Shown here piece by piece: positions 1-64,000 of a stretch of DNA of 64,000 nucleotides. A program made the position numbers and the translations under genes. Within the stretch, counting starts at the first letter, position 1, and every line of letters begins with the position of its first letter. The DNA is taken from NCBI GenBank assembly GCA_947647735.1, contig CANSLJ010000019.1, positions 19,853 to 83,852 on the forward strand, in the 5' to 3' direction. The notes beneath the pieces were generated by a model, which was given only the letters and a program-made list of their open reading frames with translations, searched no databases and was not told where the DNA came from. This stretch comes from an uncultured bacterium (GTDB lineage: Bacteria > Bacillota > Clostridia > Lachnospirales > Lachnospiraceae).

Positions 1-702
1 CTGTCCGATCTTCTTTGCCGATGTGAAGTCCATCGGCGTCCCTTTTACAGGCGCAATTTCTCCAGTCGGAATAGAGCCTGCCACTGTAGGCGTATAGCAG
101 GATGCCTTCAGCCAGAGCACGTGATCCTCAATACTGCCTCCATCCTGTCCTCTCAGATTAAAATAACTGTGGTTCGTCGGATTTAAAACAGTCCGTTTAT
201 CGCTGGTAAAATGATAATCCAGCCTCAGCTCGTTCTCTTCCGTCAGCGTATAAACCATCTCCAGCTTTTTATTACCGGGAAAACCCATGGAGCCATCCTC
301 ATCCTTCAGAGACAGTTTTACACTGTTTTCGCCCTCCTCCACATCAAATATCCGCACATGATATCCCTTTTCCTTGTCACTGTGCAGGTTGTTTTCGTTT
401 TCATTTACAGGGATCTGATATTCCACGCCGTCGATCTCAAACTTCGCCCCGCCGATACGGTTTGCGCTGGGCCCTACAGCAACACCTAAGAATCCCGGAT
501 TTTCAACATAGGGTTCCAGGTTATCATGTCCCAGCACCACATCTGCCAGTTTTCCGTCTTTGTCCGGCACCCACAATTCCCGGATGATCCCGCCATAGTT
601 CAGGATCTTTGCGCACATGCCGTTTTGATTTTCAATGCGATACTCATAGACCGCTTTCCCGCTTTTTTTATCCGTTCCAAAAACCTTTTTCGTAAGGCTC
701 AT
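1..702 (-). CDS. galM: Aldose 1-epimerase (galactose mutarotase), 3' end cut by window edge
   Basis: Interconverts the alpha and beta anomers of aldoses, chiefly galactose, in the cytoplasm. Only the first 234 codons are present; the gene runs off the left edge. Family motifs are visible: GPSANRI, the HSDKEKGYH stretch with a conserved histidine, and NPTNHSYFNL, which carries the second active-site histidine. The start at 702 is preceded by AGGAGAGGAAAG, a strong ribosome site. It lies 77 bp downstream of recR on the same strand and may be read through from it. The C-terminal catalytic glutamate lies outside the window, so activity cannot be judged. Confidence 0.93.
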   Translation of the reverse strand, partial: MSLTKKVFGTDKKSGKAVYEYRIENQNGMCAKILNYGGIIRELWVPDKDGKLADVVLGHDNLEPYVENPGFLGVAVGPSANRIGGAKFEIDGVEYQIPVNENENNLHSDKEKGYHVRIFDVEEGENSVKLSLKDEDGSMGFPGNKKLEMVYTLTEENELRLDYHFTSDKRTVLNPTNHSYFNLRGQDGGSIEDHVLWLKASCYTPTVAGSIPTGEIAPVKGTPMDFTSAKKIGQ

Positions 703-779
703 CTTTCCTCTCCTATTCTGATCATACATAAATCCTTCCGATACGCACATACCAAAAGTAATTTTAACAAATCTCCGCT

Positions 780-1376
780 CTATAATTCCACCCTTCCCTC
801 CAGGGCACGCAGCAACGTCACTTCATCAATGTTTTCCAGATCCCCGCCTACCGGCACGCCGCTGGCGATCCTTGTCACCTTGATCCCTGTAGGTTTCACC
901 AGTTTACTGATGTACATCGCCGTCGTCTCCCCCTCCAGAGAGGAATTTGTGGCAATGATCACTTCCTCGATATCTCCCTCAAGCCGCACCATCAGTTCCT
1001 TTAACCGGATATCCCCGGGGCCAATCCCGAGCATCGGAGAAATACAGCCGTGCAGCACATGATAGACGCCCTCATACTTCCCGGTCTTTTCATAGGCCGC
1101 CAGATCTCTCGGATTTTCCACCACCATGATAAGTCTGTGATTCCTGTGCGGATTTTCACAGATGGGGCAGCTCTCCCGGTCTGTCAGCGTATAGCACTCC
1201 TTGCAATAGCGGACATTTCCCCTTGCCTCCACCAGCGTTTTTGACAGCCTCTCCACCCGGTCTGTCGGCATATTGATAATATAAAAAGCCAGTCGCTGCG
1301 CCGACTTTTCTCCGATTCCGGGAAGAGATGCCAGTTCCTCGATCAGTTTATTTATATGGCCGCTGTACAGTTCCAT
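780..1376 (-). CDS. recR: Recombination mediator protein RecR
   Basis: RecR acts with RecF/RecO to load RecA onto gapped DNA. The 198-residue length is normal. An N-terminal helix-hairpin-helix (LPGIGEKSAQRLA) is followed by a four-cysteine zinc finger (C58, C61, C70, C73) and a Toprim domain beginning VVENPRDLAAYE. The start codon overlaps the stop of the upstream YbaB-family gene by one base, so translation is probably coupled. The order dnaX, ybaB-like, recR is widely conserved in bacteria. Confidence 0.97.
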   Translation of the reverse strand: MELYSGHINKLIEELASLPGIGEKSAQRLAFYIINMPTDRVERLSKTLVEARGNVRYCKECYTLTDRESCPICENPHRNHRLIMVVENPRDLAAYEKTGKYEGVYHVLHGCISPMLGIGPGDIRLKELMVRLEGDIEEVIIATNSSLEGETTAMYISKLVKPTGIKVTRIASGVPVGGDLENIDEVTLLRALEGRVEL

Positions 1377-1717
1377 CAGAAAGGCAGGCCTCCTGTCATC
1401 TTGCCCATCAGCTCGCCGTTTGCCGCATCCGCCTGCTTCAGCGCCTCATTCGCCGCCGCCATGATCATATCTTCCAGAGTTTCGATATCTTCCGGATCCA
1501 CCGCTTCTTCCGACAGTTTTATCTTTGTGATCTCCTTCTTACCGGTGACAGTCACTTCCACTGCGCCGCCCCCTGCCTTTGCTGTAAACTCCTTTGTCTC
1601 CAGCTCCTTCTGGCTCTCTTCCAGCTGGCGCTGCATCCGCTGCGCCTGCTTCATCAGGTTGTTCATATTCCCGGGCATCCCCATCATACCGCCCGGATAA
1701 CCGCCTCTCTTCGCCAT
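1376..1717 (-). CDS. YbaB/EbfC family nucleoid-associated protein
   Basis: A small 113-residue DNA-binding protein of the YbaB/EbfC family, which forms tweezer-like dimers on DNA. The N-terminus is Gly/Met-rich (GGYPGGMMGMPGNMNNL), followed by a long helix (KQAQRMQRQLEESQKEL) and the family core TAKAGGGAVEVTVTGKKEI. An AGGAGG site precedes the start. Its gene sits between dnaX and recR, the usual context; its stop overlaps the recR start. Confidence 0.95.
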   Translation of the reverse strand: MAKRGGYPGGMMGMPGNMNNLMKQAQRMQRQLEESQKELETKEFTAKAGGGAVEVTVTGKKEITKIKLSEEAVDPEDIETLEDMIMAAANEALKQADAANGELMGKMTGGLPF

Positions 1718-1825
1718 GTCTATTCCTCCTGCAATCTTTCAGTATATGTTGATTCTACCTCAAAATATTGTTTTCGTAAACCACAAATCTGATGCTGTTG
1801 TGATATTGCCGCCAATTCAGAGCGC

Positions 1826-3406
1826 TCACTCCTCCTCCTCAACCTCCATATGGATCACTCCGAGGTCAGGATAATTCACATCCATTTCTCTTTCATCCGC
1901 CGCCAGTTCAAGCCGCACTTCCACCTGTTTCCCGATCACACCAGAAATACTCTCCTCCACTTCCGTCTTATGTTCTTCAGTGGAAAGCCAGTCATAATGC
2001 GTGCTGTCTGATGTAACGAGCATCAGTCGGTTTTCGCTGTCCATACTCAGCCTTGCACTGCGCAGATAGGTTTTCATCGGCTGTGCGATCTGATTTACGA
2101 TAGCGCCCCATCTCTCCACAACCTGACGGATATCCTCGGGAATCGCCGTCGGAAGAGGCGCTTTTCTGACACTCGTGTCACCCGTCGTCCCTCCGCCCTG
2201 CTCTCCGCTCCCCGGCATCACTACCGGCATACTCTGCATCGGAATGCCGTTCTCCACCATGCGTTCCAGCGTCCTGATCCTGTCTGTCAGGGATTCCGTA
2301 TCTGTCTCCATCTGAGGCCTGCAAAGCTTGATCAGTGCCATCTCGATCATGATCCGCTTCTGCGCCGACAGGCGAAGCTGTCCGGAAAGTTCCGAAAGCA
2401 CCCGGATATAGCGCATGATCGTTTCCATATCCGTCATTTGCGCTTCCTCTTTTAATTTTTTCAGATTATCGGAGGAAACGTCGATCACATCCTCCATCTC
2501 CCCTGTATCGGAGGTTTTCAGCAAAAGCAGGTTGCGCAGATACCATGTAAAATCCGCCACAAACTGTACAAGCTCCCTCCCCTGCATGATCATCTCTTCC
2601 AACATGGAAATGCACCCTGCCACATCCTGTTTTAAAACACAGCGGAGCAATCTGCTGAACACATCCGTATCCACGGCTCCCAGCACCTCAAGCGCTTTGT
2701 CATAAGTCAGTTCCTGACCATAGTAAAACGCGATGCATCGCTCCAGAAGGCTCAGCGCGTCACGCATCGAACCGTCCGCAGTCTTGGCAATATAGCGCAG
2801 CGCCCGCTCCTGCGTCTGCACCTCCTCTTTCTCCATCAGCTCCCGGAGCCTTGCCGAAATGGTCTCGATCGAGATCCGTTTAAAGTCATATCGCTGACAG
2901 CGGGACAAAATGGTGATCGGTATCTTATGCACCTCTGTCGTCGCCAGAATAAAGATCACATAGGAGGGCGGCTCCTCCAAAGTCTTCAGCAGCGCGTTAA
3001 ACGCCGGCGTGGAAAGCATATGGACCTCATCTATGATATAAACTTTATACTTTCCTTCCGCAGGGGAATAAGAAATATCCTCCACGATCTCCCGCACATC
3101 ATCCACGCCATTGTTGGAGGCAGCATCCATCTCGATCACATTCATTCCCGCACCGGAAAGAATGCTCTTACAGGCAGCACACTCCCCGCAGGGACTGCCG
3201 TCCACAGGACTCTCACAATTCACTGCCCTCGCCAGGATCTTTGCAATGGTCGTTTTACCGGTTCCCCGCGTCCCCGTGAACAGATAGGCATGCCCGATCC
3301 TGTCTGCCCTGATCTGGTTTTTCAGCGTTGTAACAATATGTTCCTGCCCCTTTACATCCTCAAAACAGAGAGGACGGAATTTACGGTAGAGCGCTGTGTA
3401 TGACAT
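1826..3406 (-). CDS. dnaX: DNA polymerase III subunits gamma/tau
   Basis: Clamp-loader ATPase that builds the sliding clamp on primed DNA. Walker A is GTRGTGKT at residues 45-52; a zinc site uses C64, C73, C76 and C79; the Walker B region reads YIIDEVHML, and the sensor 1 segment ILATTE follows. The C-terminal part (about 360-526) is the polymerase- and helicase-binding tau region. At 526 residues it is at the short end for tau. GGAG precedes the ATG by about 8 bases. A terminator-like hairpin separates it from pfkA upstream. Confidence 0.97.
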   Translation of the reverse strand: MSYTALYRKFRPLCFEDVKGQEHIVTTLKNQIRADRIGHAYLFTGTRGTGKTTIAKILARAVNCESPVDGSPCGECAACKSILSGAGMNVIEMDAASNNGVDDVREIVEDISYSPAEGKYKVYIIDEVHMLSTPAFNALLKTLEEPPSYVIFILATTEVHKIPITILSRCQRYDFKRISIETISARLRELMEKEEVQTQERALRYIAKTADGSMRDALSLLERCIAFYYGQELTYDKALEVLGAVDTDVFSRLLRCVLKQDVAGCISMLEEMIMQGRELVQFVADFTWYLRNLLLLKTSDTGEMEDVIDVSSDNLKKLKEEAQMTDMETIMRYIRVLSELSGQLRLSAQKRIMIEMALIKLCRPQMETDTESLTDRIRTLERMVENGIPMQSMPVVMPGSGEQGGGTTGDTSVRKAPLPTAIPEDIRQVVERWGAIVNQIAQPMKTYLRSARLSMDSENRLMLVTSDSTHYDWLSTEEHKTEVEESISGVIGKQVEVRLELAADEREMDVNYPDLGVIHMEVEEEE

Positions 3407-3436
3407 CTATCATTCTCCTATTCCAGTTCAACTTTC

Positions 3437-3469
3437 AAAATCCCGCAGCCACCTTGGCAACTGCGGGAT
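3437..3469 (-). terminator. Rho-independent terminator of the phosphofructokinase gene
   Basis: A 9-bp perfect stem (3440-3448 with 3461-3469, core TCCCGCAG) and a 12-base loop. On the minus strand it is followed by a short TTTT run, 58 bp past the pfkA stop and just before dnaX. The short T-run may allow read-through into dnaX. Confidence 0.7.
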
Positions 3470-3527
3470 CACCTTACATTTTTCCTTATTGTTCTCTCTG
3501 AGCGGACTCCATCACCACTTTAAAAAA

Positions 3528-4601
3528 CTAATCCCCAAAACTGATACCAAGCAGTTTTGCCTCCCTGATAATGTCAGAATCCGGTGCAACCATTTTCAGC
3601 TTGCCTGCGACATCCTCCAGAGGAACTTTCACGATCTCACGGTTCTTATAGCCTACCATGAAGCCGTACTCTCCCTTTAAGATCAGGCGGCCTGCCTCCG
3701 CACCAAGGCGGCTTGCAAATACACGGTCATACGGGCAAGGGCTTCCGCCTCTCTGCGTGTGGCCCGGAACCGTAACACGTACATCCAGTCCGGTCTTCTT
3801 CTGAATCTTTTCAGCGATCTCATAGGAAACGGAAGGATATTTGTAATCAGCCATTTTCTTCTTGTATTCTTTCTTGGAGAGTGCCGCGTCCTCCTTGGAG
3901 ATCGCACCCTCTGCCACTGCCAGGATCGTAAACTTGCTGCCCCGTTCAGAACGTTTGTTAATAGCATCCACCACTTTATTGATGTCATAAGGAATTTCCG
4001 GGATCAGGATAATATCCGCTCCGCCTGCCATACCTGCATTTAATGTCAGATATCCAACCTTATGCCCCATTACCTCCACGATAAATACACGTCCGTGGGA
4101 AGCCGCCGTGGTATGTATGCAGTCGATACAGTCCGTTGCGATATTCACTGCACTCTGGAAACCGAAAGTCATATCTGTACCCCAAAGGTCATTGTCGATG
4201 GTCTTCGGCAGCGTTACAACATTCAAACCTTCCTCACGCAGCATGTTTGCCGTTTTATGCGTTCCGTTTCCGCCCAGGATCACAAGGCAGTCCAGACGAA
4301 GCTTATAGTAATTCTGCTTCATAGCCTCAACCTTGTCCAGTCCGTTCTCATCCGGCTCCCTCATCAGTTTAAACGGTGTTCTGGAGCTGCCGAGAATTGT
4401 GCCGCCCTTTGTCAGGATGCCGGAAAAGTCCGCACCTGTAAGCATTCTGAAGTTACCATAGATCAAACCTTTGTAGCCTTCTAAAAAGCCGTAAATTTCC
4501 ACAGGCTCTCCGCTGTAGGACAAACTTTTTACTACGCCTCTCATTGCCGCATTCAATGCCTGGCAATCTCCGCCGCTGGTAAGCATACCGATTCGTTTCA
4601 T
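3528..4601 (-). CDS. pfkA: 6-phosphofructokinase, PfkA superfamily with PKTIDND motif
   Basis: Phosphorylates fructose 6-phosphate to the 1,6-bisphosphate in glycolysis. Visible are the N-terminal phosphate loop (TSGGDCQALNAAMRG), the donor-site motif GGNGTHK (residues 110-116), the catalytic PKTIDND (132-138), EVMGHKVGYL and GHTQRGGSP. Glycine 113 in place of aspartate argues for ATP over pyrophosphate as donor, while K133 is typical of the pyrophosphate-like lineage; this mixed pattern occurs in the ATP-using branch. Asparagine 112 replaces the aspartate that binds magnesium in the E. coli enzyme. GGAGG precedes the start, and a good promoter lies upstream. Confidence 0.95.
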   Translation of the reverse strand: MKRIGMLTSGGDCQALNAAMRGVVKSLSYSGEPVEIYGFLEGYKGLIYGNFRMLTGADFSGILTKGGTILGSSRTPFKLMREPDENGLDKVEAMKQNYYKLRLDCLVILGGNGTHKTANMLREEGLNVVTLPKTIDNDLWGTDMTFGFQSAVNIATDCIDCIHTTAASHGRVFIVEVMGHKVGYLTLNAGMAGGADIILIPEIPYDINKVVDAINKRSERGSKFTILAVAEGAISKEDAALSKKEYKKKMADYKYPSVSYEIAEKIQKKTGLDVRVTVPGHTQRGGSPCPYDRVFASRLGAEAGRLILKGEYGFMVGYKNREIVKVPLEDVAGKLKMVAPDSDIIREAKLLGISFGD

Positions 4602-4651
4602 TTGATTTCCTCCTTCATACTGTTTATTTTGCTATTATCCACTTGTTTTTT

Positions 4652-4680
4652 ATTATAGTATATTTTCCCTGCCATCACAA
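4652..4680 (-). promoter_or_regulatory. Predicted sigma-A promoter of pfkA
   Basis: On the minus strand: -35 TTGTGA (4680-4675), 17-bp spacer, -10 TATAAT (4657-4652). Predicted transcription start near 4645, giving a leader of about 44 bases before the ATG at 4601. Confidence 0.7.
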
Positions 4681-4728
4681 GATTTTATTCTGCCGAAATT
4701 TCCGCATAAATTTCGTGCAAAATATCGT

Positions 4729-4757
4729 TTGACTGTTTGCGCATAAGCCGTTATAAT
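4729..4757 (+). promoter_or_regulatory. Predicted promoter of tRNA-Ser
   Basis: -35 TTGACT (4729-4734), 17-bp spacer, -10 TATAAT (4752-4757). The -10 ends 13 bases before the mature tRNA 5' end, so the tRNA is probably a single-gene transcript with a short 5' leader. Confidence 0.8.
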
Positions 4758-4770
4758 ATTTACAGCTTTT

Positions 4771-4858
4771 GGAGATGTACCCAAGTGGCTGAAGGGTCCG
4801 CACTCGAAATGCGGTAGGTCGGGTAACCGGCGCGAGAGTTCAAATCTCTCCATCTCCG
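4771..4858 (+). tRNA. tRNA-Ser (anticodon CGA)
   Basis: An 88-nt class II tRNA. The 7-bp acceptor stem pairs GGAGATG (4771-4777) with CATCTCC (4851-4857), with discriminator G at 4858. The anticodon stem CCGCA/TGCGG encloses loop CTCGAAA, so the anticodon is CGA and reads UCG serine codons. A long variable arm and a T loop with TTCAAAT are present. CCA is not encoded. It has its own promoter and terminator. Confidence 0.96.
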
Positions 4859-4863
4859 CTGTC

Positions 4864-4904
4864 AAAAACCCACGGAAGGCCGGCATAGTCTTCCGTGGGT
4901 TTTT
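4864..4904. terminator. Bidirectional terminator between tRNA-Ser and treC
   Basis: Arms 4864-4878 and 4890-4904 are a perfect 15-bp inverted repeat starting with five A and ending with five T. It can end the tRNA-Ser transcript on the plus strand and the treP-treC transcript on the minus strand. Confidence 0.9.
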
Positions 4905-4954
4905 AGCATTTGTTCTTATTCTGTATTCTATCTGATCTGACCGATCCAAACACA

Positions 4955-6595
4955 TTACCTTTCCAGCACAATACTTTCATAGGGTTTCAGCTTTATCACA
5001 TCTTTTTTTATATCGCTGTCCGCATAGTTTCCAACAATCTTTTGATACCCTTCCCATGCCCTGTCTGTTCCGATCTCGATTTCGTCAGCAACGAGGTTAT
5101 TCAGTACCACTATACTCTCTTCACCATAATCTCTTCTGTAAGCAAGAACTTTTTCATTCTCACTTTCCAGAAAGGCGATACTTCCCTCCGATACCACCCT
5201 GCTTCTTTTTCTCAGAGCGATCAGCTTTTTATAATAGGATAAGATGGAATCCTCATCCGCTCTTTCCCGTTCCACATTGATCCTGTCATAGTTATCAGGA
5301 ACTTCAATCCAGGGGCTCCCTTCCGTAAACCCGGCATTTTTTTCCCCTGACCACTGCATTGGCGTCCGGGAATTATCCCTCGATCTTGCGGCAAGGATCT
5401 TCAGCGCCTCCTCCTCTGACTTTCCCTCCCTCAATAAGATTTCATAATAGTTCAGGCTTTCCACATCCCGATACTGAGAAACTTTCTGATAGTGCGGATT
5501 GGTCATTCCCAGTTCCTCACCCTGATAAACATAAGGTGTTCCCCGCATCAGATGGATACAGGTTGCAAGCATTTTTGCCGACTCTTTCCAGTATCTTCCC
5601 TCATTTCCGAGCCTGGATACGATCCGGGGTTGATCATGGTTGCACCAGAACAGTGCATTCCAGCCATGATTTTCCTGCATCTGTAACTGCCATTTTTCAA
5701 ACAGATCCTTCAGCGCCCGCCTGTCCGGCTCCATTAATTCCCACTTATTTCCATCTTTATAATCAATTTTCAGATGATGGAAACTGAAACACATGGACAG
5801 CTCCTTTTCCTTCGGCGCAGAATAGCGGATACAGTCCCGCAGGGATGTGGAGGACATCTCGCCTACCGTCACCATATCTTCGATCCCCGTATCCCGGACA
5901 AGCTCTTTCAGATATTCATGCACACGCGGCCCATCCGAATAAAACCTTCTGCCGTCCCCCTCAAGATCATCCTCAAATACCTCAGGCTTGGAGATCAGGT
6001 TCACCACATCGAAACGAAATCCTTTTATACCCTTTTCCTTCCAGAAACGGATTACGTTTTTCAGTTCTTCCCGCACCTCAGGGTTTTCCCAGTTCAGATC
6101 CGCCTGTGTCACATCAAACAGATGCAGATACCACTTATGGAGCGCCGGTACATATTCCCATGCCGGCCCGCCGAACTTTGATTCCCAGTTTGTAGGAATC
6201 CTGTCCGGTTCACCCTCTTTAAAAATATAGTAATCCTGATACTTTTTCTCACCTTTCAGTGCCCGCTGAAACCACTCGTGGCTCGTGGAAGTATGGTTGA
6301 ACACCATATCCAGCATCAGTCCGATACCCCTTTTCTCTCCCTCCGCGATCAGTTCCTCCAGATCCTGCATCGTTCCGAACTTCGGCTCTATCTTACAATA
6401 ATCCGAAATATCATAGCCATTGTCCTTTTGCGGGGAAGAAAATACCGGGGTGAGCCAGAGATAATCTATCCCTAACTCTTTCAGGTAATCCAACCGGTTT
6501 ATGATCCCCCTCAGGTCCCCGACGCCGTCCCCGTCGGAGTCCTGAAAGGATTTCGGATACACCTGATACACTACTTTGTTCTTAAAATCTGACAT
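4955..6595 (-). CDS. treC: Alpha,alpha-phosphotrehalase (GH13)
   Basis: Hydrolyses trehalose 6-phosphate to glucose and glucose 6-phosphate in the cytoplasm. It is a GH13 enzyme of 546 residues with VVYQVYPKSFQDSDGDGVGD near the N-terminus, DMVFNHTS, the nucleophile segment FRFDVVNLI, the acid/base glutamate in VGEMSS, and NHDQPR. Sequence alone could also suit an oligo-1,6-glucosidase; the adjacent trehalose PTS gene and TreR-like regulator decide for TreC. The longest ORF starts at 6634, but GGAAGGGCG lies 8 bases before the ATG at 6595, and family N-termini begin with this MSDFKNKVVYQ segment. It is downstream of treP (44-bp gap). Confidence 0.93.
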   Translation of the reverse strand: MSDFKNKVVYQVYPKSFQDSDGDGVGDLRGIINRLDYLKELGIDYLWLTPVFSSPQKDNGYDISDYCKIEPKFGTMQDLEELIAEGEKRGIGLMLDMVFNHTSTSHEWFQRALKGEKKYQDYYIFKEGEPDRIPTNWESKFGGPAWEYVPALHKWYLHLFDVTQADLNWENPEVREELKNVIRFWKEKGIKGFRFDVVNLISKPEVFEDDLEGDGRRFYSDGPRVHEYLKELVRDTGIEDMVTVGEMSSTSLRDCIRYSAPKEKELSMCFSFHHLKIDYKDGNKWELMEPDRRALKDLFEKWQLQMQENHGWNALFWCNHDQPRIVSRLGNEGRYWKESAKMLATCIHLMRGTPYVYQGEELGMTNPHYQKVSQYRDVESLNYYEILLREGKSEEEALKILAARSRDNSRTPMQWSGEKNAGFTEGSPWIEVPDNYDRINVERERADEDSILSYYKKLIALRKRSRVVSEGSIAFLESENEKVLAYRRDYGEESIVVLNNLVADEIEIGTDRAWEGYQKIVGNYADSDIKKDVIKLKPYESIVLER

Positions 6596-6639
6596 AATAT
6601 TCGCCCTTCCAGCACATACTGTTTCCAGTTCCATATGAT

Positions 6640-8556
6640 TCAGTCAAAGGATGCCACAACCGTCTCTTTTTCCGTTGCCTTCCTGTCGGTTATGAACCTG
6701 ATATTTCCGGCATTTCCCTCATCCGTAATAATGCATACCGTCACATCGCGATGTCCCGCCGCCTTTATCTTTTCTCTGTCGAAGCGGATCAGCGCATCCC
6801 CCGCCTTTACATTCTGTCCCTGTTCCACCAGATACTCAAAACCGTCGCCCTTCATATCCACTGTGTCAAGTCCGATATGTAACAATATCTCCATATCATT
6901 CGCCAGTTTTAATCCGCAGGCATGTCTGGAATCTTCCATCAGCACCGTCACCTCCGCGTCCGCAGGCGCATACAGCACTTCCGTTTCCGGCAGGATCGCG
7001 AAGCCATCCCCCATCACTTTCTCGGAGAAAACACCGTCTTTTACATCTTCCAGAGGGATCACTTCCCCGGTCAGAAAAGCTCTTAATTCTTTCGGCATCA
7101 CTGTTTCGGCTTCCTCCTCCTCCGCTGTGCTGTTCATCTCTTCCCAGGTCAGTTTCTTCTTTCCGACCACTACCGTGAGCACCAGAGGTACTACGATCGC
7201 CACCACCATACAGATCGCAAAACTTGCCATACTGTCCGGCCGGATGGAAAGAATGCCCGGAAGCCCGCCTACACCGACCGCGTTTGCCGTTGTGGAGGTC
7301 GCCACACAGATGATCGCCGCAATGCCGGAACCGATGATACCGCTGACAAACGGAAAACCATATTTTAAGTTTACACCGAAAATTGCCGGTTCTGTTACGC
7401 CAAGATAGCAGGAAATGCCTGCTGGAAGGTTTACCTCCTGCGCCTGCGCATTCTTTCTCTGTAAAACCACCATTCCCATCACCGCGGAACCCTGCGCGAT
7501 ATTGGAAAGTGCGATCATCGGCCACAACATCGTCCCGCCGTAATCCGCGATAAGCTGCAGATCGATCGCGTTGGACATATGATGAAGCCCCGTGATAACA
7601 AGAGGTGCATAGATCGAGCCAAACACGGCACCGAATACTACCTTAACAGGACCTGTGATCCCCGCGTAAACAACTGTCGAAACCACAGAGCCGATCTTCC
7701 AGCCGATCGGTCCCAGTACAAAGTGTGACGCCATGACTGCCAGCACAAGGGAGCAGAACGGCACAACGATCATGGAAACCACCTGAGGCGTTATCTTTCG
7801 GAAGAACCTCTCCAGGTAAACCAGCATGAACGCTGCCAGTATCGCCGGGATCACCTGCGCCTGATAGCCGATCATATTTACCTGAATGAAACCGAAATCC
7901 CATTTCGGAATATCTGCCGCCGCCGTACCCGCCACTGCATATGCATTCAAAAGCTGTCCGGATACCAGTGTCAGGCCGAGTATGATGCCAAGCATCTGGG
8001 TTGTTCCCATCTTCTTCGTCACCGACCAGCAGATCCCCACCGGAAGCATATGGAACACCGCCTCACCGATCAGCCACAGAAAGCTGTCAATGCCCGCCCA
8101 GAACTGACTGATATCACAGAGTGTTTTTGTCCCGTTCTCGAACAGATACAAGCTGTCAATACAGTTGCGAAAGCCCAGGATCAAACCCCCTGTAATGATC
8201 GCCGGGATCAGCGGCGCAAAGATCTCCGCCAGCGCCGTCACGATCCTCTGCAGCACATTCTGATTCTTCTTTGCTGCCTGTTTCACCGCGTCCTTCGATA
8301 CGCCCTCAATACCTGCTGCCGCCACAAAATCATTATAAAAATCAGCCACTGTATTGCCGATGATCACCTGAAACTGCCCCGACTGGGTAAAGCTTCCCTT
8401 TACCACTTTCATTTTTTCAATCGCCGGCACATCCGCTTTCCCCGGCTCCACCAGCGCAAAGCGCATTCTTGTCATGCAATGGGAAACTGCCGCAATGTTT
8501 TCTTTGCCCCCGACAAGACAAAGCAGCTCTTTTGCATCTGTTACATACTTACCCAT
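6640..8556 (-). CDS. treP: Trehalose-type PTS transporter, fused EIIBCA
   Basis: Imports trehalose with phosphorylation to trehalose 6-phosphate. The order is EIIB (about 1-85, phosphocysteine C27 in SHCMTRMRFAL), EIIC membrane domain (about 105-460, with motif TEPAIFGVN), and a Crr-type EIIA at the C-terminus (about 485-638, phosphohistidine H560 in EILLHIGLDTV). The fused EIIA removes the need for a separate EIIA-Glc, which some TreP proteins require. GGAGG precedes the start. First gene of treP-treC, divergent from treR. Substrate specificity is inferred from the neighbours; a sucrose-type EII has the same architecture. Confidence 0.93.
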   Translation of the reverse strand: MGKYVTDAKELLCLVGGKENIAAVSHCMTRMRFALVEPGKADVPAIEKMKVVKGSFTQSGQFQVIIGNTVADFYNDFVAAAGIEGVSKDAVKQAAKKNQNVLQRIVTALAEIFAPLIPAIITGGLILGFRNCIDSLYLFENGTKTLCDISQFWAGIDSFLWLIGEAVFHMLPVGICWSVTKKMGTTQMLGIILGLTLVSGQLLNAYAVAGTAAADIPKWDFGFIQVNMIGYQAQVIPAILAAFMLVYLERFFRKITPQVVSMIVVPFCSLVLAVMASHFVLGPIGWKIGSVVSTVVYAGITGPVKVVFGAVFGSIYAPLVITGLHHMSNAIDLQLIADYGGTMLWPMIALSNIAQGSAVMGMVVLQRKNAQAQEVNLPAGISCYLGVTEPAIFGVNLKYGFPFVSGIIGSGIAAIICVATSTTANAVGVGGLPGILSIRPDSMASFAICMVVAIVVPLVLTVVVGKKKLTWEEMNSTAEEEEAETVMPKELRAFLTGEVIPLEDVKDGVFSEKVMGDGFAILPETEVLYAPADAEVTVLMEDSRHACGLKLANDMEILLHIGLDTVDMKGDGFEYLVEQGQNVKAGDALIRFDREKIKAAGHRDVTVCIITDEGNAGNIRFITDRKATEKETVVASFD

Positions 8557-8592
8557 CCTGATACCTCCATCCTCTTTTCGCTCGTTTTATAT

Positions 8593-8606
8593 CTTGTTTA
8601 AACATG
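8593..8606. promoter_or_regulatory. Trehalose operator 1
   Basis: CTTGTTTAAACATG, with a perfect 10-bp palindrome at 8595-8604. It lies just downstream of the predicted treP transcription start. It is identical over 14 bp to operator 2. Confidence 0.75.
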
Positions 8607-8616
8607 TTATGTCTCT

Positions 8617-8645
8617 TTTATATCATACTTGTTTAAACATGTCAA
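8617..8645 (-). promoter_or_regulatory. Predicted treP promoter
   Basis: On the minus strand: -35 TTGACA (8645-8640), 17-bp spacer, -10 TATAAA (8622-8617). Operator 2 fills the spacer, so a bound regulator would block RNA polymerase directly. Confidence 0.75.
8628..8642. promoter_or_regulatory. Trehalose operator 2, inside the treP promoter spacer
   Basis: CTTGTTTAAACATG with the same perfect palindrome at 8630-8639. Its centre is 35 bp from operator 1 and 32 bp from operator 3, close to three helical turns each. Confidence 0.78.
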
Positions 8646-8660
8646 CATATTTTCAAAAAT

Positions 8661-8673
8661 TTGTTTGAACAAG
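8661..8673. promoter_or_regulatory. Trehalose operator 3, beside the treR promoter
   Basis: TTGTTTGAACAAG, one base different from the core of operators 1 and 2. It ends four bases before the predicted treR -35 element, so it may serve autoregulation or looping with the other two sites. Confidence 0.7.
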
Positions 8674-8676
8674 TCG

Positions 8677-8705
8677 TTGATTTTTTTTCTTCCGCTGTTT
8701 ATACT
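8677..8705 (+). promoter_or_regulatory. Predicted treR promoter
   Basis: -35 TTGATT (8677-8682), 17-bp spacer, -10 TATACT (8700-8705). Predicted start near 8712, about 25 bases before the ATG at 8737. Confidence 0.65.
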
Positions 8706-8736
8706 AAATATAAAAAACGAGAAAATGAGGTTTCAA

Positions 8737-9468
8737 ATGCCTAAAAGTATTTATGAAAGTATTTATAAGGACATCAAACAAAAGATCGAAAGTGACACTT
8801 TCCCCTATCAGGAACTGCTGCCCTCGGAAAACAATCTGATACAGCGTTATAACTGTTCCAGAAATACAGTCCGCCGGGCGATCAGCCGCCTTGTTGCCGA
8901 CGGTTATGTCCAGACCATGCAGGGAAAAGGCGTGCGAAATATCTACCGCCCGATCGATCAGACCTCCTTCACATTAGGAGAGATTGAGAGCTTTAAGGAA
9001 TCCGCTCAGCGAAACGGGCAGCACCCCCGCACCGAAGTGCTTCTGTTTACCGAAATAAAGACGGATGAAAAACTTTCCCGCCGTACCGGTTTTCCTGAGG
9101 ACTCCGAGGTCTGCTATATTCAGCGTCTTCATTATCTGGATGAAGTGCCGCTGATCATCAACCATAACTATTTTCTAAAGGAATGTGTCCCGGGACTGAC
9201 CAGAGAGATCGCTGAAAACTCCATCTATCAATATCTTGAACAGGAGCTCCATATGACCATCGTCAACAGCCGCCGGATTATGACAGTTGAGAAGATAACA
9301 GAGATCGATGAGAAATATCTTGAACTGAACGCCGAGGATTATAACTGTATGGCGGTAGTCAGCAGTTATACTTATAACAGCAACGGCATTATGTTTGAAT
9401 ATACGCAATCACGGCACCGCCCTGATTATTTCCATTTTCAGGACAATGCCGTGCGAAAACCCGGGTGA
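8737..9468 (+). CDS. treR: GntR-family transcriptional regulator, TreR-like
   Basis: Predicted repressor of the trehalose genes. The 243-residue protein has an N-terminal GntR winged helix (about 3-70; LPSENNLIQRYNCSRNTVRRAISRL) and a UTRA ligand-binding domain (about 90-240). In known TreR proteins the effector is trehalose 6-phosphate. The longest ORF starts at 8629, but that would place the treR promoter inside the coding sequence; GAGG five bases before the ATG at 8737 sets the start. Divergent from treP with three operator-like palindromes between. It ends 31 bp from the convergent DUF362 gene. Confidence 0.9.
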   Translation: MPKSIYESIYKDIKQKIESDTFPYQELLPSENNLIQRYNCSRNTVRRAISRLVADGYVQTMQGKGVRNIYRPIDQTSFTLGEIESFKESAQRNGQHPRTEVLLFTEIKTDEKLSRRTGFPEDSEVCYIQRLHYLDEVPLIINHNYFLKECVPGLTREIAENSIYQYLEQELHMTIVNSRRIMTVEKITEIDEKYLELNAEDYNCMAVVSSYTYNSNGIMFEYTQSRHRPDYFHFQDNAVRKPG

Positions 9469-9499
9469 TATACCGCCCGATATACTTTTATTTTACAGG

Positions 9500-10381
9500 T
9501 TATTCAACCTCAACCAGCTCATACTCCCTGCTGCCAAAGCCCAGCTCCACAGCGGCCTCGATCGTATGCACCCCGTGGCGGGATTCTATCCGTTCCACCA
9601 GACGCTCCCTCCCCGGATCGTCGGAAGCATATACCAAATCAACACATGCCTGATCCAGCGCCACCGGATCAAGAGAGGACAGGATACCGATATCCTTCAT
9701 GCAGGGATCTTCCGCCACCGCGCAGCAGTCGCAGTCCACCGAAAGATTACACATAATATTGATATAGACAATATTTCCCTTAAAATAATCTACAACAGAC
9801 TTTGCCGCATCCGCCATCGCCTCACAGAACATATCCTGGGTTGCTGTACGGCTCCATATAACAGCCTGATCATCGGTATCTCCCGCAGAATGGATCAAGC
9901 ATTTTCCTGCTGTTGACGCACAGCCTATGGAAAGCTGCTTCAGCGCTCCGCCGTAACCTCCCATCGGATGTCCCTTGAAGTGCGACAGCACGATCATCGA
10001 GTCATAGTTTTCGATGTTCTTTCCCAGACAATTTTCCTTTAACACTTTTCCATCGGGAATCTTCACCCTCAGATCCGGTCCCTCCGCATCCATCAGATCC
10101 ACATCAAAGTACTTTGTCCAGCCATGGTTTTCCATCAGTCTATGGTGCTTTTCAGTGGAGTTCCGCTCCCCGTCATAAGCCGTATTACATTCCACAACCG
10201 TTCCGCCCACTTTCTCAATGACCGGTTTCCAGAATTCCGGATGCAGATAATTCTGATTCCCCTCCTCCCCGGAATGCACCTTGGCAGCCACTCTCCCTGT
10301 CAAAGGTTTTCCCAGCATTTCATACATCTCCAGCACTTTTTCCGGCGTGATCGTCCTCGTAAAATAAACCTTAGATTTCAT
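9500..10381 (-). CDS. DUF362 domain-containing protein
   Basis: A 293-residue protein with the DUF362 pattern: LSHFKGHPMGGYGGALKQLSIGC in the middle, a cysteine-rich segment (CNLSVDCDCC), then the conserved DIGILSSLDPVALDQACVDLVY. Homologues are often annotated as iron-sulfur or ferredoxin-like proteins, but no classical 4Fe-4S CxxCxxC motif is seen here, so a metal role is only suggested. The exact function is unknown. GGAGGG precedes the ATG at 10381, favouring it over the upstream in-frame ATG at 10402. It appears monocistronic and is convergent with treR. Confidence 0.82.
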   Translation of the reverse strand: MKSKVYFTRTITPEKVLEMYEMLGKPLTGRVAAKVHSGEEGNQNYLHPEFWKPVIEKVGGTVVECNTAYDGERNSTEKHHRLMENHGWTKYFDVDLMDAEGPDLRVKIPDGKVLKENCLGKNIENYDSMIVLSHFKGHPMGGYGGALKQLSIGCASTAGKCLIHSAGDTDDQAVIWSRTATQDMFCEAMADAAKSVVDYFKGNIVYINIMCNLSVDCDCCAVAEDPCMKDIGILSSLDPVALDQACVDLVYASDDPGRERLVERIESRHGVHTIEAAVELGFGSREYELVEVE

Positions 10382-10510
10382 CCCATACCCTCCAGCTTCC
10401 ATATATCATACACTACATTTTTTCTATTTCTCTTCCATTTTATCCCATGATCATGAAAATGTCACTGCTTTTTTCTCAGCCATTGCATCGCCGGTAAAAA
10501 CGCTTCTCTT

Positions 10511-13500
10511 CTATTTCTCCACCGAGATCTCCCCCGCAACCCATCTCCCGGTTTCATCTCTGCTGAGCGGTATACTCGCATAATCATAAGAATCTTCTCC
10601 CGCTTCCTGAATCGTCACCGTCATTGATATTGTCTCTCCCGCCTCATCTGAAAAGTTCCACGTCTCCATATCATAGGTAGTTGCTATCATCCCGATCCGC
10701 AGCGGGATAAAGAACTCATCCAGCGCTTCCATAGCCGCCTCCACCATATCTTTCAGATCCGCCGACTCTGTCTTTCCCAAAGAAAACTTACCGCTTCCCC
10801 GATACAACACTTCCGCCTCCAGACAGCCATCGCCATAGGCAGGCATCACCGAATCCTCCCTGCTGCCGCAGGAGATAAGCGTCCTGACCCTGATCTTCCC
10901 GTCCTGAAAAGCATAGCTCACTCTGGACGTATTGATCCTCAATTCCTCAAAGGACATTCCATCCCCGTCCTGCAGGATCGGAGAAATCTGCTGCCCCTCC
11001 AGCAGTATTTTTCTCTTTCCATCTTCTTTCTCCCAGGACAGCTTCCGCAACAGTTCCCCCGACCAGGTACCGCTGTGATACTCATACGCCTTTATCTGCC
11101 CTGCCTCTTTGTCCAGCATCCAAAGCTTCTCCTCCCAGATTCCGGTTCCTTCTCCCCACAGCAGCCTCACCGCCAGTTCCGCCTCACCGTCTTTGTCATA
11201 ATCCGCCTCCTGTATTTCCGGCGCCTGCATGGTGATCCCGTCCGTGATAAAAGGCACAGCTATCTCCGTATAAATCTCCCCATCCTCCAGGATCATGGAT
11301 CCATAATTTCCCGCACCGTATAATCTATAGCTGTCAGTTTTCCCCAGCAGATACAGACGCTCCTCAGCATCCCCTTCCGGTTCCGCCGGCAATTCAGAAA
11401 AGACGCTCTGTTCTCTGACATCTGCCACCGTCATTTCATCCGGCGTTCTATGCCACGGCTTACTGAGAAAACCCGTCTGCACCAGATCGATCTCCTCAAA
11501 AAGAACATTCTCCCCCCGACCAGTGACCCTGTCCACCGTATACCAGTCTCTTGTGTTGGCATTTCCGGCAATCTCGCCATCCGCATTCAGGAACTCATTC
11601 CTGTCATAAAGCCAAAGAGTGACCTGCCCTCCGTTTTCACTGTCTATTTCCACATGCTCCGGCATAAAACCATATTCCTGCAGATAATGATTCCCTGCCA
11701 TCTCGATCAGATCCTGATCGCTGTAACCATCTTTGTCCCCCGCTGATGCCATACTCTCCTCTGTATCCAAAGCATTCGCGCCATTTTCGGCATCTCCGTC
11801 AGTTGCCTGTTCCTCCTTATCCCGCACCAGCGCCTCGAGTTCCTTCTCCAGTACATCCGATCCTTTATCCGAAACAATAAGATGCGTCAGTATGACATAT
11901 CTGTCATTTTTCAGCACATCTCTTGCCGACTCCATATATTTTTCCACTGCGGGAATATGTTCTGCAGGCACCGACAGCCCTCTCTCGTCTCCGTAATAGT
12001 CCGCTGTCAGAATAATATCTTCATTCAGGCGAAAACGATCGTCCGCCCTCTCTGCCATCGAAAACCCGAAAGAATTTCCCAGACAGTTTTCCGGCAATTC
12101 CAATGTGAAAGCCCTAAATGTCGAAGATGCCCCGTCCGACATGGAGTGATCCGGCATACTGTAGGAAGCTGCAGTCTTCAGGCATGCCCCGGACTCACTG
12201 TCCGTTTCCACGGTTCTGGAAAAAATCACTTCCCCTCTCTTGGTCCTTCCCTTCTGCTCCCCCTCAGGCATCAACGCCGCACAATCCAGCACCTCCGCCG
12301 AGACAAGCTCTCCATACTCATATGCCTCCATATAAAGCCCGTAGCTCGCCGCATCCTCACTCAACCGGTATTTGGCCTCATAACTTTCTTGAAGCGGTAT
12401 ACTTGCCTCCTGTTCCTTTACTTCAACATATTGCCACTGCTTATCAACGCTCACGGAGCCGCTTGTAATACAGGCGCATATCCCAGCCAGGCCCAGCACA
12501 ACAACACTGATCCCCAGAACCCGCCAGGCCTTCTTTTTTCCCGTGATCCTCTGAAGGCGCTCCCTCAGATTTCTGGCGTTGCCCGACATCGCTGTAGTCA
12601 TCGAAAAACAGTCCGCCGGCGAACCTTTTACAAGTGCAAACTCGAGAAGCAGCTCCCCGTAGCGCTTCCTCTCTTCCCCCTTCATATGGCGCACCACCGC
12701 CTCATCGCAGGCAAGCTCACAGTCCTGCCTGGACAGATATGCCGCCAGCCACACCAGCGGATGATACCAGTACAGGCATACACAAGCCATCCGCAGGATA
12801 CCCCAGATATGATCCAAATGAGCATAATGGCACATCTCATGCCGCAATACATAGGGCAGAAGCTCCTCATCCTCCGCCAGTCTTTCCGGTATATAAATAC
12901 TCTTTCCGAACAGACAGGGCGTCGGCAGCCCTTCTACCACATATACTGCAAAATGTGTTCGCCCCGTCTTCAACACTCTACGGTTTCTCCTGAGGTAGCC
13001 GTTCAGCCGAAGGTGATATGCTGTCATTCCAAATGCGCACACAACACTTCCCGCTCCCAATACCAGAATAAACCAGGCCGGCACCTTCAGCACGTTCTGT
13101 ATATAGTGATGAAGCCTTACCTTCATGACCTGCTGCCAGCGCTCCCATTTTGAAATTCCATTACTTCCGTCTTCCGGATACTCCGGCTCCACCCCGGAAT
13201 CCGCACCGGCGGCAACTGTTCCCTTAGCTGTCTCTCCGCCATTTCCCCACAGATTCCCGTTTCCGGGCATCACTCCCTGTTGTGCTTCACTTATCAGGCC
13301 GTTCCCTTCAGCCTTTTCCAAAGCCTCTCCCGAAATATCCTCTTCCAGAGCCGCACCGCTGTCCAGGCCTTCTGTCAATCTCAGCACAGAAAAACGCCCC
13401 TCCATATCCGGCATCGGAAAAACAAGAAGTTTCATCACCACAAGCAACCAGATCGCATACCGCATCCTCGCACTGATATGGTTCTTGCACATACACCGTA

Positions 13501-13552
13501 AAAGTATGATAAACCCGATATAAAAGGTGATCGTAAATAACATCTCAAACAT
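10511..13552 (-). CDS. BlaR1/MecR1-like M56 metallopeptidase sensor with large C-terminal domain
   Basis: A membrane-bound sensor protease expected to act with the adjacent BlaI-like repressor. Membrane segments lie near residues 5-21, 31-47, 158-178 and 346-368. The zinc protease motif HEMCH is at 238-242, followed by the ACDEAVVRH glutamate segment. The remaining 640 residues are predicted extracytoplasmic. They lack the SxxK/KTG motifs of the beta-lactam-binding domain of true BlaR1, so the signal is probably not penicillin. A Ser/Gly/Glu-rich insert (about 60-135) lies between membrane segments 2 and 3. The blaI-like gene is 76 bp upstream on the same strand. Confidence 0.85.
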   Translation of the reverse strand: MFEMLFTITFYIGFIILLRCMCKNHISARMRYAIWLLVVMKLLVFPMPDMEGRFSVLRLTEGLDSGAALEEDISGEALEKAEGNGLISEAQQGVMPGNGNLWGNGGETAKGTVAAGADSGVEPEYPEDGSNGISKWERWQQVMKVRLHHYIQNVLKVPAWFILVLGAGSVVCAFGMTAYHLRLNGYLRRNRRVLKTGRTHFAVYVVEGLPTPCLFGKSIYIPERLAEDEELLPYVLRHEMCHYAHLDHIWGILRMACVCLYWYHPLVWLAAYLSRQDCELACDEAVVRHMKGEERKRYGELLLEFALVKGSPADCFSMTTAMSGNARNLRERLQRITGKKKAWRVLGISVVVLGLAGICACITSGSVSVDKQWQYVEVKEQEASIPLQESYEAKYRLSEDAASYGLYMEAYEYGELVSAEVLDCAALMPEGEQKGRTKRGEVIFSRTVETDSESGACLKTAASYSMPDHSMSDGASSTFRAFTLELPENCLGNSFGFSMAERADDRFRLNEDIILTADYYGDERGLSVPAEHIPAVEKYMESARDVLKNDRYVILTHLIVSDKGSDVLEKELEALVRDKEEQATDGDAENGANALDTEESMASAGDKDGYSDQDLIEMAGNHYLQEYGFMPEHVEIDSENGGQVTLWLYDRNEFLNADGEIAGNANTRDWYTVDRVTGRGENVLFEEIDLVQTGFLSKPWHRTPDEMTVADVREQSVFSELPAEPEGDAEERLYLLGKTDSYRLYGAGNYGSMILEDGEIYTEIAVPFITDGITMQAPEIQEADYDKDGEAELAVRLLWGEGTGIWEEKLWMLDKEAGQIKAYEYHSGTWSGELLRKLSWEKEDGKRKILLEGQQISPILQDGDGMSFEELRINTSRVSYAFQDGKIRVRTLISCGSREDSVMPAYGDGCLEAEVLYRGSGKFSLGKTESADLKDMVEAAMEALDEFFIPLRIGMIATTYDMETWNFSDEAGETISMTVTIQEAGEDSYDYASIPLSRDETGRWVAGEISVEK

Positions 13553-13628
13553 TTTTATCCTCCCCGCTGACCTTCTTCGATCTCATCCTGTTATCATAAG
13601 CCTTATACACTCAGCTCTCCGACAGCTT

Positions 13629-14012
13629 TCAGCTTTCAAATCCTTCTTCAGCCTGCTCCAGAATCTTATACAGTTCCGCCACCTCTTCACGGGACAGCGC
13701 CCTTTGCTGTACCATCGTATTTAACATCATCCCCATTCTTCCCTGAAAAACTCTGTCCAGAAAATCCTCCGTCTCCTTAAAGACAGCCTCCTCCTTTTTC
13801 AGATCCGGATAATAAAGGCGAGCCTTCTCTCCCTCCTCATAATGAAGCGCGCCCTTTTCCTCCATGCGTTTCAGAAACGACATCACCGTATGCTTCGTCC
13901 ACCCCGTTTCCGCCTTCAACGCATTCGTGATCTGCATCATCGTCCGTGGTGCGCTTTCCCACAATAAATTCATGATCTTCCATTCTGCATCCGATAAATT
14001 TACTTTTTTCAT
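13629..14012 (-). CDS. BlaI/MecI family transcriptional repressor
   Basis: A 127-residue penicillinase-repressor family protein. The N-terminal winged helix (about 1-72) contains LSDAEWKIMNLLWESAPRTM and TKHTVMSFLKRMEEKGAL; the C-terminal helices (about 85-127) dimerise. In the known systems the cognate sensor triggers cleavage near the domain junction. It is first in a unit with the M56 sensor gene. The likely promoter is the inverted-repeat region at 14093-14148, about 80 bp upstream. Confidence 0.92.
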   Translation of the reverse strand: MKKVNLSDAEWKIMNLLWESAPRTMMQITNALKAETGWTKHTVMSFLKRMEEKGALHYEEGEKARLYYPDLKKEEAVFKETEDFLDRVFQGRMGMMLNTMVQQRALSREEVAELYKILEQAEEGFES

Positions 14013-14092
14013 ACCTCCTCCTATTCTACTATCTGATTCCCAATAACTCCCACGTCAGCTCCCATCCGCCCGCTTCGTCAGGCATCCAAAAA

Positions 14093-14148
14093 AGGTTGAC
14101 AAACGCTTACCTATTAAGTTTAATCTTTCAGTAAGCATTTGTCAACCT
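14093..14148. promoter_or_regulatory. Inverted repeat carrying two back-to-back promoters upstream of the blaI-like gene
   Basis: Arms 14093-14110 and 14131-14148 are inverted repeats (17 of 18 bases) around a 20-bp centre. Each arm contains a TTGACA. On the minus strand: TTGACA (14145-14140), 17 bp, TAAACT (14122-14117), pointing at the repressor gene. On the plus strand: TTGACA (14096-14101), 17 bp, TTTAAT (14119-14124), pointing at the hairpin element at 14202. The symmetry could be an operator. It does not match the usual BlaI TACA-TGTA box. Confidence 0.6.
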
Positions 14149-14201
14149 GTTATTAATCACTATCTTATGCCATCAACTAAATGAAAGCGGCTTCACAGCC
14201 A

Positions 14202-14336
14202 GCTGTCAGAGGATAGATACCCTATTCAGACTGTAGAAAAACGCCGGCACTTAGTGAGGTATTTTCGAGCTTAGTGTCCGTTGCGTTTTTCTCCAAGCGA
14301 GAGCGTGTCTGAAAAGGGTATCTATCCTCTGACAGC
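14202..14336. repeat. 135-bp long inverted-repeat element in the 345-bp intergenic region
   Basis: Outer arms 14202-14231 and 14307-14336 match at 29 of 30 bases. An inner perfect 10-bp pair (14235-14244, 14283-14292; AGAAAAACGC) and a third short helix (14245-14250 with 14274-14280) follow, so the whole unit can fold into one long hairpin. The apex holds two copies of CTTAGTG. No coding ORF is convincing here. It could be a dispersed intergenic repeat, a miniature mobile element or a structured RNA; it sits between the convergence of no genes, 21 bp past the stop of the 852-residue protein gene. Confidence 0.75.
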
Positions 14337-14357
14337 GTCTGGCGTGTCTGTCCCCCT

Positions 14358-16916
14358 CTACTGCGCAACCCTCATATACGTAATAAACCGGTTCCCGTTC
14401 TCCTCCAACATCGCCGTTGCATCATTCATCCCCACTTTATACACCGTACCGTCCTTCGGGTCCATCACCACGATATTCAGTTCATTAAACCCTACGATCA
14501 ACATTGCGCTTCCATCTTCCAGCGTGGTCAGCACCGGAATATCCTGATTGGTATAATACAGGATAGCATCCAATGTACATCCCGTCAGATCCAGAACCCG
14601 GATATCATCAATATTCTCCTGCAGTATCTCCACAGTCGTCATGCCGCTGTCCAGCATATACTGGGTGCTGCGGTTTACGCCTTCAAACTCCAGGATCGTA
14701 TTCAGACAGACCGCAAGCTGGCTGGTCACCTCATCCGCCGTTTCTCCACCGGTGATCTTCATGATCTGGTTTCTTGTCACACGGTTTCCTCTGTACCAGA
14801 CATAATTTCCCGTATCATCCGTCACGACGCCGGCCGCGTTATAAGCCGCATTAACAGCCATGGCCTCCTCCGTATACACCCCTGTCAATCCGTGGATCGT
14901 ATACACAAAAAACCGCTTCATCTCATCCGCCTGTTCCGGCAATGCAATCTGATTTTCTCCCTCAAACAACACCTCCCGGGGTGTCAGGAGCTGCAGTGTA
15001 TCCGCATCGATATTGCTTTTCACAACGATCTGCGTCAGCGTCTCCATCACATCCACAACTACCGTCTCCAGCAGATTCTTGCCCGCATCCTCTTTCTTGC
15101 TGTACATGATCTGGTCATTTTCCGCCTCCACATAAACCAGTTCGCCGCTTGCCTCATCAATCCCTTTTCTTACCCGGTAAAGCATGATCTGATTTTCCTG
15201 CACGCTGCAGGATGTGACATATATGTCAGGTACTGCATATTCTTTTAATACATTTTCCTGCTCATCCTGGATCCGCACCGTGTGCATCGGAAAAGATGTC
15301 CTGCCTGAACTGTCCACCGCAATATCCTGCCTATCGGCAATCCCGTAGATCAGATCATCCCCCATAAAGCCGAGGGGCTGCACATAATCTCCGCCGCCCG
15401 CTTCTATGGTTGTCCGCCTTCCGCTCATCAGGTTCATAAACTGCATGGTCTCTGCCGCATATCTGCCACCCTCTATCCACGCCAGCATCTTCCCGTTCTC
15501 TGAAACCCTGAAGCTGTCCTCATCCAGATCGGAAGCAATGATCCTGCACTGTCTGGAAGAAAGGTTCATCTCGTAGATGGCAGCGTCCACCATCATATAA
15601 AATCTGCCGTTATTTCCCGCAAAGGACAGCTTGTTCATATCCTGCTCCAGCAGCTCCGGAGATTTGGTATAGGGGATAAAAACAAGCTCCTCTATCGTGT
15701 TCTGGCTGCTGTTATAATAGCTTACCTGTACCCCATTCTGTCCCTCATGGTGGCCTCTGTTCATATAGCCATACACAACAAACTGTACATTCCCGGCTTC
15801 GTCCACATTCAGTACCTTGATGGTATGCTTGTCATACACCGTGCGCCTGTCATGATTGTCCTCATTCTGAAAGCTGAACAAAAGCGCCAGCTTATTATCC
15901 GCCACATTATAGGAAAACAGCCTGTTCCCCGCCACAAATGCCAGGATATTGCCGCCATCGCATTCTGTCAGTTTTGCCTGCCCCTCTGCCTGAATCCCCA
16001 GTGATATCTTATTGTTATTGTAAACACTTTTTTTCTCGTCGAAGATCTGGCTCATCTCACGCTCAAAATCAAGCAGGTATATCCTCTCACTGGTATACCT
16101 GATCCGATAATATTCCGCAACGAGATAGCTTTCTCGCCTGCCTTCATAGGGAATCTCCACCTGATAATGCACCTGAAAAGACGCAGTCTGCGGCATCATC
16201 TCTTTAATATCCACAACCGCCTCGGATGTTTTTTCCACCGAAAGATCACCCCAAGTCACCTGATTCCAACTGCTGTGGATATCCACCCTGCTGAAGGAAC
16301 TATTATCCCCGTCCTTATTGGATTCCAGATACATACCAAGATTCGCTTCCACGTTCTCCTTATCAAAGGTATCATCATGGAACTTCCTCACAAATTCCAC
16401 CTTTTCCCACACGTGGTAATCCTCTCCCAGCAGGATCCGCGTATAATAGCGAACATCCCGTCCCGAGGCAAGCCTCAGACAGATGATCAGATTATACTCC
16501 TTCCCCTGCTCCAGCAGATCCTTTACCGTAAAATAAGCATTCAGGACGCTCTCTGTCTCCTCATACTCCGTAACTTCCGTCTCCTCGATCAGCCTGCCGC
16601 CGTCACTGCTCCTGACCTGATAGGAAACCGACTCAATGCCTGTCCCGAATTTTTCCACAGTGATCCCCAAGTCCCTGCCATTCTCCAACGGAGTGATCGT
16701 GTCCCGCATATAGGCGGCTTCCATCTCATCCCGATACCCGTGCAGACAATTCACCATCTCCCCCGAAACATTCATATAGACAAGCGGATAAGACGCCGGT
16801 CCCATCTCCGCCGTCATATCCGTATTTCCCAGATTCATAACTGTCTCAAATAAAAATAATGCCGCAAATAATACAATTCCAAAGAAAATTCCCTTTAATA
16901 CCGATTTCTTCATCAA
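14358..16916 (-). CDS. Exported or membrane-anchored protein of unknown function, 852 residues
   Basis: Function not recognised. An N-terminal hydrophobic segment (about 8-27) is a signal anchor, so most of the protein is outside the membrane. The middle (about 270-600) has repeating short strands and Trp/Tyr-rich turns suggestive of a beta-propeller-like domain (NKISLGIQ, NILAFVAGN, NGKMLAWIEGG). The last 140 residues (DAILYYTNQDIPVLTTLEDG, LIVGFNELNIVVMDPKDGTVY) resemble the C39-like peptidase fold but lack an obvious catalytic Cys or His. AGGAG lies just before the start. A hairpin at 16934-16950 separates it from the upstream gene. Confidence 0.75.
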   Translation of the reverse strand: MMKKSVLKGIFFGIVLFAALFLFETVMNLGNTDMTAEMGPASYPLVYMNVSGEMVNCLHGYRDEMEAAYMRDTITPLENGRDLGITVEKFGTGIESVSYQVRSSDGGRLIEETEVTEYEETESVLNAYFTVKDLLEQGKEYNLIICLRLASGRDVRYYTRILLGEDYHVWEKVEFVRKFHDDTFDKENVEANLGMYLESNKDGDNSSFSRVDIHSSWNQVTWGDLSVEKTSEAVVDIKEMMPQTASFQVHYQVEIPYEGRRESYLVAEYYRIRYTSERIYLLDFEREMSQIFDEKKSVYNNNKISLGIQAEGQAKLTECDGGNILAFVAGNRLFSYNVADNKLALLFSFQNEDNHDRRTVYDKHTIKVLNVDEAGNVQFVVYGYMNRGHHEGQNGVQVSYYNSSQNTIEELVFIPYTKSPELLEQDMNKLSFAGNNGRFYMMVDAAIYEMNLSSRQCRIIASDLDEDSFRVSENGKMLAWIEGGRYAAETMQFMNLMSGRRTTIEAGGGDYVQPLGFMGDDLIYGIADRQDIAVDSSGRTSFPMHTVRIQDEQENVLKEYAVPDIYVTSCSVQENQIMLYRVRKGIDEASGELVYVEAENDQIMYSKKEDAGKNLLETVVVDVMETLTQIVVKSNIDADTLQLLTPREVLFEGENQIALPEQADEMKRFFVYTIHGLTGVYTEEAMAVNAAYNAAGVVTDDTGNYVWYRGNRVTRNQIMKITGGETADEVTSQLAVCLNTILEFEGVNRSTQYMLDSGMTTVEILQENIDDIRVLDLTGCTLDAILYYTNQDIPVLTTLEDGSAMLIVGFNELNIVVMDPKDGTVYKVGMNDATAMLEENGNRFITYMRVAQ

Positions 16917-16933
16917 AACTCCTAATACTTCCC

Positions 16934-16950
16934 GCCCGGTTTCACCGGGC
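16934..16950. other. Short perfect hairpin in the leader of the 852-residue protein gene
   Basis: GCCCGGT (16934-16940) pairs with ACCGGGC (16944-16950) around a 3-base loop. No T-run follows on the minus strand, so on that strand it is a leader structure rather than a terminator; on the plus strand a T-rich stretch follows. Confidence 0.5.
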
Positions 16951-16964
16951 GCTCTTTTCCTATT

Positions 16965-17369
16965 TTACTGGTATTTTCCCAAAACCTCAACCGGTTTTAT
17001 CCTGTTTTTACAGGTATGCCGTCTCTTATACACCTCATAATACAACAAAATCTGCACCATTTCCTCTATCCATGCCCATTTTTCTTCCGAAATCTCTTCT
17101 TTTTCATCCTGCGCTTCTCTCTTCAATATAGCCACGACACTCTGGCAGAGCTTAAACATCTGCCATCTGCAGGGATATTCATCATAGATCAGGCTTCCGT
17201 CATAATCTATCTTATCCAATACCGCCGCAATTTTCTTCTGGTATTTTTTTGCATCTGCCGGATAAAGCTGCTGCATATACTCCAGGTCCCGCATCATGGC
17301 TTCCTCCTCCTGTCCGCATAACGGAAGAGGGTAGATCATATAAAAAGGTAAAATGTTTTCTCTTGGCAT
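16965..17369 (-). CDS. Conserved hypothetical protein, 134 residues
   Basis: Not recognised beyond being a plausible small cytoplasmic protein with no membrane segment or signal. It is rich in acidic and aromatic residues (EEEAMMRDLEYMQQLYPADAKKY, WAWIEEMVQILLYYEVYKRR), probably all-helical. The start at 17369 has a good ribosome site (GAGGTG, 7 bases), but that site lies inside the 3' arm of the terminator that ends the ATP synthase operon. It is therefore probably expressed from read-through of the atp transcript, or from an unseen promoter. Confidence 0.7.
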   Translation of the reverse strand: MPRENILPFYMIYPLPLCGQEEEAMMRDLEYMQQLYPADAKKYQKKIAAVLDKIDYDGSLIYDEYPCRWQMFKLCQSVVAILKREAQDEKEEISEEKWAWIEEMVQILLYYEVYKRRHTCKNRIKPVEVLGKYQ

Positions 17370-17376
17370 AACAAAA

Positions 17377-17415
17377 CACCTCTGCTGCTTTACTTTACCA
17401 TATGCAGCAAAGGTG
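17377..17415. terminator. Terminator of the ATP synthase operon
   Basis: Arms 17377-17388 and 17404-17415 pair over 12 bp with one mismatch (CACCTCTGCTGC). On the minus strand TTTTGTT follows, 13 bp past the atpC stop. The 3' arm on that strand contains the ribosome site of the next gene. Confidence 0.8.
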
Positions 17416-17427
17416 ATTTTTGTTCTT

Positions 17428-17832
17428 TTACTTTATGACTTCTATTCTTGTGAGTGCACGCCTGAGCGCGATCTCCGCCCTTGCGGTATCTGTCTCAGGT
17501 GCTTTTTCGCGCAGCCGCTCTTCCGCTCTTTCCTTTGCTTCTTCAGCTCTGCCCGCATCGATCTCATCCGGCCACTCAATGATCTCCGCCAGGATCGTCA
17601 CCTTATCCTGCAGGATCTCCGCAAAACCGGCATGAAGCGCCGCGTGCTTCTCTCCGCCTTCTTCCGTGATCGTAAGCACGCCCGGCTTGACAATGACTGT
17701 CATCGGTATATGCCCCGGCAATACGCCGATCTCACCCTCGACAGTGTTGAATTCCACCATCCTGACAGGCTCCTCATAGAACACTCTGTCCGGTGTTATA
17801 ATTTTCAGTGTAAAATCGTTCGTCTCCGCCAT
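17428..17832 (-). CDS. atpC: ATP synthase F1 subunit epsilon
   Basis: Central-stalk subunit of F1. The 134 residues comprise an N-terminal beta-sandwich (FTLKIITPDRVFYEEPVRMVEFNTVEGEIGVLPGHIPM) and a C-terminal helical hairpin (about 88-134) that can inhibit ATP hydrolysis. Last gene of the operon, 11 bp after atpD, followed by a terminator. Confidence 0.97.
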   Translation of the reverse strand: MAETNDFTLKIITPDRVFYEEPVRMVEFNTVEGEIGVLPGHIPMTVIVKPGVLTITEEGGEKHAALHAGFAEILQDKVTILAEIIEWPDEIDAGRAEEAKERAEERLREKAPETDTARAEIALRRALTRIEVIK

Positions 17833-17843
17833 ACGCTCACCCC

Positions 17844-20151
<2,308 letters not shown>

Positions 20152-20168
20152 AGCCGTCACCTATCCCC

Positions 20169-21674
20169 TTACTTAAAGTTCTTTTTAAACTCTTCGATCG
20201 CTGTTTTCAGCTTCTGTTCCACTTCATCGGATATTACTTTCTGTTCCGCAATGCTGTTCGGGATCTCAGGATATTTTGTATCCAGGAATTCAAACAGCTC
20301 TTTCTCAAATCTTGTGATGTCGGCCACCGGAACATCCAGCAGGTATTTATTTGTCACCACATAGATGATGATAACCTGATACTGTACCGGCATCGGCTGG
20401 TACTGGGGCTGCTTCAATACTTCCTTAATCCTCTCACCCTGTGCCAGCTTCTCCTTTGTATCCGCATCAAGCTCGGATCCGAACTGGGAGAATGCCGCCA
20501 GCTCTCTGTACTGGGCAAGCTCCACACGGATCGGTGCCGCGATCTTCTTCATCGCCTTGATCTGTGCCGCACCGCCTACACGGGATACGGAAAGGCCGGC
20601 GTTTACTGCCGGACGGAAACCGGAATTAAACATTTCTGTCTCCAGATAGATCTGCCCGTCTGTGATGGAGATAACGTTGGTCGGGATATAAGCCGAAACG
20701 TCACCCGCCTGCGTCTCGATGATCGGAAGCGCTGTCAGAGAGCCTCCGCCGTACTCATCGCTCATATGTGCCGCTCTCTCAAGCAGTCTGGAATGCAGAT
20801 AGAAAACATCACCGGGATAAGCTTCACGCCCGGGCGGCCTTCTCAGCAGCAGGGAGAGTGTACGGTAAGCCGTAGCATGCTTACTCAGGTCATCATAGAT
20901 GACCAGCACATCCTCGCCGTTCTCCATCCATTCCTCACCGATCGTACACCCTGCATAGGGCGCGATATACTGTAAGGGCGCCTGCTCGCTGGCTGTGGAA
21001 GCCACAACCGTCGTATATGCCATCGCGCCGTACTCTTCCAGTGTCTTTACGATGGAAGCCACCGTGGAAGCCTTCTGGCCGATAGCAACATAGATACACT
21101 TAACGCCCTGTCCTTTCTGATTAATAATAGTATCTACTGCCAGCGCCGTCTTACCTGTCTGACGGTCACCGATGATCAGCTCACGCTGTCCCCGTCCGAT
21201 GGGTACCATGGAGTCGATCGCCTTGATACCTGTCTGCAGCGGCGTATCTACGGATTTTCTCGTGATAACACCGGATGCCACTCTTTCAATCTGACGGTAT
21301 TTATCTGTACGGATAGGTCCTTTTTCATCAATCGGCTGACCAAGAGCATTCACAACACGTCCCAGCATACAGTCGCCTACCGGTACTTCCACAACTCTGC
21401 CGGTAGTCTTAACGGTATCGCCTTCTTTGATATTCTGAGTGTTTCCGAGAAGTACAGCACCCACATTATCTTCTTCCAGGTTCATTACCATGCCGTATAC
21501 TTCACCGGGGAACTCCAAAAGCTCACCCTGCATTGCTTTTTCCAGGCCGTGAATACGGGCAATGCCGTCCGCCACCTGTATCACGGTTCCTACTTCGGAT
21601 ACTTCCAGCTCTGCCGCATATCTCTTAATCTGATCCTTGATGACCGAACTTATCTCTTCTGGTCTTAAATTCAT
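20169..21674 (-). CDS. atpA: ATP synthase F1 subunit alpha
   Basis: Non-catalytic nucleotide-binding subunit of F1. Walker A GDRQTGKT, the segment [13 protein letters not shown]-like ([11 protein letters not shown]), and the arginine-finger motif [14 protein letters not shown] are visible. 501 residues, normal length. AAGGTG lies about 10 bases before the start; gap of 32 bp after atpH. Confidence 0.98.
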
Positions 21675-21706
21675 GAATCATACGCACCTTTCTTTATTAT
21701 TTGAAG

Positions 21707-22258
21707 CTAATTTTGAAGCTGTATTTTCAAAAGCTGCTGTTCTAAATGATTCAGCTTTGTCCGAATACTGCTGTCCGCCACCCGGTCTCCTATCCGGATG
21801 ACCATGCCGCCGATCAGCGCCTCATCCACCTGATAGTGCATCTCCATCTCTTTAAATGAGGTAGTCTCCAGCAGTCTTGCTTCAACCTGCTTTTTCTGCT
21901 CCTCCCGAAGGGGCAGGGCAGATGTCACATAAGCAACTCCGATCCCTTTCAGTTTCTTTCCTTCGTCCAGGAAATACTGCATGATCTCCTGCATCTGGGC
22001 ATAACGCCCTTTCTCCACGATCAGCCGCATAAAACCTGTCAGTTCATCGGATACTCTTCCTTTAAAAACAGTCTCAATCACCTGAAGCTTTTCTTCCTTC
22101 ATGATCTTCGGATGCTTCATGATATCCGAAAATTCCGGATTTTCCTCCAGCACCTTCAGCACAGCCTGAACCTCCTCAGTCAGCGCCTCCACCCTGTTCT
22201 CAGAAACAGCCAGCTCGAAAATCGCTTCTCCATAGGTTTTTGAAATTAACTTAGCCAT
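21707..22258 (-). CDS. atpH: ATP synthase F1 subunit delta
   Basis: Peripheral-stalk connector at the top of F1. It is 183 residues; the N-terminal helical bundle begins LISKTYGEAIFELAVSENR and the C-terminus ends in GGMVIRIGDRVADSSIRTKLNHLEQQL, the family signature. The start overlaps the end of atpF by 13 bp; AGGTGA precedes it. Confidence 0.97.
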   Translation of the reverse strand: MAKLISKTYGEAIFELAVSENRVEALTEEVQAVLKVLEENPEFSDIMKHPKIMKEEKLQVIETVFKGRVSDELTGFMRLIVEKGRYAQMQEIMQYFLDEGKKLKGIGVAYVTSALPLREEQKKQVEARLLETTSFKEMEMHYQVDEALIGGMVIRIGDRVADSSIRTKLNHLEQQLLKIQLQN

Positions 22259-22812
22259 GTTTTTTCACCTATTTCTTTCAAAGTTTCTTCCACAAGACTG
22301 TCCTGAATGGTTACATCCACCGCTCCCTCTGTGACTTTACCCGCCATCAGTGCCGCAATGGAGATCATTTCTTTCTTCACATCGTCAGCCGCTTTCCGCT
22401 TCTCCAGTTCGGCTTCATTTCTTGCCTGTCTGATAATGGATGCAGCTTCCTGCTTTGCTTCCGCAATAATCCTGTTTTCATTGTCCAGAGCTTTCTTTCT
22501 GGCCTGTGTCAGAATGTCTTCCGCTTCTTTATCAATGTTTTTCAGCTTATCTTCATATTCCGCCTTCAATGCATCTGCGGATTCCATGCTCTCTTTGGCG
22601 TCTTCCAGTTCGCCTTTGATCTTTTCCTGTCTCTTTTTCAGCATATCCCGCGCGGGATTGAACAGAAAATGGGATGCTACCAAAAACAGCACAAACACTG
22701 CTATGATCATCAAAACAGCATCCTGCAAAAGCTGGCCTGTCAGATCAAACAGATAGTCAAACCCGCCCTCGCCCGTGAGCAATACAAGATTAGCATTCAG
22801 TAATGCGTTCAA
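22246..22812 (-). CDS. atpF: ATP synthase Fo subunit b
   Basis: Peripheral stalk. One N-terminal membrane helix (about 28-48, LQDAVLMIIAVFVLFLVASH) followed by a long charged coiled coil with the usual FNPARDMLKKRQEKI junction. 188 residues. Overlaps atpH by 13 bp. Confidence 0.97.
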   Translation of the reverse strand: MNALLNANLVLLTGEGGFDYLFDLTGQLLQDAVLMIIAVFVLFLVASHFLFNPARDMLKKRQEKIKGELEDAKESMESADALKAEYEDKLKNIDKEAEDILTQARKKALDNENRIIAEAKQEAASIIRQARNEAELEKRKAADDVKKEMISIAALMAGKVTEGAVDVTIQDSLVEETLKEIGEKTWLS

Positions 22813-22851
22813 CCTGTAAACCTCCTTTCTTAGATTTTAAAAAAATGAGGC

Positions 22852-23166
<315 letters not shown>

Positions 23167-23180
23167 TCACAATGCATCCG

Positions 23181-23900
23181 CTAATCTGTATTGCAGGCAT
23201 CCGAGATGTACGTCATCGTCAGCATGCAGAACACATACGTCTGAATGCAGCCCGAAAACAGATCAAAATAAACATGCAGTGCCGCAGGCCATATAAGCGC
23301 TATCTTTCCGAGCAGCCCGTAGATCAGAGCCATCATGACCACGCCCGAGAGCACATTCGCAAACAGACGGAGCGACAAAGAGATCGGTACCGCCACATCG
23401 CCTATCACATTGATCGGCGCCCAGATCGGCCACGGATCACAAAGCCCCTTGATAACGCCTTTTACCTTCTGATGTTTAAACTTGTTAAACGTTATCAGGG
23501 TAAAGGTCATAAGGCCCAGCGCCAGCGTTGTTCCATAATCCGCCGTAGGGGGCCGCAGCCCGAACAGGCCGGAAATATTGCTGACCAGAATGAAAATAAA
23601 GATCGTTCCGATATAATTGCGGAACCCCGGTGCGCTTTTTCCCATCGTACTGTCGACCATTCCGTCCAGTTTTTCCACGATCAGCTCCACCACATTCTGA
23701 AAGCCGGTCGGTACTTCACTGCCTTTCCTGATCGCCCGGTTTGCCGCAAAGATAAACAACAGCAATACCACAAACACGACAGCTATGCACGCATGAGATG
23801 TTGTGATCCATAATGTCTGCCCGAACAGCTCATAGGAAAACACGCCATGTATCATAAAATCAATGTCATCCGCGCCGGATAATAAAATACCCTGTCCCAT
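23181..23900 (-). CDS. atpB: ATP synthase Fo subunit a
   Basis: Stator channel subunit, 239 residues, with several membrane helices. The essential arginine lies in SLSLRLFANVLSG. The segment DSTMGKSAPGFRNYIGTIFIFILVSN is typical of the family. GGAGGTGAAAGT precedes the start; it begins 4 bp after the atpI stop. Confidence 0.97.
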   Translation of the reverse strand: MGQGILLSGADDIDFMIHGVFSYELFGQTLWITTSHACIAVVFVVLLLFIFAANRAIRKGSEVPTGFQNVVELIVEKLDGMVDSTMGKSAPGFRNYIGTIFIFILVSNISGLFGLRPPTADYGTTLALGLMTFTLITFNKFKHQKVKGVIKGLCDPWPIWAPINVIGDVAVPISLSLRLFANVLSGVVMMALIYGLLGKIALIWPAALHVYFDLFSGCIQTYVFCMLTMTYISDACNTD

Positions 23901-23904
23901 ACTT

Positions 23905-24291
23905 TCACCTCCTTCTCTTCAATACTTTATGCAATAAAGGCTGCAGATACGCTGCCGCTTTTAACCCCATTACGCCAAGAAAACAGCAGAGAGGATTTCC
24001 CGCCTCCGTTATCATCAGCACCAGCAGAACCGCCATGATCAGTCCATAGCGCATCATATTCCGGCTCATCACATATTTCTGAGCGTCCTTTTCCGCAAGA
24101 TCCAGCGCCCGGTCCAGCGAACGATACATATGTACCGCACACAGGCCCGCCGTCACAACACCCAGCCATAGTCCCAGACTGCAGCCCGCCTTATCCGATA
24201 CAAACCAGACGCCTGCCGCCTGCCATATAACGCCCCACAGAAAAATGCCTGTCAGCAACTCTGCAAGCGTCTCATTTATTTTTATCTTCAT
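23905..24291 (-). CDS. atpI: ATP synthase accessory protein, AtpI-type
   Basis: A 128-residue membrane protein with four predicted helices, in the usual atpI place just before atpB. AtpI proteins help c-ring assembly or ion supply. The longest ORF starts at 24366 inside the upstream gene; the ATG at 24291 has AAAAGGACAGGT before it and gives a normal-length product. It overlaps the upstream gene by 20 bp. Sequence is weakly conserved, so the family call leans on position. Confidence 0.75.
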   Translation of the reverse strand: MKIKINETLAELLTGIFLWGVIWQAAGVWFVSDKAGCSLGLWLGVVTAGLCAVHMYRSLDRALDLAEKDAQKYVMSRNMMRYGLIMAVLLVLMITEAGNPLCCFLGVMGLKAAAYLQPLLHKVLKRRR

Positions 24292-24520
24292 ACCTGTCCT
24301 TTTCACTCTTTTTTTCGTAGATGGTTTTCGCCATACGGTATATATTCCTGAATCCCGCGGCCGCACCTATAAAGAACAGCAGTATCATCCAAAACTGTGT
24401 ACCGAATTTCCTGTCTAAAAAAATACCCAAAAAAGAGCAAAGAAAAATCGGAACCAGCATAGAAATACCAAACTGCGTGATCATAACAAGGCAGCGGTAT
24501 ACATTCCTGTGATATTTCAC
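24272..24520 (-). CDS. atpZ: AtpZ/AtpI family membrane protein
   Basis: An 82-residue protein with two membrane helices (about 9-32 and 37-57) and the AtpZ-type segment FLGIFLDRKFGTQFWMILLFFIGAAAGFRNIY. AtpZ with AtpI forms a magnesium/calcium channel in the known Bacillus case. An ATG at 24550 is possible but would start two bases after the predicted transcription start; a GTG at 24520 preceded by AAGGGGGAAGG fits better, so that start is used. First gene of the operon. Confidence 0.8.
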   Translation of the reverse strand: MKYHRNVYRCLVMITQFGISMLVPIFLCSFLGIFLDRKFGTQFWMILLFFIGAAAGFRNIYRMAKTIYEKKSEKDRYEDKNK

Positions 24521-24558
24521 TTTCCTTCCCCCTTGGTCGTCTTTGGACATACAACCAA

Positions 24559-24587
24559 ATTATACTCCTTTTGGGAGAATCTGTCTA
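24559..24587 (-). promoter_or_regulatory. Predicted promoter of the ATP synthase operon
   Basis: On the minus strand: -35 TAGACA (24587-24582), 17-bp spacer, -10 TATAAT (24564-24559). Predicted transcription start near 24552, leaving a 30-base leader to the GTG at 24520. Confidence 0.72.
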
Positions 24588-24610
24588 TTGATAAGATGAA
24601 AAAAATTTCA

Positions 24611-24639
24611 TTGACTTTCCCCCCGCCACAGCGTAGTAT
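24611..24639 (+). promoter_or_regulatory. Predicted promoter of the DUF402 gene
   Basis: -35 TTGACT (24611-24616), 17-bp spacer, -10 TAGTAT (24634-24639), about 100 bp before the ATG at 24742 and back to back with the atp promoter. Confidence 0.5.
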
Positions 24640-24741
24640 TCTATTTAAGAAACTATTTTCTGACAGTTCTCAGATTTTTCCGACACTATAAACAGCAGGT
24701 GTCTTCCAAAGCATCTGCAATGCTCTGATAAGGAGATTTTC

Positions 24742-25236
24742 ATGACAACTCCAGCTCTTTACCGCAAGCGTCTGATTCCCGATGAATGCATTCTTTTAAA
24801 AGACGATATCATTCTGGACGCAAGCGACGATCACATCCTCACAAAATGGAACACTTTAAAGCCCAAAAAGATCCTGCACCACGGTGATTCCTGTTATTAC
24901 CTGAACAAGGGCGTCAAGGTGAGCAGATTCTACACACAAGACGATATTCTGATCTGCTGGTACTGCGACATCGTTTCCTACGAATGGAATAAGGAAAAGA
25001 CTTCCCTCCTGTCCACCGATCTGCTGCTGGATGTTCTTGTCTATCCCGACGGTTCTTTCAAGCTGCTCGATATGGATGAGCTGGCCCAGGCCCGGTCCCG
25101 AAAACTGATCTCCGATACACTTCTGCAAAGTTCCCTGCTGACTGCCAACCGGCTGTTGAATGAGATTTATGATAATAAATTCCATGAAAATTATACGTCT
25201 GTTTTTAGCAATATAGACGATCTCAGCAAAATATAA
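24742..25236 (+). CDS. DUF402 domain-containing protein
   Basis: A 164-residue protein with the DUF402 pattern: a KILHHGDSCYYLNKGVKVSRFY lead, then WYCDIVSYEW, LLLDVLVYPDGSFKLLDMDEL. Some family members hydrolyse nucleoside di- or triphosphates, using acidic residues like those in the DVLVYPDG and LDMDEL segments; activity here is unproven. AAGGAG lies about 8 bases before the ATG. Divergent from the atp operon and followed by tadA 56 bp later on the same strand. Confidence 0.82.
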   Translation: MTTPALYRKRLIPDECILLKDDIILDASDDHILTKWNTLKPKKILHHGDSCYYLNKGVKVSRFYTQDDILICWYCDIVSYEWNKEKTSLLSTDLLLDVLVYPDGSFKLLDMDELAQARSRKLISDTLLQSSLLTANRLLNEIYDNKFHENYTSVFSNIDDLSKI

Positions 25237-25292
25237 CGCTAAAATCATCTGCCTTTCCGCAGATTCCGGCAATTTCAAAAAGGGGGAAACTT

Positions 25293-25829
25293 GTGAAAAC
25301 AGAAGATCTGACAAAAACGCGGGAAAAATATATGCGCGCCGCCCTGCAGCAGGCAAAAAGGGCGATCCGGCTCGGGGAAGTGCCGATCGGCTGTGTGATC
25401 GTCTATGAAGACAGTATCATCGCCCGCGGATATAACCGGAGAAACACTGATAAGAGCACCCTCGCCCATGCGGAGATCACCGCCATCCGGCGCGCCGCAA
25501 AAAAGATCGGTGACTGGAGGCTGGAGGGCTGCACCCTGTATGTGACGTTAGAACCCTGTCAGATGTGCTCCGGCGCCATCGTACAGGCGAGGATCCCGGA
25601 AGTTGTGATCGGCTGCATGAACCCGAAAGCCGGCTGTGCCGGTTCCATTTTAAATCTGCTGGAAATGCCTGCATTCAATCATCAGGTTCAGGTGACGAGG
25701 GGCGTGTTGGAAGCGGAATGCAGTGCCGTCCTGAAGCAGTTTTTCAAAGACCTCCGGATCAGGAACCGGCTGGAGAAGAAGGCTTCTACTCCTTCCGGAA
25801 CACCCACTCCCTCTGAATCTGATAACTGA
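25293..25829 (+). CDS. tadA: tRNA-specific adenosine deaminase (A34 to inosine)
   Basis: Deaminates the wobble adenosine of tRNA-Arg(ACG). The zinc and proton-shuttle residues are H59 and E61 (in LAHAEITA) and C89/C92 (PCQMCSG). 178 residues; the C-terminal tail is Ser/Thr/Pro-rich (KKASTPSGTPTPSESDN). The start is GTG at 25293 with AAGGGGG in front. Its last 44 bp overlap the 3' end of the convergent glycosyltransferase gene. Confidence 0.95.
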   Translation: MKTEDLTKTREKYMRAALQQAKRAIRLGEVPIGCVIVYEDSIIARGYNRRNTDKSTLAHAEITAIRRAAKKIGDWRLEGCTLYVTLEPCQMCSGAIVQARIPEVVIGCMNPKAGCAGSILNLLEMPAFNHQVQVTRGVLEAECSAVLKQFFKDLRIRNRLEKKASTPSGTPTPSESDN

Positions 25830-26856
25830 CCAGAAACAGCAGTATATCGATCAAAGCCTTGATCAGCGTCTTCCCCAGGCTGCCCGCCGGGAAAAGGAAA
25901 GACACAAAAGACACGAGCCCTGCTGACGCCGCAAACTGCAGCACACATAATATATAATATTTCACAATAGAACTTCTGCCGCCGGACCCGAACACTTTCC
26001 GGCGGTTCATATTATAGTTGAAAAGCGAAGAACATACCCTCGCCGCCGCCGTTGCGATCGCAATATTCCAGACACCCTCCGGCATCATATGCGTGAGCAG
26101 GCTGATGCACAGATAAAACAGCAGAAGGTCTATCAAGGAAGACGCAAAAGAACTGGCTGCAAAGGCAAATATCGTGCAATAGATCCTGATGGAATCTTTC
26201 AGCGGATTAAAATGGGAAGAATCGTTCTCGTCCAGATAAATGGTGCGGATCGGCACTTCCTCAAACGGAATGCGGCGCGCCTTTAATTCCAGCAGCATAT
26301 TCGTCTCATACTCGTAACGGCTGCCCTCTATCTCTGTCATCGCCTGCAAACGGCAGGCAGGGATCGCTCTCAGCCCTGTCTGAGTATCTGTTATCCTGAT
26401 CCCGCAGACAAACCGGAACACTCCTTTGGTCAGGACATTGCCGAACCGGCTTCTGAAAGGCACATCTTCCGCCGAAAAATTTCTCGCCCCCAGGATCACA
26501 TGGTCCGGCTTCTCCTGCAGCCTCACACAGCATGCGTAAATGTCGTCCGCATGATGCTGGTTATCCCCGTCCACCGTGATCACGCCGCTGCATTCCGGGC
26601 GTTCTTTCATACAATAGGCAAACGCAGTCTTTAAAGCGCAGCCTTTCCCCTGGTTTTCCTGATGTATGAGCACTGTCACCTCCGGAAAGCAGGATGCCCT
26701 TTCAAAGAGCGCCGCATATGGCTCCCCGCCGCCATCATCCACAAGAATGATATCTCTGAACCCTTTTCCGGTTAATCCCTTTATAACCTCCAACAGTTTC
26801 TCATCCGGCTGATAGGAGGGGATGATCACCGATATCCTACTGATAAACTCTGTCAT
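25786..26856 (-). CDS. GT2 glycosyltransferase fused to a GtrA-like membrane domain
   Basis: The N-terminal half (about 1-220) is a DPM1/GtrB-like GT2 domain with SVIIPSYQPDEKL, ILVDDGGG and the metal-binding TVDGDNQHH; the C-terminal half (about 235-356) has four membrane helices of the GtrA type. Such fusions are thought to transfer sugars to a polyprenyl phosphate and help the lipid-linked sugar cross the membrane for wall or surface glycosylation. AAAGG lies 7 bases before the ATG at 26856, so the longer ORF start at 26898 is not used. The 3' end overlaps tadA. Confidence 0.88.
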   Translation of the reverse strand: MTEFISRISVIIPSYQPDEKLLEVIKGLTGKGFRDIILVDDGGGEPYAALFERASCFPEVTVLIHQENQGKGCALKTAFAYCMKERPECSGVITVDGDNQHHADDIYACCVRLQEKPDHVILGARNFSAEDVPFRSRFGNVLTKGVFRFVCGIRITDTQTGLRAIPACRLQAMTEIEGSRYEYETNMLLELKARRIPFEEVPIRTIYLDENDSSHFNPLKDSIRIYCTIFAFAASSFASSLIDLLLFYLCISLLTHMMPEGVWNIAIATAAARVCSSLFNYNMNRRKVFGSGGRSSIVKYYILCVLQFAASAGLVSFVSFLFPAGSLGKTLIKALIDILLFLVSYQIQREWVFRKE

Positions 26857-26934
26857 ATAAAAACCTTTATTCCTTATAAACACCGCCGCTTCAGGCAAAT
26901 ATCACTCACAAATATCCTTCTCTCAATAAAGAAA

Positions 26935-26963
26935 TTGAAATACTGACAGCATTATTCTATAAT
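26935..26963 (+). promoter_or_regulatory. Predicted promoter of the 521-residue membrane protein gene
   Basis: -35 TTGAAA (26935-26940), 17-bp spacer, -10 TATAAT (26958-26963), about 50 bp before the ATG at 27016. Confidence 0.7.
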
Positions 26964-27015
26964 AAAACGGTAATAATTACAAATATAACTTACAGAAAGG
27001 CATCAAGTACGACCC

Positions 27016-28581
27016 ATGAAAAAACTGAGGACATCTCATTTAAAAGGTATACTTTTTATTGCACTCCTTTTTTCCCTTTTTATTATGCTGCTCGGCATGG
27101 AGCGTTATTCACAAAAACGGCTCTTTGTTCTTTCCTTTTCCGGATTTCTGATCGCCGGTGTTTTAGTCGATACCGTTATTCAAAAGCTGCCTGCACGGAT
27201 ATGGCAGTTTCTTTCAGGCGACAGGGCCGCCCGGAAAATATACGGATCCTTTTCCGACCGAAAACTGCAGCTGCTTTTGTGGCTTCTCATCTCCCTGTTT
27301 TTCGCCCCCGCCTATCTGGCGCTGTTTCCCGGCACTTTCGGCTACGACGCGCCGGTTCAGGCGGCACAGTATTTCGGGGAAATGGAACTCACTGCCGCCA
27401 ACCCTCTGCTGCATACTTACCTGCTTGGCACTTTTCTCTCTTTCGGAGAAAAAATACTGAAAAACGCTTCTCTGGGACTTGCCCTGTTCTGTCTGATGCA
27501 GGGTCTTTTAGTAACCCATGTGCTGGCAAGATCTTTTTTGTTTTTAAAAAGGATCCATACTCCTTTTACCGTGATAGCGGCAGGATTTTTGTGGATTCTC
27601 TTTAATCCCTCCCTTCATGTCCTGACCTTCAATGTGACAAAGGACATTCTGCTGGGCGTATGTCTTTTGCATTTTCTGTTGAATTTTCTGGAAATGCTCA
27701 TATCATCTGCCCAAACCGGTGCTTTCCGCCTGCTTTTATCCGGTATCATCATGTGCCTGATGCGAAATGCCGCCATCTATCTGGTTGCGGTATTGATACT
27801 CGCCCTGCTTCCATCCTTTCGAAAATATAAAAAAACAATCCTCTCCTTATGTATGGTATTTCTGATCTCCTTTCTGTTTTCCCAGCTTTTTACCCGCACC
27901 CTGCATATTCCCGCGGGAGATGCCAGGGAAAATATGAGCATTCCGATCCAACAGCTTGCGGCGGTCAGCCATGCCCACTATTATGGCACGGAACCCGCCG
28001 TTATCACCGATGAACAGTTGGAAACGATACAGGAGCTTATCCCAGTTGAGGCTCTGGAGGTTTTTCTGCATGATACAGTGGATCTGGTGAAAGCCCAGTT
28101 TGATACGGAGGTGTTTTTGGAAGATCCCGGAAAATATATATCGCTCTACCTCCATGTCGGCCTCCAGAATCCCGGCATTTATCTCCGTTCCTTCCGCAAT
28201 ATGATACTGCCGTATTTTGACATGACACAGAGCATGCGGCGCGATCTCGCCCTCACGGAAACCTTCCCGGAAATTTCTCATCTGAGCATTTCCAGATATG
28301 AGTTGTTTCCATCCTACTATAGCTTTTTGGAAAGCCAGATTGAAACAGAGCGCTATTTCCTGTTGATGCAGCCCGGCATTTCCATCTGGCTGATGGTCAT
28401 CGGTACCGGCGTCTCCATCAACCGCAGAAACCGGAAGATACTGCTCTGCATTTTACCCATCGCCATCTACTTCATCGGCCTTCTGCTGGGTCCCATGGCG
28501 CTGCTCCGCTACCTCTACCCCATGATGCTCGCAACGCCGCTCTTATTCGGGATTCTTTTCTGGAAGAAAAATCAGCCGTAA
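27016..28581 (+). CDS. Polytopic membrane protein, DUF6020-like, possible GT-C glycosyltransferase
   Basis: 521 residues with about 11-12 membrane helices. The first outer loop carries FPGTFGYDAPVQAAQY, with an aspartate in the place expected for GT-C enzymes, and a large extracytoplasmic stretch (about 300-430) lies between the last helix groups. This layout suits a lipid-sugar-dependent transferase, consistent with the GT2-GtrA gene divergent next door, but no specific substrate can be named. AGAAAGG lies upstream of the ATG at a suboptimal distance. Confidence 0.7.
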   Translation: MKKLRTSHLKGILFIALLFSLFIMLLGMERYSQKRLFVLSFSGFLIAGVLVDTVIQKLPARIWQFLSGDRAARKIYGSFSDRKLQLLLWLLISLFFAPAYLALFPGTFGYDAPVQAAQYFGEMELTAANPLLHTYLLGTFLSFGEKILKNASLGLALFCLMQGLLVTHVLARSFLFLKRIHTPFTVIAAGFLWILFNPSLHVLTFNVTKDILLGVCLLHFLLNFLEMLISSAQTGAFRLLLSGIIMCLMRNAAIYLVAVLILALLPSFRKYKKTILSLCMVFLISFLFSQLFTRTLHIPAGDARENMSIPIQQLAAVSHAHYYGTEPAVITDEQLETIQELIPVEALEVFLHDTVDLVKAQFDTEVFLEDPGKYISLYLHVGLQNPGIYLRSFRNMILPYFDMTQSMRRDLALTETFPEISHLSISRYELFPSYYSFLESQIETERYFLLMQPGISIWLMVIGTGVSINRRNRKILLCILPIAIYFIGLLLGPMALLRYLYPMMLATPLLFGILFWKKNQP

Positions 28582-28628
28582 GCGTGCCCGAACAGGATAT
28601 CTATACCCGATTACGGCGTACCTTTCAC

Positions 28629-28657
28629 TTGACTTTTCAGCAAAAAACCTCTATACT
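28629..28657 (+). promoter_or_regulatory. Predicted promoter of the SRP RNA gene
   Basis: -35 TTGACT (28629-28634), 17-bp spacer, -10 TATACT (28652-28657); predicted start near 28664, two bases before the terminal helix of the RNA. Confidence 0.75.
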
Positions 28658-28663
28658 GAAATC

Positions 28664-28861
28664 CACAACTGTATCGGGCAGCCTGTTGCAGCTGCCCTTC
28701 GTAAGCGGCGCTGAAGCCGGGTCTTACGCAATGGAAATCTGTGAACCGTGTCAGGTTGGGAACAAAGCAGCACTAAACAGAACCTTTCATGTGACGTAAG
28801 GAAGCCTGGCGGAGCTGGCTGCAAGGTAACGTGCAGCAGGCTGCCCGGTATAGTTGTTTTT
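28664..28861 (+). ncRNA. ffs: Signal recognition particle RNA
   Basis: The apical domain has the universal SRP core: GTGAACC, GTCAGG, a GGAA tetraloop (28759-28762) closed by TTG/CAA, then AAGCAGC, and the return strand with GTAAGG. A 20-bp terminal helix pairs 28666-28685 with 28837-28856 (including G-U pairs) and is followed by a T-run at 28857-28861, which ends the gene. The conserved GGTAACG near 28825 fits the Alu region. The RNA is about 195 nt, shorter than the 271-nt Bacillus subtilis form but much longer than the 4.5S type. Together with its promoter it fills most of this 400-bp gap. Confidence 0.92.
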
Positions 28862-28931
28862 ATCTTTTAACATTTCATAGAATCTGTTATGTCTTTATTT
28901 TAAATTCCAAATACAATTTTTCAGATTTCTG

Positions 28932-28961
28932 TTGACAATCTGATAGCTCATAAGCTATCAT
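28932..28961 (+). promoter_or_regulatory. Predicted promoter and operator of the toxin-antitoxin pair
   Basis: -35 TTGACA (28932-28937), 18-bp spacer, -10 TATCAT (28956-28961). A perfect palindrome with 8-bp arms, TGATAGCT and AGCTATCA (28941-28960), fills the spacer. This is the expected place for autorepression by the HTH antitoxin. Confidence 0.7.
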
Positions 28962-28984
28962 CAATATCAATAACGGAGTTTTTA

Positions 28985-29359
28985 ATGTACGAAGTTTATT
29001 TTTATCAGGATTCAAAAGGCAACCAGCCCGTAAAAGAATATCTTGATAAACTTGAAAAGAAATCCTTAAAAAGCAAGGATGCGCAAATAAAATACAACAA
29101 AATCGATCAGTATATCGAAATATTGAGACAATATGGTCTTTCCGCGGGCGAGCCTTTCATGAAGCACCTATTTGATGATATATGGGAGCTGCGCCCTTTA
29201 AGAGAGAGAATTCTATTCTTTTTCTGGGATGGCAATGCTTTCATCCCGCTAAATCACTTTACAAAAAGCACACAGAAGACACCAAAACGGGAACTTGACA
29301 AAGCCCGACGGTTAAGGAATGATTTTAGGGAAAGGTGCAAGAATGAACAAAAAATCTGA
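28985..29359 (+). CDS. HigB-type (RelE/Gp49-like) toxin
   Basis: A 124-residue putative mRNA interferase. The core YEVYFYQDSKGNQPVKEYLDKL and the later IWELRPLRERILFFFWDGNAFIPLNHFTKSTQKTP match the phage-derived Gp49/HigB family. The toxin gene comes first and overlaps its antitoxin by 17 bp, the usual higBA order. The region is more AT-rich than its neighbours. Confidence 0.88.
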   Translation: MYEVYFYQDSKGNQPVKEYLDKLEKKSLKSKDAQIKYNKIDQYIEILRQYGLSAGEPFMKHLFDDIWELRPLRERILFFFWDGNAFIPLNHFTKSTQKTPKRELDKARRLRNDFRERCKNEQKI

Positions 29360-29648
29360 TATATCTCCAATAGGTGAAAACTGGGAAAGTTACCGCAAAA
29401 CCCATTTTACTTCAGAGGAGATTGCTGAAAATAATCTGGTTGCCGAACTGGTTGGCCAGATGATACAAGCCCGAAAAGAAGAACACTTATCTCAAAGAGA
29501 TCTGGAATCAATTACCGGGATCAAACAGTCGGTGATCGCAAAAATGGAAAGCGGTAAAACTGATCCACATCTTTCTACCGTTTTAAAGCTTCTTTTTTCA
29601 ATGGGAAAAACTCTTACGGTTGTTCCCTTAGATGCAGGTCACAAATAA
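29343..29648 (+). CDS. HigA-type HTH antitoxin (XRE family)
   Basis: A 101-residue protein with a C-terminal XRE helix-turn-helix (about 45-98): HLSQRDLESITGIKQSVIAKMESGKTDPHLSTVLKLL. It should neutralise the toxin and repress the promoter. The longest ORF starts at 29319, but AAAGGTG lies before the ATG at 29343, giving a 17-bp overlap with the toxin gene. Confidence 0.88.
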   Translation: MNKKSDISPIGENWESYRKTHFTSEEIAENNLVAELVGQMIQARKEEHLSQRDLESITGIKQSVIAKMESGKTDPHLSTVLKLLFSMGKTLTVVPLDAGHK

Positions 29649-29682
29649 AATTCAAGACCATATTATTACTCTGTCAAAAATC

Positions 29683-29718
29683 AAGGGTGCTGCCTGACAT
29701 ACATTGGACAACACCCTT
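29683..29718. terminator. Bidirectional terminator between the toxin-antitoxin pair and the rhamnosidase gene
   Basis: AAGGGTG (29683-29689) pairs with CACCCTT (29712-29718), with further partial pairing inside, between two convergent genes. Short T-runs on both sides. Confidence 0.6.
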
Positions 29719-29748
29719 TCTAAAATATTATGGTATTTTATACCAGAT

Positions 29749-32556
29749 TCATTCCACTTCCCGCAAAAGCCGGTCGATCCTCTCTCTCTTCTCCCTGTCA
29801 ACATGATATCCGGTAAACGGTCCCCAGGTCATCTCCTCCAGCGTGCACAGTTCATCTTCAAAAGGAATCTTATCCAGCTTATATTCCTTTTCCAATACCG
29901 CCCATGTCTTCGGGTTTGCCTTCAGCTCCTCCCATGTGGAATCCAGACTGTAAACCTTGCGGTACGGTACGGTGGGCTCATAACAGAACTCATAACATCC
30001 CGCCTCCGCATGGATCACCACATTTTTTCCATCCTGACACATCTGCATATCCGCTGCATTCTTACGGATCACTTCCACAGATGCATCCGGCAGTACGATC
30101 TTGGCCTCCGTATCAAAAGGAACCACAAACCGGAATTTCAACAGTTTCCCGTCAATCTCCCAGGAAGATTCGATCATGCCTGATGCGGCACGAAGCTTTG
30201 CATCCGCTTTCCCGATCTGATAATTCGGCATCGGCGCGATCCGGAACTTCTTAAATCCCGCCCCTTCCTCACAGGGATTGATACCTGCCATATTGCGGAA
30301 CATCCATTCCACGACAGAACCATAAGAATAATGGTTCAGTGAATTCATAGCCGTACCGCTGATCTTACCATCCGGCTCCACGGAATTCCATCGCTCCCAG
30401 ATCGTGGTCGCTCCCATCAACACTTCATACAGCCATCCCGGATATCCTTTCTCCAGCAGCAGATGATATGCCAGATCGTTCATTCCGTTTTCAGACAGCA
30501 TCCTGCAGAGATAAGGCGTCCCGACAAAGCCTGTATCCAGATGATAGAAATTCTTTTTCAGCCTGTTCAGAAGTCCTTCACATACTCTCTCATAAGCGTA
30601 GTCCGGCGTCAGCCCCATATACAGAACAACAACATAAGCTGTCATAGTATCTACCGCCAGCTTGCCGGCAGGTGTAAAATATTCTTTTACAAAAGCGTCA
30701 TATATCTCTTTTTCCAGCTTTTCATAAGTCTCAGCATCTTCCTTTTTCCCCAGGATCCTCGCCGCCTTCGCCAGAATGCCTGTTGAATGATAATAATAGG
30801 CGGATGCAATCAGATTCGGATCTGTTGCACCGTAAACGCCGCCCGGATAATTGCCGTCCAGCGCCAGCCAGTCCGCATAATGCTTTCCCGTCTGCCAGAG
30901 GCGTTTTGCGCCGTCCTCATCATCCTCCCGTTTCATGTAATCCACCCAGCCCTTCATGCTGTCATACTGGCGGCGCAGGATATTTTTGTCGCCATAATGC
31001 AGATACACATTCCAGGGAATGATCGTAGCGGCATCCGCCCAGGCGGTGGACGCATCCCCCGGATAATTCGCCACCGGCACAACATCCGGCACGCTGCCAT
31101 CCAGCTTTACCTGCTCCGCATAAAGATCCCTTCCATATTTCGTGTAAAAAGCACAGGTATCCATAAAATAGCAGGCAGTTCCGGAAAATATCTGAGCATC
31201 CCCGGTCCAGCCGTACCGTTCATCACGCTGTGGGCAGTCTGTCGGCACATCCAGAAAATTCCCTTTCATACCCCATTTCGCATTCAGAACAAGACGGTTT
31301 ACCAGCGGATCGGAAGTCGTGATCTCCCCCAGCTCTTCCATATCCGAATGGATCACCAGCCCACGGAAGTCCTCCGGATCTATCTCTCCTTCCCAGCCGA
31401 CAACATTGACGAACCGATATCCGTAAAATGTAAAATGCTGCCTTACATCCCGTTCCTTTCCATCTGAGATATAGGTAAATTCCGCTTCCGCCGAGCGCAG
31501 ATTATCATTGTAAAAATTGCCGTCCTGCAGGATCTCCCCGAACTGGAAATACAGCTTTGTTCCCGCTGGCGCTTTACATCTGAACTGCAGCCAGCCCACC
31601 ATATTCTGCCCCATATCAAGAACAGTTTCTCCCGCAGGCGTATGGATCACCTCCACCGGCTTTATCTCTTCATGCACCGTAATAGCCGGGGAAAGCCTCG
31701 GGCATAGCCGCTCGTATCCCAGTTCGATCCGCTCCACCCCGAATATCTCACTGTCATCCAGCGTTGTGTCATATATCTCCCCGGAGTAGATCCCGCTGGA
31801 TATAACGCTGCTTCTTCTCGCCCTCCACGTCTCATCGGTACCGAAAATCTCTTCCGTGCCATCCTCATATCGGATGTGGATCTCAGCCAGTGCCGCCAGA
31901 CGGTCGCCATAATTTTCAAACTCGGTCCGCATGCCGTAACGTCCCTTGTACCAGCCGTCTCCCAGAACCATTTCCACACGGTTGTTTCCTGTCTCCAGCT
32001 TCAGCTCATAGGTCTGATACTGGAGCCAGCTGTCATAATCACAAAATCCCGGCAAAAGGCATTCGTCTCCCTGCTTTTCTCCATTCAGATAAAACTCATA
32101 CAGGCCGAGCCCTATCATATAGGCTCTTGCCTCCGCCACCGGTTTTGAGATCTCAAAATCCTGCCAGACTACCGCCTGTACATCCTTTTCAGCCTGTGGC
32201 GTAATCCATTTCGCCTGCCAGATACGGTCATTCCCCGTCACAGTTTTCGCTGTCTCAAACCACTGTACATCACTGACAATGCTGTCACCTGTCTCATCCG
32301 TCACCCTGACCCTCCAGTAATATCTGGTCATGGGACTTAACGTTATCGGCAGCTCAAATCCTGTACTCACAATCTCTTCACATACTCCGCTGTCATACAG
32401 AATGTCTGAAAAATCTTTTTTCCGTGAGACCTGTACCTGCGCGGAGGCCTGCCGTCTTCCCGCCGCCTCCGTCACCACATAGGAAACCGTGGGATTCGCC
32501 AGATCAAACCCCAGTGGATTTGTCAGATGGTTTACTTTTAAATGATCGATCTTCAT
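29749..32556 (-). CDS. Alpha-L-rhamnosidase, GH78
   Basis: Removes terminal alpha-L-rhamnose from plant glycosides or rhamnogalacturonan fragments by inversion. 935 residues, a typical length: N-terminal beta-sandwich domains (about 1-330), then the catalytic (alpha/alpha)6 barrel carrying DVPTDCPQRDERYGWTGDAQ, the hallmark segment with the general acid, and a C-terminal beta-domain. No signal peptide, so it acts in the cytoplasm on imported oligosaccharides. AGAGAGGA sets the ATG at 32556 over the longer ORF start at 32589. Last gene of the transport/two-component unit. Confidence 0.92.
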   Translation of the reverse strand: MKIDHLKVNHLTNPLGFDLANPTVSYVVTEAAGRRQASAQVQVSRKKDFSDILYDSGVCEEIVSTGFELPITLSPMTRYYWRVRVTDETGDSIVSDVQWFETAKTVTGNDRIWQAKWITPQAEKDVQAVVWQDFEISKPVAEARAYMIGLGLYEFYLNGEKQGDECLLPGFCDYDSWLQYQTYELKLETGNNRVEMVLGDGWYKGRYGMRTEFENYGDRLAALAEIHIRYEDGTEEIFGTDETWRARRSSVISSGIYSGEIYDTTLDDSEIFGVERIELGYERLCPRLSPAITVHEEIKPVEVIHTPAGETVLDMGQNMVGWLQFRCKAPAGTKLYFQFGEILQDGNFYNDNLRSAEAEFTYISDGKERDVRQHFTFYGYRFVNVVGWEGEIDPEDFRGLVIHSDMEELGEITTSDPLVNRLVLNAKWGMKGNFLDVPTDCPQRDERYGWTGDAQIFSGTACYFMDTCAFYTKYGRDLYAEQVKLDGSVPDVVPVANYPGDASTAWADAATIIPWNVYLHYGDKNILRRQYDSMKGWVDYMKREDDEDGAKRLWQTGKHYADWLALDGNYPGGVYGATDPNLIASAYYYHSTGILAKAARILGKKEDAETYEKLEKEIYDAFVKEYFTPAGKLAVDTMTAYVVVLYMGLTPDYAYERVCEGLLNRLKKNFYHLDTGFVGTPYLCRMLSENGMNDLAYHLLLEKGYPGWLYEVLMGATTIWERWNSVEPDGKISGTAMNSLNHYSYGSVVEWMFRNMAGINPCEEGAGFKKFRIAPMPNYQIGKADAKLRAASGMIESSWEIDGKLLKFRFVVPFDTEAKIVLPDASVEVIRKNAADMQMCQDGKNVVIHAEAGCYEFCYEPTVPYRKVYSLDSTWEELKANPKTWAVLEKEYKLDKIPFEDELCTLEEMTWGPFTGYHVDREKRERIDRLLREVE

Positions 32557-32585
32557 AATCAATTCCTCTCTCCGTTCTCTTTTCG

Positions 32586-34400
32586 TCATAACTGCTTTCT
32601 ATTATTTTTATCCGTCGGCATTTTTTGCCCGACTGTCACTGCAAAACCCTGCCCCCCCGATACGTTCTCCATCTCAAAGATCAGATCTTTCGAATATAAC
32701 AGCAGACACCTTGTATAGGTATTCACGATCCCCATCCCGCCGATCTCCGTCTCCGCCGATATAGCTCTCTCCAGAATGTTTTTTCGTGCCTCTTCCAGCT
32801 TTTTCTGCAGCTCCAGAAGAATCTCCCGGGATACGCCGCAGCCGTTATCCTCCACCCTGATCACCCAGCTATCCTCCAGCACTCTCCCTGTAATGGAGAT
32901 ATGGATGCTGGAATCTATGTTCCGGAAACCATGCTTCACACAGTTTTCCACCAGCTGCTGAAGCGTCATTTTCGGAATGATCTGTTTTCCGATCCGCTGA
33001 TCTATATCTATGCTTGTCTCCAGACGGTTCTCATGCCGGGCTTTTAACAGGTAAAAGTAATTGTCCAGATATTCCAGTTCTTTTTCTACTGTGGCATAAC
33101 GTTCTTTATTATTTGTGGAATAACGCAGCATATTTCCGAGACAGCCGCACATCTCACAGATCGTCTCGTCATTGTCCAATATTGCCCTGGAAGAGATCGT
33201 ATTGAGCACATTATAGATAAAATGGGGATTCACCTGCGCCTGCAGTGTGTCGAACTGTGCCTGCAGCTGGAGCATCGCCGCCTGCTTCTCACTCCGCAGA
33301 GCCTTATCGAGTCTCTCCATCATCGCCTGATAAGCGCGGATCAGTTCCTGAAATTCATCCGTATACCCGGCCTTTTCCAGATGCTGATTATCTTTCAGAT
33401 TTTCAATATTTGTATTTTCCACTGTCTCCTGAAGCCGTTTGATCGGTTTTGTCAAAACGCCTGCCCAGAAGATAACCATCACAAGGCTGACACCAAACGT
33501 CAATAATGTCGCCAGAAAAGCTATGGAAAAAAGCTGTCCCCTCTCCAGAAGAAAATCTTTTTTATATGCCAGTACCACCAGATCAAAATCCGAGGATGAC
33601 GCTTTTGTGTAGATGGTATTATCCTCCTCCTGTATCGTATCCTCCCGCAGATTTTCGATCCATTCGCGATCCTTCTCACTCAATTCCGTTCCATAACTTC
33701 TATCACTGGCATAAAGAAGGTCTTCTCCGTTCACCACGATCAGAAAGTCGATATCCGGGTCCGATCTTTCCAGCGACGCGAAGCTGTCCATCCTGCTCTC
33801 CACCTCCAGAAAGCCCATCCCCTCTCCGCGAAGCGCCTTCATCAGCGAATAGACGGAAACCGTGTCATAAGAACTCCAGTAATCAGGATGGGCCGTCACA
33901 ATAACAGATTCCCCATCCGCCGCGATCACTGGTTCCAGATAGGGGATATTTTCCACCTGAAAATCCGAGATAAGCCGCTGTGTCGGTATGTCGCCGCTGC
34001 TTGTTATATGGATGGCACTGCTCGTGAGAAAGGAATCCTGATTAAAAAAAACCGTCCGGTAAGAGTTTTTCATAATATACTCTGTACTGAGCCCGGTACT
34101 GAGTTCCGATTTCGCATCCAGCACATACCTGTTCGGAACGCTCCCATCCTGATTCTGCGCCAGACAGGTAATGCTTTCAAGCAGAACGGCATCTGACAAA
34201 ATATACTGCATGATCGCATCCATCCGCCTCAGCCGCTCATCCATCTGCGCCACATAGGACTTTGCCGAAACCCGAAGATTGTTCTTCTGGCTTGTCATCT
34301 CATATTGAAGACTGATCCTGGCCACCGCAATGCCCAGGATCAGACTGATCAAAAATGCAACTGTCGTATATGCAAGTACCATCTTACTACGAAATTTCAT
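32586..34400 (-). CDS. YesM-like sensor histidine kinase
   Basis: 604 residues: membrane helix at about 7-29, an extracytoplasmic sensor region (about 30-285), a second helix (about 286-310), HAMP, then the His_kinase domain with phosphorylated histidine in VNPHFIYNVLNTISS and a HATPase domain (VENCVKHGF, VRVEDNGCGV, GMGIVNTYTRC). Kinases of this type pair with AraC-type response regulators and sense carbohydrates or their binding proteins. It lies between the permease genes and the rhamnosidase gene, 10 bp after the permease stop. Confidence 0.93.
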   Translation of the reverse strand: MKFRSKMVLAYTTVAFLISLILGIAVARISLQYEMTSQKNNLRVSAKSYVAQMDERLRRMDAIMQYILSDAVLLESITCLAQNQDGSVPNRYVLDAKSELSTGLSTEYIMKNSYRTVFFNQDSFLTSSAIHITSSGDIPTQRLISDFQVENIPYLEPVIAADGESVIVTAHPDYWSSYDTVSVYSLMKALRGEGMGFLEVESRMDSFASLERSDPDIDFLIVVNGEDLLYASDRSYGTELSEKDREWIENLREDTIQEEDNTIYTKASSSDFDLVVLAYKKDFLLERGQLFSIAFLATLLTFGVSLVMVIFWAGVLTKPIKRLQETVENTNIENLKDNQHLEKAGYTDEFQELIRAYQAMMERLDKALRSEKQAAMLQLQAQFDTLQAQVNPHFIYNVLNTISSRAILDNDETICEMCGCLGNMLRYSTNNKERYATVEKELEYLDNYFYLLKARHENRLETSIDIDQRIGKQIIPKMTLQQLVENCVKHGFRNIDSSIHISITGRVLEDSWVIRVEDNGCGVSREILLELQKKLEEARKNILERAISAETEIGGMGIVNTYTRCLLLYSKDLIFEMENVSGGQGFAVTVGQKMPTDKNNRKQL

Positions 34401-34410
34401 AGCAGTTACC

Positions 34411-35241
34411 TTATCCTTTTACAGAACCAGCTACCATACCATCTACAATTTTCTTGTTAAATATGATAAAGAGGATCAGCATCGGAACCGTAATGATAAT
34501 GATATCCGCAAACAGCAGATTGAAGCTGCTCGCAAGCTGTCCCTGATAGTTGTATAACGTCAGCTGAACTGTTGTATTTTCAGAACCCGGCAGGAAATAC
34601 AACGGGTTTGTAAAATCGTTAAACGTCTGTACGCCGACCAGAATGATAAGCGTTGCCTGGATCGGCTTAAGCAGCGGGAAGATCACTTTCGTGAAGATCT
34701 GCCATCTGTTGCATCCGTCAATCCTCGCCGCCTCCTCCAGTTCCCGCGGTATCGAAGCCATATAGCCCCGGTACAGCATGATCGCAAAAGGCGTCTGCAG
34801 CGCGATCTCTATCATGACCATGGAAAACATGGTTTTATAGATATGCAGGCTCTGCAGCAGATGGATCGTCGGAAGGATCGCCGCCGGTATCATAAGTCCC
34901 AGCATGATCAGCGCCTGAATGCCGCTCATGAGTTTATCGCGCCTTCTCTGTATCACATAGGCCGACATCGCCGCTGTCACCAGCAGTCCCAATACCGTAA
35001 ACAGTGTCAGGAGCCCGCTGTTCTTAAATGCTGTTACCAGCTGATAGTTTCCATGTTTGAATACTTCAATATAGTTTTCAAAGTGAAGCTCGCTCGGCCA
35101 GCTGATCGACAGTTTATTTGCCTCCGCCTTTGATTTCAGAGACTGTACAAGCATAAAATAAAACGGAACCAGAAAGAGGATGCATGTTATGATCACTCCC
35201 AGGATATCACCAAGGAGAAGAAGTCTTTTTTGTTTTTTCAT
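34411..35241 (-). CDS. Carbohydrate ABC transporter permease, MalG/LplC-like
   Basis: 276 residues, six membrane helices. The EAA loop that docks the ATPase reads EEAARIDGCNRWQIFTKVIFP. Overlaps the upstream permease gene by one base, indicating coupled translation. Confidence 0.93.
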   Translation of the reverse strand: MKKQKRLLLLGDILGVIITCILFLVPFYFMLVQSLKSKAEANKLSISWPSELHFENYIEVFKHGNYQLVTAFKNSGLLTLFTVLGLLVTAAMSAYVIQRRRDKLMSGIQALIMLGLMIPAAILPTIHLLQSLHIYKTMFSMVMIEIALQTPFAIMLYRGYMASIPRELEEAARIDGCNRWQIFTKVIFPLLKPIQATLIILVGVQTFNDFTNPLYFLPGSENTTVQLTLYNYQGQLASSFNLLFADIIIITVPMLILFIIFNKKIVDGMVAGSVKG

Positions 35242-36113
35242 TATTGGATAGCCTCCTCTCTCTTATTCAGGAAATGCTGCAGCGGGAATGCTATCACAGA
35301 GATCAATATCAGCATCACCACGTTGCCCGCCGTTGAAAGCCCATAGAAACCGGCCGCGTACTGCTTGTAAATAACAGATGCCAGTACATCCGTCGAGAAA
35401 CCGGGGCCGCCTCCTGTCATCGCCCAGATCAGGTCGAAGGACCGCAACCCGCCGATCAGGGAAAGAATGATGATGGAGTTCTGGGAAGGCGCCACCAGCG
35501 GGAGCGTGATATGTTTCAGCTTCTGCCATCCGGTCGCTCCATCGATGGATGCCGCTTCATAATATGTTTTATCAATGGACTGAATACCTGCGATATAGAT
35601 GACCACAGATATGGAAAGTCCTTTCCACACATCCGTTGCAATGATACTTGCGAGCGCCGTGTTCGGATTGCCGAGGAAATCAACGGCTGTTCCGCCAAGC
35701 GCCTGGATCACTACATTCAAAAGCCCTTTTGTCGGATGCATCATATAGGAAAAAGCAAGGCCCACCGCCATCATGGAAACCAGATTCGGGAAGAACACTG
35801 CCGAACGGATAAATCCTTTTGTCCTGATCTTGCTGGTCAGGAAGATCGCGATAAAGAACGCAAGAACCACTTTTAAAATGCTTGTTCCGAACGCATAGAT
35901 CAGAGTATGTACCACGGAAGAACTCATGGAATGTTCGGAAAAGAAAAGTTTATAGTTGTCAAGTCCACAGAATTTCGCTGTCTCAAAGTTCCATACGGTC
36001 AGACTGTAATACAGAGAAGATATGATCGGCCACAGGAAAAAGATACCGAAAATAAGCAGGGACGGAAGGACGAACCAAATGGGGTATAAACTCTGTTCCT
36101 TTTTGGTTTTCAT
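35241..36113 (-). CDS. Carbohydrate ABC transporter permease, MalF/LplB-like
   Basis: 290 residues, six membrane helices, EAA loop YEAASIDGATGWQKLKHITLP. GGAGG lies 7 bases before the ATG at 36113, which is preferred over 36131. Forms the channel with the next permease; substrate likely rhamnose-containing oligosaccharides, by context. Confidence 0.93.
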   Translation of the reverse strand: MKTKKEQSLYPIWFVLPSLLIFGIFFLWPIISSLYYSLTVWNFETAKFCGLDNYKLFFSEHSMSSSVVHTLIYAFGTSILKVVLAFFIAIFLTSKIRTKGFIRSAVFFPNLVSMMAVGLAFSYMMHPTKGLLNVVIQALGGTAVDFLGNPNTALASIIATDVWKGLSISVVIYIAGIQSIDKTYYEAASIDGATGWQKLKHITLPLVAPSQNSIIILSLIGGLRSFDLIWAMTGGGPGFSTDVLASVIYKQYAAGFYGLSTAGNVVMLILISVIAFPLQHFLNKREEAIQ

Positions 36114-36134
36114 ATTGTAACCTCCTATCAATGA

Positions 36135-36163
36135 GTGGCCGCCCGATATCTTCAGGCGGCCAC
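36135..36163 (-). other. Strong intercistronic hairpin between binding-protein and permease genes
   Basis: GTGGCCGCC (36135-36143) pairs perfectly with GGCGGCCAC (36155-36163). There is no T-run on the minus strand, so it probably slows RNA decay or partly stops transcription after the binding-protein gene, making that product more abundant than the permeases. Confidence 0.65.
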
Positions 36164-36189
36164 GCTGTTATCTCAGTTTTATCAGGATA

Positions 36190-37533
36190 TTATTCCCAAT
36201 CGTAGCCCAGCTGAACCGCAGATTTCTTACAGTCATCATCGTACATTGCGGCTGCTTCTGCGCCGGACATCTGTCCAAGGCCTACCGCGGTAGTCATCTG
36301 CTCACATGCCGTTCCCTTGATCGGAGACTGATACTCAAGAGCAGGACAGGTCTTTCCTTCATCGAAATACTTCTGCATATCCACACGTACTGCGCTGCAT
36401 ACGGATTCGGGCAGTTCATATCCCTTGATGCAGGAAGGGCCGTTTGCCCCGTAAGTTCCGAAGTACAGATCCATTGCTTCTTCCGTATAGTAGAACTCAA
36501 GGAATGCTTTGATCGCATCTATATGTTCACTGTCTTTGCTCACATACCAGCTCATCGGCTCCCATACGGTAAGCCCGTGATCATCCGCGTTATCGCCCGG
36601 AACACCGAATACACCGATATCATCCGGATTTTCCGCATTTTCAAGGATCAGAGGAAGCTGCTGTGTCAGAATAAACCAGTGCGTAGCTTCTCCGGTACCG
36701 ATCGCAAAGTTACCGTCTGTAACTGTTGCCGCGGATTTGTCCGCATTCAGGAAATCTACAAGATCCTCGTATTTTGTCCAGCTTCTGGTCGCCTCTGCAA
36801 CATTTGCATATTTTGCAGTTCCGTTTGTATAGTCATCAGCGAAAGTCGGGTTTGTCGCTGCGATATTGTAATAATCGCCAAGGAACAGAACCTGCGTTGC
36901 CCATGTCTCGCCGCCTGTGAAATAAACCGGTGTCTTGCCTGCGTCTGCCAGTTTCTGACAGTTTGCCACAAAATCATCCCATGTATGAGGGATCTCAAGC
37001 CCCAGCTCCTCATAGTCAGGCTTATAGTAGATCACCGCACCCGCCTGTGTGGAAGACTGCGGAGCACCGTAAATGGCGCCGTCGATCGTAACAGAGCTCA
37101 GGAACGCATCATCAAACTTCTGAACGATATCCCAGTCGGAAATATCAAGGAACCCACGGGAAGGGTTCAGCTCATGCAGCTTGGAACCGGAATTCCATAC
37201 CATGAAATCCGGAAGATCCCCTGATGCCATTCTCGTCTTGAGGATATTATCACCCTCAGAACCGCCCGGGTTAACCTCAACTTCAAATTCCATACCCAGT
37301 TTCTCTGTAGCCGCTGCCATAACCGCCTGTGTTCCTGCGTTATTTTCAGCATTTCCTCCCCACCATTTCAGGGTAACTCCTTCATACGGCTTCTCGCCGG
37401 ATGTCTCCTCAGAACCGGAAGCCTCCGCCGCCGGAGCTGCCCCGTCGCCGGAATCAGAGCTGCCGCATCCGGTCAGGACCAGACCCATTGTCAGTACGCC
37501 GGCAAGAGCCAGGGATACTATTTTCTTACGCAT
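36190..37533 (-). CDS. Sugar ABC transporter substrate-binding lipoprotein
   Basis: 447 residues of the family 1 extracellular solute-binding proteins. The signal peptide ends with a lipobox, VLTGC, with lipidated C23, then a Ser/Gly/Glu-rich linker. TLKWWGGNAENN begins the fold. GGAGG before the start. First of the transport genes, after the response regulator gene; a rhamno-oligosaccharide ligand is inferred from the rhamnosidase. Confidence 0.94.
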   Translation of the reverse strand: MRKKIVSLALAGVLTMGLVLTGCGSSDSGDGAAPAAEASGSEETSGEKPYEGVTLKWWGGNAENNAGTQAVMAAATEKLGMEFEVEVNPGGSEGDNILKTRMASGDLPDFMVWNSGSKLHELNPSRGFLDISDWDIVQKFDDAFLSSVTIDGAIYGAPQSSTQAGAVIYYKPDYEELGLEIPHTWDDFVANCQKLADAGKTPVYFTGGETWATQVLFLGDYYNIAATNPTFADDYTNGTAKYANVAEATRSWTKYEDLVDFLNADKSAATVTDGNFAIGTGEATHWFILTQQLPLILENAENPDDIGVFGVPGDNADDHGLTVWEPMSWYVSKDSEHIDAIKAFLEFYYTEEAMDLYFGTYGANGPSCIKGYELPESVCSAVRVDMQKYFDEGKTCPALEYQSPIKGTACEQMTTAVGLGQMSGAEAAAMYDDDCKKSAVQLGYDWE

Positions 37534-37643
37534 AAATCAAATCCTCCTTTGTTTTACTTTTAATTTTAATATGGTTTCATTTTATCCATTGAAAAATAAA
37601 AAGTACATGGACGATTCAAAACAAAGCGATTGAAAATCTGAAA

Positions 37644-39146
37644 CTATTTGATATAATCCGCCGGGCTCTGCCCCGTGTAGGAGCGGAATATCCTGCTGAA
37701 ATAAAACTGGTCGCGATAGCCCACCATCTCCGCGATATCCTTGACAAAAAGCTCGCTGTTTTCCTCCATCAGCTGTTTCGCCCTCTCTATCCGGATACCG
37801 GTCAGATATTGATTGTAGGACTGTCTTGTATATTTCCGGAACAGTTTACTCATGTATGCCTGCGAGATCGCAAAAAGATCCGATATTTCCTGTAAGGACA
37901 ACGGCTCCGAAATATGGTCCCTCAGGTATATTTTGATATTCTCAAAAAATTCCGGGGAATCCACTTTATGGTTTTCTTTTTCCTTTTCCGGCAGATGATA
38001 AAAGGAAGCGTAGAGATTCTGCCACAGCATCTCCATACTTGTGGAATAGTAGAAGGCATCTTCAAACTGATACTCACTCTCGATCAGAGACTCCGTATCG
38101 CCCGTCTGCGTCCCGATGAAATTCCTGATCCTTCTGGTCGCCTGCTCCAGCCACACCTGGGGGCGTTTTTCTTTTTCCCACTGGGTAAAGGCTCTTATGA
38201 TGCATTTCTGAAGCTGGTCGTACCTTCCCGTCTTGACATACTGCCCCATCTCCTGCAAAAGTCCTGAAAGTTCCGCAATGTCCAGAGAGGGTATCCTTTC
38301 CTCCAGGAGCCGTTTTTTATCAAGATCCACCACCTGGGAAAGCCCGACGGTGCTCAGCGTATTGAGCCAGTAATACAGATTCCTTATCTTCTCTGATATC
38401 TCCGGTCCTGAGAACGCCTCTCCATAATACAGAAGCGTTGTATAGGAACCCTCCGTCTTCTGGCGCCGCTCAACCCTTGTCATATAATCGATCAACGGCT
38501 GCTGCCCCAGTACCTCCTTCGGGATCAGAAACAGTTCTTCCATATTGTCGCGGCCGTATACGGAATAGGCTTCCTCAATGGTACTGTACAGTTCCGGCTC
38601 CTTTGAGGGCGAATACCTTCTGGGCAGCCCGTTTTCACGCAAAAGAGCCGCATAGAATTCCCTGTACGGAAAAAACTGCCGGATCTCTTCCAGCGCGATC
38701 GTTTCGCCTATGCAGAGTTTTCGGAATATCCCTGTTCTTCTGTCATAGTAGAGCCTTCTCAGCTTTTCCTCCACGTTCTTCATGGTCCGCAGCATCTGGG
38801 ATGGTACAATGGGTTTTGTCAGATAGTCCAGCACACCACTGCGGAAGGCGTCTCTGGCATACTCAAAATCCTGATACCCGCTGATAATGACAAAACACAG
38901 ATTCGGCATTATCGCACTCGCCTGCCGGACCAGTTCCAGTCCATTCATCAGGGGCATCTCAACGTCCGTCAGGACCAGATCCGGAGACACTTTCCCTATC
39001 AGTTCCAACGCTTCACTTCCGTTTCCGGCAGTACCGGCCACCTCAAATCCCGGGCAGTCTCTCTCCAAAATACGGCTGATCGCCTTTACCGCCATAACCT
39101 CGTCATCCACCACCACCACTTTATATATCATCCCGTTCGGTTCCAT
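37644..39146 (-). CDS. YesN-like AraC-type response regulator
   Basis: 500 residues: receiver domain (about 7-125) with phosphoacceptor D61 in LVLTDVEMPLMNG, a middle region of unknown fold, and two AraC-type helix-turn-helix motifs at the C-terminus (about 400-500; LSLQEISDLFAISQAYMSKLF and VKDIAEMVGYRDQFYFSRIF). It should activate the adjoining transporter and GH78 genes on signal from the YesM-like kinase encoded three genes downstream. GGAGGG precedes the ATG at 39146; a second ATG at 39131 is possible. Confidence 0.93.
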   Translation of the reverse strand: MEPNGMIYKVVVVDDEVMAVKAISRILERDCPGFEVAGTAGNGSEALELIGKVSPDLVLTDVEMPLMNGLELVRQASAIMPNLCFVIISGYQDFEYARDAFRSGVLDYLTKPIVPSQMLRTMKNVEEKLRRLYYDRRTGIFRKLCIGETIALEEIRQFFPYREFYAALLRENGLPRRYSPSKEPELYSTIEEAYSVYGRDNMEELFLIPKEVLGQQPLIDYMTRVERRQKTEGSYTTLLYYGEAFSGPEISEKIRNLYYWLNTLSTVGLSQVVDLDKKRLLEERIPSLDIAELSGLLQEMGQYVKTGRYDQLQKCIIRAFTQWEKEKRPQVWLEQATRRIRNFIGTQTGDTESLIESEYQFEDAFYYSTSMEMLWQNLYASFYHLPEKEKENHKVDSPEFFENIKIYLRDHISEPLSLQEISDLFAISQAYMSKLFRKYTRQSYNQYLTGIRIERAKQLMEENSELFVKDIAEMVGYRDQFYFSRIFRSYTGQSPADYIK

Positions 39147-39291
39147 AGCGCTCCCTCCACCCTGTCCTTTCTCCGGTGTCCATCCCTGTCCATCCGTATT
39201 TTCCTGTCATATTTTGCTGATTCCAGTGTATCATCCCTCCGCTTTCTTGTACAGATTCATAATACCGGACAGGGGCTGTTTACATTTCTGT

Positions 39292-39320
39292 TTGCATAAG
39301 CGGACAGGAAATGCTATGAT
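39292..39320 (+). promoter_or_regulatory. Predicted promoter of the GH78-like gene
   Basis: -35 TTGCAT (39292-39297), 17-bp spacer, -10 TATGAT (39315-39320), about 33 bp before the ATG. The 206-bp divergent region also holds a weaker candidate for the regulator gene on the other strand (TGTACA, 17 bp, TACACT). Confidence 0.6.
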
Positions 39321-39352
39321 AGGCTCAACTTTTACAAGGAGGAGAATCAATT

Positions 39353-40951
39353 ATGCCCGCTATCTGTATTCTGGATAAGTTTGAAGTGGAAAAAAACGAG
39401 CGTTTCCTCAAAATAGCCGAGGATTTAACCCCTCCGCTGCTGGAGGAGATGATCGCTCCGGAGAGCCTTATCACTCTGGGGCACAACATAAAAGGGGAAG
39501 CCTGCATTGATTCCAGGAAGCCTCTGGACACCCTGCCTGGATTGATGTTGAAAAAAGACGATTCCGTCATTCTGGATTTCGGAACCCACCACGTGGGTTA
39601 TGTAACACTGGATCTGTCTTTTCTGGGCAGCCACCCGGATGCCCCCGCCTATCTCTATCTGCGTTTCGCGCAGCGTCTGGATGAGCTGACTGTCGATATG
39701 TCCAATTATGAGGGCTGGCTGAGTAAAGGCTGGATCCAGGAAGAGTATGTTCATGTGGATGTCCTTCCGTCCACGCTGGCTCTGCCCCGCCGATACGCCT
39801 TCCGCTATCTGGAGATCCGCGTGATCGATACGTCTTTAAAATACGGGCTGACAGTACGCAGCGCATCCCTCAGGGCTGTTTCCGCTGTAAAAATGGATCA
39901 GGTGGCGCCGCTGCAGTCCTTCGATCCCCTGCTTGCCTCCATCGATCAGGTGAGCTGCCGTACACTGCACGACTGCATGCAGCTGGTATTTGAAGACGGC
40001 CCCAAGCGTGACAGACGGATGTGGCTGGGTGACCTGCGGCTGCAGGCTCGCGCCAATTACGAGACTTTCCGTAACATGGATCTGGTGAAACGATGCCTGT
40101 ATCTGTTCGGCGGACTGACATTTAATGACGGTATGCTGGCAGGATGTATTTTTCTGGAACCGGAAGCAGAGCCGGATGATACCTATCTGTTTGATTATGC
40201 CCTGCTATATGGCTCGATCCTGCTGGATTATTACGAGCAGACAAATGACCGTGCCGCTCTGGAAGACTTATATCCTATTGCACTGCGCCAGATCGATATC
40301 GGGCTTTCCTACCTGACGGAAGATCATGTCATTCCTGACCACAGCGGAGACTTCTGGTGCTTTGTGGACTGGGGAGACGGCCTCAACACACAGGCGGCAT
40401 CCCTTGCCATTCTCATTTACGCCATCCGCTATGCATTGCGTCTGGCAGATCATATAGGAGACAACGCAACGATCAGGCGGCTTCAGGAGATGCAGGAAGT
40501 GCTGAAAGAAAGCGCGATCCGCCACTTCTGGGATGAAGAGCAGAAACTCTTTGTCAGCGGCGCCGAAAAGCAGGTCTCCTGGGCTACACAGGTCTGGATG
40601 ATCCTCGCCCGTGTTTTTCCTCAGGACAAATGCCATGAACTGATCCTGCACACTATCGATGTGGAACCCCGTATCCGCATGGTCAGCCCTTATATGGTCC
40701 ACCACTATATCGATGCCCTGCTGCGTTGCGGGGAAGAAGAGAGAGCTCTGCAGGAGATCCGCCGCTACTGGGGCGAAATGGTGCAGGACGGCGCAGATAC
40801 CTTCTGGGAGCTGTATAATCCTTATAATAAAAATGAATCTCCGTACGGCTCGGTGGCGCTGAACAGTTTCTGCCACGCATGGAGTTGTACACCCTCCTAT
40901 TTTCTGCGGAAGTTTTTCGGACGGAAAAAAACTGAACATAATAACAGTTAA
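39353..40951 (+). CDS. GH78-like glycoside hydrolase (alpha-L-rhamnosidase family), short form
   Basis: 532 residues. It carries EDGPKRDRRMWLGDLRLQARANY, the counterpart of the GH78 segment DCPQRDERxGWTGD, followed by barrel helices, and ends with YNPYNKNESPYGSVALNSFCHAW, a typical substrate-loop region. It lacks most of the N-terminal beta-sandwich and C-terminal domains of the 935-residue enzyme. No signal peptide. It may act on a different rhamnoside or be a lyase-like relative; exact activity is open. AAGGAGG precedes the start. Divergent from the regulator gene. Confidence 0.8.
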   Translation: MPAICILDKFEVEKNERFLKIAEDLTPPLLEEMIAPESLITLGHNIKGEACIDSRKPLDTLPGLMLKKDDSVILDFGTHHVGYVTLDLSFLGSHPDAPAYLYLRFAQRLDELTVDMSNYEGWLSKGWIQEEYVHVDVLPSTLALPRRYAFRYLEIRVIDTSLKYGLTVRSASLRAVSAVKMDQVAPLQSFDPLLASIDQVSCRTLHDCMQLVFEDGPKRDRRMWLGDLRLQARANYETFRNMDLVKRCLYLFGGLTFNDGMLAGCIFLEPEAEPDDTYLFDYALLYGSILLDYYEQTNDRAALEDLYPIALRQIDIGLSYLTEDHVIPDHSGDFWCFVDWGDGLNTQAASLAILIYAIRYALRLADHIGDNATIRRLQEMQEVLKESAIRHFWDEEQKLFVSGAEKQVSWATQVWMILARVFPQDKCHELILHTIDVEPRIRMVSPYMVHHYIDALLRCGEEERALQEIRRYWGEMVQDGADTFWELYNPYNKNESPYGSVALNSFCHAWSCTPSYFLRKFFGRKKTEHNNS

Positions 40952-40965
40952 ATTTGTACATAACA

Positions 40966-40994
40966 GCAGGAGGCAGCCATCAGCCGCCTCCTGC
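40966..40994. terminator. Hairpin between convergent genes
   Basis: GCAGGAGGC (40966-40974) pairs with GCCTCCTGC (40986-40994), with two further inner base pairs. It sits between the GH78-like gene and the 397-residue protein gene. T-runs are weak, so efficiency is uncertain. Confidence 0.6.
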
Positions 40995-41028
40995 CGCTAT
41001 GTACCCCTGCTTTTGCAGAAGCCGTTTT

Positions 41029-42222
41029 TTATATCTCCACCCTCCTCAGGTAATACCCGAAATCCCCGGTCTGCGCCGGTTCCCGTTTCCCGTCAAAGGC
41101 CTCAAAGCCAAACATTACCGCCACGGCTTTCTCTCTCTCATGGAAAGTACCGGGCACGCCCAGATAGTAGGCGGCATTGCCGTCGTTTTCTCTCTTTCCC
41201 AGGATCAAATGTTTATAATTATAATAACCGTGCAGCAAAAAGCTGTTATGTACCAGCTCCTGATATTTCTCTGTAAAGACCACAAAATCTTTGGGTGTGA
41301 TCTTCAGATATTCCTCCTCCTCACGGATCGGATGTACGATCGGATAAGTCTGTCTGAGCTGTTCCCACTTATCGGGCTGTAACTCCTGTTCGACGAGGCG
41401 GATCTCTTCTTCCGCATTCGCTTCTATGTTCCGCTCCGCCTGTTCCGCCTGCTTTATCCGCAGTTTTTCCGCCTGATCTGGAGGGACAGGCTTTGCAGCC
41501 TGCATTTCTTTGGCCGTCTCCTCCCGCAGAACTTCTCTTTCAAATATGTCCTGCATGGACTCCTCCTCATCAGATGCGTCCTCCATAGCTCTCTGCTCAG
41601 ACGTCTCCGGTATGGCTTCAGAATATTCCTCTATCGAAGCCTCCTCTGTTTCCTGTATATCCACTGTATATCCCTCTATCACTTCAATATCAGGGACATC
41701 CTTTTCTTTTATGACCTTCTCCACCTTCAAGTTTTCTGACACAGGTGTCACAATCAGGCTGACCTCCACAGGCTCCGTATCCACCGGTTCTTCCTCTTTT
41801 TTCCTCTGCCCCGGCATGACATTCACCACAGTCCACTGTGATTCCAGATACTGGTACTCATGCAGTTCGATCTTGATCCCACAGATCTCATCATACCACA
41901 ACCCGGAATCCGCCATGTTTTCCGCATGCAGGCGCACGGCACAATATCCCTGTCCGTTGCGGATACTGAGCGTCCCCAGAAAGTGTTTCTGCAAATTATT
42001 TTTTCTGCCCTCCCGATAAAAACCATCCTTCTCCTCTCTATCCGGTTTTTCCGAGAGCAGGTACACCCTTGCTTCCCCGCTTCCCACCAGCCTCGGGCCC
42101 TTCACATAAATGACCATCTGACAGAGGCTGTCCCGCACCTGAAATTTCACATATCCGGCATTCTGCAATTTAATGCCGCTCTCATAATAGCTCAGATATC
42201 TGATTCTTTTATCATAATACAA
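41029..42222 (-). CDS. Conserved protein of unknown function with C-terminal DUF6128-like domain
   Basis: 397 residues in three parts: an N-terminal module (about 1-150, YLSYYESGIKLQNAGYVKFQVRD), a Glu-rich low-complexity linker (about 150-290), and a C-terminal module (about 300-397, ITPKDFVVFTEKYQELVHNSFLLHGYYNYKHLILG, YLGVPGTFHEREKAVAVMFGF). This resembles Lachnospiraceae proteins with a DUF6128-type tail; function unknown. The start is TTG at 42222, set by AAAGGAGG nine bases earlier; no in-frame ATG is available nearby. That ribosome site lies in an inverted repeat. Confidence 0.7.
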   Translation of the reverse strand: MYYDKRIRYLSYYESGIKLQNAGYVKFQVRDSLCQMVIYVKGPRLVGSGEARVYLLSEKPDREEKDGFYREGRKNNLQKHFLGTLSIRNGQGYCAVRLHAENMADSGLWYDEICGIKIELHEYQYLESQWTVVNVMPGQRKKEEEPVDTEPVEVSLIVTPVSENLKVEKVIKEKDVPDIEVIEGYTVDIQETEEASIEEYSEAIPETSEQRAMEDASDEEESMQDIFEREVLREETAKEMQAAKPVPPDQAEKLRIKQAEQAERNIEANAEEEIRLVEQELQPDKWEQLRQTYPIVHPIREEEEYLKITPKDFVVFTEKYQELVHNSFLLHGYYNYKHLILGKRENDGNAAYYLGVPGTFHEREKAVAVMFGFEAFDGKREPAQTGDFGYYLRRVEI

Positions 42223-42223
42223 A

Positions 42224-42290
42224 CCCCGTTTCCTCCTTTAGACAATTGCTTTCATCTGCTTCCTATTGTCCATATTATGAGAAAACGGGG
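42224..42290 (-). promoter_or_regulatory. Leader inverted repeat enclosing the ribosome site of the 397-residue protein gene
   Basis: CCCCGTTTCCTC (42224-42235) pairs with GAGAAAACGGGG (42279-42290) with one mismatch, and inner arms GACAAT (42241-42246) and ATTGTC (42265-42270) pair too. In the minus-strand RNA the GGAGG site is on the 3' arm next to the TTG start, so it could be hidden. Confidence 0.55.
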
Positions 42291-42325
42291 CTTATTATGC
42301 TAACTGATCAGAATCTTTTTCGTTC

Positions 42326-43411
42326 TCAGTTCTTCTCCTCCAGATAATTCATATAGCTGACCACCATCAGGGCGATCTTCAATGTCAGGGCATCATCAAA
42401 CACCCGGATGTCCAGCCCTGTTGCCTTCTGGAGTTTCTCGATCCTGTATACCAGCGTATTCCTGTGGATAAAGAGCTGCCTTGAGGTTTCAGAAACATTC
42501 AGATTGTTTTCAAAAAATTTCTCAACCGTCACCAGCGTCTCGTCATCAATCTCCTCCGGCATCTCCTCGCCGAATATTTCATGGATATACATTCTACAGA
42601 GATTTACCGGGAGCTGGTAGATCAGCCTGCCGATCCCCAGAAGCCTGTAGGAAATGATCTGTTTTTCCTGGTAGAAAATACGTCCCACATCGGAAGCCAT
42701 CTTCGCCTCCTTATATGATTTTGATACATCCTTCAACTCATGCACCATCGTCCCGAACGCCACGCGGACGTTGATCATCGCCTCCGCGTTGATCATATCC
42801 ATGATGGTTTTGGCAATACGCTCCAACCCCTCTTCACTTACGCCTTCATCCAGAGCCTTGATCAGGATCACGCTGTCCTCATCCACAGTCGTTACATAGT
42901 CGCCGTTCTGCGGAGAAAACATCCCTTTCATCAGTTCGCTGACCGACAGCTCATCCTGATCCCCGGATTCCACGATATAGACCACCCTGTCCTGCTGGTC
43001 CGTAATATGAAGGCGTTTTGCCCGATTGTAAATATCCACAAGAAGCAGATTGTCCAGGATCAGGTTCTGGAAAAAATTATTTCTGTCAAAACGCTCCTTG
43101 TAGGCGATCATCAGGTTCTGAAGCTGGCATACGGCAACCTTGCCCATCATATAGGCATCATCGCCAAGCCCCCTTGCGTCCAGAATGTAATTCACTTCCT
43201 CCTCATCCATCACCTTCAAAAGATGATGAGCCCCGATCACCTGGGAATCCGCAGGCGAAGCCACGAAATTCACTACCAGCTCTTTCTCCTCTTCCGTAGT
43301 ATCAAAAGTCGATGCCGTGCAGCTGCCATTTAAATCAAATACGCCAAAATCAACTTTTGTGATGTTCTTTAATTCTTCAATACTGTTTTGAATGATCTGG
43401 TTTGATATCAT
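42326..43411 (-). CDS. CdaR/PucR-type transcriptional regulator
   Basis: 361 residues. The C-terminus (about 300-358) is a PucR-type helix-turn-helix: ENNLNVSETSRQLFIHRNTLVYRIEKL. A GGDEF-like middle region (about 160-280) is preceded by an N-terminal putative sugar-diacid sensor (FGVFDLNGSCTASTF). It probably regulates sugar uptake genes; the sugar ABC ATPase gene lies 175 bp upstream on the same strand. Confidence 0.85.
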   Translation of the reverse strand: MISNQIIQNSIEELKNITKVDFGVFDLNGSCTASTFDTTEEEKELVVNFVASPADSQVIGAHHLLKVMDEEEVNYILDARGLGDDAYMMGKVAVCQLQNLMIAYKERFDRNNFFQNLILDNLLLVDIYNRAKRLHITDQQDRVVYIVESGDQDELSVSELMKGMFSPQNGDYVTTVDEDSVILIKALDEGVSEEGLERIAKTIMDMINAEAMINVRVAFGTMVHELKDVSKSYKEAKMASDVGRIFYQEKQIISYRLLGIGRLIYQLPVNLCRMYIHEIFGEEMPEEIDDETLVTVEKFFENNLNVSETSRQLFIHRNTLVYRIEKLQKATGLDIRVFDDALTLKIALMVVSYMNYLEEKN

Positions 43412-43586
43412 GCGCTTCCCTTTCTTTTTGTGATATTTTTATGGTTTTCTATAAAGCCTAAAAGAGGGATGCTCATCACATCCCCCTTTATTTTTGTTTT
43501 TTATCTGCGGCTCGACTCTATAAGCAATGTGCTTGACTCGCAAACGCTTCGCTTTTTGCTCGTATCGCCGCTTGAGAAGCAGCGGC

Positions 43587-44696
43587 TTAGTTACAGATTG
43601 TAACCTCTGTCTCTTTATCAAATACGTGAATCTTCTCTACATCAAATGCAAACTTGATAGCATCGCCCGGTCTTGCATTTGTTCTGGAGTCTACCCTTGC
43701 TGTGATCGGGAACTGGTCCACATCAAAGTACAGATAAACTTCTGCGCCAAGCAGCTCGTATACTTTAACTTTGGATTCAAATACTGTAGGCGCCTTTGCA
43801 AGGAACTCTTCGGAATCATATACATCCTCAGGACGGATACCGAAAGTAACAGTCTTTCCATCATAACCGCCGTCGATCAGGGCTTTGGATTTTGCTGCCG
43901 GCAGAGGAATGCTCTTGCCTGCCACTTCAAGGCTTGCCACATTACCGTTCACCTTAACAGTTGCATCAAGGAAGTTCATCTGAGGAGATCCCATGAAGCC
44001 TGCTACGAACAGATTAGCGGGTTTCTCATACAGATTCTGAGGTGTATCTACCTGCTGTACGATACCTGCCTTCATAACAACGATCCTTGTACCAAGTGTC
44101 ATAGCCTCTGTCTGGTCATGTGTAACGTAGATGATCGTTGTGCCCAGATTCTGGTGCAGTTTAGCGATCTCAATACGCATCTGTACACGAAGCTTAGCAT
44201 CCAGGTTGGATAACGGCTCATCCATCAGGAATACTTTCGGTTTACGAACGATCGCACGGCCCATAGCCACACGCTGTCTCTGACCACCGGAAAGAGCTTT
44301 CGGCTTACGGTCAAGAAGTGCGGACAGGTCAAGGATCTCTGCTGCTTCACGAACCTTTTTATCAATTTCATCTTTCGGTACTTTTCTCAGTTTCAGACCG
44401 AAAGCCATGTTGTCATATACTGTCATATGAGGATACAGAGCATAGTTCTGGAATACCATCGCGATATCTCTGTCCTTCGGCTCAACATCGTTTACCAGCT
44501 TGCCGTCGATATACAGTTCACCGGAAGAGATATCTTCCAGACCGGCTACCATACGAAGTGTAGTAGATTTACCACAGCCCGAAGGTCCTACGAAGATGAT
44601 AAACTCTTTATCTTCGATTTCAAGATTGAAGTCTTTTACAGCTTCAAAACCATTGGGATACTTTTTACAGATATTCTTTAATGATAAGCTTGACAT
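43587..44696 (-). CDS. ugpC: Sugar ABC transporter ATP-binding protein, UgpC/MsmK type
   Basis: 369 residues: Walker A GPSGCGKSTT (residues 35-44), signature LSGGQRQRVAMGRA, Walker B VFLMDEPLSNLDAKLR, switch histidine in IYVTHDQTEAM, and C-terminal TOBE domains (about 240-369). ATPases of this type serve several sugar permease pairs in Firmicutes. It is not next to any permease gene; the permease pair at 34.4-36.1 kb lacks its own ATPase, so this is a likely partner. AGGAGG precedes the start. Confidence 0.93.
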   Translation of the reverse strand: MSSLSLKNICKKYPNGFEAVKDFNLEIEDKEFIIFVGPSGCGKSTTLRMVAGLEDISSGELYIDGKLVNDVEPKDRDIAMVFQNYALYPHMTVYDNMAFGLKLRKVPKDEIDKKVREAAEILDLSALLDRKPKALSGGQRQRVAMGRAIVRKPKVFLMDEPLSNLDAKLRVQMRIEIAKLHQNLGTTIIYVTHDQTEAMTLGTRIVVMKAGIVQQVDTPQNLYEKPANLFVAGFMGSPQMNFLDATVKVNGNVASLEVAGKSIPLPAAKSKALIDGGYDGKTVTFGIRPEDVYDSEEFLAKAPTVFESKVKVYELLGAEVYLYFDVDQFPITARVDSRTNARPGDAIKFAFDVEKIHVFDKETEVTICN

Positions 44697-44918
44697 TTTT
44701 TCTTTTCCTCCTGAAATTTGTGTGGATTACTGACAGGCTCTCCCTGTCTCTAATTAGGAAGTATACAGAAACCGGAACTTTTTTTCCATACCACTATTCC
44801 ATAAAGTTTTTCATCTCTCCTTAGTCAACTTGTTCATGAAATCCGCCCTCAAACTTCTCCTCCGGCAGATTGCATAAAGAAATCTTTGATTTCTGTACAA
44901 TTTTCACAATGCGGGGTT

Positions 44919-45398
44919 TCAGTATATCTTTTTCTCCATCGGCGTATAGATAATGCCGTCCTTCGAGAGCTGCGGCGCCACATCCTCAAAGCCGATCTGG
45001 TGATAAAACCCGATGGCATAGGGGGCGGCATTTACCGTGATCTTATCCTCCTGATACTCCCGCCGGATATATTTTTCCATACATTCGATGAGCCTTCTTC
45101 CGATGCCCCGGTGGTGGTGTCCCTCTTCCACAAACAACAGCGAAATATGCTTTTTGTTCCGCAGGGAGATCATGCCCGCCTGCTTATCCCCGTCAAGCGC
45201 GATGAACACCGGATAATCTCCCGTCAGAAACATGCGGCGCAAAAGCGCATCCGACAGAAATTCGCGAAAATTGTCCACCCCTTCCTGTCCGTAATCTTTT
45301 GCCTCAAATTTCAGGAATGTTTTCCACGCAAGCGCGATCGCCTCATCCCAGTCATAAATATTCGCCCGCCTGATCTCTATTCCGTTATCCCACACCAT
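44919..45398 (-). CDS. GNAT family N-acetyltransferase
   Basis: 159 residues. The acetyl-CoA motif is LLFVEEGHHHRGIGRRLIECM (about 89-109) and the C-terminal AAPYAIGFYHQIGFEDVAPQ segment is typical of GNAT motif B. The acetyl acceptor is unknown. 121 bp after metG on the same strand. No strong ribosome site at the start, so the first codon is uncertain. Confidence 0.88.
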   Translation of the reverse strand: MVWDNGIEIRRANIYDWDEAIALAWKTFLKFEAKDYGQEGVDNFREFLSDALLRRMFLTGDYPVFIALDGDKQAGMISLRNKKHISLLFVEEGHHHRGIGRRLIECMEKYIRREYQEDKITVNAAPYAIGFYHQIGFEDVAPQLSKDGIIYTPMEKKIY

Positions 45399-45519
45399 TT
45401 AAGTCCATACCCCCGTCGGCCGGATCATCCGATGCCATGCTGCCCCCGTCTGCATGTACCGGATCCGTCCATGATCACTTCCCGTCTATTCATACACGCC
45501 CGCCATAAAGCAGCATTTA

Positions 45520-47541
45520 TCAGCAGATCTCCGCGCCCGCAGGCATTGCCTTCTCCGGTGTCATCAACGCCAGATTGCCCTCCGCGTCCTCCGCACACAG
45601 CAGCATTCCCTCCGACTCCAGTCCTGCCATCTTCCTCGGCGCGAGATTCACAAGCACCATGACCTTCTTGCCGACCATCTCTTCCGGTGAATAATACTGT
45701 TTGATGCCGGACAGGATCTGACGCACCTGGGAACCGATCTTCACCTGAGAGCAGAGAAGTTTTTTGGACTTCGGCACTTCCCTGCAGTCAATGATCTCGC
45801 CCACCTGGAACTGGCATTTTGCGAAATCATCATAGGTAATCTCCGGCTTTGCCTCGATATCCATACAGTCTGCCTCCTCCGGTTTTTCTTCCGCTCCTTC
45901 CGCAGCCGTTTCCTCCACGATTCCGGCAGTCGCCTTCTGCTCCGCAAACATGGCGTCCACCTTCTCCATCACTTCCTCCGGCTTCAATCTTGCAAACAGG
46001 ATCTCCGGTGCCCCCACCACCTGATTTCCGGAGGGATAAAGGCTTCCGATCTCCTCTGCGTCTCCCTGTTCCAGTTTATCAAATCCGCACAGCGGCGCCT
46101 TGATCTGCTCCGCTATCTTCTGCGCGGTTTCCGGCATAAACGGCTCCAGCAGGCTCGCCCCCACTAAAATACCGTTCAGCAGATTATACAGCACTGTGCT
46201 TAAGCGGTCTTTCTGCGCCTCGTCCTTTGCCAGTACCCAGGGCATGGTCTCATCAATATATTTATTACATCTTTTGAATAATGCAAATATCTCGCTGATC
46301 GCATCCGCCACCCGCAGGCTCTCCATTTTCGCGGAAACCTTTTTATAAGTGTCTGCTGCCACAGCCTTCAGGTCAGCATCGATATCCGCCTGTTCTCCCG
46401 CCTCATTTTTATTCGTGACCACGCCGCCGAAATATTTATTGCTCATGGAAACGGTACGATTCACCAGATTTCCCATTGTATTCGCCAGATCGGAATTAAA
46501 CCGCTCGATCATCAGCTCCCAAGTGATCACCCCGTCGTTTTCAAAAGGCATCTCATGCAATACAAAATAACGCACCGCGTCCACACCAAAGAAGGAGATC
46601 AGATCCTCGGCATAGATCACATTTCCCTTGGACTTGCTCATCTTACCGTCCCCCTGCAGCAGCCAGGGATGCCCGAATACCTGCTTCGGCAATTCCTCAT
46701 CCAATGCCATCAGGAAGATCGGCCAGTAGATCGTATGGAAACGGATGATATCTTTTCCGATCAGATGAAGGTCCGCCGGCCACAGCTTTTTATACTGATC
46801 CGTTTTATTTCCATCCGCGTCATAGCCTATTCCCGTAATATAGTTTGTGAGTGCATCCAGCCATACGTAAACCACATGCCTGTCATCAAAATCTACCGGA
46901 ATGCCCCATTTAAAGGAAGTTCTCGAAACGCACAGGTCCTGCAGGCCGGGCAGCAGGAAGTTATTCATCATCTCATTTTTCCGGGATACCGGCTGGATAA
47001 ACTCCGGGTGGCTGCCTATATGCTCGATCAGCCTGTCCGCATATTTGCTCATCTTAAAAAAGTATGCCTCTTCCTTCGCCGGTTTTACCTCCCTGCCGCA
47101 GTCCGGGCACTTCCCGTCCACAAGCTGGGATTCCGTCCAGAAGGACTCACAGGGTGTACAATACAGGCCCTCATAAGCCCCCTTATAGATATCACCCTTA
47201 TCATAAAGACGTTTAAAGATCTTCTGCACCTGCTTTTCATGATAATCATCCGTAGTCCTGATAAATTTATCATAAGAAGTGTTCAGGGAATCACAGATCT
47301 CCTGTATCTGCCCTGCAACACCGTCCACATAGGCTTTCGGCGTAACACCCGCCTCCTGTGCTTTCAGCTCGATCTTCTGGCCGTGCTCATCCGTTCCTGT
47401 CTGGAAAAACACATCGTAACCGTCTTTTCTTTTAAATCTGGCAATGCTGTCCGCCAGTACGATCTCATAACTGTTTCCGATATGCGGCTTGGCTGATGTG
47501 TAAGCGATCGCCGTCGTAATGTAATATTTCCCCTTATTCAT
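45520..47541 (-). CDS. metG: Methionyl-tRNA synthetase
   Basis: Charges tRNA-Met. 673 residues: catalytic signature KPHIGNSYE, zinc-knuckle cysteines (CTPCESFW ... CPDCGREV), KMSKSKGN, an anticodon-binding helical domain (about 370-510), and a C-terminal Trbp111-like tRNA-binding domain (about 570-673, FAKCQFQVGEIIDCREVPKSKKLLC). GGAGG before the start. No T-box or other leader element fits in the 68 bp upstream. Confidence 0.97.
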   Translation of the reverse strand: MNKGKYYITTAIAYTSAKPHIGNSYEIVLADSIARFKRKDGYDVFFQTGTDEHGQKIELKAQEAGVTPKAYVDGVAGQIQEICDSLNTSYDKFIRTTDDYHEKQVQKIFKRLYDKGDIYKGAYEGLYCTPCESFWTESQLVDGKCPDCGREVKPAKEEAYFFKMSKYADRLIEHIGSHPEFIQPVSRKNEMMNNFLLPGLQDLCVSRTSFKWGIPVDFDDRHVVYVWLDALTNYITGIGYDADGNKTDQYKKLWPADLHLIGKDIIRFHTIYWPIFLMALDEELPKQVFGHPWLLQGDGKMSKSKGNVIYAEDLISFFGVDAVRYFVLHEMPFENDGVITWELMIERFNSDLANTMGNLVNRTVSMSNKYFGGVVTNKNEAGEQADIDADLKAVAADTYKKVSAKMESLRVADAISEIFALFKRCNKYIDETMPWVLAKDEAQKDRLSTVLYNLLNGILVGASLLEPFMPETAQKIAEQIKAPLCGFDKLEQGDAEEIGSLYPSGNQVVGAPEILFARLKPEEVMEKVDAMFAEQKATAGIVEETAAEGAEEKPEEADCMDIEAKPEITYDDFAKCQFQVGEIIDCREVPKSKKLLCSQVKIGSQVRQILSGIKQYYSPEEMVGKKVMVLVNLAPRKMAGLESEGMLLCAEDAEGNLALMTPEKAMPAGAEIC

Positions 47542-47609
47542 ATAGTATATTCCTCCTATCAGTGCTTATAAAGCATTATACATAGCATGGATTTTAAAAT
47601 CAACAAAAA

Positions 47610-48059
47610 TTATTCTTCCAGCATACTTTCCAGATATCCTCTGTCCCAGAGCAGGATCTTTAACTTCCTCGCCGCCTCTACCGCGGGCTGGGTGAAGTAC
47701 TGGTTGGTCAGGACGGCGCCCACCATGCAGTCGTAGTAGTCCCGCCCGGCATAGGCCTCCTGAATGGCTTTTACGCCGACCGGGGTGGTGTAGCATTTAC
47801 ACTGGATCGCGTAGGTGATCCCCTCTTTTTCTGCCAGAATGTCGATGCCGTAGTCTCCGCTGCCCTTCGTCACTTCCACTTCCTGAAAGCCGCGTTTTAC
47901 CAGAAGGTCTGCGCAATAGTACTCGAAGTCATGGCCGTCCAGCAGGTCAAAATCCTTTCCGTATGTGCGTTTTTTTCTGACATGCGTTATGACAAGCCAT
48001 AAGCCTGCACATATAACAAATACTGCTATGATTGTAATGATGTATATTTTTGCATCCAT
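47610..48059 (-). CDS. Membrane-anchored Mrr-like restriction endonuclease domain protein
   Basis: 149 residues: an N-terminal membrane helix (about 4-24), then a PD-(D/E)XK-type Mrr domain with GHDFEYYCADLLVKRGF, the catalytic GDYGIDILAEKEGITYAIQCK (D, and Q-x-K) and VLTNQYFTQPAVEAA. Such anchored Mrr-like proteins are common in Clostridia; role unproven, perhaps DNA defence or turnover. AGGATT precedes the ATG at 48059, which is preferred over 48089. Confidence 0.82.
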   Translation of the reverse strand: MDAKIYIITIIAVFVICAGLWLVITHVRKKRTYGKDFDLLDGHDFEYYCADLLVKRGFQEVEVTKGSGDYGIDILAEKEGITYAIQCKCYTTPVGVKAIQEAYAGRDYYDCMVGAVLTNQYFTQPAVEAARKLKILLWDRGYLESMLEE

Positions 48060-48253
48060 AATCCTGTTTATTCCCCAACTGCTCTGCAAATGTCGAAAAT
48101 TCTTCCATATTATAAAATCACCATTTTTATATCCTTATTATACTGCAAAATTAATATTTTCCAATCTTTTTATTTCCCCTGTCTGATTCATCCGGTGCTA
48201 ATACATGCTCTCCCGTGCATATATTTTAAGGACTTACCCTCTCAGGAGCTTTT

Positions 48254-50164
48254 ATGCACATCCTATCCAGAATCCATAACCTTTCCACCCGTAAAAAACG
48301 ATTCCTTGTTCTGCCCTTTGCCTGCCTGCTTTTTCTTGCAGGATTTTCCGCTTTTTTTCTCTCGCAGAACGCCGCCTCTTATTTTGCAGACGCCTCCTAC
48401 AATAAACTCTGCCGGGAGATCTTTCGGAGCGAACTTACCGGTAACACCCTGACGCTCCACTATACGCTTCAGAATCCGGCAGATTACGGCATCTATGAGG
48501 ATGAAGCGCGCCTTCCCGTCTATTCCGCCGAAAACCGTGCCCTTTCCGGCGCCGCCGTTACGGACTGGTCAGAGCGGCTTTCCGCTATCGATCGGGAAAA
48601 ACTGTCTGATGAAAACAGATACAGCTATACACTGCTCACCCGTTATCTCGCCCTTCAGCAATCCCTGTCCGCCTATAGCTGCCACGAAGAACCGTTCTCC
48701 CCCAACAGCGGCATGCAGCAGACGCTCCCTGTCCTGTTTTCCGAATACCGGTTTACAAGGCGCAAAGATATCGACGATTACCTGTCCCTGCTCTCCCAGA
48801 CCGGCGATTATTTTCAGGGCCTCCTTGCCTATGAACGTGAAAAAGCAGATGCCGGACTTTTCATGTCCGAAGACAGCGCAGACGCATTGATCAGCGGGTG
48901 TGAGGATTTTATCACGGAAGATTCCATAAACAACGGTTCCCACTTTTTAGTGGATTCTTTTGCCGCCCGCCTTCTGGAGTTTCAGAAGACATATCCTGAA
49001 CTGCTCAGCGAAGAAGCCTTTGACACTTATTATCAGGAAAACGTAAGAATCTTAAAAGAAGATGTGATGCCTGCCTATCAGATGCTTGCAGAAGAAATGA
49101 CACAGTTGTCAGAAAATGTCTGTCACAGCGACACCACAGGCGGGCCCGATCGCTCCGCCGATTCTGATCTCGCCGGCAATCCCGGTGGTTCCGGTAAAAT
49201 CTCAGAAAAACAGAAGCACTACAGCCTTCTGATACAAAAATCTACCGGCTCATACCGCTCTCCGGAGGAGATCAGAGAAATGCTCTATGCACAGTTTGAT
49301 ACCCTGCACGCAGAACTGATAAACCTCAGAAAACAGGCGCAGGCCTCCCAAACCTCCGCCCGGCATACCCATCCTCTCTCTGTGGAAGACATCCTCGCCT
49401 TTTTGCAGGAGGATATGAAGGAGGATTTTCCCTCCCTCCTGTCCGGCTCTTCGGAACAGTCAAAGAGTCCGCTAAAAAAACAGCTTCCCGCTGTCTCCTG
49501 TGACATCAAATATATCTCCAAAAGCCTGTCCGCATCCAGCGCACCGGCTTTTTACCTGACGCCGCCGATGGATGCCTTCGATAAAAACGTGATCTATATC
49601 AACCCGGACTCTTCTTTAGAAGGCGCCGCTCTTTTTACCACCCTTGCCCACGAAGGCTTTCCCGGCCACCTTTACCAGACCGTTTATGCAAGAGAAAGCG
49701 GCATTGCGGACCGCCAAAACCCGCTGCGCGGCATTCTTGATTATCCGGGATACTGCGAGGGCTGGGCGCTTTATGTAGAACTGTGTTCTTATGACTATGC
49801 AGCCAGTTATTATACTGTTGATACGGAAGTTCTGAAAACCGCCCGTTCTCTGGAGCTTTGTCTATGCGCCCTGCTGGACCTTCATATTCATTATTATGGG
49901 CTTACCCTCCCTCAGGCGCAGGCTCTTCTTGCAGGTTTCGGTATTTCCGAAGATGCCGCAGCGAATATTTATTCCTATATTGAGCAGGAACCCGCAAACT
50001 ATCTGAAATATTATCTCAGCTACCTTGAGATCCTGTCCTTAAAGCAGGAAGCTGAAACGCTCTGGAAGGATGCCTATTCAGACTATCGTTTTCACCAGTT
50101 TTATCTGGATGCAGGCCCTTCGGACTTTCTGTCTTTGTATGAGCGGCTGCTGGCGGAACAATAA
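48254..50164 (+). CDS. DUF885 family zinc metallopeptidase, membrane-anchored
   Basis: 636 residues with an N-terminal signal anchor (about 16-37). The zinc site is HEGFPGH (H466 to H472) and the third ligand is probably E502 in YPGYCEGWALYVE, the M3-like pattern of DUF885. Probably an extracytoplasmic peptidase of unknown substrate. A Gly/Ser-rich insert (about 295-320) lies in the middle. Its TAA stop at 50164 is three bases from a relict spmB stop codon. Confidence 0.87.
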   Translation: MHILSRIHNLSTRKKRFLVLPFACLLFLAGFSAFFLSQNAASYFADASYNKLCREIFRSELTGNTLTLHYTLQNPADYGIYEDEARLPVYSAENRALSGAAVTDWSERLSAIDREKLSDENRYSYTLLTRYLALQQSLSAYSCHEEPFSPNSGMQQTLPVLFSEYRFTRRKDIDDYLSLLSQTGDYFQGLLAYEREKADAGLFMSEDSADALISGCEDFITEDSINNGSHFLVDSFAARLLEFQKTYPELLSEEAFDTYYQENVRILKEDVMPAYQMLAEEMTQLSENVCHSDTTGGPDRSADSDLAGNPGGSGKISEKQKHYSLLIQKSTGSYRSPEEIREMLYAQFDTLHAELINLRKQAQASQTSARHTHPLSVEDILAFLQEDMKEDFPSLLSGSSEQSKSPLKKQLPAVSCDIKYISKSLSASSAPAFYLTPPMDAFDKNVIYINPDSSLEGAALFTTLAHEGFPGHLYQTVYARESGIADRQNPLRGILDYPGYCEGWALYVELCSYDYAASYYTVDTEVLKTARSLELCLCALLDLHIHYYGLTLPQAQALLAGFGISEDAAANIYSYIEQEPANYLKYYLSYLEILSLKQEAETLWKDAYSDYRFHQFYLDAGPSDFLSLYERLLAEQ

Positions 50165-50185
50165 GTATCACAGACACCATACCAT

Positions 50186-50223
50186 CACTACGCTTGCCGC
50201 AATCCCCACACCTGTGGCAAGCA
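50186..50223. repeat. Left 38-bp direct repeat bounding the defence island (relict spmB 3' end)
   Basis: Matches 54353-54390 at 37 of 38 bases (mismatch at 50210). Contains a 10-bp imperfect inverted repeat (50192-50201 with 50213-50222). Read on the minus strand in the spmB frame, the codons continue past the repeat as VVMVWCL and stop at TGA (50168-50170). Confidence 0.9.
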
Positions 50224-50230
50224 ACATCTA

Positions 50231-50635
50231 TCATGCAAAAATAATAAACGGTTCATCATAATACGGAATCAAGGAATCATGTGTCAAAAACATTATATTT
50301 TCTGCCTTTGCCTGAGCAACCATTATTCTATCAAAGGGATCATTATGTCTTGGTGCACTCTCGTGTCGTTTTAATGTTTCCAATGCCGAAACATGTTTAT
50401 TAAAAACAGGCAATACAATATATCCGCTTTCTTCACATCCCTTTTCCAGAAGACTTCCATCAATGCGCAGTTTATCCGGATGCAACATGTGCTTTATTGT
50501 GATTTCCCACACAGAAGCTGTACTGTAATATATTACATTTCCTTTATCAAGAATGATATCTCTTGCCTGTTTGGGTAATTTAGGATCATTTAATACAGCC
50601 CAAATAGCTATATGTGTATCTATCAACACTTTCAT
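50231..50635 (-). CDS. PIN domain toxin, VapC-like
   Basis: 134 residues. Putative ribonuclease with the PIN acidic residues in MKVLIDTHIAIW (D6), ASVWEITIKH and NDPFDRIMVAQA. Its ATG overlaps the upstream antitoxin stop (ATGA). Its stop codon is 7 bp from the left direct repeat, so it abuts the island edge. AT-rich like the rest of the island. Confidence 0.9.
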   Translation of the reverse strand: MKVLIDTHIAIWAVLNDPKLPKQARDIILDKGNVIYYSTASVWEITIKHMLHPDKLRIDGSLLEKGCEESGYIVLPVFNKHVSALETLKRHESAPRHNDPFDRIMVAQAKAENIMFLTHDSLIPYYDEPFIIFA

Positions 50636-50889
50636 ATACCATTTACCCCAAACATTTCTGCAATCTCATTATTACACTCGTCTATATCGTAATCTGCATC
50701 AATAAGGTCCAGACCTTCCAAACTGCCAAGCCTATGAATGCCATTTCTTTCCATTGCTAATTTATTATTATCCTTTTTCGCCATTTGATCAGTTCTCATA
50801 AAACGCTGAATCATATCAAGTAAAAACTGTAAGTTATCATCAGACAATCCCTCAAGGGATTGAATCACCTGGCTCTGCAATACTGTCAT
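50632..50889 (-). CDS. Putative antitoxin partner of the VapC-like toxin
   Basis: 85 residues, probable antitoxin by position (directly upstream, 4-bp overlap) and size. The N-terminal half is helical (QSLEGLSDDNLQFLLDMIQRF), the acidic C-terminal part (DLIDADYDIDECNNEIAEMFG) may bind the toxin. No clear DNA-binding motif is seen. GAAGGTGG lies 8 bases before the ATG at 50889, so the longer ORF starting at 50946 is not used. Confidence 0.8.
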   Translation of the reverse strand: MTVLQSQVIQSLEGLSDDNLQFLLDMIQRFMRTDQMAKKDNNKLAMERNGIHRLGSLEGLDLIDADYDIDECNNEIAEMFGVNGI

Positions 50890-50989
50890 ATCAATTACCA
50901 CCTTCCTCATATATTTTTGTAACAATAGACACAACTTTATTAACATAACAAAGTTACAACCCTCATTTCAAATGGCAGGATTGATTTTA

Positions 50990-51047
50990 GCCCCTCCGGG
51001 GCATGATACCAGTTCCGTGTATTCCGTTCGCCCCAGCTCTGCTGGGG
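50990..51047. other. Two perfect GC-rich stem-loops in an AT-rich spacer
   Basis: GCCCC/GGGGC (50990-51002, 3-base loop) and CCCCAGC/GCTGGGG (51031-51047, 3-base loop). They lie 114-171 bp past the stop of the SIR2 gene and before the antitoxin. No T-run follows on the minus strand. They may separate the two units, or be part of a structured RNA. The remainder of the 271-bp spacer is AT-rich with nothing recognised. Confidence 0.6.
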
Positions 51048-51160
51048 GTAATAGACCGGATCAATTAAAAATTTATAAATCTTCTTTCCAAAATATATCG
51101 AATAACAAATGACCAGTTAATTATTAAATAATTAATTACTATTTATACAGATTCATCCCC

Positions 51161-54100
51161 TTAATTCTCTGAATTTAATGTATCTGCAAAATAACGAAAA
51201 TAAATATCTAAAAGTTCCCGATCAATTTGACTAATATTATATGCTACAACAAATCTTTCTGCAATATTCCTTCTTGTAGATTGTTTACCAGATATCTCCT
51301 TCAGAAGATTAGGTGTACATAACTTAACCCAGTTTACATCAAAAAAGCTATAATCAAAGTTTTCATAATCTATGAGCCATAAAGCAGATTTAATATTTTG
51401 TTCTTTCACAATATTGAGTAAACTTTCTGTATCAACAATAAGCCCTTTCAGATATAATTCAACAAGACCAAATATTAATGAATCATCATTTTGATTTCGT
51501 ATCATAAATGGAGTTTCTTGCTTTGTCCCATTTTTTAACTTTTTATTTTCATAGCAGGAATAAATAATTCGCTCAGCATTTTTATCAGGTGCTAATATAT
51601 TTTTGTTTACTAATAAACAATAAAAATCTATATCCAATTTTTCTTTTTTCAATTTCCAATCTTTATAAGCCAAACTGATTATATTTTTGCATTCGTCTCC
51701 AACATAGGGATACATTTCTACACATAACATTTTGCACTCATCAGAAATCAGCTTTGAAATGATATCTTTATCATCAAATAAATGCCCATATTTCTGACTT
51801 ATCCATGCACTTTGAAGAACCAAATTAATGTGTTTTAGCGATTCGGCTTTATTATCACACAAATACACAAGTTCCTTATCCAAAAGAGATTTAATATATC
51901 TGACATTATCATTTGTTAACAAGCCTTGCAACTCAGCATTTTTTATAAATAGAATTAGTATATTTTTATAAGTTCCATAATCATTACCAACTATCCATTT
52001 ATTAATCTTATCAAATGTTTTATCCACTACATTGCTATTAAGCTTACTATGCCCCAACAACAAAACTGCCTTCCAGAACACATTATCCCCTAAAAAGATG
52101 CTCTTTACTGGTCTCTTTTTATATTTAATAACTACGGTCAATAAATAATCTATTGCATCTTCTTCCAATGGAAGATTTATAGTAATGTTTTGTAGTAGTC
52201 TTTGTAAATTTTTTATCTCCTCAAATCTGAGCGCTATCATTAAATCAAATTTATTTAACGTATTCGCATGTATATTTCCGTTTTTAATACTATCGTTAGA
52301 AGCATCCATCTCACCTGTCATTACCGATCCAAAAATACTTTGAAAATATATTCTAAAAATCTCCCTGTTTTCTGCATATTGATCAACTGTCAGTTGATTT
52401 AGAACAATATAATTATAATAATTTTCCATACTTCTTCTCATAGAAGCAAATGCTGCTGTTCCACTGAAAAATATATAATTTGCTTTCGCCTGTTCTCTTA
52501 CTTTTTCAGATGTCAAATATGCATCTTGAAATAATGTATATGCTATATTAAAAGTATAAATATCTTTCAGAATTTTATTATTACCGCCAAAATCAGGCAA
52601 ACTTCTATATGTTCTATCCAAATTAATTGATTTTATTTCTTCACCTACTATCTTGGCATCTTCAATATTTACGCCGCTAATTATACCCTCTCTATCACTA
52701 ACTATCTTTCCCACATAAAAACGATTCATTTCAGCTATAAAATATCGGAAATATTCTTGGTGTCTATAAAAAATATTGGCAGCCATCTTAAAGCAATTAT
52801 AAGCATCAAGATATTCTTTTAATACATAATAAATATATCCTTGTTCCATATATAACTGAGGCCGACTCTCCGCAAGGTGAGAATTATTTTTATCAATAAT
52901 ATTTTCTAATGCCTGATAGTCAAAAGTATTAATCGCCTCAAACCATTCAGGCGTGTCATAATTCGTCAATTCTATACTATCCCGACGCCACTCGCTACTA
53001 TTCTTTAATGGACTGTATAGTTCTATATAACGCACATCACTTTTAACAAGAATATCCCAAATTGTCTTTATTTTTTCTCTATCATTTTTCTCCGGCCTAA
53101 ACCCTTTCAACAACTTGCCGATGTGCTCATTTATCTTCATTTCATCTTCATTTACCACTTGCTTACTGTCTGCTAAACTAATTCTTGTATACTGCTCATA
53201 CGCAAGATTCCTGATAAGTTTACCAGTCTCGTCTGTTCCTTTTACCATATTAAACTCACTTACGCATCCATTCTCAACCCTGATATCAGCTTTATAAAAA
53301 GCAGACTTTATATATCGATCACCTGCAAAATTCATGAACTTAAAAGGTTTTAAATCATCATATAGTTTATCTAACTTTGTAGGCTTGTCTTCAGCTAATA
53401 GCCATTTAAGCATATTAAGGAGATTCAATGTTAAATCATCTTTACTAAAATCTGTCTTCAGCTGAAGAGATGCATACAATACATTGATTCCAAGGTTTTT
53501 ATAGTAGTCCGCTTCATTCGCATCATATTCCTTACCACTTTCAATCAAATATGCTCTCTGAAAGTCTCCATCAAGAATATCTTTTGCCCATGAAAATATT
53601 TGTTTAATATCCGGATCACTAAAAGAATACCCCAGAAATAAAACAACCTTAGTACCGATAATAGATTTTACATAATTTTCAATCAATTTAAAATTTCGTG
53701 AATATGAGAGATAGTCATCTTCTTTCAGTACAAAATTATCATTTTCAAAATCTCCATGTATTTTGATGAGTTCTTTCCCTCCTTTTCTATAAGGGAGATC
53801 CGCATCTTTGCTAACCACACAGATAACTTCGCTATTATCTTCTGCTGCCTTCTCTATCAAATTATCGTAATTTGTCGTGATAATTGTGCGAGTATTCAGT
53901 TCAATAATTTTATCGTGAACCTCATGCTTTGGAAGAAAATCCCCAAATCTAAATACCTTACGCATCAACTGTGTATATTCCTTTTTTCCTCTGGCATTGA
54001 AATAGTATTGCGGAATGCGCAAAAAATCAAGCGGTTCATCACAAATACCTAAATGATCCGCAATTTCTTTTACTGCCTGCCCCCATGTAGGCATTCCGGA

Positions 54101-54223
54101 ACATATAGAAGCTCCTGCTCCAACAAATATAACTAATTGTTCATTATTTCTTGCCACAGTTATAAGTTTTTTAGATTCAATATAATGGTTTAAAATTCCG
54201 TTATCACTTATCACAATCATCAT
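51161..54223 (-). CDS. SIR2-domain protein, probable NAD-consuming anti-phage defence protein (DSR-like)
   Basis: 1020 residues. The N-terminal SIR2_2 domain (about 20-260) has the NAD-binding loop FVGAGASICSGMP (G35-S39), N118 in ITTNYDNLIE, and H156 in IKIHGDFEN, the Asn/His pair needed for NAD cleavage in related proteins, then LGYSFSDPDIKQIF. The rest (about 270-1020) is a long mostly helical region of unknown fold. Size and layout resemble defence-associated sirtuins such as DSR2, which sense phage proteins and deplete NAD; that function here is inferred. Markedly AT-rich. AGGAG sits just before two ATG codons and a GTG, so the exact start (54223, 54220 or 54214) is open. Promoter at 54277-54306. 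Confidence 0.88.
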   Translation of the reverse strand: MMIVISDNGILNHYIESKKLITVARNNEQLVIFVGAGASICSGMPTWGQAVKEIADHLGICDEPLDFLRIPQYYFNARGKKEYTQLMRKVFRFGDFLPKHEVHDKIIELNTRTIITTNYDNLIEKAAEDNSEVICVVSKDADLPYRKGGKELIKIHGDFENDNFVLKEDDYLSYSRNFKLIENYVKSIIGTKVVLFLGYSFSDPDIKQIFSWAKDILDGDFQRAYLIESGKEYDANEADYYKNLGINVLYASLQLKTDFSKDDLTLNLLNMLKWLLAEDKPTKLDKLYDDLKPFKFMNFAGDRYIKSAFYKADIRVENGCVSEFNMVKGTDETGKLIRNLAYEQYTRISLADSKQVVNEDEMKINEHIGKLLKGFRPEKNDREKIKTIWDILVKSDVRYIELYSPLKNSSEWRRDSIELTNYDTPEWFEAINTFDYQALENIIDKNNSHLAESRPQLYMEQGYIYYVLKEYLDAYNCFKMAANIFYRHQEYFRYFIAEMNRFYVGKIVSDREGIISGVNIEDAKIVGEEIKSINLDRTYRSLPDFGGNNKILKDIYTFNIAYTLFQDAYLTSEKVREQAKANYIFFSGTAAFASMRRSMENYYNYIVLNQLTVDQYAENREIFRIYFQSIFGSVMTGEMDASNDSIKNGNIHANTLNKFDLMIALRFEEIKNLQRLLQNITINLPLEEDAIDYLLTVVIKYKKRPVKSIFLGDNVFWKAVLLLGHSKLNSNVVDKTFDKINKWIVGNDYGTYKNILILFIKNAELQGLLTNDNVRYIKSLLDKELVYLCDNKAESLKHINLVLQSAWISQKYGHLFDDKDIISKLISDECKMLCVEMYPYVGDECKNIISLAYKDWKLKKEKLDIDFYCLLVNKNILAPDKNAERIIYSCYENKKLKNGTKQETPFMIRNQNDDSLIFGLVELYLKGLIVDTESLLNIVKEQNIKSALWLIDYENFDYSFFDVNWVKLCTPNLLKEISGKQSTRRNIAERFVVAYNISQIDRELLDIYFRYFADTLNSEN

Positions 54224-54276
54224 ACTCCTGTATTTTTCATTTTCATCTGTGGGAAAAATAGAATTTATCTGTTTTC

Positions 54277-54306
54277 ATTATAACATACTTTAAAAGATTC
54301 TCACAA
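54277..54306 (-). promoter_or_regulatory. Predicted promoter of the SIR2 gene
   Basis: On the minus strand: -35 TTGTGA (54306-54301), 18-bp spacer, -10 TATAAT (54282-54277). It lies inside the island, between the right repeat and the gene, so the gene need not rely on read-through from spmB. Confidence 0.6.
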
Positions 54307-54331
54307 ACCTTTCTTTCACTGTCCTTTTCTT

Positions 54332-54853
54332 CTACAGCATCATCTCCGTAAGCACTACGCTTGCCGCAATCCCCACGCCTGTGGCAAGCAGTGCCCCCGG
54401 CAGCGTCCACCTCGTCTTTTTCACCCTCGCCGCCATATAGTAAACGCTCATCGTATAAAAGCAGGTCTCCGTACAGCTCATCATGATCGACGTCAAAAGC
54501 CCCGTTCGGGAATCCGGCCCGTACTCTTCAAAAATATCCAGCACCAGCCCGGTTGCCGCCGAAGAAGAAAACATTTTGATAAACACAAGCGGAACAAATT
54601 CCGCGCCTATCCCCGCCCGCTCGGTAATGCCCCCGAAAAGCGCCCCCAGCATCGAGAGAAAACCGGAGGCTCTGAGCACTCCCACCGCGATCATCAGTCC
54701 CACCAGCGTCGGCAGTACCGTCACAACGGTTTTCAATCCGTCCATCGCCCCTTTCACAAAGGCATCATACACGTCGACCTTATTCAGGACGCCATTTAAT
54801 ACGATATAAAAGATCAGTGCAGGGATAATGATCACCGAAAGCCGCATCAACAT
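54332..54853 (-). CDS. spmB: Spore maturation protein SpmB, 3' end rebuilt by the island
   Basis: 173 residues, nucleoside-recognition (gate) domain membrane protein needed with SpmA for spore core dehydration. Segments GLKTVVTVLPTLVGLMIAVGVLRASG, SSAATGLVLDIFEEYGPDSRTG and MSCTETCFYTMSVYY are typical. The last codons differ from the relict copy at 50168-50223: here the frame ends VVLTEMML, there VVMVWCL. The reading frame is open, so function is probably kept. Overlaps spmA by 7 bp. Confidence 0.93.
   Translation of the reverse strand: MLMRLSVIIIPALIFYIVLNGVLNKVDVYDAFVKGAMDGLKTVVTVLPTLVGLMIAVGVLRASGFLSMLGALFGGITERAGIGAEFVPLVFIKMFSSSAATGLVLDIFEEYGPDSRTGLLTSIMMSCTETCFYTMSVYYMAARVKKTRWTLPGALLATGVGIAASVVLTEMML
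54353..54390. repeat. Right 38-bp direct repeat, inside spmB
   Basis: The partner of 50186-50223 (37/38). It encodes the SpmB residues ATGVGIAAS near the C-terminus. Its position inside a gene and the second copy 4167 bp away are the main evidence for the island. Confidence 0.9.
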
Positions 54854-55476
54854 CCGTTTTTCCTCCCGTACCGCATCTTAATATAAATAATACCCGCTAT
54901 TGTAGAGCAACAGGTGGCGAGAATTGCCGGAAGGATAATGCCGGAAGGGTTCAGGGAACCATATTTACTGCGATAGGCGATCATATTGACCGGGATCAGC
55001 TGCAGGGATGAAATATTCAGGATCAAAAAAGCGCACATGGCGTCGCTTGCCGCACGATTTCCGTTTTTCCTCCGGCCTGCCGTTTCATATCCTGCCATTC
55101 CCCGCTCCTCCTCAAGCTTTGCCAGCTCCTCCATCGCCTTTAAGCCGGCCGGCGTACAGGCCCAGCCCAGCCCCAGAATATTCGCCACCAGATTTGTGGC
55201 AATGTAGCCCCTTGCCGGGTGCTGCTCTGGCACATCGGGAAACAGATAACTGATGAAAGGCTGCAGCTTTCCCGTAAATTTATCGATCAGTCCCGCCTGT
55301 CCCGCAATTTCCATCAGCCCTACCCAGAGCGCCATCGCTCCCGCCATCGTTATGCAGAGCGTCACCGCCGACTCCGCATACTCCAGGCAGGCGTTGGAAA
55401 CCGCCTCCATATTCCCGGTAAACAACGCATAAATAATGCCGATCAGCAGCATGCCCGCCCAAATATAATTCAACAT
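54847..55476 (-). CDS. spmA: Spore maturation protein SpmA
   Basis: 209 residues, membrane protein of the nucleoside-recognition family. NLVANILGLGWACTPAGLKAMEELAKL and MCAFLILNISSLQLIPVNMIAYRSKYGS are the family segments. It works with SpmB in spore maturation. Its end overlaps the spmB start by 7 bp. Its presence shows the organism can sporulate or descends from a spore-former. Confidence 0.95.
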   Translation of the reverse strand: MLNYIWAGMLLIGIIYALFTGNMEAVSNACLEYAESAVTLCITMAGAMALWVGLMEIAGQAGLIDKFTGKLQPFISYLFPDVPEQHPARGYIATNLVANILGLGWACTPAGLKAMEELAKLEEERGMAGYETAGRRKNGNRAASDAMCAFLILNISSLQLIPVNMIAYRSKYGSLNPSGIILPAILATCCSTIAGIIYIKMRYGRKNGC

Positions 55477-55575
55477 ATATTTTCCCCTTAAAAGACTGTT
55501 TTTATATCTTTATGCGCCTGTCCCGCAAAACTTGACCTTCCGGCTGATATTTTCTTACATCCCACAGTCCGTTTT

Positions 55576-55612
55576 GCAAAAAGACCGTATACGGCATAAC
55601 TCGTATACGGTC
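55576..55612 (-). terminator. Terminator of the epimerase gene
   Basis: An 11-bp perfect stem (GACCGTATACG, 55583-55593, with 55602-55612) followed on the minus strand by TTTTT (55582-55578 region), about 45 bp past the epimerase stop. Confidence 0.85.
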
Positions 55613-55658
55613 CTCTCTCAAACACAAAACAGTTCCAAATATATACTTTCATGCATTA

Positions 55659-56534
55659 TCAAAGATCAAATACATGTTTTATAAATTGAAGCGCGCCCTT
55701 CGCGTCTGCATCCAAAGCTGCTTCTGAAGTGTCATCCACCAGATTTCTCCAGACTTTCACCTCCGAGCCGATCGTACCGCCCGGCATAACAAAAGGTTCC
55801 ATCACTGCCGCATGCTGATAATCGATATCGCGAAGCGCCTGCCCTATCTCATCCCAGGGCATCGTTCCCCTGCCGGGCACCTTACGGTTTCTCTCACCTA
55901 AATGCAGGTGGCAGAGCCTGTCTCCGGCTTTTCTGATCGCCGCCGCTATATTGTCCTCCTCTATGCTCATGTGGAACGTATCCAACATGATCTGCACGTT
56001 TTTGCTGCCAACCGCATCCACGTATCTTACGGCCTCATCACAGGTATTTAAAAGATAGCCCTCAAATCTGTTCAGCACTTCCATGCCAAGTACAACATCG
56101 CACTCCTCCGCAACCTTTGCCACCTTTTTCATGTTTGCAATGGATCTCTCCAGATCCCCCTCTTTATCGATCGGTGCGGAGTAATCTACCGGCCAGTAAG
56201 AATACAGGCCGCCGCCAAACATTTTGATATCCATCTTTTTCAGCTTATGTAATGTTTCCATAAAAAACCGGATCGCATTTTCCTGTATTGCAGGATCGGC
56301 AGAACCCAGATTCTGAGACGCCTGGGGACCATATCCTGCTGTCAGGATAACCTTTCTCTCTTTTGCGTAATCGCGCAGTTCATACAACTGCTCGTCTGTC
56401 GTGTATGTATTGTTGAATGCCCCGCAGGAAATCTCCAGAATATCAAATCCCAGATCTGCCACTTTATCAATATATTTTTTATAGTCTGCAAACCATTCCT
56501 TCTCCCAGTACGCAAAATAAATCCCATATTTCAT
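55659..56534 (-). CDS. Ketose 3-epimerase (D-psicose/D-tagatose 3-epimerase type)
   Basis: 291-residue TIM-barrel protein closely resembling D-psicose (allulose) 3-epimerases of Clostridia. Metal ligands E152, D185, H211 and E246 are in MEVLNRFE, MLDTFHM, HLHLGERNRKVPGRG and MEPFVM. It interconverts C3 epimers of ketohexoses such as fructose and psicose. Starts with MKYGIYFAYWEKEW, like the characterised enzymes. Monocistronic, between the acpP terminator and its own terminator. Confidence 0.92.
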   Translation of the reverse strand: MKYGIYFAYWEKEWFADYKKYIDKVADLGFDILEISCGAFNNTYTTDEQLYELRDYAKERKVILTAGYGPQASQNLGSADPAIQENAIRFFMETLHKLKKMDIKMFGGGLYSYWPVDYSAPIDKEGDLERSIANMKKVAKVAEECDVVLGMEVLNRFEGYLLNTCDEAVRYVDAVGSKNVQIMLDTFHMSIEEDNIAAAIRKAGDRLCHLHLGERNRKVPGRGTMPWDEIGQALRDIDYQHAAVMEPFVMPGGTIGSEVKVWRNLVDDTSEAALDADAKGALQFIKHVFDL

Positions 56535-56558
56535 ACCCTTGTCTCCCCCTGTTTTAAT

Positions 56559-56596
56559 AAAACCTTCAGAACATAAACTGTCCTGAAGGTTTTTTA
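56559..56596 (-). terminator. Terminator of acpP
   Basis: AACCTTCAGAACA (56561-56573) pairs with TGTCCTGAAGGTT (56579-56591) with one mismatch; TTTT follows on the minus strand. It is 26 bp past the acpP stop and 27 bp before the epimerase start. Confidence 0.82.
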
Positions 56597-56616
56597 TCTT
56601 TTTTATTCAGTTCTCA

Positions 56617-56853
56617 TTACGCATCGATACCCTGTTCTTTGATAAACCGGATCACATCTCCCACTGTCTTCATATTTTCCAGATCATCAGAGGGGAATTC
56701 CACGCCATACTCCTCTTCACACTGCATTACCAGTTCAAACAGATCCAGAGAATCCGCACCCAGATCGTCCTTAAATGAAGTTTCCTCCGTAATCTCGCTC
56801 GCGCTTACTGTTCCTAACTGCTCTTCTATAAGTGCCGCAACTTTTTCTAACAT
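56617..56853 (-). CDS. acpP: Acyl carrier protein
   Basis: 78 residues. The phosphopantetheine attachment serine is S35 in DDLGADSLDLFELVM. Four-helix fold typical of type II fatty acid synthesis. It stands alone here, without other fab genes. Predicted promoter overlaps the end of rsmI. Confidence 0.97.
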   Translation of the reverse strand: MLEKVAALIEEQLGTVSASEITEETSFKDDLGADSLDLFELVMQCEEEYGVEFPSDDLENMKTVGDVIRFIKEQGIDA

Positions 56854-56958
56854 CTTTCCTGTCTCCTTTTTTTAATTCCAGCCTTATCACATTTTATTCT
56901 ATTCTGCTTCCGGTTTTCCTTCTCAAAGCAGACGGCCTTCTTGTTCTGTACAGACTAT

Positions 56959-56987
56959 AGTTTAGTTAGACTTTCCCTATTTGTCAA
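56959..56987 (-). promoter_or_regulatory. Predicted promoter of acpP
   Basis: On the minus strand: -35 TTGACA (56987-56982), 17-bp spacer, -10 TAAACT (56964-56959). The -35 lies in the last codons of rsmI, so acpP can be transcribed apart from the upstream cluster. No match to the FapR palindrome was found. Confidence 0.7.
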
Positions 56988-57819
56988 GCATATACTGATA
57001 AATTTCCCGTTTGCTGACGCCTCTGTCCTTTGCCACCGATTTCATCGCCTCTTTTCGCTCCATGCCGGCGTCTTCATACCGTTTCATATGCTCCTCGATA
57101 CTGAGGCTCAGAAAGCCCTCCTGCTTCTCCTTCCTTTTCTGCAAAAGGCTTTTTCCCTCTATCACAAGGACATATTCGCCCCGGGGCTCCTCGCTCTCAT
57201 AAAAGGCGAGGGCTCCTTCCAGCGTCATCGGCATCACCGTCTCAAATTTCTTTGTCAGTTCCCGGCAGATCGTAATATTCCTCTCCCCCAGCGCCTCATA
57301 AAGCTCTTTTAAAGTGCTCGCCAGGTGATGCGGCGCTTCATACAGGATCATGGTCCTTGTCTCCTCCGCAAGAATTTCCAGGATCTCCGCCTTCTCCTTT
57401 TTCTCTGACGGCAAAAAACCCTCAAAACAAAAGCGCCTTGTGGAAAGCCCTGAGAGTGTCAGCGCCGTAATGCAGGCTGCCGCCCCCGGCAGGGAAGTTA
57501 CTGTGATCCCCTCTTTCTGACAGATATTCACAAGCACCTCCCCGGGATCAGAGATTGCCGGCGTCCCGGCATCCGTGATCAGGGCTATATTCAGTCCTTC
57601 TTTCATCTTCTGTACCAGCACCTGTGCCTTTTCCACTTTATTATATTCATGGTAGCTTGTCATAGATGTCTTAATCCCGAAATGATTCAGAAGTTTGATG
57701 CTGTTTCTCGTATCCTCCGCGGCGATCAGATCCACGGATGACAAAGTTTCTATCACGCGCGGTGTCATGTCCTTCAGGTTGCCGATGGGAGTGGCGCAGA
57801 GATATAATTTTCCGGACAT
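56977..57819 (-). CDS. rsmI: 16S rRNA 2'-O-ribose methyltransferase RsmI
   Basis: Methylates C1402 of 16S rRNA. 280 residues: LYLCATPIGNLKDMTPRVIETL at the start, AEDTRNS, the SAM-site loop ITDAGTPAISDPG, and ALTLSGLSTRRFCFEGFLP; the C-terminal segment (about 235-280) is the usual helical extension. 41 bp after trmN6 in a cluster conserved in Firmicutes. Confidence 0.96.
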   Translation of the reverse strand: MSGKLYLCATPIGNLKDMTPRVIETLSSVDLIAAEDTRNSIKLLNHFGIKTSMTSYHEYNKVEKAQVLVQKMKEGLNIALITDAGTPAISDPGEVLVNICQKEGITVTSLPGAAACITALTLSGLSTRRFCFEGFLPSEKKEKAEILEILAEETRTMILYEAPHHLASTLKELYEALGERNITICRELTKKFETVMPMTLEGALAFYESEEPRGEYVLVIEGKSLLQKRKEKQEGFLSLSIEEHMKRYEDAGMERKEAMKSVAKDRGVSKREIYQYMLDK

Positions 57820-57860
57820 ATTTGTAATTTCCCTTCCGCCCCTGACAGGGGCTGTGTCGT

Positions 57861-58604
57861 TTAATAGCCATATATATCGTATATCTCGTCCGTGTATACC
57901 CCGGGGCTCTGGTAGACGATAAGCGGCTTTTCTACGGTCATGCGGGGTTTTGCGCCCCGTATGGCTTCGATCAGGACCATGTTGGGTTCTTTGTCAACAT
58001 AGGGGTATACGAGCTGCATTCGTTTGGGTTCCAGCCTGCAGGCGTTCAGGGTCACCAGGATCTCCGCAAGGCGGAAGGGGCGGTGTACGAGATAGAAGCG
58101 GCCGCCCGGTTTCAGGAGTTTCGCAGTCATCCCGGCTATGTCCTGAAAGGTACAGCATACTTCGTGGCGGGCGATGGTTTTCGCCTGATTTGCATTCTGG
58201 AGGCCATGCTGCCCGATCATATAGGGCGGATTACAGGTTATCACGTCAAAAGAGGCCGTCTCAAACAACCTGTCGGCCTCTTTGATATCTCCGGTTATGA
58301 TCTCTATCTTTTCCTGCAGGGCGTTCAGCCTGACGCTGCGCCTCGCCATGTCCGCACTCTCTTCCTGAATCTCAAGCCCCCAGAGACGGGGGATTTCTGT
58401 CCTCGCCTCCATCAGAAGAGGCAGGATGCCGGTTCCCGTACCGATGTCCAGCAGGCGCTCTCCCCTCGCATCTTTTGCAAAACCGGCAAGGAGTACCGCA
58501 TCCATGCCAAAGCAGAAACGCCCTGTATCCTGGATGATGCGATAGCCGTTTCTTAGCAGATCATCCACCCGCTCTCCCGGCATGATCAGTCTATCTTCTT
58601 CCAT
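57861..58604 (-). CDS. tRNA1(Val) (adenine(37)-N6)-methyltransferase, TrmN6/YabB-like
   Basis: 247 residues, SAM-dependent N6-adenine methyltransferase. Motif I LLDIGTGTGILPLLM and catalytic motif IV CNPPY (TCNPPYM) are clear. In Bacillus the equivalent is YabB next to rsmI and ricT. The ATG at 58604 has AAAGGA 6-7 bases before; the ATG at 58622, which overlaps the ricT stop, has no ribosome site, so it is not used. Confidence 0.9.
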   Translation of the reverse strand: MEEDRLIMPGERVDDLLRNGYRIIQDTGRFCFGMDAVLLAGFAKDARGERLLDIGTGTGILPLLMEARTEIPRLWGLEIQEESADMARRSVRLNALQEKIEIITGDIKEADRLFETASFDVITCNPPYMIGQHGLQNANQAKTIARHEVCCTFQDIAGMTAKLLKPGGRFYLVHRPFRLAEILVTLNACRLEPKRMQLVYPYVDKEPNMVLIEAIRGAKPRMTVEKPLIVYQSPGVYTDEIYDIYGY

Positions 58605-58618
58605 AAACCTGTCCTTTA

Positions 58619-59539
58619 TCATTCGTCAAGCCCGGATAACTGTTCCTTCTTCTCTTTCTTTTCCAGTTTCTCCAGCTCTTTCAGTTCCTTTAATTCCTCT
58701 GATGAAGTATGGTCTTTTCTGTTTTTATGGCGTCTCTTAAAGCGGAGCTGTTCCACCTTGTACTCTCTGAGCTCCTTCTCATCATTCACCTCCACCAGTA
58801 CTTTCACCAGCTGGCGCAGGATGTTTACGCTGTGGACATCCCCTTTCAGACCGTCCTCTGTTGTGACATGATCGCCTACATTGGGCAGTTTCCTGTTTAG
58901 TTCCTCATAAATGTTTTCCTCGTTGTTAAGGCAGCACATCAGCCTGCCGCAGACACCGGAAATCTTGGTCGGATTCAGGGACAGATTCTGCTCCTTCGCC
59001 ATTTTAATGGAAACCGGCGCAAACTCCGACAGATAGGTATGACAGCAGAGGGGCCTGCCGCAGATACCGATGCCGCCTACGATCTTCGTCTCGTCCCTGA
59101 CACCGATCTGCCGCAGTTCGATCCTTGTCTTGAACACTGCCGCCAGATCCTTCACAAGTTCCCTGAAATCGATGCGTCCATCCGCCGTAAAATAGAACAA
59201 CACCTTATTATTATCGAAAGTATATTCCGCATCGATCAGCTTCATATCCAGATCATGTTTCTTTATCTTTTCCAGGCAGATCCGGAATGCTTCTTTCTCT
59301 TTCTTCCGGTTTGCCGCCTCTTGTTCAACATCCTTCTCTGTCGCCAGCCTCAGAACAGGTTTTAAAGGCTGCACTACTTTCGCATCCTCCACCTCTTTCG
59401 GTGGCAGCACCACCGTGCCGAACTCAATGCCTCTTGCCGTTTCCACGATCACATTGTCATTTCTTTTTATTTCAAATTCCAGGGGAGCAAAGTAATAAAT
59501 CTTGCCCGCTGTCCTGAAACGAACACCGATCACTTTCAT
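58619..59539 (-). CDS. ricT: RicT/YaaT (PSP1 family) regulatory iron-sulfur protein
   Basis: 306 residues. The PSP1 core has two Cys groups, GICGRPLCCHTYL and GVCGRLMCCLNNEENIYEEL, which in the Bacillus complex bind iron-sulfur clusters. With YlbF/YmcA it forms the Ric complex that promotes RNase Y maturation of mRNAs and affects sporulation. The C-terminal tail (about 265-306) is highly charged Lys/Glu. Between holB and trmN6. Confidence 0.93.
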   Translation of the reverse strand: MKVIGVRFRTAGKIYYFAPLEFEIKRNDNVIVETARGIEFGTVVLPPKEVEDAKVVQPLKPVLRLATEKDVEQEAANRKKEKEAFRICLEKIKKHDLDMKLIDAEYTFDNNKVLFYFTADGRIDFRELVKDLAAVFKTRIELRQIGVRDETKIVGGIGICGRPLCCHTYLSEFAPVSIKMAKEQNLSLNPTKISGVCGRLMCCLNNEENIYEELNRKLPNVGDHVTTEDGLKGDVHSVNILRQLVKVLVEVNDEKELREYKVEQLRFKRRHKNRKDHTSSEELKELKELEKLEKKEKKEQLSGLDE

Positions 59540-59560
59540 CTATCAACCTCACATTTTCCA

Positions 59561-60550
59561 TTAATTTTCCTGAATGGTGATAAACAGAAGTTCCATCACC
59601 AGTTCAAAGCTCACATTGGCGCGCAGCCTGCTCTTCGCGTTGTCCAATGCCTTTAGGATATTTTCAATCCCTTCATAAGCGCTCTTATCAGCCGCCTTTC
59701 TAATATACTGTATTTCTTCCCTGAAAATCAAGTGATTTGTATCATTTGTAGCCTTAAACAGAAGTACATCGCGATACCAGATGGAAAGTACGTCCAGATA
59801 TTCGTTCTCATTTATGCGATATTCCCTGATTCTTTTGACCGCCGCCATCATCTCATGCAATTCCATGCCGCGGATATTTTTTACCAGGCTCAACGCCTCA
59901 TTCCGGATATTCTCAAATTCCTCACTGGTGGCAAGCTGTTTTGCCTGTCCGATATTTCCTCTGGCAAAAGCGACACAGATGTCAGCTTTATAATCAGGAA
60001 CCATCAATTCCTTTTTCAGATATTCCTTTACCAGCTCATCCTGCACCGGCCGCATATGGAGCACCACACAGCGGCTCAGGATCGTCGGCAGAAGCTCCTC
60101 CAGATTCGTTGTCAATATTAAAAGCACTGCATAGGCAGGGGGCTCCTCCAGGGTCTTTAACAGGGCATTCTGTGCCTGAGGCGTCATCTTCTCCCCGTCC
60201 CCTATGATATAGATCTTATAGGGGCTGCTGTAAGGCTTGATCGCAATATCGCCATTGATCTGGGTGCGTACATCCTCCACGCCGATGGAATTCGGCTTCT
60301 CGTGGCTGACATAAATGATATCCGGATGATTCCCGGTCTGCGCCTGCTTGCAGGAATGACACTCCCCACAGGGCTCTGCTCCCTGTTTTTCGCACTGCAG
60401 GGTTGCCGCAAAGGTTTTCGCAATAAACTCCTTTCCGGAAAAACGCTCTCCCTGAATGATATAGGCGTGGGAAATCTTATTTTGTGAAATAGCATTCTGC
60501 AAATGCTCTTTTATATGCTCCTGTCCGATAATATCCTTGAAACTACGCAT
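59561..60550 (-). CDS. holB: DNA polymerase III subunit delta'
   Basis: 329 residues, clamp-loader subunit. P-loop region QGERFSGKEFIAKTFA (a degenerate Walker A, as is usual for delta'), four-Cys zinc site (C-x(8)-C-x2-C-x2-C from CEKQGAEPCGECHSC), and a sensor 1 segment LILTTNLEELLPTILSRC. Followed by ricT 21 bp later. Confidence 0.95.
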   Translation of the reverse strand: MRSFKDIIGQEHIKEHLQNAISQNKISHAYIIQGERFSGKEFIAKTFAATLQCEKQGAEPCGECHSCKQAQTGNHPDIIYVSHEKPNSIGVEDVRTQINGDIAIKPYSSPYKIYIIGDGEKMTPQAQNALLKTLEEPPAYAVLLILTTNLEELLPTILSRCVVLHMRPVQDELVKEYLKKELMVPDYKADICVAFARGNIGQAKQLATSEEFENIRNEALSLVKNIRGMELHEMMAAVKRIREYRINENEYLDVLSIWYRDVLLFKATNDTNHLIFREEIQYIRKAADKSAYEGIENILKALDNAKSRLRANVSFELVMELLFITIQEN

Positions 60551-60565
60551 GTTCTCACCTTCCCC

Positions 60566-61006
60566 CTATGTAAAAATATCCAAAAGCAGCCCTTCTATCT
60601 CTCCGATCTTGCTGAGGATCAGAAGATTATCCTTTTCATCCTTCATCAGCTCCTGTGCCAGTTCATCGAGATTCTGATCGATCAGCCTGATAATACCGTA
60701 TACGCGGTGCCGCCCCTTCCTGTCCAGAAAATTTTCTCTGGAAAAATTATGGGAACGGCTCACCACCTCATTCATAAATTCCTTGATCAGCCCCCGGTAA
60801 CGCTTCATATCCTTCACATCCCGGCGCTTCCCAAGGCGCTTTCCCTGCATTGTGATCTCTTCCATCAGCGCCGTCAGCCTTGCCTGCAGCTCCTGCTCCT
60901 CCACACGGCTCGCCAATGTAAATTTAAAGGTGCCGTCCGCCTGCGTTTTTTCCGCTGTCGGCGCCACTTGTGACACTTGTGTCAATTGATTTACTTTGAT
61001 GTCCAC
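60566..61006 (-). CDS. yaaR: YaaR family (DUF327) protein
   Basis: 146 residues, mostly helical. The segment [28 protein letters not shown] and [33 protein letters not shown] define the family; function is unknown. It sits directly upstream of holB, the conserved Firmicute position. Confidence 0.92.
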
Positions 61007-61062
61007 AACGCACCTCCTTCTTATTTATTCCTGTCGCCTCTCAATCCGTATCCACGGTCCGC

Positions 61063-61662
61063 TTAGACACTCTCCTTACATTTCTCTCTGATATACTCTG
61101 AGATCTCCGAAATACATCTCTCCAGATCGCGGTTCAAAAACCGCTTTTCTATTTCCGCCGCCGCAATTTTTTCCTCACTGAAATCCTGTACATCCGCAAG
61201 AAATCTCCTGCACATTTCCTCATATTGGGGGATATCCTGCATCCGTTCCCTGTCCAGCGCCCGCTGCAGCCTTTCTCCGTCATCCAGTTCAATAAACACC
61301 GGCACCATTTTTTCCTGCCCGAAGTATGCCCGGACTTTTTCATAGGATTCCAACGTCCCGATCATGAGATAATTTCTGTCCTCATGGAATGTTTTTTCTT
61401 CCACCACCGTAAAATAACGCCACATTCCCTGCACTGTATGGTACGTCCTGTCCTCGATCACTTTACCTTCCTGCTGCAATTTCTGAAAGCCCGCCTCATC
61501 CGTAAAATGATATTCCACGCCGTCTGTCTCTCCGGCGCGGATAGGGCGGGTTGTATAAAGTACCACTGTGTGGAACAAAAGCTCTCTCTGTTCCAGAAGC
61601 CTTTTATAAATGGTATCTTTCCCTGATGAACTTTTTCCCATAAGATAGACGATTTTTCCCAT
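61063..61662 (-). CDS. Guanylate kinase-like P-loop kinase
   Basis: 199 residues. The P-loop is GKSSSGKDT (residues about 9-17) and the GMP-binding type segment is YTTRPIRAGETDGVEYHF. Relative to true Gmk the P-loop differs (GKSSSGKDT in place of GPSGAGKS/T) and the lid region is short. In Bacillus this slot (between yaaO and yaaR) holds tmk. It may be a guanylate kinase paralogue with another nucleotide substrate. GAGG lies five bases before the ATG at 61662, so the longer ORF start at 61701 is not used. Confidence 0.82.
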   Translation of the reverse strand: MGKIVYLMGKSSSGKDTIYKRLLEQRELLFHTVVLYTTRPIRAGETDGVEYHFTDEAGFQKLQQEGKVIEDRTYHTVQGMWRYFTVVEEKTFHEDRNYLMIGTLESYEKVRAYFGQEKMVPVFIELDDGERLQRALDRERMQDIPQYEEMCRRFLADVQDFSEEKIAAAEIEKRFLNRDLERCISEISEYIREKCKESV

Positions 61663-61791
61663 AAAGCCCTCAAAATAACAGCTCTGGCTGTTCCTGTGCA
61701 TACTTGATTACAGTTTAACATACTTTCCATCTTAAAAGAAGGTCTATTACTGGAAATTTCCTGCATTTTGGACGCTTTTATTTTCCATTTT

Positions 61792-63276
61792 TCACCGCGC
61801 TTCCAAAACACACAGCCTTCCCTCATCCGAAATCCCGGTAAGATACTCTTCCCGTTCCCTTATATTTTTAATTTTAAAGATCAGTTCCCCGCTTATTATC
61901 TCACCGGGCACAAGAACAGGTATACCGGGCGGATAAAAATAAAGAAATCCCCCGCTAATCCTCCCAGCCGCCTCCTCCGGTGGAAGCCATTCCTTTTTTC
62001 TCTGCATCGCCTCATAAATACTCAGGCCCGAAGCAGCAGGTTCTATATGATAAATATCGTCCTTTTCCTTTTGTTCCTTTATCTCTGCGCTCCCGGAAAG
62101 CTCCTGGTCTGTCTCTTCCAGCGCTTTTATCAGCCGCTCCACCCCTTCACAGGTGTCCATCACCGTCAGGATTCCAAGCACATAGGCCGGCGCCGCCATT
62201 TCCATCTGTATATGATACCGATTCAGTAAGATCCGATACAGCTCCCACCCGTCCATGTCCGTTCCTTTCACGGAGATCACCAGTTTCCCGAAATCCCGGC
62301 CCGGTCCGGCAGGCAGGATCCGAATACGGGAAAATTTTGCCGCACTCGTATCTATCTGTTTTCTGAGCGCCAACAGCTTTTCATATGCCTCTTTTCCCTG
62401 CGCGGCAATAAAATCAATGCAGTGATCTATGCTCGCCATCAAAAGATAGGAGGGTGAACTGCTCTGATACATGGTCAAAAAGTCTTTCAGCCTGTCCCTG
62501 TCGACAAGCGTCCCCTGCACATGCAAAAGCGCAGTCTGCGTCAGAGCCGGCAATGTCTTGTGGACGCTGTTTATCACAATATCCGCTCCACACTCCAGCG
62601 CACTTTCCGGCGCTTCTTCCGATAACGCAAAATGAGCCCCGTGGGCCTCGTCCACAATAAGGGGGATGTGGAAAGCATGTACTTCCTCCGCTATTTTCCG
62701 GACATCCGATATGACCCCGTCATAAGTCGGCGAAGTGATCACAACACCGCAAAAGTCCTGTCTCCCCTCAAGATGTGCCCTGATCTGCTCCGCAGAAACC
62801 TCACCCTGAATACCAAAGCTCTCTATCGTCTCAGGCCACAGATATTCCGCCCGCAGCCGGTTCAGGGCGATTCCGTTATAGACTGACTTATGACAGTTCC
62901 TGGCGATAAGAAGCTTCTTTCCATCCTGCGCCACGGCAGAGACGGCGCTCAATATCCCTCCCGTACTGCCGTTTACCAGAAAGAAACTCTGTTCCGCATG
63001 ATAAACCCGGGCTGCCTTTTGCTGTAATGCAAGCAGCAGCCCCTTCGCATCATGAAGGTTATCAAAGCCTTCTATCTCTGTAATATCATATTGATACATC
63101 TCATCAACAGGATGCCGCTTATAGCAGGCCAACGCGTTTTCCTCATTCTTCGGATGCCGCTTATAGCAGCCCAACGCGTTTTCCTCATTCTTCGGAAAAC
63201 GCTTATGGCCGGGCATATGGAAGGGGTAATGATCAGAGGCACTGTAATCTGCTAATTCTTCCCATAAACTTTTCAC
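61792..63276 (-). CDS. Orn/Lys/Arg decarboxylase family PLP enzyme (SpeA/YaaO-like)
   Basis: 494 residues, fold-type I PLP enzyme. PFHMPGHKR starts the family, NGSTGGILSAV is the phosphate loop, DEAHGAHF the PLP-ring aspartate, and the lysine is in INSVHKTLPALTQTA. Substrate (arginine, lysine or ornithine) cannot be fixed. An in-frame 14-residue duplication lies at about 29-56. The start is taken as GTG at 63276, overlapping the HD gene stop as GTGA; the longer ORF from 63333 would overlap that gene by 61 bp. Confidence 0.88.
   Translation of the reverse strand: MKSLWEELADYSASDHYPFHMPGHKRFPKNEENALGCYKRHPKNEENALACYKRHPVDEMYQYDITEIEGFDNLHDAKGLLLALQQKAARVYHAEQSFFLVNGSTGGILSAVSAVAQDGKKLLIARNCHKSVYNGIALNRLRAEYLWPETIESFGIQGEVSAEQIRAHLEGRQDFCGVVITSPTYDGVISDVRKIAEEVHAFHIPLIVDEAHGAHFALSEEAPESALECGADIVINSVHKTLPALTQTALLHVQGTLVDRDRLKDFLTMYQSSSPSYLLMASIDHCIDFIAAQGKEAYEKLLALRKQIDTSAAKFSRIRILPAGPGRDFGKLVISVKGTDMDGWELYRILLNRYHIQMEMAAPAYVLGILTVMDTCEGVERLIKALEETDQELSGSAEIKEQKEKDDIYHIEPAASGLSIYEAMQRKKEWLPPEEAAGRISGGFLYFYPPGIPVLVPGEIISGELIFKIKNIREREEYLTGISDEGRLCVLEAR
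63109..63192. repeat. Two tandem 42-bp repeats inside the decarboxylase gene
   Basis: Units 63109-63150 and 63151-63192 are nearly identical, differing by two bases. Each encodes KNEENAL[GA]CYKRHP in frame, directly after the MPGHKR motif. A third degraded partial copy (CGGAAAACGCTTATGG) follows at 63193. Confidence 0.92.
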
Positions 63277-63818
63277 TTTTTCTTTTTTCTCCGATGTCCT
63301 TTTTGTAAATGTATGGTCTCCAAAAGCGAGCAATATTTATCCGCCGCCGTTACCACCCAGGCTTCCCTGCACATAGGCGGCTTTATCGTAAGCGGCCACA
63401 TATGCTTTATAATGATCTCTTTCTGCCTCTCTGTCAGCTCATATTCTCTTTCCGCGTTTTTTAACGCTCTGGCAGGATGATGAAAGCCATGCAGCCTGTG
63501 AGGATTCTCCTTATCAACTTTATGCCAGTCATAGAGGAAATAATCATGCAGCAACGCTCCCCTCACCAGATCCCTGCGGCTATGCTCAATTCCAAGTAAT
63601 TCTGCAAGTGCTACGCTTTGACGCGCGACCTGGATACTGTGCTCCTTTACAGATATCCTTCCATGCTGCATATTATTTTTACTGCTGTCAAAATTTTCAG
63701 AATGAAGGATATCCCACCCATAATGATTCAGTTCATTTTGTATTTTTTTCTGTTTTTCAAAAAATTTCCTGCGCCTTTCTCTTCTGTGCGCATTCAGGTA
63801 TGTTTTGATGCTTCCCAT
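63273..63818 (-). CDS. HD domain protein
   Basis: 181 residues. The HD metal-binding site is H at EHSIQVARQSVALAELLG and HD in GALLHDYFLYDW, with a further HH (GFHHPARALKNAE) and ADKYCSLLE. A phosphohydrolase of unknown substrate. The N-terminus is Lys/Arg-rich. ATG at 63818 with GAGA in front is used; a GTG at 63842 is the alternative. Its stop overlaps the decarboxylase start as GTGA. Confidence 0.85.
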   Translation of the reverse strand: MGSIKTYLNAHRRERRRKFFEKQKKIQNELNHYGWDILHSENFDSSKNNMQHGRISVKEHSIQVARQSVALAELLGIEHSRRDLVRGALLHDYFLYDWHKVDKENPHRLHGFHHPARALKNAEREYELTERQKEIIIKHMWPLTIKPPMCREAWVVTAADKYCSLLETIHLQKGHRRKKKK

Positions 63819-63889
63819 TTTATGTCTCTTTTCTTTTGACACTCTGTCTTTATTTTGAGCAGTGGAGAACAGCTCTGCTCCTCTGTATC

Positions 63890-63930
63890 AAAAAAGCCTA
63901 TAGATTCAACTTGCGTTGAATCCATAGACC
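63890..63930 (-). terminator. Terminator of tRNA-Phe
   Basis: GCCTATAGATTCAAC (63896-63910) pairs with the complementary arm 63915-63930 across a 4-base loop, followed on the minus strand by six T (63895-63890). It is 20 bp past the tRNA 3' end. Confidence 0.85.
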
Positions 63931-63949
63931 TTAATTTTCTAAAGATTAA

Positions 63950-64000
63950 TGCCCAGAACCGGAATCGAACCAGTGACACGAGGATTTTCAGTCCTCTGCT
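63950..64000 (-). tRNA. tRNA-Phe (anticodon GAA), 3' part; 5' part lies beyond the window
   Basis: On the minus strand the anticodon arm GAGGA-CTGAAAA-TCCTC gives anticodon GAA; a T loop with GGTTCGATTCC and the 3' acceptor strand TCTGGGC with discriminator A follow. CCA is not encoded. The D arm and 5' acceptor strand are cut off. Confidence 0.9.

Follow-up and report, generated by a model that had tools for sequence, protein, structure and literature searches.

The window, by which we mean the whole 64-kb stretch of DNA analysed here, contains a 4.1-kb island that is bounded by 38-bp direct repeats and lies between a gene that we take to be spmB and the convergent gene of a DUF885 protein. 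The DUF885 gene (48254..50164, plus strand; PF05960, E 2e-72) forms the left flank. On the right, the presumed spmB gene (54332..54853, minus strand) encodes 173 aa in its present reading, and the product has a Gate domain (PF07670, E 3e-11) and matches one NCBIfam model, far below the cut-off of that model. The left copy of the repeat (50186..50223) and the right copy (54353..54390), which sits in the final codons of spmB, are identical at 37 of 38 positions, the single mismatch being A/G at 50210/54377; both the repeat and its position in the gene had been part of the original prediction, and the coordinates were reproduced. Among ungapped direct pairs at least 100 bases apart, this is the only one in the 64-kb window that reaches at least 36 of 38 matches.

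The DNA between the repeats is AT-rich and unlike its flanks, as had been claimed (GC 0.32 vs a median of 0.48 for 4.1-kb stretches of the window). Its three main genes, which encode a VapC-like PIN toxin of 134 aa (50231..50635), an antitoxin-like protein (50632..50946, with the true start perhaps near 50889) and a SIR2 protein of 1020 aa (51161..54223), all lie on the minus strand, as does spmB. The island also contains additional ORFs of 40-98 aa, nearly all of which are antisense to the three main genes. A promoter had likewise been proposed inside the island, and a promoter-like site (TTGTGA-18-TATAAT; 54277..54306, minus strand) does precede the SIR2 gene, but sites of this kind show no enrichment relative to shuffled sequences (28 found vs a mean of 23.1, sd 4.8). 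Rfam gave no match, and the stability of the G+C-rich hairpins at 50975-51060 is unremarkable (z -1.55). A family search of the three main island ORFs returned no match to a recombinase or a relaxase, in agreement with the prediction that the cargo is recombinase-free.

Cargo of the island

The SIR2 protein alone matches the solved DSR2 chains at residues 12-256 (E 5e-43), with a weak collinear match at 949-1012. When a profile was built from this protein and five same-family relatives, the match to DSR2 extended over positions 10-972 of 973 (E 4e-129), and N118 and H156 of the island protein align with N133 and H171 of DSR2. By homology, the island protein is therefore a full-length DSR2-family member, in line with its earlier reading as an anti-phage-type protein. 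DSR2 is an abortive-infection NADase that is activated by a phage tail tube protein, and roles of N133 and H171 have been described (PMC11087589). By homology, the island protein may deplete NAD+ on sensing a phage protein. As far as the cited part of that account describes the DSR2 system, the island protein shares with it the full-length profile match and the retained catalytic Asn and His, and differs in that its sensing part has diverged and that it is paired with a VapBC-like gene pair on an att-bounded island. Because the strong match of the protein taken alone is confined to residues 12-256, the phage trigger may also differ. SIR2 homologues at E 1e-20 occur in 10 of 397 family genomes, this one included; no relative was found in viral contigs or in phages, and the 19 plasmid records that matched covered at most 22% of the query.

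The toxin gene, whose product matches PF01850 (E 9e-11), is overlapped by four bases by the antitoxin-like ORF, which itself has no match in Pfam, PADLOC or NCBIfam. A match to the antitoxin was found in 13 of 397 family genomes (again counting this one) and in none of the viral contigs, and a VapC homologue lies beside the antitoxin homologue at 8 of 13 loci of relatives. The pair is thus recognizable by its sequence as a VapBC-like toxin-antitoxin system, which may counteract loss of the island by acting as an addiction module.

Precise insertion at the 3′ end of spmB

Each species is represented by a single genome in the sets compared here. The island is absent from the spmB/DUF885 locus in all eight other genomes of the genus. 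In six of them (G001, G003 and G005-G008) spmB is directly convergent with the DUF885 gene, which is the adjacency that had been proposed as a check, and in the other two (G002 and G004) an mrr gene lies between them; the spmB of the window is 89-95% identical to its counterparts in the former group and 73-75% identical to those in the latter. Because all eight congeners lack the island at this locus, it is a true insertion. The original prediction had named two patterns that would speak against it, namely the same content in all relatives and a left repeat explained by local duplication of spmB with no empty site. Neither was encountered, since the relatives lack the island content at this locus and the empty sites exclude an spmB duplication. 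The empty sites establish insertion, not present-day mobility, and the island may be either a mobile cargo or a decayed remnant.

Joining the flanks at the repeat restores an intact spmB frame, as had been claimed. The joined frame ends in ASVVMVWCL* with its stop at 50168-50170, three bases from the DUF885 stop at 50162-50164, and the corresponding ends are ASVLMVWYL in G003 and ASVVMVWNM in G006. The segment at 50168..50185 (minus strand), which encodes MVWCL and the stop, is accordingly the native spmB 3′ end, severed from its gene by the island. This assignment comes from a comparison of the 18 bases beyond each repeat with the native spmB tails of the six congeners G001, G003 and G005-G008. 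For G003, G006 and G001, respectively, the counts of matching bases are 14, 13 and 14 of 18 beyond the left repeat vs 6, 7 and 6 of 18 beyond the right one. The tail of G007 gave 9 of 18 on the left and 4 of 18 on the right, and those of G005 and G008, with 8 and 9 of 18, do not discriminate between the two sides. The flank of the left repeat therefore resembles native tails and that of the right repeat does not, which indicates that the island separated spmB from its own last codons. Taken together, these comparisons show a precise insertion at the spmB 3′ end, at a site that is unoccupied in the relatives.

In its present reading, spmB ends in LTEMML and a stop (54332..54352, minus strand), which are carried by the island. 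Typical spmB tails of the family are LAGMM or LAGLML. When scored against 78 spmB tails (80 less L059 and L060, which were omitted as presumed members of the same genus), with random frames having a stop after 4-8 codons as the null, the LTEMML tail was equalled by 0.001 of island frames and 0.0006 of host frames, fractions to be read in the light of the score having been designed after this tail had been seen. The native, genus-type tail of the window scores poorly by the same measure, being equalled by 0.08 of random frames. The island thus carries a replacement spmB end that resembles the SpmB tails of the wider family. Such a tail would fit adaptation of the element to the spmB 3′ end or its acquisition of a foreign spmB end, and would not be predicted from a duplicated target.

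The presumed recombination site

The repeat contains a 31-bp imperfect dyad, GCTTGCCACA + TGCGGCAAGC, whose arms match at 9 of 10 positions and are separated by 11 bases (core at 50192-50222 in the left copy and 54359-54389 in the right). An arm score of 9/10 was reached by 5 of 4000 shuffles and by 5 of 753 host 38-mers. A 12-7-12 layout is the form of a tyrosine-recombinase core, in which inverted arms surround a short overlap. Read in this layout, the dyad would fit such a core, a likeness that by itself is no proof of the enzyme class. The single mismatch between the repeat copies lies at one edge of the 7-base stretch presumed to be the overlap. Since attP and attB are usually identical across the overlap, this mismatch could be a later mutation. 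Both copies have the host wobble bases, from which G003 and G006 deviate at 3 and 4 of 31 positions, respectively, so that the element's own site would have been a close match to the site of this species. Host wobble bases in both copies would also be expected from a duplicated target.

The core occurs at just two sites, with no third copy at up to three mismatches, in the 4.1-Mb assembly of 63 contigs, which is 86.6% complete. Across the nine genus genomes, this one included, the full core was matched outside this genome only at the unoccupied spmB ends of these two relatives, G003 and G006, and it was found in none of the 396 other family genomes. A pattern of the arms alone gave sites with 2-3 mismatches in six of the nine genus genomes, this one again included, vs 0-1 per strand and genome for the controls; in this genome there are two further sites with three mismatches each, and the control gave one match per strand. 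One such arms-only site (C16:49107) shares its contig with an integrase match 42 kb away. Searches of viral contigs yielded nothing useful, either for the core as exact degenerate patterns or for the SpmB protein, and the 13 core matches in phage records are at chance level (E 4), with none in plasmid records.

The genome has 12 Phage_integrase matches, and the contig of the island (C19) has none of them. A home-made profile, built from 11 of these 12 integrases (L037, which has an internal stop, was not among them), revealed no ORF resembling an integrase in the window or in C19:1-19852, the scanned set containing no positive control; the single match of the profile (L136) lies at the start of its locus and not downstream of spmB. 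An integrase gene accompanying the same repeat elsewhere, which had been proposed as a further check, was not found in this genome, in the 396 other family genomes or in viral contigs. At 86.6% completeness, the assembly may lack a helper.

Other cargo between the same repeats, a search that had also been proposed as a check, was sought at the best 80 of 582 spmB loci, 61 of which have at least 9.9 kb of downstream DNA. No repeated spmB end with at least 20 of 24 matches was found downstream at any of the 80, by a scan that recovers the window's own repeat at 24/24. The insertion is documented by one occurrence: the searches turned up neither another genome with it nor a second cargo, an integrase or a further att copy at spmB. 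In the data searched, therefore, spmB is not a common attachment site.

Origin of the island and related elements

The most probable account of these observations, in our judgement, is that a foreign element of 4.1 kb was inserted at the spmB 3′ end by site-specific recombination. In this model, a tyrosine recombinase would recognize the 31-bp dyad (GCTTGCC..GGCAAGC, with about 7 central bp) and recombine a chromosomal attB with an attP on a circular form of the element. The recombinase might be supplied in trans by a helper, or might have belonged to a larger parent element whose integrase gene has since been deleted. The element would preserve the function of spmB by bringing its own last six codons, and its cargo, a DSR2-type NADase by homology together with a VapBC-like addiction module, is probably protective for the host.

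The island-borne tail, which resembles a foreign SpmB tail, and the host wobble bases retained in the repeat could also be explained if donor DNA that already had the arrangement spmB end, DSR2, VapBC, spmB end had entered by RecA-dependent homologous recombination, with no recombinase acting in this genome. We regard such an import as unlikely, because 38 bp at each end offers little length for homologous recombination, because duplication of the spmB end by a previous insertion would still have to be assumed for the donor, and because no such donor arrangement was found at the best 80 of 582 spmB loci. An unspecified transposition or break-repair event with a 38-bp target-site duplication would leave host wobble bases in both copies and an insertion bounded by repeats of the form observed. 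However, it predicts neither the SpmB-like tail of the island nor the dyad in the repeat, no transposase was recognized among the three genes inside, and we know of no transposon family with a 38-bp duplication; such an event therefore seems quite improbable. That the repeat is a piece of spmB would be accounted for by a local duplication of the spmB end in which foreign DNA has no part, but this is scarcely credible in view of the relatives that have no 4.1 kb at the locus, the 32% GC of the island DNA and the position of the native tail on the far side of the island.

The island has parallels among known elements, and recombinase-free att-bounded islands are already a described kind, as CIMEs and H47 illustrate. 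CIMEs arise from an ICE or IME through deletion and move by accretion with a related element (PMC7563491, PMC5704250). Like the CIMEs described in the cited parts of those accounts, the island has att-type repeats at both ends and is seated at the end of a gene, and genes for integration, recombination or conjugation are absent from its three main ORFs. It differs in that the searches revealed neither a parent nor a tandem element or remnant, and none of the CIMEs described in those parts uses spmB. The search for an ICE or IME parent, or for a shared att site, covered the genus genomes, the 396 other family genomes and the best 80 of 582 spmB loci, and found none. Because CIME status requires descent from an ICE or IME, the island is not passed as a proven CIME. 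With regard to tyrosine-recombinase elements, it likewise has inverted arms around a short overlap, and no cognate integrase was found linked to the site.

The H47 island of E. coli has no recombinase of its own and is excised in E. coli K-12 by host functions (PMC3191183, PMC5426353). As portrayed in the cited parts of these reports, H47 is comparable to the spmB island in being a small island that is bounded by direct repeats and carries no recombinase, and it is moved by host functions. It differs in its size of 12.6 kb and in its long repeats with four recombination segments, and excision and integration are experimental findings for H47, whereas the spmB island is known from sequence. Integrase-only defence islands of E. 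coli hotspots typically carry an integrase or recombinase, and defence islands of unclear mobility have also been described (PMC10121019). According to the cited section of that study, the hotspot islands share with the spmB island defence cargo at a fixed chromosomal site and the absence of known transfer genes, but they usually have an integrase or recombinase, none of which was recognized in the spmB island.

What looks new is the spmB target, the replacement C-terminus, the very small size of a recombinase-free island and the combination of DSR2 and VapBC as its sole cargo. A literature search on spmB with integrase, covering titles and the starts of abstracts, returned nothing relevant and is the sole basis on which the target is called new. 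One might go further and propose an undescribed class of minimal, recombinase-free defence or toxin-antitoxin cassettes, consisting of cargo and an attP that encodes a replacement 3′ end and moved into and out of a gene end by a recombinase acting in trans; this generalization is doubtful at present. As an example of a defence system with attachment-site bounds and no recognized mobility gene, the island is nevertheless clean, small and testable, and PCR could be used to ask what moves such islands. The end of a spore-maturation-type gene would also join the protein-gene ends that serve as attachment sites, and the new C-terminus would come from the element.

The relatives of the cargo that were examined lie in other genomic contexts. 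Of 12 regions scanned (5 DSR2-like and 7 VapBC), a direct repeat that bounds the cargo was found in five, namely a 147-bp repeat (90%) at L142, a 185-bp repeat (97%) at L170, a repeat of 355 aligned bp (70%) at L169, one member of a repeat array (82%) at L174 and, at L171, a run of 50 bases that is identical at the two ends of a 3.9-kb contig, which is perhaps a circular sequence. At L140, a 23-bp AT-rich pair flanking the gene was seen in one of two repeat scans. The remaining six regions had no cargo-bounding repeat. None of these regions is established as an insertion by an empty site. L142 and L170, in which the repeats are parts of protein-gene ends, are loose parallels to the spmB island and are therefore counted as leads and not as support. 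The L170 locus (G219) has 3.0 kb of DNA at 33% GC, with a VapBC pair and another PIN gene, between two 185-bp copies of the end of what is presumably a flavodoxin-like gene, of which no full copy was seen at this locus. At L142 (G324), the DSR2-like gene is in a 12.6-kb stretch that has the 3′ portion of an SRAP gene on one side and the 147-bp SRAP fragment on the other; this fragment runs on in frame into a different tail. In G428, one congener of G324, a second, N-terminal SRAP fragment is located 14 kb away.

Relatives of the cargo genes at other gene ends

A region around a DSR2-like relative of the island's SIR2 gene (L142, genome G324) contains a 12.6-kb interval that has the 3′ part of an SRAP gene on one side and, on the other, a fragment of SRAP that is 147 bp long and 90% identical (copies at 3749-3895 and 16313-16459); the tail of this fragment is in frame but different. 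The interval carries, together with the DSR2-like gene, genes or fragments of genes for HsdM, RhuM, IS110 and NERD proteins, and it is possible that it represents a DSR2 island at another gene end, that of SRAP. In a region around a VapBC relative (L170, genome G219), two 185-bp copies, 97% identical, of the 3′ end of a flavodoxin-like gene are found at 7469-7653 and 10470-10654. The 3.0 kb between them, with a GC content of 33%, holds the VapBC pair and a second PIN gene, and none of the ORFs searched in this region was recognised as a recombinase.

Other settings of VapBC relatives

In genome G280, a repeat that reaches about 430 bp in length occurs seven times, in full or in part (L174:7325-16001). 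This array includes a VapBC pair, and other small genes lie between the copies; the repeat had no match in Rfam. A 3.9-kb contig of genome G030 (L171:1-3870), both ends of which share 50 identical bases, is perhaps a small circular element. It contains a VapBC relative and a long ORF, which resembles a UmuC-type polymerase.

Antitoxin gene and neighboring features of the window

Between the SIR2 and antitoxin genes, two short hairpins of ordinary stability are present in G+C-rich DNA (50975-51060). No further copy of this stretch was found in the loci compared, and an Rfam search gave no match.

The antitoxin ORF (50632-50946) may be over-long at its start, with the true start near 50889, because alignment with most relatives begins at residues 2-24, and at residue 42 in one, and because MTVLQSQ of the window antitoxin corresponds to MSTLQSQ in one homologue.

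The gene for an Mrr-type restriction endonuclease is located to the left of the DUF885 gene in the window (47610-48089), whereas its homologue lies between spmB and the DUF885 gene in two genus relatives (L008 and L009); judged from this difference in gene order, the gene has evidently changed place.
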